DNA from: a virus
Virus record (IMG/VR): IMGVR_UViG_3300042988_000048
Location: 1 to 41,951 of that record
Reading direction: 5' to 3' (one strand)
Length of the DNA: 41,951 nt
Shown here in pieces: positions 1 to 41,951 of this stretch. A program made the position numbers and the translations under genes. The notes beneath the pieces were generated by a model. It worked only from the letters and a program-made list of their open reading frames with translations, ran no database searches and was not told the DNA's origin. Every line of letters starts with the position of its first letter. The stretch's first letter is position 1.

Positions 1-96
1 TAGGGCCTCCATCACATACGTGCTGTTATTCCATGCTTTAATAAACTCTTCATTACTACTATCTTTAGGTTTATTATTTAATAATAGTTTATTCAT
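1..96 (-). CDS. Partial gene, probable scaffolding (capsid assembly) protein, N-terminus only
   Basis: An ATG at 96-94 opens a frame that stays open for 32 codons to the left edge; the protein begins MNKLLLNNKPKDSSNEEF. An AAAGG ribosome-binding sequence lies about eight bases upstream. It is the next leftward gene after the portal, which in T7-like phages is where the scaffolding protein sits, directly before the major capsid protein. The visible residues are too few to recognise a family, so the scaffold call rests on position only. The preceding 84 bp are almost pure A/T, unlike the tightly joined genes before it, which suggests separate transcription of the capsid genes. Confidence 0.5.
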   Translation of the reverse strand, partial: MNKLLLNNKPKDSSNEEFIKAWNNSTYVMEAL

Positions 97-180
97 TATA
101 TATACCTTTATATTATATATATATATTAATAATATATTAATACATTATATTTATATATATTATTATATATAATACACTAA
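97..180 (-). promoter_or_regulatory. Extremely AT-rich gap before the probable scaffold/capsid genes
   Basis: This 84-bp gap contains only a few G or C bases and is built from TATA and ATTA runs. It separates the portal stop codon from the start of the next leftward gene, while neighbouring late genes overlap or abut. Several TATAAT-like hexamers can be read on the minus strand, but the low complexity makes any single match meaningless. A strong promoter for the scaffold and capsid genes is a reasonable inference. The composition closely resembles the AT-rich block at 10060-10250. Confidence 0.35.
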
Positions 181-1947
181 TTATTGCATATTGTCAATAC
201 CCTGAGGCACAGGGCCTTCAGGACTTACGGCAGCTTCTGTTTGTACATCCTCAGACACTTGGTTTACCAAACGTTGTGTGTCAGCTTGTTCAAAGATTGC
301 AGCATTGTCTTGGACAATCTTATAGTTTTGCCAACCAAGGTTTTCTTCCAGAGCTTTGGCAATTGCTTTACCAGAGATGTGAGCAGCAACTGTAGGCATA
401 GCAGCAATAGCAGACATGGTTTGTGACAACTCTTGTACAAATCGTGCTTGTTCACCAAAGTGACGTGCACCAATTGGATAGAGTTTACCAGCAGCTGTTA
501 AGTCGGCTTTAGTAACTTCAACGTAAATTTCATTACCAAAGTCTTCATCCACAGCACGAATACGCTCAACACCTTCAAAGTTACGAATTGATTCTGCTAA
601 CATGCCGTTTAATAACGGTTCTAAGATGTTACGCTCAAACCAGCTCACCTTACTTTGGAAAATACGTCCTGCAGCGTTTTCTAGGCTCTGTACTTCGTAT
701 TTTGTCTTCTCCCCGGGGGTACGTATACCCATAGCCTGTTTAGGCGCTCCTGCAAGCTCTTCCATGCGTCCCATCAGCTCATTAATCTGTAGGTCTGCTT
801 GTAGGGCTGTTGCATCAGGTCGTAAGAATTCTACATCACCTTCATCACCAGTAAACACTGTAGCACCGGGTTCGTATTCAAACTCTTCAACAGTAGTGCC
901 TTTAACCTTCATAATTGGATAGGCAATAAGGTCAAACACGTCAGCCTTTAAGTTTTCCAAATGGTCAATGCGATATTGCATACCAACCAATTGGTCTAAA
1001 GGCCCTTGTGCCCAGAGGTTGTCTGTACGTAAGCGCCACCCACAATGGTACATAGGCTTGTGACCAGTCCACAATGGGTTGGGCTGTTTACGTAAAATCC
1101 ACTTTCTGTCGATAATTGTCACTAACTGGTTGCGTAAAAGCTGCTTCGTGTCAGGGTCATAGATATCACCCCAAAACTCCAATAGCTCAACCATGTCGCT
1201 ATCTAGGTATTCATCAGCACTACCAAAACCGTCAATCGCAATGTTAACTTCCTTTTTAAACTCAGGGTCGTCACGATAGTTTTGACGGAAAGACAATGCT
1301 TTGTCCATCACAGCCTTATTGTAGTTGAGAGCAGGTTTTGTCTCAATGTCGCTCATCAAGTCGCCAATTGATTTTAACATGCGTCTAACTACGGGAGTTT
1401 TGCTAAAATCTTCAGCTAACGGATTAAACACTAAGTCGTTAGGATTAATACGATAGGCTTTAGGGCCAATGTAGCGGTTTACAACATTACCATTGCTATC
1501 AGAAATAACATCACGCACATAATCGTATGTGACAATTACGTTACCATAGTCAATGTAGTCGTACACTAGCTGAGAAACAAGAAGCTGAAAGTTAGAAGCT
1601 TTTAACTTCTGTTTCATGTAGTTGGTGATAGCATAACGCTTTTTAGCCAACTCTGTATCTTTATCCGTCGATTCCCAGAAAAACCATGTTTCTGACGGAA
1701 ACAAAGCAGCCATGTAGTTGGCATGTAAGTTATCACGAATTTGTGTTAGCTTAGGAGTAACTGTTGAGTTCTTCCAAGGAAGCGCACTATTGCTTGTTTT
1801 ACGAGTGTCAGTGGCAAACAAATAATTACGTAACTCTTGTACGTCAGATTTCCACAAACTACGGGCACTATCCCAACGTACCCACATGTCTGCAATTTTG
1901 TTAGCCAACTTATCGTCGTTATAACCAACTTGAATATTTTCGTTCAT
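181..1947 (-). CDS. Portal (head-tail connector) protein
   Basis: A 588-residue protein of the size expected for a T7-type portal, the dodecameric ring at the capsid vertex through which DNA is packaged and to which the tail attaches. The N-terminal third carries patterns typical of these portals: an aromatic-rich stretch around NYMAALFPSETWFF, then a DYGNVIVTYDYV segment and an INPNDLVFNP segment. A region near residue 400 (ELAGAPKQAMGIRTPGEKT) also fits the family. It starts immediately after the large terminase stop with no gap, and the probable scaffold gene follows. Terminase-portal-scaffold order supports the call. The acidic, glutamine-rich C-terminus is probably flexible. Confidence 0.85.
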   Translation of the reverse strand: MNENIQVGYNDDKLANKIADMWVRWDSARSLWKSDVQELRNYLFATDTRKTSNSALPWKNSTVTPKLTQIRDNLHANYMAALFPSETWFFWESTDKDTELAKKRYAITNYMKQKLKASNFQLLVSQLVYDYIDYGNVIVTYDYVRDVISDSNGNVVNRYIGPKAYRINPNDLVFNPLAEDFSKTPVVRRMLKSIGDLMSDIETKPALNYNKAVMDKALSFRQNYRDDPEFKKEVNIAIDGFGSADEYLDSDMVELLEFWGDIYDPDTKQLLRNQLVTIIDRKWILRKQPNPLWTGHKPMYHCGWRLRTDNLWAQGPLDQLVGMQYRIDHLENLKADVFDLIAYPIMKVKGTTVEEFEYEPGATVFTGDEGDVEFLRPDATALQADLQINELMGRMEELAGAPKQAMGIRTPGEKTKYEVQSLENAAGRIFQSKVSWFERNILEPLLNGMLAESIRNFEGVERIRAVDEDFGNEIYVEVTKADLTAAGKLYPIGARHFGEQARFVQELSQTMSAIAAMPTVAAHISGKAIAKALEENLGWQNYKIVQDNAAIFEQADTQRLVNQVSEDVQTEAAVSPEGPVPQGIDNMQ

Positions 1948-3474
1948 TTAGTAACTTACGCCTCCGAATTTACTGTTAAAAGCTACCACGTTTGTACGTT
2001 TACCCCATGTGCGGTTGCTCATAGGTGCTTTACAAATCTCAACGCAAGAGGCTAAAGCGTCTTTAACGTCATCGTGTTCTGGGTTGTTCATCATCAACTC
2101 TTCTTCTAAGATTTGACAATTACCGCCTTTGTAATGCCAGATTTGATTGTTGGTATACCTAGGTTCTAGAATAGCAGCAATACGTTCTGCCTTACTCATT
2201 GTCTTAGGTGGGTTGTATTCATCAATGGTGAAGACAATTGACTGATTACGCATGTAGTCTTTAAACTGACCTACAATGAGCCGTTGAGCTGCTACCACTT
2301 CACAACGCATCTTTTTAAAGCGCCATTTACGATATACTTGCTCAGCCTTTTCATACATCACAGAAATCTTATTTGTCTTGAATCTGTCGATATCTAGCAC
2401 GTAATAGTTGTTATCTTCGTCAACTCCTACAACTGCAATAACCGTGTAGTCAGACTTGTGTCCGATTGTATAGGCGAAATCCATTGCTGCGTACACGTGG
2501 AGAAGCTTATCACCAAAATACCAAGCACCACTAAAATTCTCAATTTTATCTCGCTCGTAATAGTTGAACCTAGAACGGTCAATAAGCTGTGTTTCTACAG
2601 CGTTAGGGTTGTTATAATACTGAGCATAAAACTGAGTTACGTCGAGGTATTTAGCTTTCTTACGAGCTAGTTCTTTAGCATCAAACCCAAAGGTCTTACC
2701 ATCTGTACGTCGTTGCTTAGGCCAGAGAAACTCACCGTTTGTCTCAACTACTTTCTCAAAGATTTCGTAAACTTCGTTTTCAATCTCTTCGTCAGTTTCG
2801 TCGTTGAAGTAAACTTCAGTCATCTCCATCATGTCTTTGTACAAGTCACCGGGATGGTAGCGAGTACCTACAGCCCACTCTTTAGCACCTGTAGATTCGA
2901 TAGAAGATAGTTGTGAGTAGAATGCCCTAACTTGGTCACGACCTAATTGTGTGTATGCGTTATCAGGAACTACAACGTCGTCTAGCACAGCTACGTTACA
3001 GTGTAAACCTGTTACGTTAGCAGTGATACCTGCAGCCTTAACTGTGGCATCACGAACACCTTCTGCTTTACGCTTAGGGTGGTCTACAGAGATTTCATCT
3101 ACGCTCCAACGCTCTCGTTTACCTTCGTTTTCGTTAACCATCTCAGGCCAATAGAAACGATAAATGTCAGACAATAAGATATCTTTAACGGCTTTTAACT
3201 GCTTTTCAGCTAAGTTGGCAGTAGCTGATACGTATAAGATTGTTGTCTCAGGATACTTGGTAATCCACCATGCAACCCTATAGGCAATCATTGCTGACTT
3301 CTGGTGGTCACGTGGAAGCAACACTAGTTGGTTGTCTTTGTGACCTTCTCGCTGCCACCAGTGACACAATTCCTCATGTACTACACCTAACATACGATGT
3401 GGTGCAATGAGTTTAATAAAGGTTAACAGGTCAGCTTCCGCTGCCTGTTTAATAAGTTCTTTTTCAGTTACCAT
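1948..3474 (-). CDS. terL: Terminase large subunit (packaging ATPase and nuclease)
   Basis: A 508-residue protein that would power DNA packaging into the prohead and cut the concatemer. The N-terminal ATPase domain shows a degenerate Walker A (LLPRDHQKSA, about residues 52-61) and a Walker B with catalytic acid (VAVLDD, ending near 166). A coupling-type motif (YVSATANLAEKQ) lies between them. The C-terminal RNase H-fold nuclease shows an AAMDFAYT acid around residue 332 and a DDVKDALA acid near 480. The start overlaps the preceding small gene by 7 nt and the stop abuts the portal start. Confidence 0.93.
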   Translation of the reverse strand: MVTEKELIKQAAEADLLTFIKLIAPHRMLGVVHEELCHWWQREGHKDNQLVLLPRDHQKSAMIAYRVAWWITKYPETTILYVSATANLAEKQLKAVKDILLSDIYRFYWPEMVNENEGKRERWSVDEISVDHPKRKAEGVRDATVKAAGITANVTGLHCNVAVLDDVVVPDNAYTQLGRDQVRAFYSQLSSIESTGAKEWAVGTRYHPGDLYKDMMEMTEVYFNDETDEEIENEVYEIFEKVVETNGEFLWPKQRRTDGKTFGFDAKELARKKAKYLDVTQFYAQYYNNPNAVETQLIDRSRFNYYERDKIENFSGAWYFGDKLLHVYAAMDFAYTIGHKSDYTVIAVVGVDEDNNYYVLDIDRFKTNKISVMYEKAEQVYRKWRFKKMRCEVVAAQRLIVGQFKDYMRNQSIVFTIDEYNPPKTMSKAERIAAILEPRYTNNQIWHYKGGNCQILEEELMMNNPEHDDVKDALASCVEICKAPMSNRTWGKRTNVVAFNSKFGGVSY

Positions 3475-3725
3475 TTAACTTTGTCAGCCCAGTAAGCAGC
3501 ACTCATTTTGCCTTTAGCAATGTTAGAAGCATGTCGTGCTTTGAAACTCTTTTGTCGTGCAGTAGGTTGTTTATCACCTGTAACACCTTGTTGACCAAAA
3601 CGAATTGTCTTAATCTTATCGCCTTCTTTAGCCACTACAACGTGGCTTTTAGTAGGATGGCTAGGTGTGCGCTTAGGCTTGTTATAACCAGATACACCTG
3701 CGTTCTTTAAACGTGCGTCTTTCAT
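3468..3725 (-). CDS. Small basic protein of unknown function next to terminase
   Basis: An 85-residue, lysine- and arginine-rich protein. The pattern IRFGQQGVTGD followed by a KSFKARHASNIAKGKMSAAYWADKVKW-type ending resembles small proteins often seen beside terminase genes in environmental podoviruses; I recognise the pattern but not a function. The aromatic, basic C-terminus could bind nucleic acid. It overlaps the HNH gene before it by 4 nt and terminase after it by 7 nt, so it is probably co-translated with packaging genes. Confidence 0.7.
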   Translation of the reverse strand: MKDARLKNAGVSGYNKPKRTPSHPTKSHVVVAKEGDKIKTIRFGQQGVTGDKQPTARQKSFKARHASNIAKGKMSAAYWADKVKW

Positions 3726-3991
3726 TTCATAGCTCCATTTTTCTTACGGGCAAAACTGCGGTTGCTACTCTTGCTTACAGCACGTAAATTAGACCTGCTG
3801 TTACTGCCGCCTTTGCTTAGTGGCTTCTTATGGTCTACATCCTTACCGTCGCCTTTGCTAACCTTACCTTCAGCTTCCATTTGACGACGTGCATTGTTAC
3901 GTTTAGCTCGGTCTTTCTTTACGCTATCCTTACCGTCATACTTCTCATATTGAGCTTTATAGTCACGCTTACCGTTCTTCATATAAGGCAT
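3722..3991 (-). CDS. Small HNH-type endonuclease
   Basis: An 89-residue protein with a compact HNH motif in its C-terminal half: VDHKKPLSKGGSN, then SNLRAV and NRSFARKK, which fits the D-H, N and N/H positions of minimal HNH nucleases. The N-terminus is very basic. HNH proteins encoded next to terminase are known in other phages (for example HK97 gp74), where they assist packaging cleavage. That role is plausible here because the gene is embedded between a probable small terminase and the large terminase. A free-standing homing-type nuclease is the alternative. Confidence 0.75.
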   Translation of the reverse strand: MPYMKNGKRDYKAQYEKYDGKDSVKKDRAKRNNARRQMEAEGKVSKGDGKDVDHKKPLSKGGSNSRSNLRAVSKSSNRSFARKKNGAMK

Positions 3992-4470
3992 TAACGCTTA
4001 CCTCCCATAACAATACCTAAACGAGCCATATCACCCGCAATACGCCCTGTTGGTACAGGAGCCTCTTCCACCACCTTTGTAGGTCTTCCTACGGGCTTCT
4101 TAGGCTCTGCAGAGGCATAACCTTTGTCAGCAAGCCACTTCGCTGCTGCTGTACCACCGGGAAGCTTAGCATGTTGTTTCATTTGAGCAATAGCTTCAGA
4201 ACGTAACTTAACTTCTAGCTCTGCTTGCCACTTATCCACATGTTGTTTAATTAATGGATGGTTACGCACTTCCTGCCAGTGTTCCCAATCGCCTAATAGC
4301 TCCATAGCTGGGCGATATTCTGATGGGTCACGACATTCTAAGAACATCTCTTTCCAAAAGTCTAAGTCGTAAACAGGTTTAAATTTAACATCTGGACGTG
4401 CAAATTCCTTGAATAAACCAAGAACAACTCTCTTACCACTGGCATCTCTGAATTTAGTTTTGTCAACCAT
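3991..4470 (-). CDS. Candidate terminase small subunit
   Basis: A 159-residue protein two genes upstream of the large terminase. It has an acidic, tryptophan-rich middle (AMELLGDWEHWQEVRNHP), a long helical stretch (KWQAELEVKLRSEAIAQMKQ) and a KLPGGTAAAKWLADKGYA segment, followed by a charged KPVGRPTK tail. The AAKWLADKGY pattern and the length fit small terminase subunits that recognise phage DNA and regulate the large subunit. No clear helix-turn-helix is visible at the N-terminus, so the assignment leans on position and general resemblance. It overlaps the preceding gene by 8 nt. Confidence 0.55.
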   Translation of the reverse strand: MVDKTKFRDASGKRVVLGLFKEFARPDVKFKPVYDLDFWKEMFLECRDPSEYRPAMELLGDWEHWQEVRNHPLIKQHVDKWQAELEVKLRSEAIAQMKQHAKLPGGTAAAKWLADKGYASAEPKKPVGRPTKVVEEAPVPTGRIAGDMARLGIVMGGKR

Positions 4471-4696
4471 TTAATTCTCTCACTTCTCTAATCATGCCTC
4501 TAGGTATTTGGCTTCTTGTGCCTACAATGTCGTCATAAAACGCATTAGTTAGTACAATACCTTCCGGCCCATCATATAAAATATAACCTACTTGTTCAAC
4601 TAAGACAGGCTCATAAATGAAGCTGTCGTCATGCTCATTCCAAGGTGTAGTGTCTAAAACACACGCATCTTCCCACACAACGACAACTGGATTCAT
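4463..4696 (-). CDS. Unknown 77-residue acidic protein
   Basis: I do not recognise a family. The protein is short, acidic and rich in aromatic and valine residues (N-terminus MNPVVVVWEDACVLD), with no membrane segment or metal-binding cluster. Its start overlaps the stop of the gene before it (ATGA), and it overlaps the candidate small terminase by 8 nt, so it is firmly part of the packaging/lysis transcript. Its location between endolysin and packaging genes gives no clear clue to function. Confidence 0.65.
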   Translation of the reverse strand: MNPVVVVWEDACVLDTTPWNEHDDSFIYEPVLVEQVGYILYDGPEGIVLTNAFYDDIVGTRSQIPRGMIREVRELNG

Positions 4697-4860
4697 TTTT
4701 TAGCCCTATTCTTTGCAGTACGTTGACCACGCTTAGGCATTTCTTTATCAGCCTTAGACATGGCAATAGCAATTGCTTGCTTTTGAGGTTTACCTTCGTG
4801 CATTAAGGTTTTAATGTTTTTACTCACTATCTTCTGTGAGCGTCCTTTAGCTAATGGCAT
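4693..4860 (-). CDS. Small conserved basic phage protein (55 residues)
   Basis: The ATG at 4860-4858 opens a 55-codon frame ending at 4693, where its TGA overlaps the next ATG. The protein begins MPLAKGRSQKIVSKNI and continues with a GKPQKQAIAIAMSKA segment, then a lysine/arginine-rich tail. This short K/S/Q pattern followed by an alanine-isoleucine helix recurs in many phages as a small protein of unknown role; I know the pattern but no function. It directly follows the endolysin (start and stop share one base), so it is translated from the same message. Confidence 0.8.
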   Translation of the reverse strand: MPLAKGRSQKIVSKNIKTLMHEGKPQKQAIAIAMSKADKEMPKRGQRTAKNRAKK

Positions 4861-5327
4861 TATTTGTGTAAGCCTTTTAAGTAAACTGTTTTACCATCTT
4901 GCATAACAGCTGTTAAAACTTCACACTTGAGGTTATTCTCATCGTATGACACATGCACCCAACCGCTGTCTGGAATACCTTGTTTGTAAAATTCCAAAAT
5001 AACTTGTGTAAACTTGTAATTGTCTACAATGTATTGTGCCAAATCACCGTTAGCTACACCTGCAATTTCAATGTCAGCTGCTTGTCCTTTACAGTGGTCT
5101 GAAGTGCGTGAACCTCGTACTGCAGCGTTAACATCAGGAGCACGATAGCCACTATTAACTGTTACAGACTTGCCATAATGTGTGCGTACAGGCTGTATAA
5201 TGTTATCTACTAGCTTTTGTAAACAAGCAATCACTTCTGGAGTAGGAGTATTGTCTAAACCAAAACGAATAGCTGTGTCGCTTTTAGTAAATTCTTTTAA
5301 TGAGAAGTTTGCTGAGAGTTGTGTCAT
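4860..5327 (-). CDS. Endolysin, peptidase M15 (D-Ala-D-Ala carboxypeptidase-like)
   Basis: A 155-residue zinc peptidase of the M15 type, expected to cut peptide crosslinks of the host cell wall at lysis. The zinc ligands are visible as SDHCKGQAADIE (His78, Asp85) and WVHVS (His125). The N-terminal NFSLKEFTKSDTA and VNSGYRAPDVNAAV segments are also typical of this group. There is no signal peptide, so export would need a holin, and a holin-like gene lies immediately upstream with a 4-nt overlap. Length and motifs are intact. Confidence 0.9.
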   Translation of the reverse strand: MTQLSANFSLKEFTKSDTAIRFGLDNTPTPEVIACLQKLVDNIIQPVRTHYGKSVTVNSGYRAPDVNAAVRGSRTSDHCKGQAADIEIAGVANGDLAQYIVDNYKFTQVILEFYKQGIPDSGWVHVSYDENNLKCEVLTAVMQDGKTVYLKGLHK

Positions 5328-5815
5328 TTTTTAAGTCCTTTAATTTCAGCACTCTTGTCTTTACTACCTTGACTACTACCAAAGTAAAAACCTAGCACTT
5401 GTGTTGCTGCACTAGTAATAAAACCTAATGCGTAGATAATGATGTTTTCTTGACTGTCTGGAATGTTAACAAAGATGAGAACACCAACTAATAAGAAAGC
5501 TAAACCAACTGTACCTAATGCTAGGATAGGTGGTGTAATCTTTTCTAGCATAATGGCGTTTGCACTTGTAGCAATTGCCATATGTGCCTCACGAGCAGAA
5601 GCTCTATCCTCATTCTCAAGTTTAAGCTTCTCTAAGTCAATTTCAGCTAGTTTTTGGGCTGCATTAGGGTCAGACTGAATAGCTGCTGTAACAGCCTCTA
5701 CAGTGTCTGCTACACCTAATTTATCAGCCATAGCTGACACAGCCTTACCTGCTAGTGGGCCAGCAACAACAGTTGCTAATGCTGGCGCTACACTTTTAAG
5801 TAATTCACTCAGCAT
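5324..5815 (-). CDS. Holin-like membrane protein (3TM/HP1-type)
   Basis: A 163-residue protein with an alanine-rich N-terminal helix (APALATVVAGPLAGKAVSAM), a charged linker rich in E, K and D, then two strong membrane segments around residues 95-115 and 125-145 (ILALGTVGLAFLLVGVLIF and IIYALGFITSAATQVLGF). The tail is charged. This arrangement matches the 3TM_holin-type proteins that pair with endolysins. The gene overlaps the endolysin by 4 nt and the preceding membrane gene by 11 nt. Holin function is inferred from topology and position. Confidence 0.75.
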   Translation of the reverse strand: MLSELLKSVAPALATVVAGPLAGKAVSAMADKLGVADTVEAVTAAIQSDPNAAQKLAEIDLEKLKLENEDRASAREAHMAIATSANAIMLEKITPPILALGTVGLAFLLVGVLIFVNIPDSQENIIIYALGFITSAATQVLGFYFGSSQGSKDKSAEIKGLKK

Positions 5816-6092
5816 TTTTCTCTACCGCAGGAGCACTGCCTTTACGACCAGAGATAGCGCCCATAGCACCAACACCCATAAAGGCAATAGCTTTTAGAAT
5901 CTCTAGGAACACAGCATCAATAGGAGCTAAATCACCTGTTTGCTCTTCAAAGCCAATTAGCCATAACACACCAAAGGCAATAATCATAACCATACAGGTA
6001 ATTGAACGAACAACGAAACTCCATGTTCTGACTTCAATTTCTTGTTCGGTTAGTGCTGGACGGTTAATCCATTGTTGAATGAGTTCTTTCAT
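5805..6092 (-). CDS. Small two-TM membrane protein of the lysis cassette
   Basis: A 95-residue protein. The start at 6092 is chosen over an upstream GTG because AGGAG lies five bases before this ATG. After a hydrophilic N-terminus (MKELIQQWINRPALTEQEIE) come two membrane segments, SITCMVMIIAFGVLWLIGF and a glycine/alanine-rich second one, then a short charged tail. It sits between a 51-residue membrane protein (ATGA overlap) and the holin-like gene. A second holin, an antiholin or another lysis accessory is possible. I cannot choose between these. Confidence 0.7.
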   Translation of the reverse strand: MKELIQQWINRPALTEQEIEVRTWSFVVRSITCMVMIIAFGVLWLIGFEEQTGDLAPIDAVFLEILKAIAFMGVGAMGAISGRKGSAPAVEKNAE

Positions 6093-6244
6093 TTGTTCTC
6101 CTGTGATGCAGAGCACATGGCTACTGCTTTGTTTACTTTGATATACAAGTGTAGTTCAAAAGGCAAAATGATGCACCATAACAGTGTCATCACAATTAAA
6201 AAACTTATGTATTTGCTATCACTATCGCTGCCATTAGTCCCCAT
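6089..6244 (-). CDS. Very small single-TM protein (51 residues)
   Basis: An ATG at 6244-6242 opens a 51-codon frame ending in a TGA that overlaps the next gene's start (ATGA), the junction used throughout this operon. The protein has a polar N-terminus (MGTNGSDSDSKY), one hydrophobic segment of about 22 residues (ISFLIVMTLLWCIILPF and following) and a short C-terminal tail. It overlaps the 3' end of the preceding gene by 40 nt in another frame. The upstream ribosome-binding sequence (GGCGG, three to four bases away) is poor. Size and place suggest a lysis accessory such as a spanin component or antiholin, unproven. Confidence 0.55.
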   Translation of the reverse strand: MGTNGSDSDSKYISFLIVMTLLWCIILPFELHLYIKVNKAVAMCSASQENK

Positions 6245-6909
6245 GTTTCCGCCGTTATAAGTATTACTATTGCTGCTATAGCTAAACGCTTATGACGCTT
6301 GGCTTCTTGTTTGGCTTTAAGAGCCTGTGCTTCTTTCTTTTTTCGGAGAGCTACTAGTCTAGCTGCTTCTTGTTGTTCTTGAATGATGCCTACACGTTTA
6401 ACAACTTTAGTGTACAAATCACCTAAGTCACCACCAATTTGATAAACCATTGTTTCTCGAATTTGCTTTTGAAGTTTTGCAACTTCAGTCATGGCATATT
6501 CAATATCCACACTACTACTTAACAACTCAGCGTCTGTCTTAGCATCTAAACTGTGTAACTCTGCATCAGCAAGTTTCTGTTTAAGCTGAGACATGCAATT
6601 GAAGAATATTTTAAGTTGAGCAATAATGTCTAACGTTATATTTAGCTCGTCATATTCTACCGGAGCAACTTTCTGTTTCTTCGCTTTCTCAGGAACAACC
6701 GTAGGCGGAATGACATGTGTTTCCTTTACACCAAAGAGTTTAGACTTTATAAAAGCCCAAACTCCTGTAACTTCTTTAGCAATTCCCTGTACTTCATCAA
6801 ATGTTGCTTTTGCTTTTAGTACGGTGCCTTTGTATTCTTTATAAAGCTCACAACCCTGCTGGATAGCCGACACAGCAGCATTGGCAGCAGCAAGGATTGC
6901 AAGAGGCAT
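6205..6909 (-). CDS. Membrane-anchored coiled-coil protein of unknown function
   Basis: A 234-residue protein with an alanine-rich hydrophobic N-terminus (MPLAILAAANAAVSAIQQG), a middle of long charged helices likely to form coiled coils, a very basic segment (RKKKEAQALKAKQEAKRHKR) and a C-terminal membrane segment (LAIAAIVILITAETWGLMAA). The positive charge before the last membrane segment suggests the bulk is cytoplasmic. Related-looking proteins occur between tail fibre and lysis genes in T7-like phages, without known function. A role in lysis or membrane attachment is plausible. Confidence 0.65.
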   Translation of the reverse strand: MPLAILAAANAAVSAIQQGCELYKEYKGTVLKAKATFDEVQGIAKEVTGVWAFIKSKLFGVKETHVIPPTVVPEKAKKQKVAPVEYDELNITLDIIAQLKIFFNCMSQLKQKLADAELHSLDAKTDAELLSSSVDIEYAMTEVAKLQKQIRETMVYQIGGDLGDLYTKVVKRVGIIQEQQEAARLVALRKKKEAQALKAKQEAKRHKRLAIAAIVILITAETWGLMAAIVIANT

Positions 6910-6910
6910 A

Positions 6911-7102
6911 TTAGTCCTTTATGTCTTTATAAATTTGATACACTTTATGACCAATCATTAGTGTGGTATAAATAAGAGTAGCCCATAAGACAAGCTCACT
7001 TACTTGATATCCAGCCACAGTAGCTAAACTAATTGTGACAGGAGGTGCTGCTTTAGTTGCCAAAGCTATCCCTGTGTCTGTTGTTACGTATTCTGTAGAC
7101 AT
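6911..7102 (-). CDS. Small one-TM protein, candidate class II-type holin
   Basis: A 63-residue protein with a polar N-terminus, a hydrophobic stretch around residues 33-52 (VSELVLWATLIYTTLMIGHK) and a lysine-rich end (QIYKDIKD). Its size, topology and position just after the tail fibre genes resemble small T7-type holins (gp17.5). The window has another holin-like gene beside the endolysin, so only one may be the true holin. No clear ribosome-binding sequence precedes the start; the 14-bp gap upstream is AT-rich. Confidence 0.6.
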   Translation of the reverse strand: MSTEYVTTDTGIALATKAAPPVTISLATVAGYQVSELVLWATLIYTTLMIGHKVYQIYKDIKD

Positions 7103-7116
7103 TTATATTTTATTAT

Positions 7117-7371
7117 TTACTGTGGTTTTGGGTACTTTGCTTTTACAGCAAAACAATCTGCAATATATTTGGTAATTTGAGCATGGTCGTTTTTAACAAT
7201 TCCGTCCAAGTAGTCCTCCATAGGAGGATACTCAGCAGCTCGTTGAAACTTATACTTTTTAGCTTTAGCAGCCTCAGTAGCAATGATATGTGCTTGTAAT
7301 TCTTCACCAACTAAAGGTACTCGTGTTTCTTCACCAGTAACACCATCTACAAAAACTTTATAATATTCCAT
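7117..7371 (-). CDS. Small tail-fibre-associated protein (XkdW-like pattern)
   Basis: An 84-residue protein directly following the tail fibre gene (2-bp gap). It contains a RAAEYPPMEDYLDGIVKND segment and ends with CFAVKAKYPKPQ. The A-x-YPPxxDxLD pattern occurs in small proteins encoded after tail or fibre genes (XkdW-like and fibre assembly-associated proteins), and I base the call on that. A chaperone or minor fibre role is possible; no enzyme motif is visible. Confidence 0.6.
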   Translation of the reverse strand: MEYYKVFVDGVTGEETRVPLVGEELQAHIIATEAAKAKKYKFQRAAEYPPMEDYLDGIVKNDHAQITKYIADCFAVKAKYPKPQ

Positions 7372-7373
7372 TT

Positions 7374-8384
7374 TTACATCCCATAAAATCTAAAAGTACC
7401 AGAAGAAAATGACCCACCAGTTGCAGCAAAGTCAATAGTGGCTGAGCTATCAAGGCTACTGGGGAACCCTGTGTACACAGTATTAGTGCTTCTAACGGTA
7501 AAACAGGAAGTCATAATTCCGCTATTACGGTCAACTATCAAAAAGCCATTGTGTCTGTCTGTATTTGCTGATGTAGTTGAGCCAAACACAGCACCGTTTA
7601 AAGACAAAGTGTGCGTAGCGTCAGTTCCATAAATGTCTCTAAAAGTTATAAGAACTAGATTAAATGGGGTAAAATCAACACTCAAAGTTAGTGATGTTCC
7701 ACCAGAAGCTCCGTCTAATGTGCCTAAATAAACAATTTTTTTCTGCCAAGCAACTGCTTGTGTGTTTCCATCAGGGTACTTTACACCACCAGTTGTAGAC
7801 TCGATTGTTCCTGCAACAGACAGTTTTTGTCCGGGAGAACTCGTACCAATACCTATGTTACCTGATGAGTCAACACGAACTCGCTCAGTTCCACCAGTAG
7901 TTACTGCAACAGTATCAGCGGCAGGGAAAAAAACACCAGTATTAGTGTCTCCGCTTGTAGTCAATGCAGGTGCGCTTGCAGTACCAGCAGGAAGAGTTGT
8001 GACATCACTTGCTGACAAAGTAGTGAAAGCACCAGCAGCAGCAACAGTGCCACCAATTGCAGGTGGGCTAGCTAAATATGTGCTAAATCCTGTACCACTT
8101 ACGGTTGAGCTTGCTGATAAAGTAGTGAACGCTCCAGTAGAAGCTGTATTAGCACCAATTGCTGTATTATCAATAGCACCGCCATCAATGTTTACACTAT
8201 CAGCATTTTGAGTTGACATAGTGCCTAAAGCACCTGCACGAGATAGTGGATGACCACCTGCAGTTGTGCCGTCATGCACCACAACCGTATTTTTATCTGT
8301 ATCTAAAGTAATTTCACCAGCAGCACCTGTAAAAGTAGCGTGCTGTGCTGTAGTACCTCGTCTGAGTTTTAAGGCAGTGCTCAT
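7374..8384 (-). CDS. Tail fibre / receptor-binding protein with Mtd-like N-terminal domain
   Basis: A 336-residue protein whose N-terminus (LKLRRGTTAQHATFTGAAGE, then ITLDTDKNTVVVHDGTT) matches the trimerising N-terminal domain found in the major tropism determinant and many fibre proteins. The middle has beta-rich repeats with ITSA/STGAFTTLSAS-type units, and a stretch around GERVRVDSSGNIGIGTSSPG resembles fibre segments common in phage proteins. The C-terminal 100 residues, probably the receptor-binding tip, have no family I recognise. The start overlaps the preceding fibre gene (ATGA). Confidence 0.8.
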   Translation of the reverse strand: MSTALKLRRGTTAQHATFTGAAGEITLDTDKNTVVVHDGTTAGGHPLSRAGALGTMSTQNADSVNIDGGAIDNTAIGANTASTGAFTTLSASSTVSGTGFSTYLASPPAIGGTVAAAGAFTTLSASDVTTLPAGTASAPALTTSGDTNTGVFFPAADTVAVTTGGTERVRVDSSGNIGIGTSSPGQKLSVAGTIESTTGGVKYPDGNTQAVAWQKKIVYLGTLDGASGGTSLTLSVDFTPFNLVLITFRDIYGTDATHTLSLNGAVFGSTTSANTDRHNGFLIVDRNSGIMTSCFTVRSTNTVYTGFPSSLDSSATIDFAATGGSFSSGTFRFYGM

Positions 8385-9694
8385 GCAATAGTTCCTAAGT
8401 CAAGTGTTGCTGCTAGCTTATCTGCTGTTACAGCTTGGTTATCAATTTGTGTTGTTCCAACTGTAGACAAAGTTGCTAATGCACCAAGTCCTAAGTTGGT
8501 TCTAGCTGTGCTAGCGTTTGTTAAGTCTGAAAGATTGTTAGCTGAGAGTAGTGCGCCAGACAAAGAAGCATATGCTGCAACCCAAACACTACCCTCATAA
8601 ACCAACATTGTGTCTGTTGTAGTGTTGAAATATAAAGCACCTGCAACTAAGGCATTACCATCGTTATCTACGGAAGGGTCGCTTGTTTTTTGACCTAAAT
8701 AGCGGTCATCAAAACTGTCTAAAGCAGCTAAGGCTGCATCTCTAGCAGCTTCTGCTGCAACCTTAGCAGCAATGGCTGCGTCGGCATTCTCTTCAGCATT
8801 CTGTACATCTACAATGTTTGTAGCAACTGTGTTTACATCAGCAATGTTAGTTGCAACAGTTGACACATTAGTATTGTTAGTAGCAACTGTTGTTACGTTA
8901 GCTGCTATACCTGCCACTGTGGTTACGTTTGAGGAAATACCTGCTACTGTATTGATGTTAGTAGTGTTGGCGTAAACACCACTAATAGCCGTGTCAATAG
9001 CACCCAAAGCTGCTAGCTCTGTATCTAAAGCTGCTAACGTTTGAATGTCTGTTAAATTGTTGTAAAGGGTGATAATGTAGCCGTCTGGACTAGCAGAGGG
9101 GCCTGTAGCCGCATCGGTAATAGAGCCCAAGTCATAGTTGAAGCCTGTACCAGCTAAATCACTACCTAGTGTCTGTACAGCACCAATGTTGGACGAAACT
9201 GTGTCAATGTCTGTTTCGTTAGCAATAACAGCTTCTATTTCTGAGGTAAATGCTACTAACGTATCAATGTTATCGCTTTGAGCTGCCAACGTATTTACGT
9301 TAGTAATATTGTTACCAACCGCATTTACGTTTGTAATACTAACAGCAACCGTATTAATTTCAGAAGTAGGCTCTAACAAGTCACTACCAACAGCGTTTAC
9401 ATTGTTAATACTATTTGCAACAGTCTCAATTGTAGCAAGGTTGTCACTAACTTCTTCAAAAGCAGGATAGTTGTCACTAATCCACCCTAAAGTAACAGGC
9501 TCTGAGTTGTTTAGCGGGTCAGGTAGGTTGATAATTCGATAGCTATTGGCATCAACATCAGCTTCAAGCGCATTGGGGCCTGTCCCATCACGGGACAAGG
9601 TGTTTTCAATTGCGTCTGCCAATGCCTCAAAGTTGGCATTTAGAGCGTCAATTGAACCATATCGGCTTGTTAAGGTGGTTAATGTAACTTTCAT
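8381..9694 (-). CDS. Tail fibre protein with NI-x-V-TVA repeats
   Basis: A 437-residue protein and the first gene of the leftward transcript; AGGAA lies about six bases before its ATG. The N-terminus (TTLTSRYGSIDALNANFEAL) and the following DANSYRIINLPDP segment match the N-terminal, virion-attached parts of podovirus fibres. Residues about 85-300 contain many short repeats of the type N-I/V-x-x-V-x-TVA, expected to form a long fibrous shaft. An alanine-rich helix (AAIAAKVAAEAARDAALAAL) follows. Then comes a C-terminal part with DRYLGQKTSDPSVDNDGN and GALYFNT that also recurs in phage fibres. Confidence 0.82.
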   Translation of the reverse strand: MKVTLTTLTSRYGSIDALNANFEALADAIENTLSRDGTGPNALEADVDANSYRIINLPDPLNNSEPVTLGWISDNYPAFEEVSDNLATIETVANSINNVNAVGSDLLEPTSEINTVAVSITNVNAVGNNITNVNTLAAQSDNIDTLVAFTSEIEAVIANETDIDTVSSNIGAVQTLGSDLAGTGFNYDLGSITDAATGPSASPDGYIITLYNNLTDIQTLAALDTELAALGAIDTAISGVYANTTNINTVAGISSNVTTVAGIAANVTTVATNNTNVSTVATNIADVNTVATNIVDVQNAEENADAAIAAKVAAEAARDAALAALDSFDDRYLGQKTSDPSVDNDGNALVAGALYFNTTTDTMLVYEGSVWVAAYASLSGALLSANNLSDLTNASTARTNLGLGALATLSTVGTTQIDNQAVTADKLAATLDLGTIA

Positions 9695-9781
9695 GCTATT
9701 CCTGTTGTCTGTCAGTTGGGTGCGTTAGAGCTGCGCCACTCAGAAATGTTACCTCACTCAACCTTTTGTACATCGTGACGC

Positions 9782-9857
9782 ATTTAAACGGCTTTTAAGC
9801 CACTTAAACCTCCTAGTGGCTACCTGTGTATACCCCAACCTATTTAAATGGCTTCTA
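9782..9857. repeat. Two 16-bp near-identical repeats exactly 60 bp apart
   Basis: ATTTAAACGGCTTTTA at 9782-9797 and ATTTAAATGGCTTCTA at 9842-9857 match at 14 of 16 positions and start exactly 60 bp apart. They lie just upstream of the leftward tail fibre gene, with a hairpin between them. Paired binding sites for a regulator of the leftward operon are a reasonable guess. A PmeI-type palindrome GTTTAAAC also occurs at 9873-9880 and at 10032-10039. Confidence 0.4.
9799..9820. other. Hairpin with AGGAGG in its loop (minus-strand reading)
   Basis: GCCACT at 9799-9804 and AGTGGC at 9815-9820 form a perfect 6-bp inverted repeat with a 10-base loop. Read on the minus strand, the loop contains AGGAGG, and a GTG five bases later is followed at once by a stop (GTG GCT TAA), so no real peptide is encoded there. 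It may be a leader RNA structure of the late transcript or a protein-binding site. No T-run follows on either strand, so it is not a classic terminator. Confidence 0.35.
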
Positions 9858-9880
9858 CCCCCCTTAAAATAAGTTTAAAC

Positions 9881-10005
9881 AATGGTGATGGGTGGGTGGG
9901 AACTTCCACATTTTAATAAAATTAAATGAAATAGCTAGAGAGCATAATTTTTATGAGATAGTTTTACGGGTTCTTGCAACATAAAACCAACCCCCCTACC
10001 CCCTT
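9881..10005. other. G-tract clusters on opposite strands
   Basis: GGTGATGGGTGGGTGGG at about 9883-9899 is on the plus strand. About 100 bp away, C-runs at 9990-10004 give GGGGGTAGGGGGG on the minus strand. These runs stand out in an otherwise AT-rich region. Each has three or fewer clear G-triplets, so G-quadruplex formation is possible but not assured. They border the AT-rich block to the right. Confidence 0.35.
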
Positions 10006-10059
10006 AGTCGAATTGCCACATGAATACTTTTGTTTAAACTGTGAATGTGTACAGTAATA

Positions 10060-10250
10060 CATTAGTATTATATATATATATATTATATACTACTATATTA
10101 TTATATATACTACTATATAGTTATAATATTAAAGATATATATTAAGTATCTTAATACTATTATACTAATAATATGGGGCTAGTAATACTATTATATTATA
10201 ATATATATTAATAATACTTATATATGACATATAGTTATTGAGAATAGTTA
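10060..10250. other. Very AT-rich block, possible replication origin or strand-opening region
   Basis: About 190 bp of TATA/ATTA repeats with only scattered G or C bases, between the leftward late genes and the rightward early promoters. A short GGGGCTAG island interrupts it at about 10174. T7-like phages begin replication from AT-rich regions next to early promoters, so an origin is plausible. No DnaA boxes or regular iterons were recognised. Transcription starts could also lie here; the low complexity prevents calling individual promoters. Confidence 0.35.
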
Positions 10251-10275
10251 TCATTAACTAATGAATACTTAGGTG

Positions 10276-10285
10276 TTACTAGTAA
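10276..10285. repeat. TTACTAGTAA palindrome (non-coding copy 1)
   Basis: A perfect 10-bp palindrome in the divergent control region, just right of the AT-rich block and about 85 bp upstream of the first promoter-like unit. It belongs to a set of 16 exact copies found by eye in the window. Confidence 0.7.
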
Positions 10286-10368
10286 TGTTTTAGTGTTAAT
10301 ATACATACTAGGGTACGTAAGTATGCGGTTTTGTATACTTTTTTACTACGTACTAGCCTACGTGCAGC

Positions 10369-10402
10369 TGTAAGTTTGGTGTAAGAATAGTGTAGATAAT
10401 GG
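10369..10402 (+). promoter_or_regulatory. Promoter-like unit 1 of 5
   Basis: TGTAAGTTTGG, TGTAAGAATAG and TGTA follow at 11-bp steps, ending in the -10-like GATAAT at 10395-10400. The first TGTAAG begins exactly 26 nt before the -10 hexamer, as in the other four units. No TTGACA-like -35 box lies at 16-18 bp. Tandem 11-bp repeats overlapping the -35 region are typical of OmpR/PhoB-type activator sites, so an activator-dependent rightward promoter is inferred. Just downstream, GTGTTG and CAACAC form an inverted repeat with an 8-base loop. Confidence 0.6.
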
Positions 10403-10459
10403 ATGACATACACAGCAAGTGTTGCATGTAAACAACACATCGTAATCTTAGATTACTGG

Positions 10460-10493
10460 TGTAAGTTTCGTGTAAGCTTGGTGTGTACAATGC
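10460..10493 (+). promoter_or_regulatory. Promoter-like unit 2 of 5
   Basis: TGTAAGTTTCG and TGTAAGCTTGG are followed by a third TGTG step and the -10-like TACAAT at 10486-10491, again exactly 26 nt from the unit start. Immediately upstream is an inverted repeat, GTAATC (10442-10447) and GATTAC (10451-10456). Downstream is CACACAATGTGTG, a palindromic segment in the predicted start of the transcript. Confidence 0.6.
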
Positions 10494-10548
10494 AGGTCAT
10501 ACACACAATGTGTGCATGTATACACATATAGACAATGTGCTCTATCAC

Positions 10549-10582
10549 TGTAAGTTACATGTAAGAATTGTGTGTATAATGG
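10549..10582 (+). promoter_or_regulatory. Promoter-like unit 3 of 5 (perfect TATAAT)
   Basis: TGTAAGTTACA, TGTAAGAATTG, then TGTG and a consensus -10 TATAAT at 10575-10580, 26 nt from the unit start. This is the best -10 of the five. TTACATGTAA, a palindrome, spans the junction of the first two repeats. Confidence 0.65.
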
Positions 10583-10624
10583 AAAGCAAGCGAAGAGCTT
10601 ACATACAGTAACTAGGTTGCACAA

Positions 10625-10658
10625 TGTAAGTTTGACGTAAGGTTAGTGTGTAAAATGA
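10625..10658 (+). promoter_or_regulatory. Promoter-like unit 4 of 5
   Basis: TGTAAGTTTGA and CGTAAGGTTAG (one mismatch in the second core), then TGTG and the -10-like TAAAAT at 10651-10656, 26 nt from the unit start. Downstream, CAGTA-ATCG-TACTG and GAAC-AA-GTTC are inverted repeats in the predicted start of the transcript. Confidence 0.6.
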
Positions 10659-10714
10659 AGGGCATGCAGTAATCGTACTGTATGTGGACAGAACAAGTTC
10701 TTTGGCTTACAATC

Positions 10715-10748
10715 TGTAAGCTTCATGTAAGGTTGACATGTAAAATCA
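10715..10748 (+). promoter_or_regulatory. Promoter-like unit 5 of 5, nearest to the first gene
   Basis: TGTAAGCTTCA and TGTAAGGTTGA, then CATG and the -10-like TAAAAT at 10741-10746, 26 nt from the unit start. An extra reversed half-site precedes it, giving GCTTACA-ATC-TGTAAGC. Although TTGACA is present at 10733-10738, it is only 2 bp from the -10 and cannot be its -35 box. A transcript from here would have a leader of about 220 nt before the first early gene. Confidence 0.6.
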
Positions 10749-10761
10749 GCCACAACAGGGA

Positions 10762-10903
10762 ATACGTACCCCATATAAAACGTATAGGTAAGCTTTGACC
10801 ACGGCTAAGCAGAGTCCGTGCGAGTACCTTAGGCTCAAGATATTGGAAGATATCAGGTAAAACCCTAATGGCACAGGGGATATGTTACCAACCCGTAAGG
10901 GTT
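10762..10903 (+). ncRNA. Predicted structured leader RNA of the early operon
   Basis: Several helices can be drawn in order. ATACGT (10762-10767) pairs with ACGTAT (10780-10785). AGGTA (10786-10790) pairs with TACCT (10825-10829), enclosing CACGG (10800-10804) with CCGTG (10816-10820). GATAT (10839-10843) pairs with ATATC (10850-10854). GGTAA (10856-10860) pairs with TTACC (10885-10889), enclosing CCC/GGG. AACCC (10890-10894) pairs with GGGTT (10899-10903) around a GUAA tetraloop of the GNRA type. The density of helices in 140 non-coding bases suggests a folded RNA between the last promoter unit and the first gene. I do not recognise a known riboswitch or ribozyme class. Confidence 0.45.
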
Positions 10904-10913
10904 TCGTAATGTG

Positions 10914-10923
10914 TTACTAGTAA
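10914..10923. repeat. TTACTAGTAA palindrome (non-coding copy 2)
   Basis: Here the palindrome extends to 14 bp (TGTTACTAGTAACA). It lies in the untranslated leader about 50 bp before the first early gene and just after the folded leader segment. Confidence 0.7.
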
Positions 10924-10976
10924 CATAGAGCACATTATCAAGCCTAGTAAGTCACTTAACATGCAAAGGAAAAATC

Positions 10977-11486
10977 ATGTCATTCAATACACAACTCCGC
11001 ACAGCTTTGGCACAAGCAAAAGAGGGTAAAGATATCAGCCGTGAGGCAGGGCAGGGCGTATGGGCAAATTATGTCAGAGCCGTAGCTTATGGTTTCACAG
11101 TTTTTACAGTGGAAGACTTGGAGAAACAACACAAGGTAGTAGTGGAAGCTTTGAACGACCAGAAGGAACTCAGCAAGGAAGAGAAAAACAGCTTACGCTC
11201 AGCTAAATCAGTGGTTGCGAAAGCCGTTACTAATAACGTGGATATCTGGCAACGTGAAGACCACGGTGGCATCAAGATGGAAGCTGGTCAGCCAATGCCT
11301 AAGGGTAAGTCTGAACTCAGCGAGGCTAAGACAGATTATCAACGCATGATGGGCTTCATCGAATCAGCCACTAAGAAATATGAATCGGATACACGTGACA
11401 GCTTTACACGTGAGGAACTCAAAGCTATGGCAGATGCGTATGCTAGCCTTGCTAACAGCATGATTGAAGAGTTGAACATGCAATAA
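10977..11486 (+). CDS. First early protein, unknown function
   Basis: A 169-residue, mainly helical and highly charged protein preceded by a good AAGGA sequence about seven bases before the ATG. No family is recognised. The middle is rich in K/E heptad-like patterns (LEKQHKVVVEALNDQKELSK), suggesting a coiled coil or protein-binding role. As the first gene after five promoter-like units and a long leader it should be among the most strongly made early products, where phages often place host-takeover proteins. A UUCG hairpin follows the stop codon. Confidence 0.8.
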   Translation: MSFNTQLRTALAQAKEGKDISREAGQGVWANYVRAVAYGFTVFTVEDLEKQHKVVVEALNDQKELSKEEKNSLRSAKSVVAKAVTNNVDIWQREDHGGIKMEAGQPMPKGKSELSEAKTDYQRMMGFIESATKKYESDTRDSFTREELKAMADAYASLANSMIEELNMQ

Positions 11487-11488
11487 AC

Positions 11489-11510
11489 AACGAGGGCTTC
11501 GGCCCTTGTT
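11489..11510 (+). terminator. UUCG-loop hairpin after the first early gene (attenuator or 3' stabiliser)
   Basis: AACGAGGGC (11489-11497) pairs with GCCCTTGTT (11502-11510) around a TTCG loop, a 9-bp stem with one G-T pair, starting two bases after the stop codon. No U-run follows, so full termination is doubtful; partial termination or protection of the upstream mRNA end would set the first gene apart from the rest of the operon. A TTACTAGTAA palindrome overlaps its 3' end. Confidence 0.5.
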
Positions 11511-11518
11511 ACTAGTAA
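11509..11518. repeat. TTACTAGTAA palindrome (non-coding copy 3)
   Basis: An exact copy (flanked G and C) between the UUCG hairpin and the ribosome-binding site of the next gene. Confidence 0.7.
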
Positions 11519-11531
11519 CATGGAGAATAAC

Positions 11532-11708
11532 ATGGACATGGTTTTAGTAAATAAACAAGCATTAATTCGAGTGTTGAATTACATCATGGATGAGGAAGAG
11601 CACGATTATCTTGAATGTAAGGAAAGTGATTGGACAGAAGACGAACTAAAACAACACATATACACATCATTGCTCCAACTTGAAAAAGATTTTAATGCAG
11701 GTAAATAA
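11532..11708 (+). CDS. Small acidic early protein, unknown
   Basis: A 58-residue acidic protein (DEEEHDYLECKESDW in the middle). An in-frame ATG exists at 11520, but GGAG lies six bases before the ATG at 11532, so the latter is chosen. No family is recognised. It belongs to the run of small early genes that in many phages act on host proteins. Confidence 0.65.
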   Translation: MDMVLVNKQALIRVLNYIMDEEEHDYLECKESDWTEDELKQHIYTSLLQLEKDFNAGK

Positions 11709-11709
11709 A

Positions 11710-11976
11710 ATGACACACGAAATTGAACACGTATATACTTTTCACACCGACCCGGGGCATGGATGGCTTGAGGTTGATATGCTTGAGCTTGAGATGCTAG
11801 GCATCACCGACCAAATCAGCCGCTATTCATACAAACATCGAGGCAAAGCATACCTTGAAGAAGATTGTGATGCGTCAGTGTTTATTAATGCAATGGAAAG
11901 CAAAGGGCAGAAGGTGGCATATGTTACTAGTAATACTAATTACGACAGCCCTATTCGTAACTTTGCGAGGTTTTAA
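11710..11976 (+). CDS. Small early protein, unknown (88 residues)
   Basis: An acidic 88-residue protein (N-terminus MTHEIEHVYTFHTDPGHGWL). AGG lies about eight bases before the ATG at 11710. The in-frame start at 11680 would overlap the previous gene by 29 nt and lacks a better ribosome-binding site. The HGWLEVD and CDASVFINAM patterns look like a small phage family, but I cannot name it. The codons for VTSNTN near the end contain a TTACTAGTAA palindrome. Confidence 0.7.
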   Translation: MTHEIEHVYTFHTDPGHGWLEVDMLELEMLGITDQISRYSYKHRGKAYLEEDCDASVFINAMESKGQKVAYVTSNTNYDSPIRNFARF

Positions 11977-12228
11977 ATGAGGGTATGGGCACATGTACAG
12001 CACGAGCTAGCAGATGTGCCTATATTGCAAGCCTTTGTTATTAGTAATGATGTGGTAGATATACAACAGCATATTGAAAACAGAGGATACACTGTACATT
12101 CTTATGAGGTGGAACATGACAATCGACCAAGTAGCAAAACAATTCGTAGAAGGAAAGCAAGGCAAGTGCCACAACAGCACGACGGATGGAACAACCTACT
12201 GGCTGCATGGTCATCCAATAGCACGTAA
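11977..12228 (+). CDS. Small early protein, C-terminus overlaps next gene
   Basis: An 83-residue protein starting at the base after the previous stop codon. The first 50 residues look like a normal small protein (VWAHVQHELADVPILQAFVI); the rest is basic and arginine-rich (SKTIRRRKARQ), and is read in a different frame from the next gene over 113 nt. Function unknown. The stop is real only if translation reads past the start of the next gene, so the C-terminal half could be a by-product of overlapping frames. Confidence 0.5.
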   Translation: MRVWAHVQHELADVPILQAFVISNDVVDIQQHIENRGYTVHSYEVEHDNRPSSKTIRRRKARQVPQQHDGWNNLLAAWSSNST

Positions 12229-12382
12229 AGTGGAGGGAGGGTCTGTCATCATTTCGTGGTGTGGCTGGTATACACGTACAACAGCGGCACATTTAAATGC
12301 AGTGGCTAAGGCATATGGTAGTGATAAACGCTTCAGCTATGCCCAAGCACGTGATACAGGGGAACACAATGCAATGCTATAA
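12116..12382 (+). CDS. Small conserved-looking phage protein, unknown
   Basis: An 88-residue protein. The ATG at 12116 has GAGG about six bases upstream and is chosen over the in-frame ATG at 12074. The HGHPIARK, VIISWCGWYTRTTAAHLNAV pattern resembles small proteins in other phages where a W-x-T-x-TxxHLN motif recurs; function is unknown. The N-terminal 38 codons overlap the previous gene in another frame. Confidence 0.65.
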   Translation: MTIDQVAKQFVEGKQGKCHNSTTDGTTYWLHGHPIARKVEGGSVIISWCGWYTRTTAAHLNAVAKAYGSDKRFSYAQARDTGEHNAML

Positions 12383-12383
12383 C

Positions 12384-12485
12384 ATGGATTTCTTGGATGT
12401 GTTACTAGTAACAATGGCTAGCATATATGTGCTAGTCTTAACATGGAAAACATATGACGAACACCGAAAGACTGATGGTTCTTGA
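12384..12485 (+). CDS. Tiny membrane protein (33 residues)
   Basis: MDFLDVLLVTMASIYVLVLT followed by a charged tail (WKTYDEHRKTDGS). One membrane segment, starting one base after the previous stop codon with no ribosome-binding site, so translation would depend on re-initiation. A TTACTAGTAA palindrome is embedded in its codons for LLVT. Many phage early regions have such small membrane proteins; function unknown. Confidence 0.45.
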   Translation: MDFLDVLLVTMASIYVLVLTWKTYDEHRKTDGS

Positions 12486-12642
12486 AACAGATGAAGACGA
12501 AGCAAACCTTGCAAGCGAACTTCGCAGCTTTGTTATTAATAACGACTACAAGCTGGACGACAGCGTAGAAGAGTGGGCAGATAGCGAATTCAATCGAATC
12601 TATGTGCTCTATCATTATGCAGATGTAACTAAGGTGAATTGA
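12454..12642 (+). CDS. Small acidic protein, unknown (62 residues)
   Basis: A strongly acidic 62-residue protein (VLETDEDEANLASELRSFVI). It overlaps the preceding tiny gene by 32 nt in another frame. A weak GGA lies about seven bases before the ATG. No family is recognised. Strong acidity and small size are common in phage proteins that mimic DNA or bind host proteins, but nothing specific supports that here. Confidence 0.55.
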   Translation: MTNTERLMVLETDEDEANLASELRSFVINNDYKLDDSVEEWADSEFNRIYVLYHYADVTKVN

Positions 12643-12643
12643 C

Positions 12644-12823
12644 ATGCCAAAGTATAAAGTTGAAGCATCATACGTATCATATTGTACAGCTGAAATTGAA
12701 GCAGATAGCATGGACGAAGCCATTACAATTGCTAATGAGATGGATGGTGAGAGCTTTGAACCACGACCCGATATTAGTAACGATTCATGGAACATTGATG
12801 ATGTATTGGAGATTGTAGAATGA
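12644..12823 (+). CDS. Small acidic protein, possibly DpnD/PcfM-like
   Basis: An ATG at 12644 opens 59 codons ending at 12823. The protein (MPKYKVEASYVSYCTAEIEA) has a YKVE start, a beta strand, then an ADSMDEAITIANEM helix. This strand plus SxxEA helix arrangement is typical of short DpnD-PcfM-type domains, whose function is unknown. The TGA overlaps the next ATG. The TTAGTAAC variant of the palindrome family lies in its codons for ISN. Confidence 0.6.
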   Translation: MPKYKVEASYVSYCTAEIEADSMDEAITIANEMDGESFEPRPDISNDSWNIDDVLEIVE

Positions 12824-12921
12824 CTTGGCCTTTTCCAACACAAGACAATCCGCTTAAACCTTGGACAGCTAAACAGGTAAAGCAATATCAACGACAGAAC
12901 CAAGAGGATGCACCGTTATGA
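12820..12921 (+). CDS. Tiny proline/glutamine-rich protein (33 residues)
   Basis: An ORF of 33 codons (MTWPFPTQDNPLKPWTAKQ) joined to the genes on both sides by ATGA overlaps, which supports translation. The sequence is polar with no membrane segment. Function is unknown; it may only link translation of the flanking genes. Confidence 0.5.
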   Translation: MTWPFPTQDNPLKPWTAKQVKQYQRQNQEDAPL

Positions 12922-14618
12922 GCATGTACCTAGATGTTATCCAGTTTGAAACCTATGTGGCAGCATGTGCACGTAACAGCGGTACAACTGTAGTATGGGA
13001 CAAACCAGACAGCACACCCAGAACAACAGGCAAGATGATGTGGTTGCCTAAGCTTACAATGAAGACGACAGACGAGTGGCTAACACGTATGCGCTACTTT
13101 GTTAAGCATGAGACAAGCCACGTAGTACACAGCGACTTTGATTTTCTTAATAAGAAACGACCAACAGGGTTATTGGCACTGATTAATAACCTAATTGAAG
13201 ATCATCGCATCGACTATATCAACGACCAAGAGTATGCAGGTGACGTTGATATTAGTAACAATTTCTGGAAGATGTATGCAGATGATGTAAGTAAGCGCAC
13301 GAAGAGTGCAGATGCAGAGCTTGCTAAGCAACAGCTTACAACTCTACCCTTGTTTGTATGGGACGCATTGTGTCGTGATTGGATTGAATCTAGCAACGAG
13401 ATGGTAGCACAGCTATCACCTATGCTTGATGAAGAAGGGCACACACGACTAGACAAACTAGTTAAGTATACACCAGAGCTGCTATCTATTCGTGTATCAG
13501 GTGGTGCAGCTGAAGTATATGACTTATCTGTACGCATTCTCAAAGACTTGTTTGATGCTGAAGCTAGCGACTATACCGAAACACCTAAGGCTGAAGCAGA
13601 GGGTGGTAGCGGTAGTGGCAAGGGCAAAGGTAAGGGAACAGTAGGTGGTGACGATGTTGACCGACTTATTACAGTTGATAAACTTGTTAGTTCTATGGGG
13701 CATGAGCACAAGCCCAGTAGAACAGGCATTCACCTTAAACCAACCAAGCTTGGGGCTGGTGATTACAGCATACCTAATCCACGAGATTATGTTATCGTAG
13801 AGTTTCCTAAGTTGCACCCAGAAATTACTAGTAACAGCACACCTACAGGTGGTTACTTAGATGTTCGACGCACTGAGGAATACATTACTAATAACGCTAA
13901 GCCTATGGCTAATCAGTTGCGACTGAAATTACAGACACGTAGCCGTGACCGCTATGAGTATGGGTTGAAGCGTGGTAAGATTCACAACGGTAGCTTACAT
14001 CGTGTGTTGCATGGTGATGTGCCTAGTGCTGAGCGTTTGTTTAGACAGCGTAAGGTTAACGACACATTAGATACAGCAGTGTGCTTGCTTGTTGATTGTA
14101 GCGGTAGTATGTCAGGCAGTAAGTTTGACATGGCATGTGCTGGTGCTGGTGCAGTTGGTGAGGCATTAAAGCCCCTTAACGTAGCGTATACAACACTTGG
14201 CTTTACCAATACACTTGAGAAGGAAGAGCCTATTGTATGGGTGTTCAGTGACTTCGGTGAGCGTGTTGCACAGCAAGACTTGGTTAAGCGTTTTGAACGT
14301 GCATCAGGTTGTTTGTGGCAGAACAGTGACGGCGACGGCATTGCATATGCTACACACAAGTTGCAACAACGGAAAGAACCACGTAAGGTACTGATTGTAT
14401 TATCAGACGGTAGCCCATCAGGACGTGACTGGGCTGGTGATGTAGAGGCATACACCAAGCGTACCGTAGAGTATGCAGAGAAGGCAGGTATTGATGTGTA
14501 TGGCATCGGTATCAAAGACACTAACGTTACACGATTCTATAAAAAGAATGTTGTGGTTAACGATATTAGTAATCTATCGAAAACAATTTTGGATGTATTA
14601 GACAGGAGTTTCAAATGA
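12918..14618 (+). CDS. VWA-domain protein, CobT-like, with HExxH-type motif
   Basis: A 566-residue protein. Near the N-terminus is HETSH (residues 64-68) followed by LINNLIEDHRID, as seen in CobT-like and VWA-metallopeptidase-like proteins. The middle is low in complexity, with GGSGSGKGKGKG near 230-245. The C-terminal von Willebrand A domain has a MIDAS motif DCSGS at 393-397 and VLSDGSPSG later. It overlaps the CobS-like AAA+ gene by 4 nt. In cobaltochelatase CobS and CobT work with CobN; no CobN is visible here, so a MoxR/VWA-type remodelling pair is the safer reading. Its substrate is unknown. Confidence 0.8.
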   Translation: MSMYLDVIQFETYVAACARNSGTTVVWDKPDSTPRTTGKMMWLPKLTMKTTDEWLTRMRYFVKHETSHVVHSDFDFLNKKRPTGLLALINNLIEDHRIDYINDQEYAGDVDISNNFWKMYADDVSKRTKSADAELAKQQLTTLPLFVWDALCRDWIESSNEMVAQLSPMLDEEGHTRLDKLVKYTPELLSIRVSGGAAEVYDLSVRILKDLFDAEASDYTETPKAEAEGGSGSGKGKGKGTVGGDDVDRLITVDKLVSSMGHEHKPSRTGIHLKPTKLGAGDYSIPNPRDYVIVEFPKLHPEITSNSTPTGGYLDVRRTEEYITNNAKPMANQLRLKLQTRSRDRYEYGLKRGKIHNGSLHRVLHGDVPSAERLFRQRKVNDTLDTAVCLLVDCSGSMSGSKFDMACAGAGAVGEALKPLNVAYTTLGFTNTLEKEEPIVWVFSDFGERVAQQDLVKRFERASGCLWQNSDGDGIAYATHKLQQRKEPRKVLIVLSDGSPSGRDWAGDVEAYTKRTVEYAEKAGIDVYGIGIKDTNVTRFYKKNVVVNDISNLSKTILDVLDRSFK

Positions 14619-15652
14619 GCGATATCAACGACAAAGTAGCTAAGGCAATTGCAGCACACTTGGGTAAGGCAGAGCCAGTAGAAGCTAAGCCAGTAGCAGC
14701 AGCTAAGCCTAAGGAAGTTGTGTTAGCTGAGGGTGAGACATTGTTCAGCAAGATGTTTGGTTATGTGCCTAGCATGGGTGACTTCGGTGTACGTTGGTCA
14801 GAGACACCAGACAATCCAGAGATTGCACGACTCATCCCTAAGGAAGACAAAGACTATGTTGTACAGAAGGATGAGGCAGCGTTACTAGTAGCGGGTCTTA
14901 TGGACAACGACAAGACACTTATTACAGGCCCAACAGGTAGTGGTAAGAGTAGCTTGGTTAAGTTTGTATGTGCTAAGCTTAATCGCCCATTCATTCGTAT
15001 CAACATGTCAGGTGATGTTGAATCAGCTAGCTTGTTTGGTACACTGGTTGTGCGTGGTGGTGCTACTGTATGGGAAGATGGTGCAGTTACCGAGGCAGCT
15101 AAGTATGGTGCAGTTTGTTTGGTTGACGAGTGGGAACTCATGCCAGCAGAAATTGCAATGGGTATGCAGAACTTGTTGGAAGATGGTGGTTATCTCTATC
15201 TCAAGGAAAAGCCCGGCACATCAGAAGACCGCACCGTAATTCCACACGAGCAATTCCGTTTGGTGTTTGCTGGTAACACAGTTGGTCAGGGTGATACGAC
15301 AGGTGCATTCACTGGTGTAGGTGTACAGAACACAGCTACTATCGACCGATTCACCAACACTATCCGCTTAGGTTATCTACACCAATCACACGAGGTTGCA
15401 ATCATTACTAGTAAGAGTGGTATTGAGAAGAAGGTTGCTACTAACATGGTGCGTGTAGCTAATCTTGTTCGAGGTGCATACGAGCAAGGCCGCTTAGGTC
15501 TTACTATGTCACCACGTACCCTTATCAACTGGGGTAACAAGACTAAACGCTATGATGTTAAGTATGCTTTCCAAGTAGCATTCTTAGAGAAGCTGACACC
15601 AGACGACACTAAGAGTGTTATGGAACTGTACAACAAGGTATTTGGTGTGTAA
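14615..15652 (+). CDS. AAA+ ATPase, CobS/MoxR-like
   Basis: A 345-residue ATPase with a Walker A GPTGSGKSS (residues 105-113), a Walker B AVCLVDEWEL, and a sensor-type FAGNTVGQGD stretch, the arrangement found in CobS and MoxR ATPases. The N-terminal 40 residues are alanine- and lysine-rich, and a GYVPSMGDFGVRW segment recalls the CobS N-terminus. It is translationally coupled to the VWA protein before it. Cobalt insertion would need CobN as well, so the pair may instead open or remodel a host or phage complex. Confidence 0.85.
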   Translation: MSDINDKVAKAIAAHLGKAEPVEAKPVAAAKPKEVVLAEGETLFSKMFGYVPSMGDFGVRWSETPDNPEIARLIPKEDKDYVVQKDEAALLVAGLMDNDKTLITGPTGSGKSSLVKFVCAKLNRPFIRINMSGDVESASLFGTLVVRGGATVWEDGAVTEAAKYGAVCLVDEWELMPAEIAMGMQNLLEDGGYLYLKEKPGTSEDRTVIPHEQFRLVFAGNTVGQGDTTGAFTGVGVQNTATIDRFTNTIRLGYLHQSHEVAIITSKSGIEKKVATNMVRVANLVRGAYEQGRLGLTMSPRTLINWGNKTKRYDVKYAFQVAFLEKLTPDDTKSVMELYNKVFGV

Positions 15653-15950
15653 GCATCAGGTAGTCACAGCCTTTGTTTATGACAAACGAGGGCGACTACT
15701 ATCTACAGGTCAGAACAGCTATGTTAAGACACACCCACTTATGGCATCATCAGGTGCTATGGTGGGTGAGCCACATAAGATATTCTTACATGCAGAGGTA
15801 GCAGCCTTAGTTAAATGTGACTGGACTAAAGCGTACAAGTTACTAGTAACACGCTACGGCAAGGATGGTAGGCCCTTGCTGGCAAAGCCTTGTAAGGTCT
15901 GTCATCACGTCATTTCTTTAACTAACATTAAAATTGTGGAGCACACATGA
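15645..15950 (+). CDS. Cytidine/deoxycytidylate deaminase-like zinc protein
   Basis: A 101-residue protein with the zinc-binding deaminase motifs: FLHAEVAALVK (His and catalytic Glu) and KPCKVCHH (two Cys). The GTG at 15645 has AAGG six bases upstream and is preferred; it overlaps the AAA+ gene by 8 nt. At this length it is shorter than typical dCMP deaminases (about 150-190 residues), with the parts before and after the core reduced. A role in making dUMP for ThyX would fit the phage's nucleotide genes; another deaminase substrate is equally possible. Confidence 0.75.
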   Translation: MCKHQVVTAFVYDKRGRLLSTGQNSYVKTHPLMASSGAMVGEPHKIFLHAEVAALVKCDWTKAYKLLVTRYGKDGRPLLAKPCKVCHHVISLTNIKIVEHT

Positions 15951-16291
15951 GCACAACATATGTAACATACGAAACAGGTAGCGATACAATAGAGGAGATT
16001 GATATCTCAACAATTACTGCGTCAGTGCCAATTAAACCTAAACGTATGGTCAAAGCAACAACAGCTATCAGTGAGGAAGTTAGTAAGACAGCTAAGCCTA
16101 CAGGTAAGCCACAATATATGGTGAGTGTTGATGGTCATACAGCACCTATGATGGTGCATTCAACAATTGAAGCAGCACGTAAGGAAGCTGAACGATTACA
16201 CAGCACAGGTAGTGCTAATGGGCACACTGTAAGGGTGCTACTAGTAGTAGGTACATACAAACCTACATACACATGGGAGGATTGGCTATGA
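15947..16291 (+). CDS. Unknown 114-residue protein
   Basis: A polar protein (N-terminus MSTTYVTYETGSDTIEEIDI) with a lysine-rich middle and a C-terminal half that looks like a small alpha/beta fold (YMVSVDGHTAPMMVHSTIEA, then VRVLLVVGTYKP). The pattern of a strand, a TxEEARKEAERL helix and another strand occurs in small phage proteins of unknown function. It overlaps neighbours by 4 nt on both sides. No enzyme motif is seen. Confidence 0.65.
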   Translation: MSTTYVTYETGSDTIEEIDISTITASVPIKPKRMVKATTAISEEVSKTAKPTGKPQYMVSVDGHTAPMMVHSTIEAARKEAERLHSTGSANGHTVRVLLVVGTYKPTYTWEDWL

Positions 16292-16677
16292 GTAAAGAAG
16301 CAATGAAGCTGGCGCTTGATGGTAAAAGCCTATACGACATAACTGGGTCTATAACCGACATTGACAAGTGCATCATCCACCGATTTGACTTAATCCAAGC
16401 CCTTGCAGCACTAACCAAGCAAGAGCAGGGTGAGCCTTTTGGCTGGTATGACATGGAACATGGCGAAATTCGTGATGTTGAATGGAATAGGCTTAAACCA
16501 ACTTATGAAGGTGTCTGGCGTCCTCTCTACACCACACCACAACAACGCAAGCCGCTGACAATAGAACAAATGGCAAAAGCATTTGCAGATGCTGGGTTGA
16601 ATCCTGACATTCAAAATGATGAATTGTCTGTTGCCAGAGCAATCGAAGCCGCCCACGGAATTAAGGGGGAAGCATGA
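16288..16677 (+). CDS. Small conserved-looking phage protein, unknown
   Basis: A 129-residue protein. The ATG at 16288 has GGAGG about seven bases upstream and forms an ATGA overlap with the previous gene, so it is preferred over 16273. The GEPFGWYDME and GVWRPLYTTPQQRKPLT pattern occurs in many phage and prophage proteins of unknown function. The C-terminal TIEQMAKAFADAGL helix probably follows a small folded domain. Confidence 0.7.
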   Translation: MSKEAMKLALDGKSLYDITGSITDIDKCIIHRFDLIQALAALTKQEQGEPFGWYDMEHGEIRDVEWNRLKPTYEGVWRPLYTTPQQRKPLTIEQMAKAFADAGLNPDIQNDELSVARAIEAAHGIKGEA

Positions 16678-16844
16678 CAAAAGAAGAGGTGCTACGTATA
16701 CGAGACATACACGAACGCTTGCAACAAGCAGTAGAAGCATCCAACTTAGAAGACAAGTGGAAGAATATGATTGTTACATTATCTAAAATTGATGTAATAC
16801 AAATGGAAACTAGATTTATTGTTGACGGAGGAAGCTTGAGATGA
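16674..16844 (+). CDS. Small helical protein (56 residues)
   Basis: An ORF of 56 codons joined by ATGA overlaps to the genes on both sides. The protein begins MTKEEVLRIRDIHERLQQAV and is mostly helical with regular leucine/isoleucine spacing, so a short coiled coil is possible. Its position just upstream of the primase suggests it belongs to the replication segment. Function unknown. Confidence 0.6.
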   Translation: MTKEEVLRIRDIHERLQQAVEASNLEDKWKNMIVTLSKIDVIQMETRFIVDGGSLR

Positions 16845-17647
16845 CAACACTATATGGACACGAAGCAAAAGAAGTGCTTACTAGTAACGACGTAGACTTT
16901 GAAGACATTGCCGAAGGAGAACAAGTTAAGTACAACCATGCTACGTGCCATATGGGTGAAGACACCAAGCAACGCTTGTATATTAAGAATGTAGACGGTG
17001 CATATCTATGGCACTGCCACAATTGTGGAGACAGCGGGTACTATCGACCACGTGAGTTTGTTAGCCGTATGAAAGCAGTGAGTACAGGCCCAGTTAAGTT
17101 GTCAGGTACAGTGAAGCTACCGCCAGCACGTGAGGTTAGTTACGACAAGTTTGATGTACGTGCACAGCTATGGCTAGGTTCTTATGAGTTTGAATCAGCA
17201 GCATGTAGCAACTATCGTATCTCTACAGTTGTAAGTGGTGTTGTGCTACCTATATGGAATGCGTATACACCAGTAGGTTGGCAAGTACGTAAGTATGAGG
17301 GCAATCCTAAATATGTCACATACACCAATCAAACACACAGCTATCTAAGTACAACTGCGCTTAAAGGCCCATTAATTATTGTGGAAGACCTATTGAGTAG
17401 CTACAAGCTGCACATGGCAGGTTATGACACATTGTGTTTGTTAGGTACTAAGATTGACGACACAGGCTTGACAATTGTAAAAAACTATGATAGAGTTGTT
17501 GTGTGGTTAGACGAAGACGAGGCAGGACATACCGCTAGCCTAAAGATTTACAAAGAAATTAGTCCACTAGTAAAAGACATTACTAGTATTAACATGCAAC
17601 AACCGAAGGAGATACCGTATCTATCTCTTAAAGACATGGAGCTATAA
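16841..17647 (+). CDS. DNA primase (zinc finger and TOPRIM domains)
   Basis: A 268-residue protein comparable to the primase half of T7 gp4. The N-terminal zinc site is visible as NHATCH then WHCHNCGDSG (about residues 30-67). The TOPRIM domain shows IVEDLLSSYK (conserved Glu) near residue 180 and VVWLDEDEAG (acidic pair) near 225. It would make RNA primers for lagging-strand synthesis. Its stop overlaps the helicase start by one base, so the two halves that are fused in T7 are separate genes here. Confidence 0.88.
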   Translation: MTTLYGHEAKEVLTSNDVDFEDIAEGEQVKYNHATCHMGEDTKQRLYIKNVDGAYLWHCHNCGDSGYYRPREFVSRMKAVSTGPVKLSGTVKLPPAREVSYDKFDVRAQLWLGSYEFESAACSNYRISTVVSGVVLPIWNAYTPVGWQVRKYEGNPKYVTYTNQTHSYLSTTALKGPLIIVEDLLSSYKLHMAGYDTLCLLGTKIDDTGLTIVKNYDRVVVWLDEDEAGHTASLKIYKEISPLVKDITSINMQQPKEIPYLSLKDMEL

Positions 17648-18912
17648 TGAGCTATGACATTGATGTACTCACTGCCGTGAGTAATAAAGACACATACAAC
17701 AGATTCAAGGAACATGTAAAGAAACACAACGTATCTAAAATTACCTTAGACATTTTCAATGTACTAGGTGAGTATTGGGACAACTATCCAGCACGTACTG
17801 ATATCAGCTTCAGTGAATTCAAGACATTCTATTTCATTGTACGTGGTAAGAAGATTAAAGACCCGTCCATCATTGAAGCTGCCTTTGACAACCTTAAAGC
17901 TAGCTTAGACGAGCCTACACGGCCCATTGTGAAGGATATCCTAGCCAAGCTAATTGAAACTGACTATGCGACCCGAATCTACGATGTATGCCTTGGAATT
18001 GGAACGGGCAAGGGAGGCGACCTTACGTCAATCGAACCAATGCTTAACGAATACAAGAAGGAAATCGGAGCTAGCGTTGATAAGGAAGATGTGTTTGTAC
18101 GGCCTAGCTTATCTTACATTAGTAGCATTGTTGCTACTGGTGGGCTTAGTTGGCGCTTACCAGAGCTTAATGTGAGCTTAGGCCCATTGCGTAAGGGTGA
18201 CTTTGTTATCATTGCAGCACGACCAGAGACAGGTAAGACGACATTCACAGCTAGCGAAGCAAGCTACATGATGACACAGCTACAGCCAGATGAGCATGTG
18301 ATTTGGATTAACAACGAGGAAGCCAGTAACAAGGTTATGATGCGTGTTATCCAAGCATATCACGGTGTTACAACAGGTGAGCTTATGTCAGACACAGCCA
18401 ACTACGAACGAGAGTTTACTAGTAACGGTGGTGATAGGTTTCTTGTGTTAGATGACGACAGCGGTGTTAAAACTGTTAACAAAATTGCAGCGTTGTTTGC
18501 AGAATTTAAGCCCGGCCTTATTATCTTTGACCAGCTTGATAAGGTGCATGGGTTTAAACAAGACAGGGAAGACTTACGCATTGGTCAGCTATACGAATGG
18601 GCACGAGATGTAGCTAAGGAATATTGTCCAGTAATTGCCATTTCACAGGTAGATGGTACAGGTGAGGGCGAGAAGTGGATTCAGATGAATCAGCTACGTG
18701 GTAGTAAGACAGACAAGATTGGAGAAGCAGATGCAATCATCACAATCGGCAAGTCCAATGAACCAGCAATGGATTTACAACGTTTTATTCACGTGCCTAA
18801 GAACAAACTCTTCGGAGGTAAAGACAGCCTTGAAGCACACAGACACGGATGTTTTGAAGTTGAAATTGAACCAGCTAAAGCGAGGTACGTAAGCAAATGG
18901 AAAACAAGATAA
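17647..18912 (+). CDS. Replicative DNA helicase (DnaB/T7 gp4 C-terminal type)
   Basis: A 421-residue RecA-fold ring helicase. Walker A is ARPETGKTT (residues 191-199) and Walker B is LIIFDQLDK (about 291-299). The region after it (AISQVDGTG, then QLRGSKTDKIGEADA) matches conserved motifs of DnaB-type helicases. The first 160 residues lack zinc or TOPRIM motifs and probably contact the separately encoded primase or drive ring assembly. The gene starts in the primase stop codon (TAATG). Confidence 0.9.
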   Translation: MSYDIDVLTAVSNKDTYNRFKEHVKKHNVSKITLDIFNVLGEYWDNYPARTDISFSEFKTFYFIVRGKKIKDPSIIEAAFDNLKASLDEPTRPIVKDILAKLIETDYATRIYDVCLGIGTGKGGDLTSIEPMLNEYKKEIGASVDKEDVFVRPSLSYISSIVATGGLSWRLPELNVSLGPLRKGDFVIIAARPETGKTTFTASEASYMMTQLQPDEHVIWINNEEASNKVMMRVIQAYHGVTTGELMSDTANYEREFTSNGGDRFLVLDDDSGVKTVNKIAALFAEFKPGLIIFDQLDKVHGFKQDREDLRIGQLYEWARDVAKEYCPVIAISQVDGTGEGEKWIQMNQLRGSKTDKIGEADAIITIGKSNEPAMDLQRFIHVPKNKLFGGKDSLEAHRHGCFEVEIEPAKARYVSKWKTR

Positions 18913-19151
18913 AAGCAGGTGATGTTTATTGGAACGATAAAGACGGCTATGGTAGGATTTACCTACGGTGCGATCACAGCTATCCAGATATGTTGCGTAT
19001 GTATTTATTCAACAAATCTTCTAGCCACTGGGAACAAGGCGGGTTATCAAGAGGTAATGTAGTTATTGATAATAAATTTCAATTGCTATACAACATTGAC
19101 GACGTAACTAAACTATCTATGGAGACTATTAATGCGGAACATAGTAGTTGA
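18897..19151 (+). CDS. Unknown 84-residue protein between helicase and polymerase
   Basis: A charged protein with aromatic-rich strands (GDVYWNDKDGYGRIYLRCDH) but no recognised family. It overlaps the helicase by 16 nt and the polymerase by 20 nt in other frames, so it is part of the replication transcript. Its ribosome-binding sequence (GAGG about 12 bases upstream) is weak. Confidence 0.6.
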   Translation: MENKIKAGDVYWNDKDGYGRIYLRCDHSYPDMLRMYLFNKSSSHWEQGGLSRGNVVIDNKFQLLYNIDDVTKLSMETINAEHSS

Positions 19152-21051
19152 CCTTGAGACAACTATCCGTTGTCCTATTGGTAACAATCAAGCCAACCCC
19201 ATGTGGTTTGGTAACAAGATTATTGCCATTGGTACTAAGGTAGTTGGTGATAAGGATGTTAAGATTGAGTACGACAGGCTTGGTTTAGATGGAAGTACGT
19301 TAAGGTCTGTCATTACTAGTAGCGACATGCTTATTGGTCACAACATTAAGTTTGACTTGCTCTATATCTATCGCAATTCTAAGGATGTGTTGCCACGCAT
19401 TTGGTGTACACAGCTAGCCGCTTACATTTTATCAGGTCAGCGTCAGCTATACGCTAGCTTAGACGAACTAACTGAGGAATATGTAGGTAGCCATGCACTG
19501 AAAGACGATAAGATTAAAGAGTATTGGAAAGCAGGTATTGACACCGATGTAATTGACCAGATTGAATTGTGCGACTATCTACGTGGTGATGTGAATAACA
19601 CAGCTGATATCTTTGAAGCACAATGGAAGGAAGCTGAAGAGCTAAATATCCTACCATTAATGTTCACACAGATGGATGCTCTACGTGCTACAACTGAGAT
19701 GAACCGCAATGGTATGGCAGTTGATTGGGACTACGTACACAAACAGCGTGACTACTATGCTGAGGTGTTACGAGAGGCACGTAAAGCTGCTGCTGCTATT
19801 GCACCAGACTTAGACACAGCTAGTCCTAAACAATTGTCCTTATACTATTTCGGTGGTACGCAGAAGATCAAGACTAAAGAACTTGTAGGTACGTACAAGA
19901 ATGGTAAAGACAAGTACAAGCTTGTTGAATCTGAAGAAATTGTGTTGGGTAAATACGACCCTATTGGTGAGGTTGGTAAGAGTGGTTACTACAGCATTGA
20001 CGACAGTGTGTTGAAACACCTTTCGCATAAAGGTGATGAGTTGGCTAATCAGTTACTAGTAATTCGTGAAGCAACTAAAATCAAAGAGACATACTACGAA
20101 GGCTTGTTAGAGCTACGCTTTCCATCCAGCCTTATCTATCCTAACCTAAACCATTGTGCAACGAAGACAGGTAGGTTGTCAGCAACCAACCCCAACCTAC
20201 AGAACCAGACAGACACAGGAGGCATTAAACGTGCCTATGTGAGCCGCTATGGTGATGCAGGACAGGTGTTAGAGCTTGACTATTCACAACTAGAGATGGT
20301 TGCATTGGCTTACCTAGCTAATGACCAACAACTAATTGACGACATTAATGCGGGGCGTGACATGCACCGTGAACTTTACAATGGTATGTATGGTAGATAT
20401 CCAACTGACGCAGAACGGAAACCCTTTAAGCGATTTAGCTTCTTACTCGTTTACGGAGGCGGAGCTGCTACGCTTATGGCGCAAAGCGGTTGTGATCGAG
20501 CAACAGCTACGAAATTCATTAAAACATTCTACACACGATACAAAGGAGTTAAAGCTTACCATGAACACATAACCAAAGAAGCAGACGCTAAGGCAGTTGT
20601 ACACTATGACCCCACTAAGAGTGGGCCGCAATATACCTACTACCATTCAAGCCCTACAGGACGACATTATGTATTCAACAAATACGCTAATGCGTTTCGA
20701 GGCGGTGAGATGACATTCAGCCCTACAGAACTGAAGAACTGGCCTATTCAGGGCTTTGCAACAGGTGATGTAGTGCCTATGATGGTTGGTTTGTTGCTAC
20801 GTAAGCTAGAAGAAGCAGGGCTTACTAGTAATGGTGTAAAACTTGTTATGACCGTACATGATAGTGTGGTACTTGACGTACCAGAAAAACTGCTGTATAC
20901 TACTGCTGAGATATCTAAACAAGTGTTAGAAAGTGCTCCACAAGCATTGAAGCAATACTTCGGAATTGACTTTCCATGTAAGCTTAGTGTTGGTGTAGAC
21001 GCTGGATACAATTGGCAAGACAAACACGCAGTTGCATTTCCACCTTTTTGA
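19132..21051 (+). CDS. DNA polymerase, family A with 3'-5' exonuclease
   Basis: A 639-residue replicative polymerase of the T7 gp5 type. The proofreading domain has VDLETT (Asp7, Glu9) and LIGHNIKFD. The polymerase domain has motif A LELDYSQLE (Asp383), motif B with Arg429, Lys433, Phe437 and Tyr441, and motif C TVHDSV (His576, Asp577). Phe437 aligns with E. coli Pol I Phe762, the residue used to group phage PolA types. GGAG lies seven bases before the ATG. No separate thioredoxin-binding insert is obvious. Confidence 0.95.
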   Translation: MRNIVVDLETTIRCPIGNNQANPMWFGNKIIAIGTKVVGDKDVKIEYDRLGLDGSTLRSVITSSDMLIGHNIKFDLLYIYRNSKDVLPRIWCTQLAAYILSGQRQLYASLDELTEEYVGSHALKDDKIKEYWKAGIDTDVIDQIELCDYLRGDVNNTADIFEAQWKEAEELNILPLMFTQMDALRATTEMNRNGMAVDWDYVHKQRDYYAEVLREARKAAAAIAPDLDTASPKQLSLYYFGGTQKIKTKELVGTYKNGKDKYKLVESEEIVLGKYDPIGEVGKSGYYSIDDSVLKHLSHKGDELANQLLVIREATKIKETYYEGLLELRFPSSLIYPNLNHCATKTGRLSATNPNLQNQTDTGGIKRAYVSRYGDAGQVLELDYSQLEMVALAYLANDQQLIDDINAGRDMHRELYNGMYGRYPTDAERKPFKRFSFLLVYGGGAATLMAQSGCDRATATKFIKTFYTRYKGVKAYHEHITKEADAKAVVHYDPTKSGPQYTYYHSSPTGRHYVFNKYANAFRGGEMTFSPTELKNWPIQGFATGDVVPMMVGLLLRKLEEAGLTSNGVKLVMTVHDSVVLDVPEKLLYTTAEISKQVLESAPQALKQYFGIDFPCKLSVGVDAGYNWQDKHAVAFPPF

Positions 21052-21059
21052 AAGACCCT

Positions 21060-21569
21060 ATGAGCTATATTATTGAAAACATCACATCCAAAGACGTAAA
21101 CACCAAGTTTGGCCCTAAGCCAGCATTCTCAATTATGGCTAATGGCGAACGCTTTAGCTATGGTTTTAAGAAACCTACATTCCAAATTGGTGATGAGGTT
21201 GACTTTCAATTCACTGAGAATACCTACGGTAAGAACGTTGACCTAACTTCTGTACGACTTATTGCCAAGGGTGCTGGTGCTCCTCCTCCTGCTACTAGTA
21301 GCGCCCCTGCTCCTATGCCAGCACGAGGCGGTTATGGTGCTCCTAAGCCATTCCCAATCCCTGCCCTACACGGTGATCGTGCAATTGTTCGTCAGAACTC
21401 TGTAACTAACGCAACTAAGTTGGTTGTAGACAGCCAGAAACAAGGTACACTTGCAGACATGGAAGCTGCTGCTGACTTAATCATTGAAATTGCACGTAAG
21501 TTTGAGGCATATTCATGTGGTGACTTAGACGCTGCTATGGCAGAAGCTATGAAGGAAGCTGCTGAGTGA
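21060..21569 (+). CDS. Candidate single-stranded DNA-binding protein
   Basis: A 169-residue protein directly after the polymerase. The ATG at 21060 is chosen over an upstream in-frame start inside the polymerase. The first 70 residues look like an OB-type beta barrel (IIENITSKDVNTKFGPKPAF, then GDEVDFQF and YGKNVDLTSVRLI). A proline/alanine/glycine-rich linker follows, then a helical, acidic C-terminus. Barrel, flexible linker and acidic tail fit SSB organisation, and the position fits. The family is not certain. Confidence 0.55.
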   Translation: MSYIIENITSKDVNTKFGPKPAFSIMANGERFSYGFKKPTFQIGDEVDFQFTENTYGKNVDLTSVRLIAKGAGAPPPATSSAPAPMPARGGYGAPKPFPIPALHGDRAIVRQNSVTNATKLVVDSQKQGTLADMEAAADLIIEIARKFEAYSCGDLDAAMAEAMKEAAE

Positions 21570-22390
21570 AGCACATTGACACACTAGTAGATGATATCTA
21601 CAAGTTTGTTAGCGGGGGCATTGCCCCTGCCACTACAAACAACCACGTACATGTTAGCTATGACAAATGGCTAACACCACGAGACAAGAAACGTGAAGAG
21701 AAGATTTTATATTTCTCTGAAGTTGGCGACCCTTGCCCACGACGACTATGGTATAAGTACAATAGTCCGACAATTGCAGATACACCAGACGGTAAGAGCT
21801 TGTTAAAGTTTTTCTACGGTGATATGTTGGAAGAGCTTGTACTTAATGTAGCCGAAGATGCAGGTCATAGCGTTACTAGTAAGCAGGAACGTGTGCTGTA
21901 TGACATTGGCGACGGTTGGTATGTGCGAGGCCGCATTGACGCCGTAATTGATGGAGTATGCGTTGACGTTAAATCTGTAACTAAATACTCTGAAGAGAAA
22001 TTTAAACACGGATTGGTAGATGACCCCTTTGGTTACTACCAACAACTTAACGGATATGCTACTGCTCTTAACCTTAACACTGCTGGTTTTCTTACTATCC
22101 AGAAAGAACTAGGACACGTCAACTACTACCCAATTGAGGTAGACAAGAACATGTTCAAACACCAAGCTGAACATGCTGTTGACATTGTTACTAGTGATGT
22201 AGTATCATTGAAACGGTTAGACCCTGTACCACAGAGTAAGACAAGTAAGAACAAGAAACTATGTACATCATGTAGTTATTGTTCGTTTAAGAAAGAGTGC
22301 TGGCCTGAGATGCGTACATTCTTGTACTCTTCTGGCCCAGAGTTTTTAGTTGAAGTTGTAGACACACCACGAGTAATGGAGATTGTATGA
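21566..22390 (+). CDS. Cas4-like PD-(D/E)XK exonuclease with cysteine cluster
   Basis: A 274-residue nuclease. GTG start in a GTGA overlap, with AGGA about ten bases upstream. PD-(D/E)XK core: GRIDAVIDG (Asp125) and CVDVKS (Asp134, Lys136), then the motif-IV type YYQQLNGY (157-164). Cys57 (GDPCPRRLW) and Cys233, 236, 239 and 245 (CTSCSYCSFKKEC) match the iron-sulfur cluster arrangement of Cas4/RecB-like nucleases. It may process replication or recombination ends, comparable to a T7 gp6 role. No CRISPR array or other Cas gene is present. Confidence 0.82.
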   Translation: MKHIDTLVDDIYKFVSGGIAPATTNNHVHVSYDKWLTPRDKKREEKILYFSEVGDPCPRRLWYKYNSPTIADTPDGKSLLKFFYGDMLEELVLNVAEDAGHSVTSKQERVLYDIGDGWYVRGRIDAVIDGVCVDVKSVTKYSEEKFKHGLVDDPFGYYQQLNGYATALNLNTAGFLTIQKELGHVNYYPIEVDKNMFKHQAEHAVDIVTSDVVSLKRLDPVPQSKTSKNKKLCTSCSYCSFKKECWPEMRTFLYSSGPEFLVEVVDTPRVMEIV

Positions 22391-22617
22391 CAAAGAAAGT
22401 ACGTAAATTTATTGGCGATGACACAGCGTATGTATGCTGGAACGTAGACGATGATTTTGAAGTTGAGTTTAAAATCTCAGACGGTAATAAATCTATTCGT
22501 TTTGTTGAGTGGGGCCGTGACAAGAAATCAATGGCTAAACACAGCAAATTCCTTGCATCATTAATTGACGAGTTGTTAGCCTACCGTGAAGCAATTGAAA
22601 AGAAAGTAACAAAATGA
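22387..22617 (+). CDS. Unknown 76-residue protein
   Basis: A basic protein with a VCWNVDDDFEVEF strand and a helical C-terminus (HSKFLASLIDELLAYREAIE). It is joined by ATGA overlaps to the nuclease before it and the next small gene. No family recognised. Its position between nuclease and phosphoesterase suggests DNA or nucleotide metabolism, without direct evidence. Confidence 0.65.
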   Translation: MTKKVRKFIGDDTAYVCWNVDDDFEVEFKISDGNKSIRFVEWGRDKKSMAKHSKFLASLIDELLAYREAIEKKVTK

Positions 22618-22874
22618 CAGCTAAATATACATTCAAATATGTGTGTGAACGTGATGAGTTTCAACAATTTCCTGAAATAGAATATCCTAAGGATAAGGAA
22701 GTTGTATTCAACATTACATTAGACGATGGTACACGTTGGGACAACGTTATGTTAGAGTTTGCTAAATTCTTAGATGCTGTTGGTTATGTTGGTGTACACG
22801 ATAAAGTAGATCAACGTATCAACGACGAATGGGAATACATCATTAAAGCACATGAAGATATTAGTAATACCTGA
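22614..22874 (+). CDS. Unknown 86-residue protein
   Basis: An acidic protein (TFKYVCERDEFQQFPEIEYP) with a helical second half; the last 23 nt overlap the phosphoesterase start. The general strand-then-helix layout resembles the neighbouring 76-residue protein, but I see no convincing sequence repeat between them. No family recognised. Confidence 0.65.
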   Translation: MTAKYTFKYVCERDEFQQFPEIEYPKDKEVVFNITLDDGTRWDNVMLEFAKFLDAVGYVGVHDKVDQRINDEWEYIIKAHEDISNT

Positions 22875-23613
22875 TTGTCAAGTTAAAGAAGGTGTACCTA
22901 CTGACCACTTAACATGGGCAGGGAAAGCTATATGCGAGTACCGACCTGATGTTGTGGTCAACTTGGGAGACTTTGCTGACATGCCTAGCTTATCAACACA
23001 CGACAAGGTAGGCAGTAAATACTTTGAAGGCTTACGTTACAAGACTGACGTTGAAGTAACTAAGGAAGCTATGAAGAAGCTTCTAGCCCCTTTACGTGAC
23101 TTGCAGAAGACACAGAAGGAGACAAAGCACAAAGTATATAAACCACGTATGGTTATGTTGTTAGGCAATCACGAGAATCGTATTGATCGTGCTGTTAATA
23201 ACAACCCTACACTAGAGGGCTTAATATCAACTAAGGATTTGGAGTATGAAAAAGACTGGGAGGTTCATAACTTCTTACATCCGACATTTATCAATGGTGT
23301 TGGGTTCAATCACTATTGGCCTACTGGTGCAATGGGACGACCTGCTTCTAGTGCTGCAACTATTATCAATAAGTTACATATGTCATGCGTGGCTGGGCAT
23401 CAACAAGGCAAACAAGTGGCCTATGGTAAACGAGCTGATGGTAAGCCTATTACTAGTATCATTGTGGGGTCTTATTATCTTCACGATGAGAGCTACATGG
23501 ACAAGCTTAGCAACCGCCATTGGCGTGGGTTACTAGTAATGAATGAAGTTGATGATGGACATTTCGATGAGATGTTCTTATCAATTGAGTATTTGGAGCG
23601 CAAGTATAAATGA
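22852..23613 (+). CDS. Calcineurin-like metallophosphoesterase
   Basis: A 253-residue enzyme with the dinuclear-metal signature: VIPDCQ (Asp8), NLGDFADM, MLLGNHENR and a late AGHQQGK. The overall pattern is that of small phage phosphoesterases of the calcineurin superfamily, which act on phosphoester bonds in nucleotides or nucleic acid. The substrate cannot be told from sequence; in this operon, nucleotide or DNA-end processing is most likely. The start lies inside the previous gene's 3' end. Confidence 0.88.
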   Translation: MKILVIPDCQVKEGVPTDHLTWAGKAICEYRPDVVVNLGDFADMPSLSTHDKVGSKYFEGLRYKTDVEVTKEAMKKLLAPLRDLQKTQKETKHKVYKPRMVMLLGNHENRIDRAVNNNPTLEGLISTKDLEYEKDWEVHNFLHPTFINGVGFNHYWPTGAMGRPASSAATIINKLHMSCVAGHQQGKQVAYGKRADGKPITSIIVGSYYLHDESYMDKLSNRHWRGLLVMNEVDDGHFDEMFLSIEYLERKYK

Positions 23614-23843
23614 ACTACGATGATAAACTATGGGCAGTTAAGCTGTTCGTACAAGAAAACTTTGATGACGCTGCTGAGCTTGTAGAAGCTTTAGGAATGT
23701 CAGTTGAAGATGTTATTAACTTGCTACCTGATGTACTAGTTGCCAACTACACTAAATTCTATCCTACACATGACTACACAGAAGAAGACGCACCTGAAGA
23801 AGACGAAGCCGACTTTGGAGTTGGAGAAGAGTGGGAAGAGTAA
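23610..23843 (+). CDS. Very acidic protein, unknown (77 residues)
   Basis: The C-terminal third is almost all Asp and Glu (EEDAPEEDEADFGVGEEWEE), while the N-terminal part is helical (KLFVQENFDDAAELVEALGM). Such acidic tails occur in DNA mimics and in proteins that bind SSB-like partners. ATGA overlap with the phosphoesterase. Function unknown. Confidence 0.65.
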   Translation: MNYDDKLWAVKLFVQENFDDAAELVEALGMSVEDVINLLPDVLVANYTKFYPTHDYTEEDAPEEDEADFGVGEEWEE

Positions 23844-23908
23844 ACGTAAGGAGCTTCTTAACACAGTTAAGAGCAAAGACAGTTTAGAACAAATCAAGGA
23901 GTTTACAT

Positions 23909-24118
23909 ATGAAGATCGAAATTTCGGACGAGTTGGTTGAACAAATTGTTGTTAAAGAGTTGCAATGGGCACATGAGCAGACATACAATGCTACTGAATC
24001 TGACCTTGACGCAGAGCTTGATTTCCGTGAATCATTAGAAGATGTGTTACGTTACTTCATGCCACTGTCACAACAAAACAACTATTTCAAAATGATTGAG
24101 GATAAGTATGAGCGTTAA
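23909..24118 (+). CDS. Small protein upstream of ThyX, unknown (69 residues)
   Basis: A helical, acidic protein (MKIEISDELVEQIVVKELQW). A strong AAGGAG lies seven bases before the ATG, one of the best ribosome-binding sites in the operon, after a 65-bp gap from the previous gene. The motif resembles a recurring small phage protein beginning K-I-E/T-x-S-x-E, of unknown function. The stop overlaps the start of ThyX. Confidence 0.7.
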   Translation: MKIEISDELVEQIVVKELQWAHEQTYNATESDLDAELDFRESLEDVLRYFMPLSQQNNYFKMIEDKYER

Positions 24119-24743
24119 ACTTGTATGGGCTACACCTAACGGAGAAGAACTTGTAGCGTACATGGCACGTGTTAGTAACCCTGACAACCAAGACAATGCT
24201 GAGACAGCACCTAAGTTGTTAAAGTATTTAATCAATAACAAACATTGGTCGCCATTTGAAATGGTTAACATGTGTGTTGAGATTGAAACATCACGTGACA
24301 TTGCACGACAAATCTTACGTCATCGTAGCTTCAGCTTTCAAGAGTTTAGTCAACGCTATGCAGAAGTAGATGGGCCAGACATTATTAGTATTGCTCGTTT
24401 GCAAGACTCTAAGAATCGACAGAATAGCTTAGAGACAGATAATGAGTATTTACAGAATTGGTGGCTATCAGCACAGGCTCGTGTAGCAGATGATGCAGAA
24501 TTTATCTATCGTGAAGCTTTGAAGAAAGGCGTTGCCAAAGAAGTTGCACGTAAGGTATTGCCTGAAGGTTTGACACCTACACGTATGTACATGAATGGCA
24601 CACTACGCAGTTGGTTACACTATGTAGACATTCGTTGTGACGCAGCTACTCAGAAAGAACACCGTGAGGTTGCTGAGCAATGTAAAGCATTACTAGTAGC
24701 ACAGTATCCAACATTGAAAGGCTTGTTGTATGAAGAAGGATAA
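24108..24743 (+). CDS. thyX: Flavin-dependent thymidylate synthase
   Basis: A 211-residue enzyme that converts dUMP to dTMP using methylenetetrahydrofolate, FAD and NADPH. The ThyX signature RHRSFSFQEFSQRY spans residues 71-84 and HWSPFE lies at about 46-51. The C-terminal LRSWLHYVDIRCDAATQKEH segment also fits. The ATG at 24108 has GAGG six bases upstream and is preferred to an in-frame TTG at 24096. With ribonucleotide reductase, glutaredoxin, MazG-like and deaminase-like genes it forms a nucleotide supply set. Confidence 0.95.
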   Translation: MSVKLVWATPNGEELVAYMARVSNPDNQDNAETAPKLLKYLINNKHWSPFEMVNMCVEIETSRDIARQILRHRSFSFQEFSQRYAEVDGPDIISIARLQDSKNRQNSLETDNEYLQNWWLSAQARVADDAEFIYREALKKGVAKEVARKVLPEGLTPTRMYMNGTLRSWLHYVDIRCDAATQKEHREVAEQCKALLVAQYPTLKGLLYEEG

Positions 24744-24951
24744 ACCAGTTGTGTATTTCACAGGTACTCCATTGTTTGACACAACAATGTTTAAAGGGCA
24801 TGAGGTTGCACATGTACACACAGTAGATCACTATGTATGGGGCAACGACAAAGTGCGTACTAGTTCTATTGTGAAGAAGTTTGAAGACGGTAGTTTTGAA
24901 ACAATGAATACTATCTACAAACCACACACAGGAGAAGCTAATGTGGAGTGA
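24730..24951 (+). CDS. Unknown 73-residue protein
   Basis: A polar protein beginning KKDKPVVYFTGTPLFDTT with a histidine-rich middle (HEVAHVHTVDHYVW). It overlaps ThyX by 14 nt and the next gene by 11 nt. The histidines could bind metal, but no known motif fits. Confidence 0.6.
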   Translation: MKKDKPVVYFTGTPLFDTTMFKGHEVAHVHTVDHYVWGNDKVRTSSIVKKFEDGSFETMNTIYKPHTGEANVE

Positions 24952-25165
24952 TGTACTATTGTTCTTACTAGTATTCCTAGTTATGTTACTAGTAGCAGCT
25001 ATGCACTGTTTACCAGACATTCTCACAGGATGTTGGCACAAGTGGTCAAAATACACAGAACCTGAAATGATGAATGGTAGTCTAGTACAACAACGTAAGT
25101 GTTCTAAATGCAACATTGTAGACATTCACATTGAAGGTAAGAACTTGGAGAAGCGTGATGGCTAG
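24941..25165 (+). CDS. Small membrane protein with cysteine pair
   Basis: A 74-residue protein with an N-terminal membrane segment (DVLLFLLVFLVMLLVAAMH) and a soluble part with CSKC (QQRKCSKCNIVDIHIEG) plus further Cys and His, so zinc binding is possible. AGGAG lies six bases before the ATG. Function unknown; an inner-membrane early protein. Confidence 0.65.
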   Translation: MWSDVLLFLLVFLVMLLVAAMHCLPDILTGCWHKWSKYTEPEMMNGSLVQQRKCSKCNIVDIHIEGKNLEKRDG

Positions 25166-25304
25166 TTGGTTAATTGCTTTTATCGGAGTTGTGTATGCAG
25201 TGGTGGCTTTTGATTTATTTCGTAACAGCGATGTTGGTCACGCAATTGCCTTTGTGGGTTACTCTATTGGTAATGTTGGGCTATATCTAGCAACAGTAAA
25301 ATGA
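25158..25304 (+). CDS. Tiny two-TM membrane protein (48 residues)
   Basis: An ORF of 48 codons, ATG at 25158 with GGAG seven bases upstream; its TGA overlaps the next ATG. Two hydrophobic stretches (ASWLIAFIGVVYAVVAFDLF and GHAIAFVGYSIGNVGLYLA) are separated by a short polar turn, predicting a membrane hairpin. It forms a membrane-gene pair with the gene before it. Function unknown. Confidence 0.7.
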   Translation: MASWLIAFIGVVYAVVAFDLFRNSDVGHAIAFVGYSIGNVGLYLATVK

Positions 25305-25519
25305 AAACAATCATACATGTAAACCAACACGTTATTAAAGCCAATCGTAAGAATAACGAAACCAATCCAGTATTGACAGTTAAAACATACAAATCAAATA
25401 CGTATGCACACACTGTTAAGATTGACGGGCCTAGTAAAGTAGTGTATAGTCCTGACAAACCACTATCGTGTGGTGCACATGTTTGGATTGAAACAGAATC
25501 GGAGGTAATTTGTGATTAG
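25301..25519 (+). CDS. Small beta-rich protein, unknown (72 residues)
   Basis: A basic protein (MKTIIHVNQHVIKANRKNNE) with alternating strand patterns (PVLTVKTYKSNTYAHTVKID, then GAHVWIETE). Such K-T-x-x-H-V-N-Q-H starts recur in small phage proteins of unknown function. ATGA overlap upstream and 8-nt overlap downstream. Confidence 0.7.
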   Translation: MKTIIHVNQHVIKANRKNNETNPVLTVKTYKSNTYAHTVKIDGPSKVVYSPDKPLSCGAHVWIETESEVICD

Positions 25520-25745
25520 TGAAGTTGATATTAAAGACCATATTGAGTTGTTTCATTTACAACGCGGTGAATATTTCACCTTAGACTTAACAAAACCAGT
25601 GTCAGTGCCACCTGCTTCAGAGGTGTTTGACCCTAACGGTGTGTTTAAGTTTATGGGTGTTGACGGTATGTATAGTAAGTGTTATGATAGCAACGGTGGG
25701 TTACACCACTTTGCAGCATGGACAATGGTTAAACGTGCCGAATAA
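25512..25745 (+). CDS. Unknown 77-residue protein
   Basis: GTG start with GGAGG six bases upstream. The protein has a polar N-terminus and a DGMYSKCYDSNGGLHHFAAW segment but no recognised family. It overlaps the HNH gene by 11 nt in another frame. Confidence 0.65.
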   Translation: MISEVDIKDHIELFHLQRGEYFTLDLTKPVSVPPASEVFDPNGVFKFMGVDGMYSKCYDSNGGLHHFAAWTMVKRAE

Positions 25746-26220
25746 CGGCAGATGGACAGATGCTAGATATAGAAGCTTTATTACCAGTGCCTTACGTAGT
25801 GCCAGTAGACGTTGGCCTCCTAAGTATGAAACACTTAAAGAAGCTTTTGTAGACCGCATTACTAATAAGAAAACTGGTAAGCTTGCAGCCCATTACAAAT
25901 GTGCAACTTGTCTACAGCTATTTCCTGCAAAGGATGTACAGGTAGACCATATCAATCCCGTAGTAGACCCTGCTACGGGTTTTGTGTCTTGGGACGTATA
26001 CATTGACAGAATGTTTTGCGACAGTGTAAACTTACAGGTATTGTGTACAACATGTCATAAAGATAAAACAGGAAAGGAAAAGGATGCAGCTAAGCGAGTA
26101 TCAGCAAGCAGTAAAGAAGTACCTGCTACCAAGCGCAAACAATCGAGAGTATCTAGTAAACGGACTAGCAGCGGAAGCAGGGGAAGTAGCAGGACTAGTA
26201 GCAAAAGCCGTAAGGGATGA
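25735..26220 (+). CDS. HNH endonuclease with basic, serine-rich tail
   Basis: A 161-residue nuclease. The GTG at 25735 (protein begins PNNGRWTDARYRSFITSALR) is preferred to 25627. Zinc and catalytic motifs: HYKCATC, VQVDHINPV and CTTCH (two Cys pairs around D-H-I-N). The middle (RRWPPKYETLKEAF) resembles T7 gp5.3/5.7-type and related HNH proteins. The last 45 residues are Ser/Arg/Lys-rich and are encoded by DNA that also encodes the MazG-like start in another frame, so the tail may be non-essential. Confidence 0.8.
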   Translation: MPNNGRWTDARYRSFITSALRSASRRWPPKYETLKEAFVDRITNKKTGKLAAHYKCATCLQLFPAKDVQVDHINPVVDPATGFVSWDVYIDRMFCDSVNLQVLCTTCHKDKTGKEKDAAKRVSASSKEVPATKRKQSRVSSKRTSSGSRGSSRTSSKSRKG

Positions 26221-26398
26221 CGATGGTTTGGTTGACATTGTTAAGCTAAAGAAAGAGCTTGGTGATGTGTTGTGGTTTGTTGCTATCTTATCAGCCCACT
26301 ATGGTATTGACCTAGTTGATGTTGCTACTAGTAACATTAACAAGTTGCAGAGTAGACAAGACCGTAACGTACTAGGAGGCAGTGGTGACGAAAGATGA
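26084..26398 (+). CDS. MazG-like nucleotide pyrophosphohydrolase
   Basis: A 104-residue protein with the MazG-fold metal site: LAAEAGEVAGLVAK (E-x-x-E type) and KKELGDVLWFVAILS (E-x-x-D). These enzymes hydrolyse NTPs or dNTPs to the monophosphate. In phages they are proposed to trim the host's ppGpp signal or supply dNMP precursors. AAGGA lies five bases before the ATG; the first 137 nt overlap the HNH tail in another frame. Confidence 0.88.
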   Translation: MQLSEYQQAVKKYLLPSANNREYLVNGLAAEAGEVAGLVAKAVRDDDGLVDIVKLKKELGDVLWFVAILSAHYGIDLVDVATSNINKLQSRQDRNVLGGSGDER

Positions 26399-26588
26399 AG
26401 TTATTGCAACAGCAAAAGACGCTGGATTTGAAGGTGTTGTATTGGAGATGATTGCACACACATACGAGTTGGGAGTAAAAGCCGAGCGTGAGGCGTGTTG
26501 GAAAATTGCTTGTGAATACACACAGTTACTCCAAAGCCACACCTGTTTAAAAGTTGCAGACGCAATCCGAGCAAGAGGTGAAGCATGA
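26385..26588 (+). CDS. Small helical phage protein, unknown
   Basis: A 67-residue protein with a MTKDEVIATAKDAGF start and a REACWKIACEY plus IRARG ending, a pattern I know from many phage hypothetical proteins without function. The GTG at 26385 is chosen over 26382 because AGGAGG is then five bases away. It overlaps MazG by 14 nt. Confidence 0.65.
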   Translation: MTKDEVIATAKDAGFEGVVLEMIAHTYELGVKAEREACWKIACEYTQLLQSHTCLKVADAIRARGEA

Positions 26589-26776
26589 ACGATGACAACC
26601 CAGAAGAAGCGTGGTTTGCACACACAATTAACGAGTTTCAATACATTGTTAACAGTGGTAAGTATGGGCCTCACTTCTATAAGTTTTTGAGTGAACAAAC
26701 TAAACAAGTGCTAGCTAATATGTATGAGCTAGAAAAACGAGGATTGGAGCTTAAATGTCCATCGCAGTTAGGTTAG
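26585..26776 (+). CDS. Small protein, unknown (63 residues)
   Basis: An acidic, mainly helical protein (MNDDNPEEAWFAHTINEFQY) with AGGTG upstream. ATGA overlap with the previous gene and 22-nt overlap with the next. No family recognised. Confidence 0.6.
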   Translation: MNDDNPEEAWFAHTINEFQYIVNSGKYGPHFYKFLSEQTKQVLANMYELEKRGLELKCPSQLG

Positions 26777-26889
26777 TAGGTGGCTTTACAATTGGCTTTG
26801 AACTTTGGAGTGCACCGGGTGTGTATTTCAATTTATATCTAGGCTTTATTGAAATGGCTTTTTATAACGAAGAAGAATTGGAAGACTAA
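26755..26889 (+). CDS. Tiny hydrophobic protein (44 residues)
   Basis: An ORF of 44 codons, ATG at 26755 with GGAG five bases upstream; its TAA overlaps the ribonucleotide reductase start (TAATG). The protein begins MSIAVRLVGGFTIGFELWSA and ends acidic. The hydrophobic part is broken by charged residues, so it could be peripheral to a membrane. It may mainly couple translation into the reductase gene. Confidence 0.6.
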   Translation: MSIAVRLVGGFTIGFELWSAPGVYFNLYLGFIEMAFYNEEELED

Positions 26890-28781
26890 TGGATAGTTAT
26901 CAAACATTTATTGCAAAGAGTAGATATTCACGTTTCTTAGACGATAAGAATCGACGTGAGCATTGGCCTGAAACAGTTACACGTTACATGCAGTTTATGG
27001 ACAACCATCTTAAAACCAAGATGCGCTACCATATGCCTACATCAACGTATAACGAGCTATACAACGCTATTCTCAATCATGAAGTAATGCCATCTATGCG
27101 AGCTGTTATGACGGCTGGTGTAGCCTTAGAGCGTGATAATACAGCTGGTTACAATTGTAGCTACTTACCTGTAGATGATGTTAAGAGCTTTGATGAAGGT
27201 ATGTACATCTTGTTGTGCGGCACTGGTGTAGGCTTTAGTGTGGAGAGTAAGTATGTTAACAAGCTGCCTGAAGTACCTGAGCAATTGTTTACTAGTAACA
27301 CTACTATACATGTGTCTGACAGCAAAGCAGGTTGGGCCAAAGCCTTACGTCAACTCATCGCCTTGTTATATTCAGGCGAGATTCCGAAATGGGATGTTAG
27401 CAAAGTCCGTAAAGCAGGGACACGCCTTAAAACGTTTGGTGGTAGAGCTAGCGGCCCCGAACCTCTTGTTGAGTTGTTTAAGTTTGTCGTTGGTAAATTT
27501 AACGGAGCTAAAGGCCGTAAACTCAATTCGCTTGAGTGCCATGACATTATGTGCAAGATTGGGGAAGTCGTGGTTGTTGGTGGGGTCAGACGCTCAGCCA
27601 TGATTTCATTAAGTGATTTATCAGATGATAGGATGCGACATGCTAAGTCGGGAAATTGGTGGGAACGAGAAGGTCAACGAGCACTTGCAAACAATAGCGC
27701 AAGCTATATTGAACGACCCACGGTTGGGGAATTTATGTCAGAGTGGTTGGCACTATACCAAAGCCACAGTGGTGAGCGAGGGGTCTTTAGCCGTCAAGCA
27801 GCTAAATCTACGGTTGCAAAACACGGACGGCGAGATAGCAGCTATGAATTTGGAACTAACCCTTGCTCTGAGATTATCCTCCGTCCATATCAGTTCTGTA
27901 ACCTTACGGAAGTTGTCGCCAGAGACAAAGAGACTGAGGAAAGTTTACAGCGCAAAGTGCGACTTGCAACTATCTTGGGAACATTTCAATCAACCCTTAC
28001 TGAGTTCCCCTATCTTCGTAAAATCTGGCAAAAGAACACCGAGGACGAGCGACTTCTCGGCGTTAGCATAACAGGTATTCTTGATTGTGCGTTGCTAAAC
28101 AACGTAAATGACGAAGGACTGTCATCACGCTTAGAGAGGTTACGTGAGCTTGCAGTTGTTACTAATAAGGAATTGGCTAATGAGTTGGGTATCCCGCAGT
28201 CGGCTGCAATCACTTGTGTTAAGCCTTCAGGAACTGTATCTCAACTTGTGGACAGTGCTAGTGGTATTCATGCTCGTCATAGCGAGTATTATATTCGTCG
28301 TGTACGTAATGATAATAAAGACCCTATCACTGATTTTCTCAAGTCTCAAGGTATTCCTAACGAAGCAGACGTGATGAAACCACATGACACTACAATCTTT
28401 AGCTTTCCTATGAAAGCACCAGAAGGTTGTATTACACGTGACCAGCTAGATAGCTTTACTCATCTAAAGCTTTGGTTGGCATATCAACGTCATTGGTGTG
28501 AGCACAAGCCTTCTGTAACTGTTTATGTTAAAGAAGAAGACTGGCCTTCTGTTGGTGCATGGGTATGGGAACACTTTGACGAGATTAGTGGCATTAGCTT
28601 CTTACCTTGGGATGGTGGCACATACAAGCAAGCGCCTTATGAAGAAATTGATAAGGAAGCATACGAGCAACTTGTTACTAGTATGCCTAAGTCAATTGAT
28701 TGGGAAGCATTCATTGAACATGACGATAATGTTGAGGGAGCACAAACCTTAGCATGTACGTCAGGAAACTGCGAGATTTAA
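26889..28781 (+). CDS. Class II (B12-dependent) ribonucleotide reductase
   Basis: A 630-residue monomeric-type reductase that makes deoxynucleotides without oxygen dependence. The expected cysteines are present: Cys90 (YNCSYL) and Cys337 (QFCNL) as the redox pair, Cys326 (NPCSEI) as the radical site, and Cys623/Cys628 at the C-terminus (CTSGNC). The 11-residue spacing of Cys326 and Cys337 matches the Lactobacillus leichmannii class II enzyme. It is about 100 residues shorter than that enzyme. A glutaredoxin gene follows directly. Cobalamin must come from the host or the medium. Confidence 0.95.
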   Translation: MDSYQTFIAKSRYSRFLDDKNRREHWPETVTRYMQFMDNHLKTKMRYHMPTSTYNELYNAILNHEVMPSMRAVMTAGVALERDNTAGYNCSYLPVDDVKSFDEGMYILLCGTGVGFSVESKYVNKLPEVPEQLFTSNTTIHVSDSKAGWAKALRQLIALLYSGEIPKWDVSKVRKAGTRLKTFGGRASGPEPLVELFKFVVGKFNGAKGRKLNSLECHDIMCKIGEVVVVGGVRRSAMISLSDLSDDRMRHAKSGNWWEREGQRALANNSASYIERPTVGEFMSEWLALYQSHSGERGVFSRQAAKSTVAKHGRRDSSYEFGTNPCSEIILRPYQFCNLTEVVARDKETEESLQRKVRLATILGTFQSTLTEFPYLRKIWQKNTEDERLLGVSITGILDCALLNNVNDEGLSSRLERLRELAVVTNKELANELGIPQSAAITCVKPSGTVSQLVDSASGIHARHSEYYIRRVRNDNKDPITDFLKSQGIPNEADVMKPHDTTIFSFPMKAPEGCITRDQLDSFTHLKLWLAYQRHWCEHKPSVTVYVKEEDWPSVGAWVWEHFDEISGISFLPWDGGTYKQAPYEEIDKEAYEQLVTSMPKSIDWEAFIEHDDNVEGAQTLACTSGNCEI

Positions 28782-28782
28782 T

Positions 28783-28965
28783 ATGCAAGCAACAGTTTAC
28801 ACAAAAGACAATTGTCCAGCATGTGTTGCATTGAAGGCTGAGTTTGATAAAACAGGCCAACAATATAACGAAGTGAAGATTGGTACAGATATCACTAGGG
28901 AAGACTTCATAGCTAAGTTTCCTTTGGTACGTTCTGTACCGCATGTTGTGTTTAATGCAGACTGA
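28783..28965 (+). CDS. Glutaredoxin/NrdH-like thiol reductant
   Basis: A 60-residue thioredoxin-fold protein with the CPAC active site (DNCPACVAL) and a C-terminal RSVPHVVF cis-proline region. It lies one base after ribonucleotide reductase, whose C-terminal cysteines it probably reduces. It is shorter than usual glutaredoxins (about 80), with the last helix trimmed. Its end overlaps the sigma factor start by 11 nt. Confidence 0.88.
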   Translation: MQATVYTKDNCPACVALKAEFDKTGQQYNEVKIGTDITREDFIAKFPLVRSVPHVVFNAD

Positions 28966-29467
28966 TGCGGAGCTAATTAAAGCCTCTATTGCAGGGGATG
29001 CGAAAGCCTCCTCTGCTTTAGTTGACAAATATAGACAGCGCATCTATCGGTTTATTTACAAACGAGTGCACAATTCTGCTATTGCGGAAGAACTAACTCA
29101 AGACGTATTCCTAGACGCATTCTTAAAGCTATCTTCTTTTAGGGGAGATAGTCAGCTATATACATGGCTATGTACGAATGCCCTTAGGAAGGTCTATAGG
29201 CAGCCTAGAAGGAGCTTAAAGACCGAGGTAGAACCCACCCTACATACTACCCCAGAAAGCCTCTTGATGACCAAACAAACATTCGATGAAGTAAGTAAAA
29301 CTTTAGATGGGCTACCCGCACCACAACGCAGTGCTTTGTTGCTACGTGAGTATGAGGACTTGGAATATCACGAAATTAGTGATATACTAGGATGCACACC
29401 AATGTATGCTAAGAAACTTGTGTGGAAAGCAAAGAAACAACTACGGAAGGAACACAATGACCAATGA
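28955..29467 (+). CDS. ECF-type RNA polymerase sigma factor
   Basis: A 170-residue protein with textbook sigma-70 family regions. Region 2 is LVDKYRQRIYRFIYKRVH then EELTQDVFLDAFLKLSSFRG and TWLCTNALRKVYR. Region 4 is LPAPQRSALLLREYEDLEYHEIS then LGCTPMYAKKLVWKAKKQLRK. There is no region 1 or 3, as in ECF sigma factors. The ATG at 28955 is preferred to 28943 but has a poor ribosome-binding site. Being late in the early operon and in a phage with no visible RNA polymerase, it probably redirects host polymerase to later genes. Its promoter is unknown. Confidence 0.92.
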   Translation: MQTDAELIKASIAGDAKASSALVDKYRQRIYRFIYKRVHNSAIAEELTQDVFLDAFLKLSSFRGDSQLYTWLCTNALRKVYRQPRRSLKTEVEPTLHTTPESLLMTKQTFDEVSKTLDGLPAPQRSALLLREYEDLEYHEISDILGCTPMYAKKLVWKAKKQLRKEHNDQ

Positions 29468-29621
29468 GCAAACCTATGCTATGATGGAGGCTCTACGTAA
29501 ACATTTAGCCATTAATGTTTATGAGACAGAGAAGACAACAGAAATTGTCTTACAGTTTAAGACAGGTGATGGTAAGGTACACCAGTTGTGCAACAGCTTT
29601 AAAGAAAAGGTAAAAGAATGA
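29457..29621 (+). CDS. Small protein, unknown (54 residues)
   Basis: An ATG at 29457 with AAGGA five bases upstream; overlaps the sigma factor stop. The protein (TNEQTYAMMEALRKHLAI) is helical then ends with charged LQFKTGDGKV. No family. It might act with the sigma factor, as anti-sigma factors are often neighbours, but nothing in it resembles one. Confidence 0.6.
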   Translation: MTNEQTYAMMEALRKHLAINVYETEKTTEIVLQFKTGDGKVHQLCNSFKEKVKE

Positions 29622-29800
29622 AAGTAACACTAATTAAAGAAAACGAAGACGGCTCAGCAGACTTTCAACTTGACAACGTTAGCCCTCAGCAAATGCAGCT
29701 AATTATCCAAACAGGTATGATTAAATTGCTAGAAGACGCTATTAGTAAGGCTGAGAAAGAAAAGAAAATCCCATCACTGTTTAAGAAAGACACGCTTTGA
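29618..29800 (+). CDS. Small protein, unknown (60 residues)
   Basis: A protein starting MKVTLIKENEDGSADFQLDN, ATGA-coupled to the gene before it. The strand-turn-strand start followed by a helical, lysine-rich C-terminus (EDAISKAEKEKKIPSLFKKD) resembles a small phage family of unknown function. The codons for ISKA contain an ATTAGTAAG near-match to the palindrome. Confidence 0.65.
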   Translation: MKVTLIKENEDGSADFQLDNVSPQQMQLIIQTGMIKLLEDAISKAEKEKKIPSLFKKDTL

Positions 29801-29814
29801 AATACGAAGATGTA

Positions 29815-30165
29815 ATGAGTACACAATATGGCGGCAATCATTACAAAGAACGTAAGATTCAGCCTTGGGAAGTGTGGGATGCGTATGACATGAATGGTTG
29901 GGAAGCTAGTGCTTTGAAATACCTATTACGTTATAAGGACAAGGGTAAGCCACTAGAAGACCTATACAAGTGTCGTCACAACATTGAATATTTAATTGCT
30001 CAACAAGAAAGGAAACTAAATGTACAAAATCAAACGAGTGAAGGGCAGTCTGCCAAAGTCTTTAAAGGGCTTGTATCTCAGCTACAACCAAGTTCGCAGT
30101 GCCCTACGCAAGTATCTGCGGAAACAGACAGAGCTGCCATCCGGTGTACATCTGACAGTAAGTGA
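29815..30165 (+). CDS. DUF3310 protein (T7 gp1.7-like nucleotide kinase type)
   Basis: A 116-residue protein with the DUF3310 core: QYGGNHYKERKIQPWEVWDA, then ALKYLLRYKDKGKPLEDLYK and HNIEYLIAQQ. T7 gp1.7, of this type, is a nucleotide kinase acting on thymidylate and GMP. The ATG at 29815 is chosen; the alternative TTG at 29797 would give a 4-nt overlap with the previous gene. The core ends at about residue 70, and the remaining 45 residues are read from DNA shared with the next gene in another frame. Confidence 0.82.
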   Translation: MSTQYGGNHYKERKIQPWEVWDAYDMNGWEASALKYLLRYKDKGKPLEDLYKCRHNIEYLIAQQERKLNVQNQTSEGQSAKVFKGLVSQLQPSSQCPTQVSAETDRAAIRCTSDSK

Positions 30166-30202
30166 GATGCGTATTATGGGCTTTGATATTATTAAGGCAT
30201 AA
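30020..30202 (+). CDS. Last early gene, small basic protein (60 residues)
   Basis: A basic protein (MYKIKRVKGSLPKSLKGLYL) with AAGGA six bases before the ATG. It overlaps the DUF3310 gene for 146 nt in another frame and looks like the genuine reading of that stretch. Its stop is followed at once by the bidirectional terminator. Function unknown. Confidence 0.6.
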   Translation: MYKIKRVKGSLPKSLKGLYLSYNQVRSALRKYLRKQTELPSGVHLTVSEMRIMGFDIIKA

Positions 30203-30203
30203 G

Positions 30204-30227
30204 AAAAGGGGCACTAAGCCCCTTTTT
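30204..30227. terminator. Bidirectional Rho-independent terminator between convergent operons
   Basis: AAAAGGGGC (30204-30212) pairs with GCCCCTTTT (30218-30226) around a five-base loop; T-runs lie on both strands (TTTTT on plus, TTTTCTT on minus). It starts one base after the last rightward stop and ends just before the last leftward stop. It separates the early operon from the late operon. Confidence 0.92.
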
Positions 30228-30827
30228 CTATTCCCCAATTTTCTTTTGTAACAAGGCATAAACCTCAATTACTTTACGTGGTTTGCCTGTTTGCTTATCA
30301 TAGAAAATATTCTTATTAGCTTTAACCTGTGCAGCATCTACGTGTTTAATAGCAGGAGCCATAGGTGGAGCAAGCAATAGCTTCTTAGCGCCTGTAGGCC
30401 CTAGAAAGTGTGCAGCATACAGTTGGGTATCTGTAGGCTCTGCTTTTAATGCTTTAGTTAATATCTTTCTATTCTCATCAGTATATAGTTCAGCTACCTT
30501 ACGAGACTTTTCAGGGTCTAGTCTATCTTCTAATCCATATCCTAAATTATACTTAGTGCTAAGTTCTCCCCATGTTTTCTTAACAAACTGGTGATGACCT
30601 ACGGCACTACTTGTCTTAGCTTTAGCAGCAACATCCCCACCACTTTCAGCATATTTCAAACGTTCGATATAATCAGGTTTCTTAGGAGCTTCAACAGCAG
30701 GTTGTACTAAAGGCGCAGCAGGTTGCTGCTTACCTCCAGACCTAAAGGCTTCAAACTCATCAGCGATACTAGTAACAGCATTGCCAACTGTACCTTTAAA
30801 CTTCTCAAATTCTGCAGCAATATCCAC
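30228..30827 (-). CDS. Lytic transglycosylase (SLT-type), probable virion-associated
   Basis: A 199-residue protein with an N-terminal proline/alanine linker and a lysozyme-like SLT domain. The catalytic Glu61 is in YAESGGD, followed by GHHQFVKKTWGEL, and LYAAHFLGPTGAKKLL fits the second conserved block. In T7 this activity is the N-terminal part of gp16; here it is a separate gene, the last of the late operon. It would cut the peptidoglycan during DNA entry. Confidence 0.82.
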   Translation of the reverse strand: MDIAAEFEKFKGTVGNAVTSIADEFEAFRSGGKQQPAAPLVQPAVEAPKKPDYIERLKYAESGGDVAAKAKTSSAVGHHQFVKKTWGELSTKYNLGYGLEDRLDPEKSRKVAELYTDENRKILTKALKAEPTDTQLYAAHFLGPTGAKKLLLAPPMAPAIKHVDAAQVKANKNIFYDKQTGKPRKVIEVYALLQKKIGE

Positions 30828-30829
30828 AT

Positions 30830-32950
30830 TTATTCTCCCACTGTATAGCCTTGAGCTTTCAATCCTTCAACTGCTTGGTCGATACTCATATTCTTAGAAG
30901 CAGCAAAGGCTGCAATGTCTGCCATAGTAGCCATCTTACCGCCTGTAGGTTGTTGTGTTGGAACAGCTTCTAATGTAAAGAATGGTTTATACTGTGTCTT
31001 ACCGTTAATTACGTCAGCATATTCACGAGCAATAGCAAGCTTATCTTTACCGCCGTCTACAATAAAGCGTGTGTTAACTAAGTTTAAAAGCAAAGGACTG
31101 GCTTTACGACGGAACTCTGCCATAGCCGCATCTTCAGCCTGTGATTGAGCCATACCTCCACCGTAGATGTTAGTCTGTTGCTTTAATACAACTAAATCAC
31201 CAGCACTATTAACACCTACAGCAATGTCTGTATCTAAACCAGCTTTATTCTTAACACCTTCTTTAATGCTATTAATAGCACGAATAGCTTCAAGTGTGTT
31301 ACGACTTACAGCATCTTTAACAACACCTTGTGTAGTTGGGTCTAGTTGTGCAAACTTAGGCTGCATCTTGTGTGCTTCAGTTGCCAATTGAGAAGAATTA
31401 GCACCTTCAAGAACACCAATAGACATACCACTCTTTAAGTAATTAACTTGTTGTTTAGTTAATGTGTTGTTTTGAGCAGCATCCAAAGCAGCGGTAGCAT
31501 TAGCCATAACAACTGAATGCACTGCACGTTTATCTTCTCTAGCCATTGTAGCTGGAATAGCAGGTACTTCTCCAGTTTCACCTACGTTTTGAACATACAG
31601 TGCAACACTACCAAGTTTGTTATTAGTAGCGTTTAGTGTTTTACCTGTAGCTTCAACTTGACCATAGGCTTCATCTAAAATACGAACAACATCAGGATTG
31701 GTTTTCTGTAGCTGATCTTTGTTTAACATGTATTGACGAATAACGTCTTGACCAAAACCTTGAATGTGTTTCAATGTTAAGTCTAAATACAATGCTTGTT
31801 TAGCTTGCACTTCTTTACCGTATTTGTGCATAACCAAAGACTGAGCAGTGATGGTGTTCTTATCACCCCAACGCTCTTCTTCTACAGCTGCCTGTGCATC
31901 AATGTAACGCTTCATTTCCTGAAACTTAGTGTCACTAATTTTATTACGTGCAGCAAAGTCATTCAATGTCATCATGGCATATTGCTTACCACGCTGTACA
32001 AACGCTAAGTTTTGTTTAGTCCACAACTCAGCTTCAGCAGCTAGTTCAGCACTGCTACTAGGGTCGCCTTTTTGAATCATGTAGTTGATACGATTCTGAA
32101 ACTTAGTTTGTTGATCTGCGCTACTAGTAACAGTCATAACACTGTCAACAACGTTACCTTGTACCAACGCAGCAAGACCGGGCTTTAGATTGTCTACTTC
32201 CCTGTCACCATACACTTCTGCATTTTTAATGCTATCTTGTACGGCTTGTGTTTGTTGTCGAATACGTTTTAATTCATTATGGTCAGCACGTAGACGAGCA
32301 AACTCCTCAGGCTGATTTACGCTCAACTGATATAGTTCAAGTTGTGTCTTTCCTTGTGTGTCAGACATTTCTTTAAGGTCATTAGCCAACAGCTGTTGTT
32401 GGAACTTAGCACTTTCTTGACCACCGCCAGCTAAATCACGTTTAACAGTTGCTTGAATATAATAGGCATCAGCACCCGGAACACCTGTCTCAGTAGCAAA
32501 GATTTCACGTACTTTATTAGCTAAGTGTGGATACTTAACCATATACTTACGTGCTTCTAATGAAACTTGTGTAACATAATCTTCAGGGCGAATACCTCCA
32601 GCAGCACGTTCTTTAAGCTGTGCAATACGTGTATTAAGACCTGCTAAGGCATCTTCACTTCCTGCAGCATTCTCTTTACCAATCTTATCAGCAATTGACT
32701 GCAGCTCATTAGCTTGTTTAAAATCTTCATTACGTTGAATGTAGGTTTTACCTTCTTCTTCAGCTTTAGTGCGAATTTCATTTAATGCAGAACGTTCACT
32801 AGCCGCTTCAAAAATATTAATACCTTGCTTTAAACTTTCACCAATAGTTTTAGTCATCTCTGCATTCATACGAGATGCTTCTTGTAAACTAGCTACGTCA
32901 GCAGTTGCAGGGTTTACTGTTTGTGTTAGGTCTTGACGATAAGTAGCCAT
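30830..32950 (-). CDS. Internal virion protein (T7 gp15-like position)
   Basis: A 706-residue, mostly helical, glutamine- and alanine-rich protein (QDLTQTVNPATADVASLQEA at the start). T7-like phages place a helical core protein of this size between gp14 and gp16 equivalents; in this genome it comes after the giant protein. It would be ejected into the host with DNA as part of the channel. Call by size, composition and position; no catalytic motif. Confidence 0.7.
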   Translation of the reverse strand: MATYRQDLTQTVNPATADVASLQEASRMNAEMTKTIGESLKQGINIFEAASERSALNEIRTKAEEEGKTYIQRNEDFKQANELQSIADKIGKENAAGSEDALAGLNTRIAQLKERAAGGIRPEDYVTQVSLEARKYMVKYPHLANKVREIFATETGVPGADAYYIQATVKRDLAGGGQESAKFQQQLLANDLKEMSDTQGKTQLELYQLSVNQPEEFARLRADHNELKRIRQQTQAVQDSIKNAEVYGDREVDNLKPGLAALVQGNVVDSVMTVTSSADQQTKFQNRINYMIQKGDPSSSAELAAEAELWTKQNLAFVQRGKQYAMMTLNDFAARNKISDTKFQEMKRYIDAQAAVEEERWGDKNTITAQSLVMHKYGKEVQAKQALYLDLTLKHIQGFGQDVIRQYMLNKDQLQKTNPDVVRILDEAYGQVEATGKTLNATNNKLGSVALYVQNVGETGEVPAIPATMAREDKRAVHSVVMANATAALDAAQNNTLTKQQVNYLKSGMSIGVLEGANSSQLATEAHKMQPKFAQLDPTTQGVVKDAVSRNTLEAIRAINSIKEGVKNKAGLDTDIAVGVNSAGDLVVLKQQTNIYGGGMAQSQAEDAAMAEFRRKASPLLLNLVNTRFIVDGGKDKLAIAREYADVINGKTQYKPFFTLEAVPTQQPTGGKMATMADIAAFAASKNMSIDQAVEGLKAQGYTVGE

Positions 32951-32951
32951 A

Positions 32952-35900
32952 TTAATCCTTGTATGGGTTGTTATTTACAATGAAGTCAGCGCCTTCCATA
33001 TCCTTACGCATATCTTCAATAATTAGACGTTGTGTTTGTGACCATTGTGGCACTTCTACAGAATATTTATACAATTGTCCAAACGCATAAGCATCCTTAG
33101 TAAACGGAGCCATAGCCATTTGAATTGCATTAATATAGTAGGTGTAGCTTTCTTTATCACCGTTACGTAACGCTGTGTAAGCTAACATTCTATAGTGTCC
33201 AATTTCTTTGCCAACATCTTTAATTGTTTGCTCATATTCTTGTTTAGATTTAAATAATGTCTTTAAATCTGCCTCTTGTACAGGAGGAATACCCATACCA
33301 TAAGCATACACTTCTAAATCAGACATACGGTATTTATCTACACCACTATCTGTTTTTAAAGCGTTAAAGTTTGATGATGCAATGTAGGCTTTCTGTGCAT
33401 TATTTAAACTAGAGAATCCACCAGCAAGTTCTTTCATAGCTGCTTTAGTAGAGTCCATAGTTACGCCACCATACCTAAACATATTAATAGCGTCACCTGT
33501 CTTACCTAACAAGCGTGTAATAGCAAAACCTGAAGGGCCAGCTAATGCTGCTACTAAGGTTTTCTTAGGGTCAGTTAGTCCATCAAACACATCTTTATAG
33601 TAGTTGAACGAACCAAACGTAGAACCAATTGCAAGCTTAGCTTCACCTTCTGTTAAATGGTAGATAGCGCCAGCAAAGAATCCTTGTAAAATTGTTAGCT
33701 TAGTGCCTTCATCTTGGTCTTTAAACCATTCGTTAGTCCACTCATCAGGCAACATACCCCAACCAGCAGTACCTAGAAGCATTGTATGTCCTAAGATTAG
33801 GCGCACAGCTTCATTACGTGTAAACACACGCTCGTTACCACCTAGAGAATGTACAGCATTAAGAAGCAATTTAACTTGATACTGTGTGTATTGTGTAGGA
33901 ATTGCTTTCCAACCTTTTTGCCAGCTAGTAGTGTTAGCCCTAGTCATGTTTTGTGTAAGGTCGTCTTGGCGTGCTAACATCTCAGCAACAGCATCGTCTG
34001 TCCACCAAGCTTTGTTAGGGTTATTAGTAATCCACTCACGACGAGCAATGTCAAAACTAACTAAACGTGAATAACCTTCACCAGCATTAAATGGTGCAGC
34101 ACTAATTTGTCCAGCAACACGTGTAGCACCGTTGAACAAACCAAACTTACCACCTTCAGCACCCCACATACTGTTGTGACCAATACCGTCAATTAAACCA
34201 GAACGACGAATAGTTTGTACAGCTAATACAAACTCATCTTCAGACATTCCTAAACCTAAGTTAGTAAGCTTGTTAGCTTTAGCTACATTACGCCAAATAG
34301 ATTCATTATCTGACATTAGTGCCATAGCATACAATGAACTTGTCTTAGATGCAGGAAGTCCGTGTAATGGGCTAATAACAACAGCGTTAAAAGCGTTCAT
34401 ACCTTGCATAAATAAATGCTTTAGGTTGAACATACCTTGGAATGTGTGGAACGCAATTGTACGAGCGTATTTAGGCCAATCACTACTTTGACGCATAAAT
34501 GCACCAATAGTGTGCATAGCAGGAGTGTCAACACGTGCCTCAAAAGCTTCAGATAGTTGACGAGCTTTACCCACCCACATCTTCTCTTCTTCAGTCATAA
34601 TGTTCATTTGATCTACTAAGTAGTCTTGAACACGTTTAGCAACTTGTAGACGCTTAATATCACCGTAGTATTCTTTGTGCGACAACATCTCTGTAAACGC
34701 ACGTTCTGGTGTCATAGCTTGTACATGCTTAGGGAAATCAGCATAGAAGGTTTTAAACCATTTGTACACATGTGCTTCACGCCATTCAGCAGAAGAGGCT
34801 ACGAATGCAGTGTTACTAATTTCACTAGCAATAGAATCTAGCGGGTTGAGAGTATTCTCAGCACCAGATACGCTAGCAATACGTTCACCACGTTGCTTAC
34901 CTAACAAACCACCTAAACCAGTGAAGCTATTTAAATAGTCATCATCTGTACGGTTGTACAGTACCTGAGCTTTAGGGTTAGCACCAAACTCACCATTATG
35001 TAAACTAGCTAAGAAATCCTCACCTTTCCAACCGAATGGTTGCATTAGTTCAGTAGCTTTAGTAACAGTTAGCTGTTCGGCTTTAAACAGGTCTACAGCC
35101 TCGTTAAACGCATTGACGTATGCCTTACCCTGTTTAGCGTTACTAGCCGTTCTATGCGTCATTAATTGCTCTACATCAACACCATCAATGTTGTGCAAGC
35201 CTTTAATCTTAACAAAGTATTCGTCAGAATAATTACGGCTATATTCACCTGTACGATAAGGCAATACAGAAGTAAGTTCTTCCATACGCACATCAGAAGA
35301 TTTCACAGCAATGTGTGAATACTTCTTAGTACCTACAGACATGGGTGTAGCAAGTTCAAACACTAAGCTATCACGAACCAACTCATCCGTAACCATTACT
35401 TGTTTTGCATCAGATAGGTCGTAGATAAACCGAGCATTAATTTGCTCAGTACTACTAATAACACGACCAATTGTTCTAGGTGCAGTTAATGGAACAATGG
35501 TTGGGTTGATATTTAAGTTTTTAAAGTTTTTCTTTGTATAGATGCGTGTAAGCGTATTATCACGCATAGCCCACATAACATCACGTAATTCACGTACTGT
35601 GTGATAGGCTTCTCGTGTACGTTGGTTTAGACCTTCACCAGCTAATTCCATGTCAGTAAATACTTTACCTTCTTGGTCGCCCTTAACAAGCACACTGTCT
35701 AACATAACTCGTTCTTCACGGCTTAAACGCTCAATAGGTTTACGTACAAAATCTGTCAACAATTTTGTATAACGACTACCTGCGTGTACACCTACAACAC
35801 GTTGGTTGTATTGTTCGCTAGAAGTACCTAAGTTCCAATCACCTAATGAAAGTTTAACTGTACTGTTAATATCACGGTCAGTGTACACAGATGTTTTATC

Positions 35901-38900
35901 AAACGTAACAGTTTGTTTTACATCTTCTTTAATTAACCAGCCGTGTTTTAAACCAGACTTAGCAGCCTCATATGCTGCCAATTGTTCTTCAATAAATGAA
36001 ATTTCATCTTGTAAATCTGCAGCAGAAGGCTTAATATCTTGCGACATTTTAGCTAATGCAGAAGTTAAAGTACGAGCTTCATACTTACCAGCATCAATTG
36101 CTTTGATGTGGGCATTTAAAAACTCAGATACTTTTTTATTAGCGCCAATTAAAACTTTACCACCAAACATTGCTTGAATGTTGGAAGCAATTTCTTTAAT
36201 TCCGTTAACTAAACCAGCAAAAGTTTTACCGAGAATTGACGTAGGTACTTCATCAGTAAAGGCCCATTTAGCAAAGTTCTCAGCAAAGAATTCTTCATAG
36301 CTGTTTAACCAGTTGTGAAGTTCTTTTTCATGCTTTAGATAAGCGGCTTTATCGCCTTTAAAATAATTAGATACCCATTGGTTTAGTAAATATTTATCAC
36401 CTTGGGTAATGTTACGATACTCAAACAACGCCTCCATAGGCAATGCTTTAGTAATGTCAAGTTTATATTTATTACCTGTGCCTGTTTCAGTAAAAGGAAG
36501 TTTCTTCTCACGCAACCATGTGCGGAACAATCCTTTAAACTGCTCACCATGTTGTACTTGAAAAGCAAATGCAAAGGCGTGTGCATACTCATGGGCAAAT
36601 AGCTCCATGTGTTTTTGAATCTTAGTAGCTTCATTTACTTTAGTAGCTGATAAACTGTCACGCATAACAATAACACTGCCATAACGAGTAGGCATATGTA
36701 ATGCTTCTGCAGCACCGTTGTTAATAAAGCTAGTGTGTAAATTGGCAAACAGTTTATCTGTTTTACCCATCTCTACTAAGTCACTTGCTTGTACCACAAT
36801 AAGCTTGTGGTTTTCCATACCTAAGCGTTTACCTAAGTTATTTACAAACGAACTAATGTAGCTACTTTGTACTGTAGAGCTATGTAACACTCCACCAGTA
36901 GAAGCAAGCTTACTAGTCTTATTAGCAAACAAATCACGAGCAATATCATCATTTAGTAATGAAGGATTGTCCCACCACTTGTCTGAAGCAGCAGGAGCAA
37001 ATGATTCTTTAAAACCATACTCATCAATTGTTTTACTTAATGTAGGAAATTCAGCACGACGTTCTGGATACTTCAACCAAAACGCCAAACCATCTGCCAT
37101 AAGTTCTTCAACTGTATCAGCATGTTTTGCGTGATGTTCCCAAACATACGGACGATATTCTTTAGAAACTGTGCGTAATTCCTTAAACAATTCTTTTGAC
37201 GAAGGTGATTTAGGATTAGGTAATCCAGTAGCACCACGCCAAAACGCATGAGCAAACTCGTGTGCTTTTACATCTGCTTTTGAATTACCATGTTTAACCA
37301 TGAATGCAGCTTCATCCATGTCCGCAATAGTAATGTTATATTTACCATCGCCGCCACTTACTGCACTACGTTCACCTACACTAATTTTATAACCACGATC
37401 AGCAATAAGTTCGTCAATACGTGTTTCCCACGACTTAGTAGTAGGAACTAATAACTCTTCTGCTAGTAGTGCAAGCTTAGCATCACGTTGCATTTGTAGT
37501 GTTTTAACAACACTTTCTTCAACTAAGAAACCTGTGTTAGTTGTATCAGGAACAATAGACACATTACGACCAGCATAAATAGTATCCACTGCAACTTGTG
37601 CAGCTTCTTTAGTTACATAAGCTGACGCATTGGCAGGTTTATAGTAGACAGTGCCACCTACTGATAAACCGTCCTCAGACACACCTAATACAGCATTATG
37701 TACTGTAGGATTGTTAGCTGTAGAATAGACGTGTTTAATTGCTTCTAACTCGGCAGCTACATCAGCATTACCGTTGATAGAAACAGTGTTTTGTAAAGCT
37801 TGACGTAGTTCTAATGCTTTAGCACGTACAGCTTCGCTGCTACCTGTTACAGCAGCAGTTACAGCATCAGGCAACATTTTAGATGCACCTAATGATACAA
37901 GCTTAGTTAAATCCATTACAGCAGACACACCAGTAACTTCAGCTGCTACAATACCTGCAGCAGCTACTTGTTCTTTACGTGCCATACTAGCTAATGTTTC
38001 AGCAGTAGTACCTGCCTCTACAAGAGCTTTACCACCAGATTCAGCTAATGTACGGCTAGCAGTTGTTAGACGAGAAGCACTAGTAAGTTTAGCACCTACT
38101 CGTAAGCCCACACCTAAAGCCTGTACTGGCAATAAAGCAACACCTGCTCTATCCAACCAATCACCAACACCACCAATTTCTAAATCTTCACCACTTAATA
38201 CGTTACTAATAATACTTGAGATATGTAGTTTATTAGTTGCAATAGTGCTATTTAAATCTTTAAGTAACATGTCCAACCAAGGAAGTTTTTCCTCAGGAGG
38301 TAATGTTTTAAAAGTATTTTGAAGCATTGTGTACAGTTGATTACGAGTAGTCATCAACGACACATCTTCTTCTGTAATGCCATATTTAGGATTTGCTAAC
38401 AATAGTTTTTGAATAGCATAACCTTGCAACGGGCCAACAGGAGACACTTCATGCAACAAACTAACACCATAATTTACAGGTGATAGTTTCATAGAATCTT
38501 CTACTGTGCGTTCCATGTTAGCCATAGACGCAAGTTCAGAAGATACTTTCTCACGTTTATTAGTAATGTCTTCAACACTGTTGTTATTAATAACGTTAAT
38601 GTCAGCAGACACCACATCAAAAGACTTACGTGCTAAATCACGTGTCTTACTATAAACTTCTTCATACGTAGAAGACGCAGCCTTACTGTACATATCAGCA
38701 CGTACCTTCATTTCAGATAGTGCTTGTGCAACCATAGCTACTTCACCTTTAGCAGCAGCTTTTTTAGCAATTGTTTCGTCCATAGCATGTAGCTCAGGAG
38801 CGTGTTCTTGCCATGCTTGATCTACAGTTGTTTTGTAGTCAATTGGTTTTTCTGGGTCAACTTTAGTTTCACCAGCAGCAGTATTAATAATACCTGCTAA

Positions 38901-39002
38901 AACTTTATATTTGCTACTAGGCACAGGAGATGACACAACAGCATCGTCTTCTGTGTATAGCGGCTCTTCGGAAGGAATATCTTCTACGTATAGGTCTGTC
39001 AT
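32952..39002 (-). CDS. Giant internal virion protein (gp16-like) with two zincin motifs
   Basis: A 2016-residue protein in the position of T7 gp16. The N-terminal 560 residues are helical, with an alanine-rich stretch around 300-390. Two metalloprotease-like sites follow: HEFAH at 581-585 with downstream EELMADGLAFW near 632-642, and HEYAH at 804-808 with downstream YEEFFAENFAKW near 902-913. Both have the zincin H-E-x-x-H plus later Glu arrangement. The rest is a long helical C-terminus, as in ejected channel proteins. The lytic transglycosylase that T7 gp16 carries is a separate gene here. The protease activity is inferred from motifs. Confidence 0.8.
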   Translation of the reverse strand: MTDLYVEDIPSEEPLYTEDDAVVSSPVPSSKYKVLAGIINTAAGETKVDPEKPIDYKTTVDQAWQEHAPELHAMDETIAKKAAAKGEVAMVAQALSEMKVRADMYSKAASSTYEEVYSKTRDLARKSFDVVSADINVINNNSVEDITNKREKVSSELASMANMERTVEDSMKLSPVNYGVSLLHEVSPVGPLQGYAIQKLLLANPKYGITEEDVSLMTTRNQLYTMLQNTFKTLPPEEKLPWLDMLLKDLNSTIATNKLHISSIISNVLSGEDLEIGGVGDWLDRAGVALLPVQALGVGLRVGAKLTSASRLTTASRTLAESGGKALVEAGTTAETLASMARKEQVAAAGIVAAEVTGVSAVMDLTKLVSLGASKMLPDAVTAAVTGSSEAVRAKALELRQALQNTVSINGNADVAAELEAIKHVYSTANNPTVHNAVLGVSEDGLSVGGTVYYKPANASAYVTKEAAQVAVDTIYAGRNVSIVPDTTNTGFLVEESVVKTLQMQRDAKLALLAEELLVPTTKSWETRIDELIADRGYKISVGERSAVSGGDGKYNITIADMDEAAFMVKHGNSKADVKAHEFAHAFWRGATGLPNPKSPSSKELFKELRTVSKEYRPYVWEHHAKHADTVEELMADGLAFWLKYPERRAEFPTLSKTIDEYGFKESFAPAASDKWWDNPSLLNDDIARDLFANKTSKLASTGGVLHSSTVQSSYISSFVNNLGKRLGMENHKLIVVQASDLVEMGKTDKLFANLHTSFINNGAAEALHMPTRYGSVIVMRDSLSATKVNEATKIQKHMELFAHEYAHAFAFAFQVQHGEQFKGLFRTWLREKKLPFTETGTGNKYKLDITKALPMEALFEYRNITQGDKYLLNQWVSNYFKGDKAAYLKHEKELHNWLNSYEEFFAENFAKWAFTDEVPTSILGKTFAGLVNGIKEIASNIQAMFGGKVLIGANKKVSEFLNAHIKAIDAGKYEARTLTSALAKMSQDIKPSAADLQDEISFIEEQLAAYEAAKSGLKHGWLIKEDVKQTVTFDKTSVYTDRDINSTVKLSLGDWNLGTSSEQYNQRVVGVHAGSRYTKLLTDFVRKPIERLSREERVMLDSVLVKGDQEGKVFTDMELAGEGLNQRTREAYHTVRELRDVMWAMRDNTLTRIYTKKNFKNLNINPTIVPLTAPRTIGRVISSTEQINARFIYDLSDAKQVMVTDELVRDSLVFELATPMSVGTKKYSHIAVKSSDVRMEELTSVLPYRTGEYSRNYSDEYFVKIKGLHNIDGVDVEQLMTHRTASNAKQGKAYVNAFNEAVDLFKAEQLTVTKATELMQPFGWKGEDFLASLHNGEFGANPKAQVLYNRTDDDYLNSFTGLGGLLGKQRGERIASVSGAENTLNPLDSIASEISNTAFVASSAEWREAHVYKWFKTFYADFPKHVQAMTPERAFTEMLSHKEYYGDIKRLQVAKRVQDYLVDQMNIMTEEEKMWVGKARQLSEAFEARVDTPAMHTIGAFMRQSSDWPKYARTIAFHTFQGMFNLKHLFMQGMNAFNAVVISPLHGLPASKTSSLYAMALMSDNESIWRNVAKANKLTNLGLGMSEDEFVLAVQTIRRSGLIDGIGHNSMWGAEGGKFGLFNGATRVAGQISAAPFNAGEGYSRLVSFDIARREWITNNPNKAWWTDDAVAEMLARQDDLTQNMTRANTTSWQKGWKAIPTQYTQYQVKLLLNAVHSLGGNERVFTRNEAVRLILGHTMLLGTAGWGMLPDEWTNEWFKDQDEGTKLTILQGFFAGAIYHLTEGEAKLAIGSTFGSFNYYKDVFDGLTDPKKTLVAALAGPSGFAITRLLGKTGDAINMFRYGGVTMDSTKAAMKELAGGFSSLNNAQKAYIASSNFNALKTDSGVDKYRMSDLEVYAYGMGIPPVQEADLKTLFKSKQEYEQTIKDVGKEIGHYRMLAYTALRNGDKESYTYYINAIQMAMAPFTKDAYAFGQLYKYSVEVPQWSQTQRLIIEDMRKDMEGADFIVNNNPYKD

Positions 39003-39442
39003 TAAATAAATCCTGCTCGTTTAGCACCTGCAGTACCTGCAGTTGAAGCCACATCACGGATAACACCGTAGATTGCAGCATCAGTTTGTGCTTGTGAACG
39101 ATCTAATGCAGCAGTTGAAATAGCTGTATTTTGCTCTGCAATTTGTTGCATATATTGTAAATTACCAGACAGCTGACTTCCAGCACTAGCAACACCACCC
39201 GCTACAGCACTACCGCCTGTACCACCAGTTAAAGCAGCTTGGTTGACCATTGAACTTTGTGCAATACGCGTAGCTCTAATTTGTTCACGAACACCTCGGA
39301 TGTTCTGAATATCAGCACGTTTTTGTTCTGCTTTAAACTGACGTTCAGACGCAGCTTGTGCGTCTTTAGTTGCTTCAATTTGCTTATATGTACTATACGC
39401 ATACGTACCAATTGCAACATATGCGGTTACTGCGCCTGTCAT
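39002..39442 (-). CDS. Internal virion protein (T7 gp14-like)
   Basis: A 146-residue protein with a hydrophobic N-terminus (MTGAVTAYVAIGTYAYST) then long glutamine- and alanine-rich helices, as in gp14-type ejection proteins that enter the host outer membrane. The ATG at 39442 is chosen over 39460 because AAGGA lies seven bases upstream. A glycine/alanine stretch (GGTGGSAVAGGVASAG) occurs at about 75-90. Its start lies one base after the stop of the cupin-SET gene. Confidence 0.72.
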   Translation of the reverse strand: MTGAVTAYVAIGTYAYSTYKQIEATKDAQAASERQFKAEQKRADIQNIRGVREQIRATRIAQSSMVNQAALTGGTGGSAVAGGVASAGSQLSGNLQYMQQIAEQNTAISTAALDRSQAQTDAAIYGVIRDVASTAGTAGAKRAGFI

Positions 39443-39443
39443 G

Positions 39444-40292
39444 TTATTTTCCTTCCACAAGTTGTGGGTTAAGTTGTGCTATTTGTCTGTAGTTTATAGT
39501 AAGTTCAGTTCCTTTACTACCACCTAAACAACCAGAAATATCTTCTAGTGCACGTAACGCCATATCACCATTTTCAAATAAAACCATTTCACAGTTTGGT
39601 GTAGGGCTGTGGTTAGTGTATCTGCCAGCAGGTGTTCTACGACCATTAATTCGTGTCTTAGCAATAAAAGAACCTTTAGCTATAGGTGCTGTTGTTAGCA
39701 CACCTAAGCCGCTAATTAAAGATTCTGCTACACGTAATTGATTAGGTGCGTCGTAATCTACTAAATCATCTACTTGTACTTGTGCTTGTATTTGTTCTTC
39801 AGTAAATCCAATCTCGTCTAAGAACTTTACGTAATCATCACGTATGTATTGGTGAGTTTCTTCAGCATGTTGTTTAATCAAATTAACATATGCTGTTTTA
39901 TGTTGGTCTTGTTCTAAAAACATTTCCTCAAGTTTGTCAATATCAGTTTCTTCTGTAGCGTAGATATTTTGCCACACCATGTCCTCTAGCACAAGTCCAA
40001 TTTTACGACTACCAGCTTTACCAATAAAAAATAAAGGAGCTTCTACAACTGTAGTAGATTCATCCTCATTAATCATCATTACCTTACCTTGTAACAAAAT
40101 GTTTACATGGTCTTGTTTTTGAATATGTCCTATGGCCATTGTACCTGCAGTCATATGTAATTCACGAATGTATAGACCGGGGCCAAATCTATGATATACA
40201 GGACAAGATGCTTGAGGAAATTCTAACATAATAGGAGTTAAAAACTCAGCAGTTAATGGAAAGTCGCCATCTAACAAAGATAAATCAGACAT
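39444..40292 (-). CDS. Cupin-like plus SET-domain protein (candidate lysine methyltransferase)
   Basis: A 282-residue protein. Residues about 40-115 look like a small cupin-like beta barrel (MAIGHIQKQDHVNILLQGKV, then VVEAPLFFIG). A helical linker follows (120-185). Residues 186-270 match a SET domain: SGLGVLTTAPIAKGSFI, GRYTNHSPTPNC (227-234, the NHS-x-x-PN motif) and GTELTINY (ending Tyr268). SET enzymes methylate lysines of proteins using S-adenosylmethionine. It sits between the tail nozzle and ejection protein genes, so the target may be a virion protein or a host protein reached early. Substrate unknown. Confidence 0.85.
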   Translation of the reverse strand: MSDLSLLDGDFPLTAEFLTPIMLEFPQASCPVYHRFGPGLYIRELHMTAGTMAIGHIQKQDHVNILLQGKVMMINEDESTTVVEAPLFFIGKAGSRKIGLVLEDMVWQNIYATEETDIDKLEEMFLEQDQHKTAYVNLIKQHAEETHQYIRDDYVKFLDEIGFTEEQIQAQVQVDDLVDYDAPNQLRVAESLISGLGVLTTAPIAKGSFIAKTRINGRRTPAGRYTNHSPTPNCEMVLFENGDMALRALEDISGCLGGSKGTELTINYRQIAQLNPQLVEGK

Positions 40293-41951
40293 TAGTATTT
40301 CCTACAAAAGTTCCTGTCCAACCTACAATTTGCATGTCCTTACCTTCTTCACTTGCAAACTTAAATTGTACAGCTTTACCACGACCACGAAGCTTGTTAC
40401 GGCTAATAACTAGTGGATACCCATCATCAAACGGGTCACCAGCATCAGCTAAAAACAAACGACGCTGCTTATATACTTGTACAGGGTCTTGCCATTTACC
40501 AGCATATGCGCTATCTGTGAAGTCCCAACGGCTTTGCATTAGACAGCTAGATTCGTTTAAAGGCTCTGCATTGTCATCAAATGCTGTTTCAGTACGACGC
40601 ATAAACACTGTTAGATATTGACCTGTCTTGCTACGTGCAGGGCCGTTGTTGCCCATGTTGTAGCCTGTCAACACATAGGCATCTTGTTCTACACCAGCAT
40701 TGTCAAACGTATACCAATCAGCAAACTTAGTTGCACTATCACGTGTATTCAACAAATCAGCAAATGTAATTGAATAGTCGTTACTAGTAACAGGGTGCAA
40801 TACTAAGAACTTAAACTGTTGGAATGTACCGTTAACAACTGGAAGCGTAGCTACAACACTGTCTGTACTAGCTAACACATCAGATGTGCCAGCAATAATT
40901 TCATAGTCAATTTCTGTTGTAGAGGTTTCTTTAGTTACTTCTAAACTAACAGGGATGACACCTAATGTGTTGTCAAAACTAAACCAGTACCAAGCACCTA
41001 AACGTAAGTCTAATGCCAATACTGTGTCTTTGTTATAGCGACCATTACTAGTAGTATTTTCTTCTGAAGAAGAATACAACCAGTAGACAATTTTGTTAGT
41101 AACGTTATAACTACCCTCAGCATACAGCTTATTAACTGTAGGAATGTCTTGATAGAAGGTTTTAATATTCTTGTCACTAGCGTTTTGTGCAAGGAAGCCT
41201 CCGCCTTGGTCTGGAGACAATGTGTAAATACCATTATTACTCCAATATACAATAGAGTCTTCAACTTGTACAATTGACTTAGTAGCAGTACAACCTACGT
41301 TGGTAATGCGTTCCACTGAGTAATCTGCAGCAGTGAATCCACTGTTACTAGTACCAGCAATAAACCATGCGCCGTTAGTAGCTAACACAATAATACCACG
41401 ACCTAGTGGTTGTAAGCCTGTAATTTCACCTGCTTCAGGAATCTGAATAGTGCCGCCATCGTTATCTAACAAATCACTAAACACTTCAGAGGTAGGGTCA
41501 TTTACTTGATAGCAATTACCAGCCTTGCTAGTTTCTGTTAACACTTGACTAAAGTAAATAGTACCTAGTTGTCCAGCACTCTTAACGCCAGCATACCACA
41601 CACGACCAGCGAAGAAAGCACACAGCTTAGGACGATAGGCAGTAGACGTAATGATGCCACTACGGTTGGAGTAAAAAGCATCTAAGATGTAACGACCTTT
41701 AGGAGCAGGAGAACTACCAAAGTCTTGTTTGTTTAATAGAGCAGCATCAAATACATCGCTGCTATTCTTACCATCAGTCCAACGTTTAGAGTTGGCAGGT
41801 AGCTTGTCGCTGTTAGCAGATTTGTATGTAGCAATTTGAGTATCAGTCCAACCTTGATTGTATAGGTTGTACAAAGCTTTAGTGTAGAAACTACCCCACT
41901 CAGTTTGTGTCTTTTCTGTATCTACAGAATAAGGGCTAGCAAAGCCCTCAA
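40285..41951 (-). CDS. Partial tail nozzle protein (T7 gp12/tail tubular B-like), 5' end missing
   Basis: The frame is open to the right edge, giving at least 555 residues without a start. An internal TTG at 41874 would give 529 residues, but the codons upstream of it are open, so the true start is outside the window. Repeated beta-rich segments (GRVWYAGVKSAGQLGTIYFS, then GIIVLATNGAWFIAG and SNNGIYTLSPDQGG) match tail nozzle proteins that form the lower tail tube. The usual family length of about 800 or more suggests that roughly a third is missing. It overlaps the cupin-SET gene by 8 nt. Confidence 0.85.
   Translation of the reverse strand, partial: EGFASPYSVDTEKTQTEWGSFYTKALYNLYNQGWTDTQIATYKSANSDKLPANSKRWTDGKNSSDVFDAALLNKQDFGSSPAPKGRYILDAFYSNRSGIITSTAYRPKLCAFFAGRVWYAGVKSAGQLGTIYFSQVLTETSKAGNCYQVNDPTSEVFSDLLDNDGGTIQIPEAGEITGLQPLGRGIIVLATNGAWFIAGTSNSGFTAADYSVERITNVGCTATKSIVQVEDSIVYWSNNGIYTLSPDQGGGFLAQNASDKNIKTFYQDIPTVNKLYAEGSYNVTNKIVYWLYSSSEENTTSNGRYNKDTVLALDLRLGAWYWFSFDNTLGVIPVSLEVTKETSTTEIDYEIIAGTSDVLASTDSVVATLPVVNGTFQQFKFLVLHPVTSNDYSITFADLLNTRDSATKFADWYTFDNAGVEQDAYVLTGYNMGNNGPARSKTGQYLTVFMRRTETAFDDNAEPLNESSCLMQSRWDFTDSAYAGKWQDPVQVYKQRRLFLADAGDPFDDGYPLVISRNKLRGRGKAVQFKFASEEGKDMQIVGWTGTFVGNTNV

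Follow-up and report, generated by a model that had tools for sequence, protein, structure and literature searches.

Probable tandem early promoters with a TGTAAG direct repeat in the place of the -35 box in a Zobellviridae-like phage

Lytic phages usually start their early genes from strong σ70 promoters that need no additional factor. Promoters activated in the class II mode by regulators of the OmpR/PhoB family are characterized by an 11-bp direct repeat where the -35 box would otherwise stand. We know of no precedent for a host response regulator that governs the main early operon of a phage, and a literature search for response-regulator control of such an operon found no case.

Several described systems are nevertheless close to the locus reported here. 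Pho promoters have no canonical -35 box and PhoB recruits σ region 4 to them (PMC4496699). In E. coli phoA the arrangement is TGTCAT-n5-TGTCAC-n10-TATAGT, i.e. the -10 element starts at an offset of 27 nt from the beginning of the repeat. The site of WalR/VicR is TGTWAH-N5-TGTWAH (PMC4168254), and that of CiaR is TTTAAG-N5-TTTAAG, in which one TTTAAG can be replaced by TGTAAG with regulation retained (PMC9603419). Finally, some cyanophage genes, namely pstS of P-SSM2 and genes of S-PM2, are under the control of the host PhoBR system, and the cyanophage genes governed by a response regulator of the host include a DNA polymerase gene (PMC10976474).

The array described here lies in a 41,951-base stretch of DNA (the window) from a Zobellviridae-like phage. 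Like the Pho-box class II promoters of enterobacteria, its units contain two 11-bp direct half-sites that replace the -35 box, and a direct repeat with an 11-bp period, as in class II OmpR/PhoB promoters, is found in the 57 distinct units known from the window and its relatives. The offset of phoA, 27 nt, recurs in 30 of these units, and the other 27, including all five of the window, have an offset of 26 nt. In contrast to Pho promoters, the units form tandem arrays of two to five in the early region, and their half-site is TGTAAG-n-TT instead of TGTCA plus AT-rich sequence, so that they are not Pho boxes proper. The sites of WalR/VicR and CiaR are likewise direct repeats of the type hexamer-N5-hexamer with nearly the same hexamer as in the phage, but the G at its sixth position lies outside the H of the WalR/VicR consensus, and both are regulators of Bacillota, whereas the known hosts of the phage family are Proteobacteria. 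What the locus would share with the cyanophages is that a response regulator of the host controls phage genes; there, however, single phosphate-responsive genes are controlled, while here it is the promoters of the main early operon.

An array of five units before the early operon

When the whole window was scanned for TGTAAG-n5-TGTAAG with up to three mismatches, five units were found, all on the + strand within 10369-10746 (Table 1), and no further copies; the number expected from shuffled sequences is 0.03, and no shuffle reached five. The half-sites are 11 bp apart, successive unit starts are separated by 91, 89, 76 and 90 bp, and a -10-like hexamer begins exactly 26 nt after each unit start. 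No -35 box is present at 16-18 bp in any unit. The array is located before the early operon and is the only good promoter set there in the window's own group of phages. A weak σ70-like site, TGGACA-17-TACAAT (10 of 12), occurs at 10685, and additional promoters inside the neighboring AT-rich block are possible.

Table 1. Features of the window and their coordinates
Feature	Coordinates	Strand	Remarks
AT-rich block, 19% GC	10040-10340		between late and early arms; layout conserved; candidate origin
Promoter unit 1	10369-10400	+	TGTAAG-n5-TGTAAG; -10 GATAAT (10395-10400); conserved in relatives
Promoter unit 2	10460-10491	+	-10 TACAAT (10486-10491)
Promoter unit 3	10549-10580	+	-10 TATAAT (10575-10580)
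Promoter unit 4	10625-10656	+	second half-site CGTAAG; -10 TAAAAT (10651-10656)
Promoter unit 5	10715-10746	+	-10 TAAAAT (10741-10746)
Structured leader RNA	10747-10976	+	50 pairs, 27 changed on both sides; predicted to be carried by all early transcripts
First early gene, 169 aa	10977-11486	+	conserved in the clade downstream of array or σ70 promoters
Phage σ factor	28943-29467	+	Sigma70_r2 and r4_2; ECF-like; end of early operon

The initial annotation, made from the sequence of the window, had described these five units with their fixed 26-nt geometry and the lack of a -35 box at normal spacing; both statements hold, and the relatives agree on the latter. Its general formula, in which two TGTAAG half-sites are followed by TGTGTAnAAT, has to be corrected for unit 1, which ends with TGTAGATAAT. 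Inverted repeats had been noted behind at least units 1, 2 and 4 as well, and hairpin-forming sequences are indeed found within about 50 nt after units 1-4 (10395-10760), with z-scores of -1.6 to -2.9 relative to mononucleotide shuffles, which are a weak control; the same folding test found none after unit 5, and the tendency is less pronounced in the clade as a whole (mean z -0.97, again with mononucleotide shuffles). The suggestion that each unit produces a short RNA is not supported, as no terminator-like site was found on the + strand after any unit and the transcripts would enter the conserved leader.

Conservation of the array and exchange of the -35 box

Relatives were collected by means of gene 1, the first early gene, and its alignment, yielding 39 contigs, some of which are near-copies of each other. 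TGTAAG units, mostly two to five per contig, precede gene 1 in 24 of them. The 57 distinct units define the half-site consensus TGTAAGKTTSR, which occurs twice per unit. The TT at positions 8-9 lay outside the search pattern and is nevertheless kept at a level of 93-98%; only one position of the second half-site deviates, with T in 63% and A in the remainder. At the spacing of a -35 box, 36 of the 57 units match TTGACA at no more than one position, as compared to about 12% by chance. Of the 37 units that were examined first, 22 show a CA whose C is the seventh base behind the hexamer, the background being 8% for each position, and a CA 7-8 nt after the -10 element fits the expected start site. 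The array was not found in the cultured Zobellviridae ICP2, MEP401 and ICBM2 or in a contig from Manatee Spring, and a collection of phages contained no close relatives of the window.

Six sister contigs (L140-L145) have kept gene 1 and related early genes, most of them also the leader, and contain no TGTAAG units; at the place of the array they carry ordinary σ70 promoters of the type TTGACA/T-17 bp-TAnnnT. One promoter slot can be recognized in both groups from the -10 element onward by the sequence TACATT-n5-CATCGGTTC or near variants, which is letter-identical between L141 and seven array contigs. Upstream of it, four contigs (L140-L142 and L145) have TTGACT at 17 bp, and 12 (L153, L156-L160, L162-L164, L166, L169 and L172) have the TGTAAG pair at a distance of 27 nt. 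As this homologous slot is shared from the -10 element on and differs upstream, the most economical interpretation is that the TGTAAG pair functionally substitutes for the -35 box.

Two hybrids (L160 and L164) carry in tandem a TGTAAG unit, TTGACA-17-TAATAT and a second TGTAAG unit, and in close kin of these the middle slot is weakened to TTGCAA. In a tree of gene 1, the deep branches of which are weakly supported, the canonical group is placed among some of the array phages and three changes are needed. Thus, since the array-bearing phages are not a single group on this tree, the promoter design probably switched between the TGTAAG and the σ70 form during the history of the clade. The natural series of canonical, hybrid and fully swapped promoters constitutes a ready test system for the exchange of a -35 box for a class II site.

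The sequences directly show the units with their geometry and conservation and, at one homologous promoter, the TGTAAG pair exchanged for the -35 box. With the array conserved upstream of gene 1 in 24 contigs of relatives, the pair in the -35 place and a CA at the expected start, the OmpR/PhoB-type, activator-dependent appearance proposed in the initial annotation is corroborated. The same annotation had regarded relatives with the same early genes and no array as evidence against its interpretation. L140-L145 are such relatives, but the σ70 promoters at the place of their missing array confirm the promoter function of this region rather than refute it.

Leader RNA, phage genome and other conserved elements

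Behind the array follows a structured leader RNA, supported by RNAalifold and pair counting. In the alignment 91.8% of the cells are paired and 27 of the 50 pairs are changed on both sides. The covariation score is 0.44. Shuffles, which ignore relatedness, give 0.20, and none of 500 came up to the observed value; sliding gives 0.06-0.13, a control that leans towards the structure because the latter was derived from the same alignment; the number of double changes is large despite these limits. Neither the region nor its relatives match Rfam at gathering scores, and matches under permissive settings were chance-like and rejected. The leader is found behind both TGTAAG and σ70 promoters; five contigs (L146, L162, L165, L167 and L170) apparently carry a different one. 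As to its role, one may guess at antitermination in the long early operon or at a protected 5' end. The conserved leader RNA represents a second, separate novelty. An AlphaFold model of the first early protein was of low confidence (pLDDT 61) and was set aside.

The genome is organized in two divergent arms. The late arm on the minus strand encodes portal, terminase large subunit (TerL) and tail fibres, and the early arm on the plus strand a CobT/CobS-like pair, dCMP deaminase, primase, DnaB, PolA, a Cas4-type exonuclease, thymidylate synthase, MazG, ribonucleotide reductase and the σ factor. TerL is 57% identical to that of the uncultured contig from Manatee Spring, 56% to that of Methylophilales phage MEP401/402, 52% to that of cobavirus ICBM2 and 50% to that of ICP2; the portal reaches 47-50% with its nearest records, and for both proteins the nearest records are mostly Zobellviridae. 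The genome has the homologous TerL, portal and PolA and the divergent gene order of this family, to which its nearest cultured relatives belong, and is syntenic with ICP2. The early regions of Zobellviridae (ICP2, MEP401 and the cobaviruses) share this divergent plan and homologous replication genes, but are devoid of a TGTAAG array, and ICP2 is annotated with σ70 promoters. Capsid and scaffold genes, which in relatives lie between portal and a 529-aa late gene, are absent from the window (ends 1 and 41951), i.e. the window is an incomplete genome.

The σ factor is kept across the clade, including phages without the array; its absence in the array-less G014 is only apparent, as this contig ends exactly there. 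It was not detected in MEP401 and ICBM2. The factor probably serves the late genes, and inspection of the gaps in the late operon revealed no common late-promoter motif.

Upstream of the array, at 9885-10340, the AT-rich block adjoins a conserved G-run block on the minus strand (AAGGGGGGTAGGGGGGTTGGTTTTATATTGCA in relatives), and this AT-rich/G-run region is a candidate origin, G-quadruplex or late promoter region. In addition, the palindrome TTACTAGTAA (often GTTACTAGTAAC) occurs 16 times in the window as compared to 0.16 expected copies, e.g. at 10276, 10914, 11509, 13825, 20053, 27289 and 40781. Fifteen of the 16 copies are located in the early arm and the divergent region, also inside genes. 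Each clade member examined, with or without TGTAAG units, has 5-22 copies, and none was found in ICP2, MEP401 and ICBM2. Judged by its distribution, the palindrome resembles a site at which a DNA-binding protein acts throughout the clade.

Candidate readers of the array

Based on these findings we propose that the array consists of early promoters in tandem, which are recognized by the RNA polymerase of the host carrying the housekeeping σ factor. Each promoter would have a normal -10 element and start site, and a pair of 11-bp half-sites in the -35 place. This pair is most likely bound by a dimeric winged-helix response regulator of the OmpR/PhoB family. The bound regulator would then recruit σ region 4 in the way known for PhoB at Pho boxes, and would most probably be the host's own. 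We consider this explanation as a whole, i.e. tandem early promoters, an activator of the OmpR/PhoB family and its supply by the host, to be fairly probable, with the start sites, the family of the activator and its origin inferred from the patterns described above.

Among the possible readers, a response regulator of the host is the strongest candidate because the phage has no such protein, no gene tracks the array and the window has no other good promoter. The OmpR-type domain Trans_reg_C was not found in seven clade contigs, six of them with the array, while control genomes matched. Likewise, a comparison of gene content yielded no sense-strand gene family that six or more of the seven array genomes share and all four others lack, a test which small, fast-evolving phage activators could escape. 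Moreover, as the array is the only good early promoter set, its reader should pre-exist any phage product.

Bacterial genomes contain similar elements. Among about 85,000 species there are 89 perfect cases of the two half-sites followed by TATAAT, 79 with a gap of 10 and 10 with a gap of 9; they are mostly intergenic, 40-120 nt before a gene, often one for an ABC transporter ATPase. In 369 genomes of one class of Proteobacteria the pattern was matched 15 times, always with gap 10, as compared to two matches for the reversed pattern, and a scan of Alphaproteobacteria gave three matches versus one in the control. Gap 9 is near chance level in bacterial TGTAAG promoters, and the offset of 26 nt in the window is one bp shorter than that of PhoB and of nearly all of these promoters. 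From their sequences, bacterial TGTAAG pairs seem to work as response-regulator promoters. Clostridia and Paenibacillus, which provided the main matches of the genome-wide scan, are implausible as hosts for this phage family. In L203, L204, L205, L030 and others of L026-L113, TGTAAG-n5-TGTAAG-n10-TAnnnT lies 40-120 nt before genes; the boxed genes (in Clostridia, Paenibacillus and some Proteobacteria) encode ABC ATPases, a large MalT-like protein and, by eye, an FHA-like protein. These boxes perhaps form an uncharacterized response-regulator regulon.

Alternatively, an early activator encoded by the phage could bind the TGTAAG pairs and amplify early transcription, the array then being of a positive-feedback or middle type as for λ CII or T4 MotA. 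Direct-repeat activators do exist in phages (λ CII), many small early proteins of this phage belong to no family, and the ordinary σ70 promoter kept in the hybrid phages could start such a circuit. In the window's own group, however, no good ordinary promoter feeds the operon, leaving nothing obvious to start it, and the failure to find an OmpR-type domain or a gene family confined to array genomes also argues against this alternative, which we regard as unlikely, albeit worth considering. That the repeats are repressor sites or replication iterons with incidental -10-like sequences is very improbable: they do adjoin an AT-rich, origin-like divergent block, but the -10 element, its spacing and the CA are conserved, the units fill the slot of an ordinary promoter in sister phages with only the -35 box replaced, and a repressor would not require the loss of this box. 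Least probable, with hardly any weight, is that the array is read by the phage σ factor, for although ECF-like phage σ factors can read promoters without classical -35 boxes and one is encoded in the same operon, its gene is kept in phages without the array (G676, G685 and G687) and lies at the distal end of the very operon whose transcription would have to begin at the array, and the -10 element is of the host type.

If an OmpR/PhoB-family regulator of the host indeed reads the array, the entire takeover programme of the phage may depend on a regulator made by the host. We suggest tentatively, and with less than even confidence, that the exchange of -35 boxes for regulator boxes has brought the whole early transcription under the control of one host two-component system, that infection proceeds, or proceeds fast, only when this regulator is active, and that sister lineages differ in this respect without a matching change in gene content. 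Phage takeover would thus be tied to host signalling, and a host sensor would be a determinant of infection.
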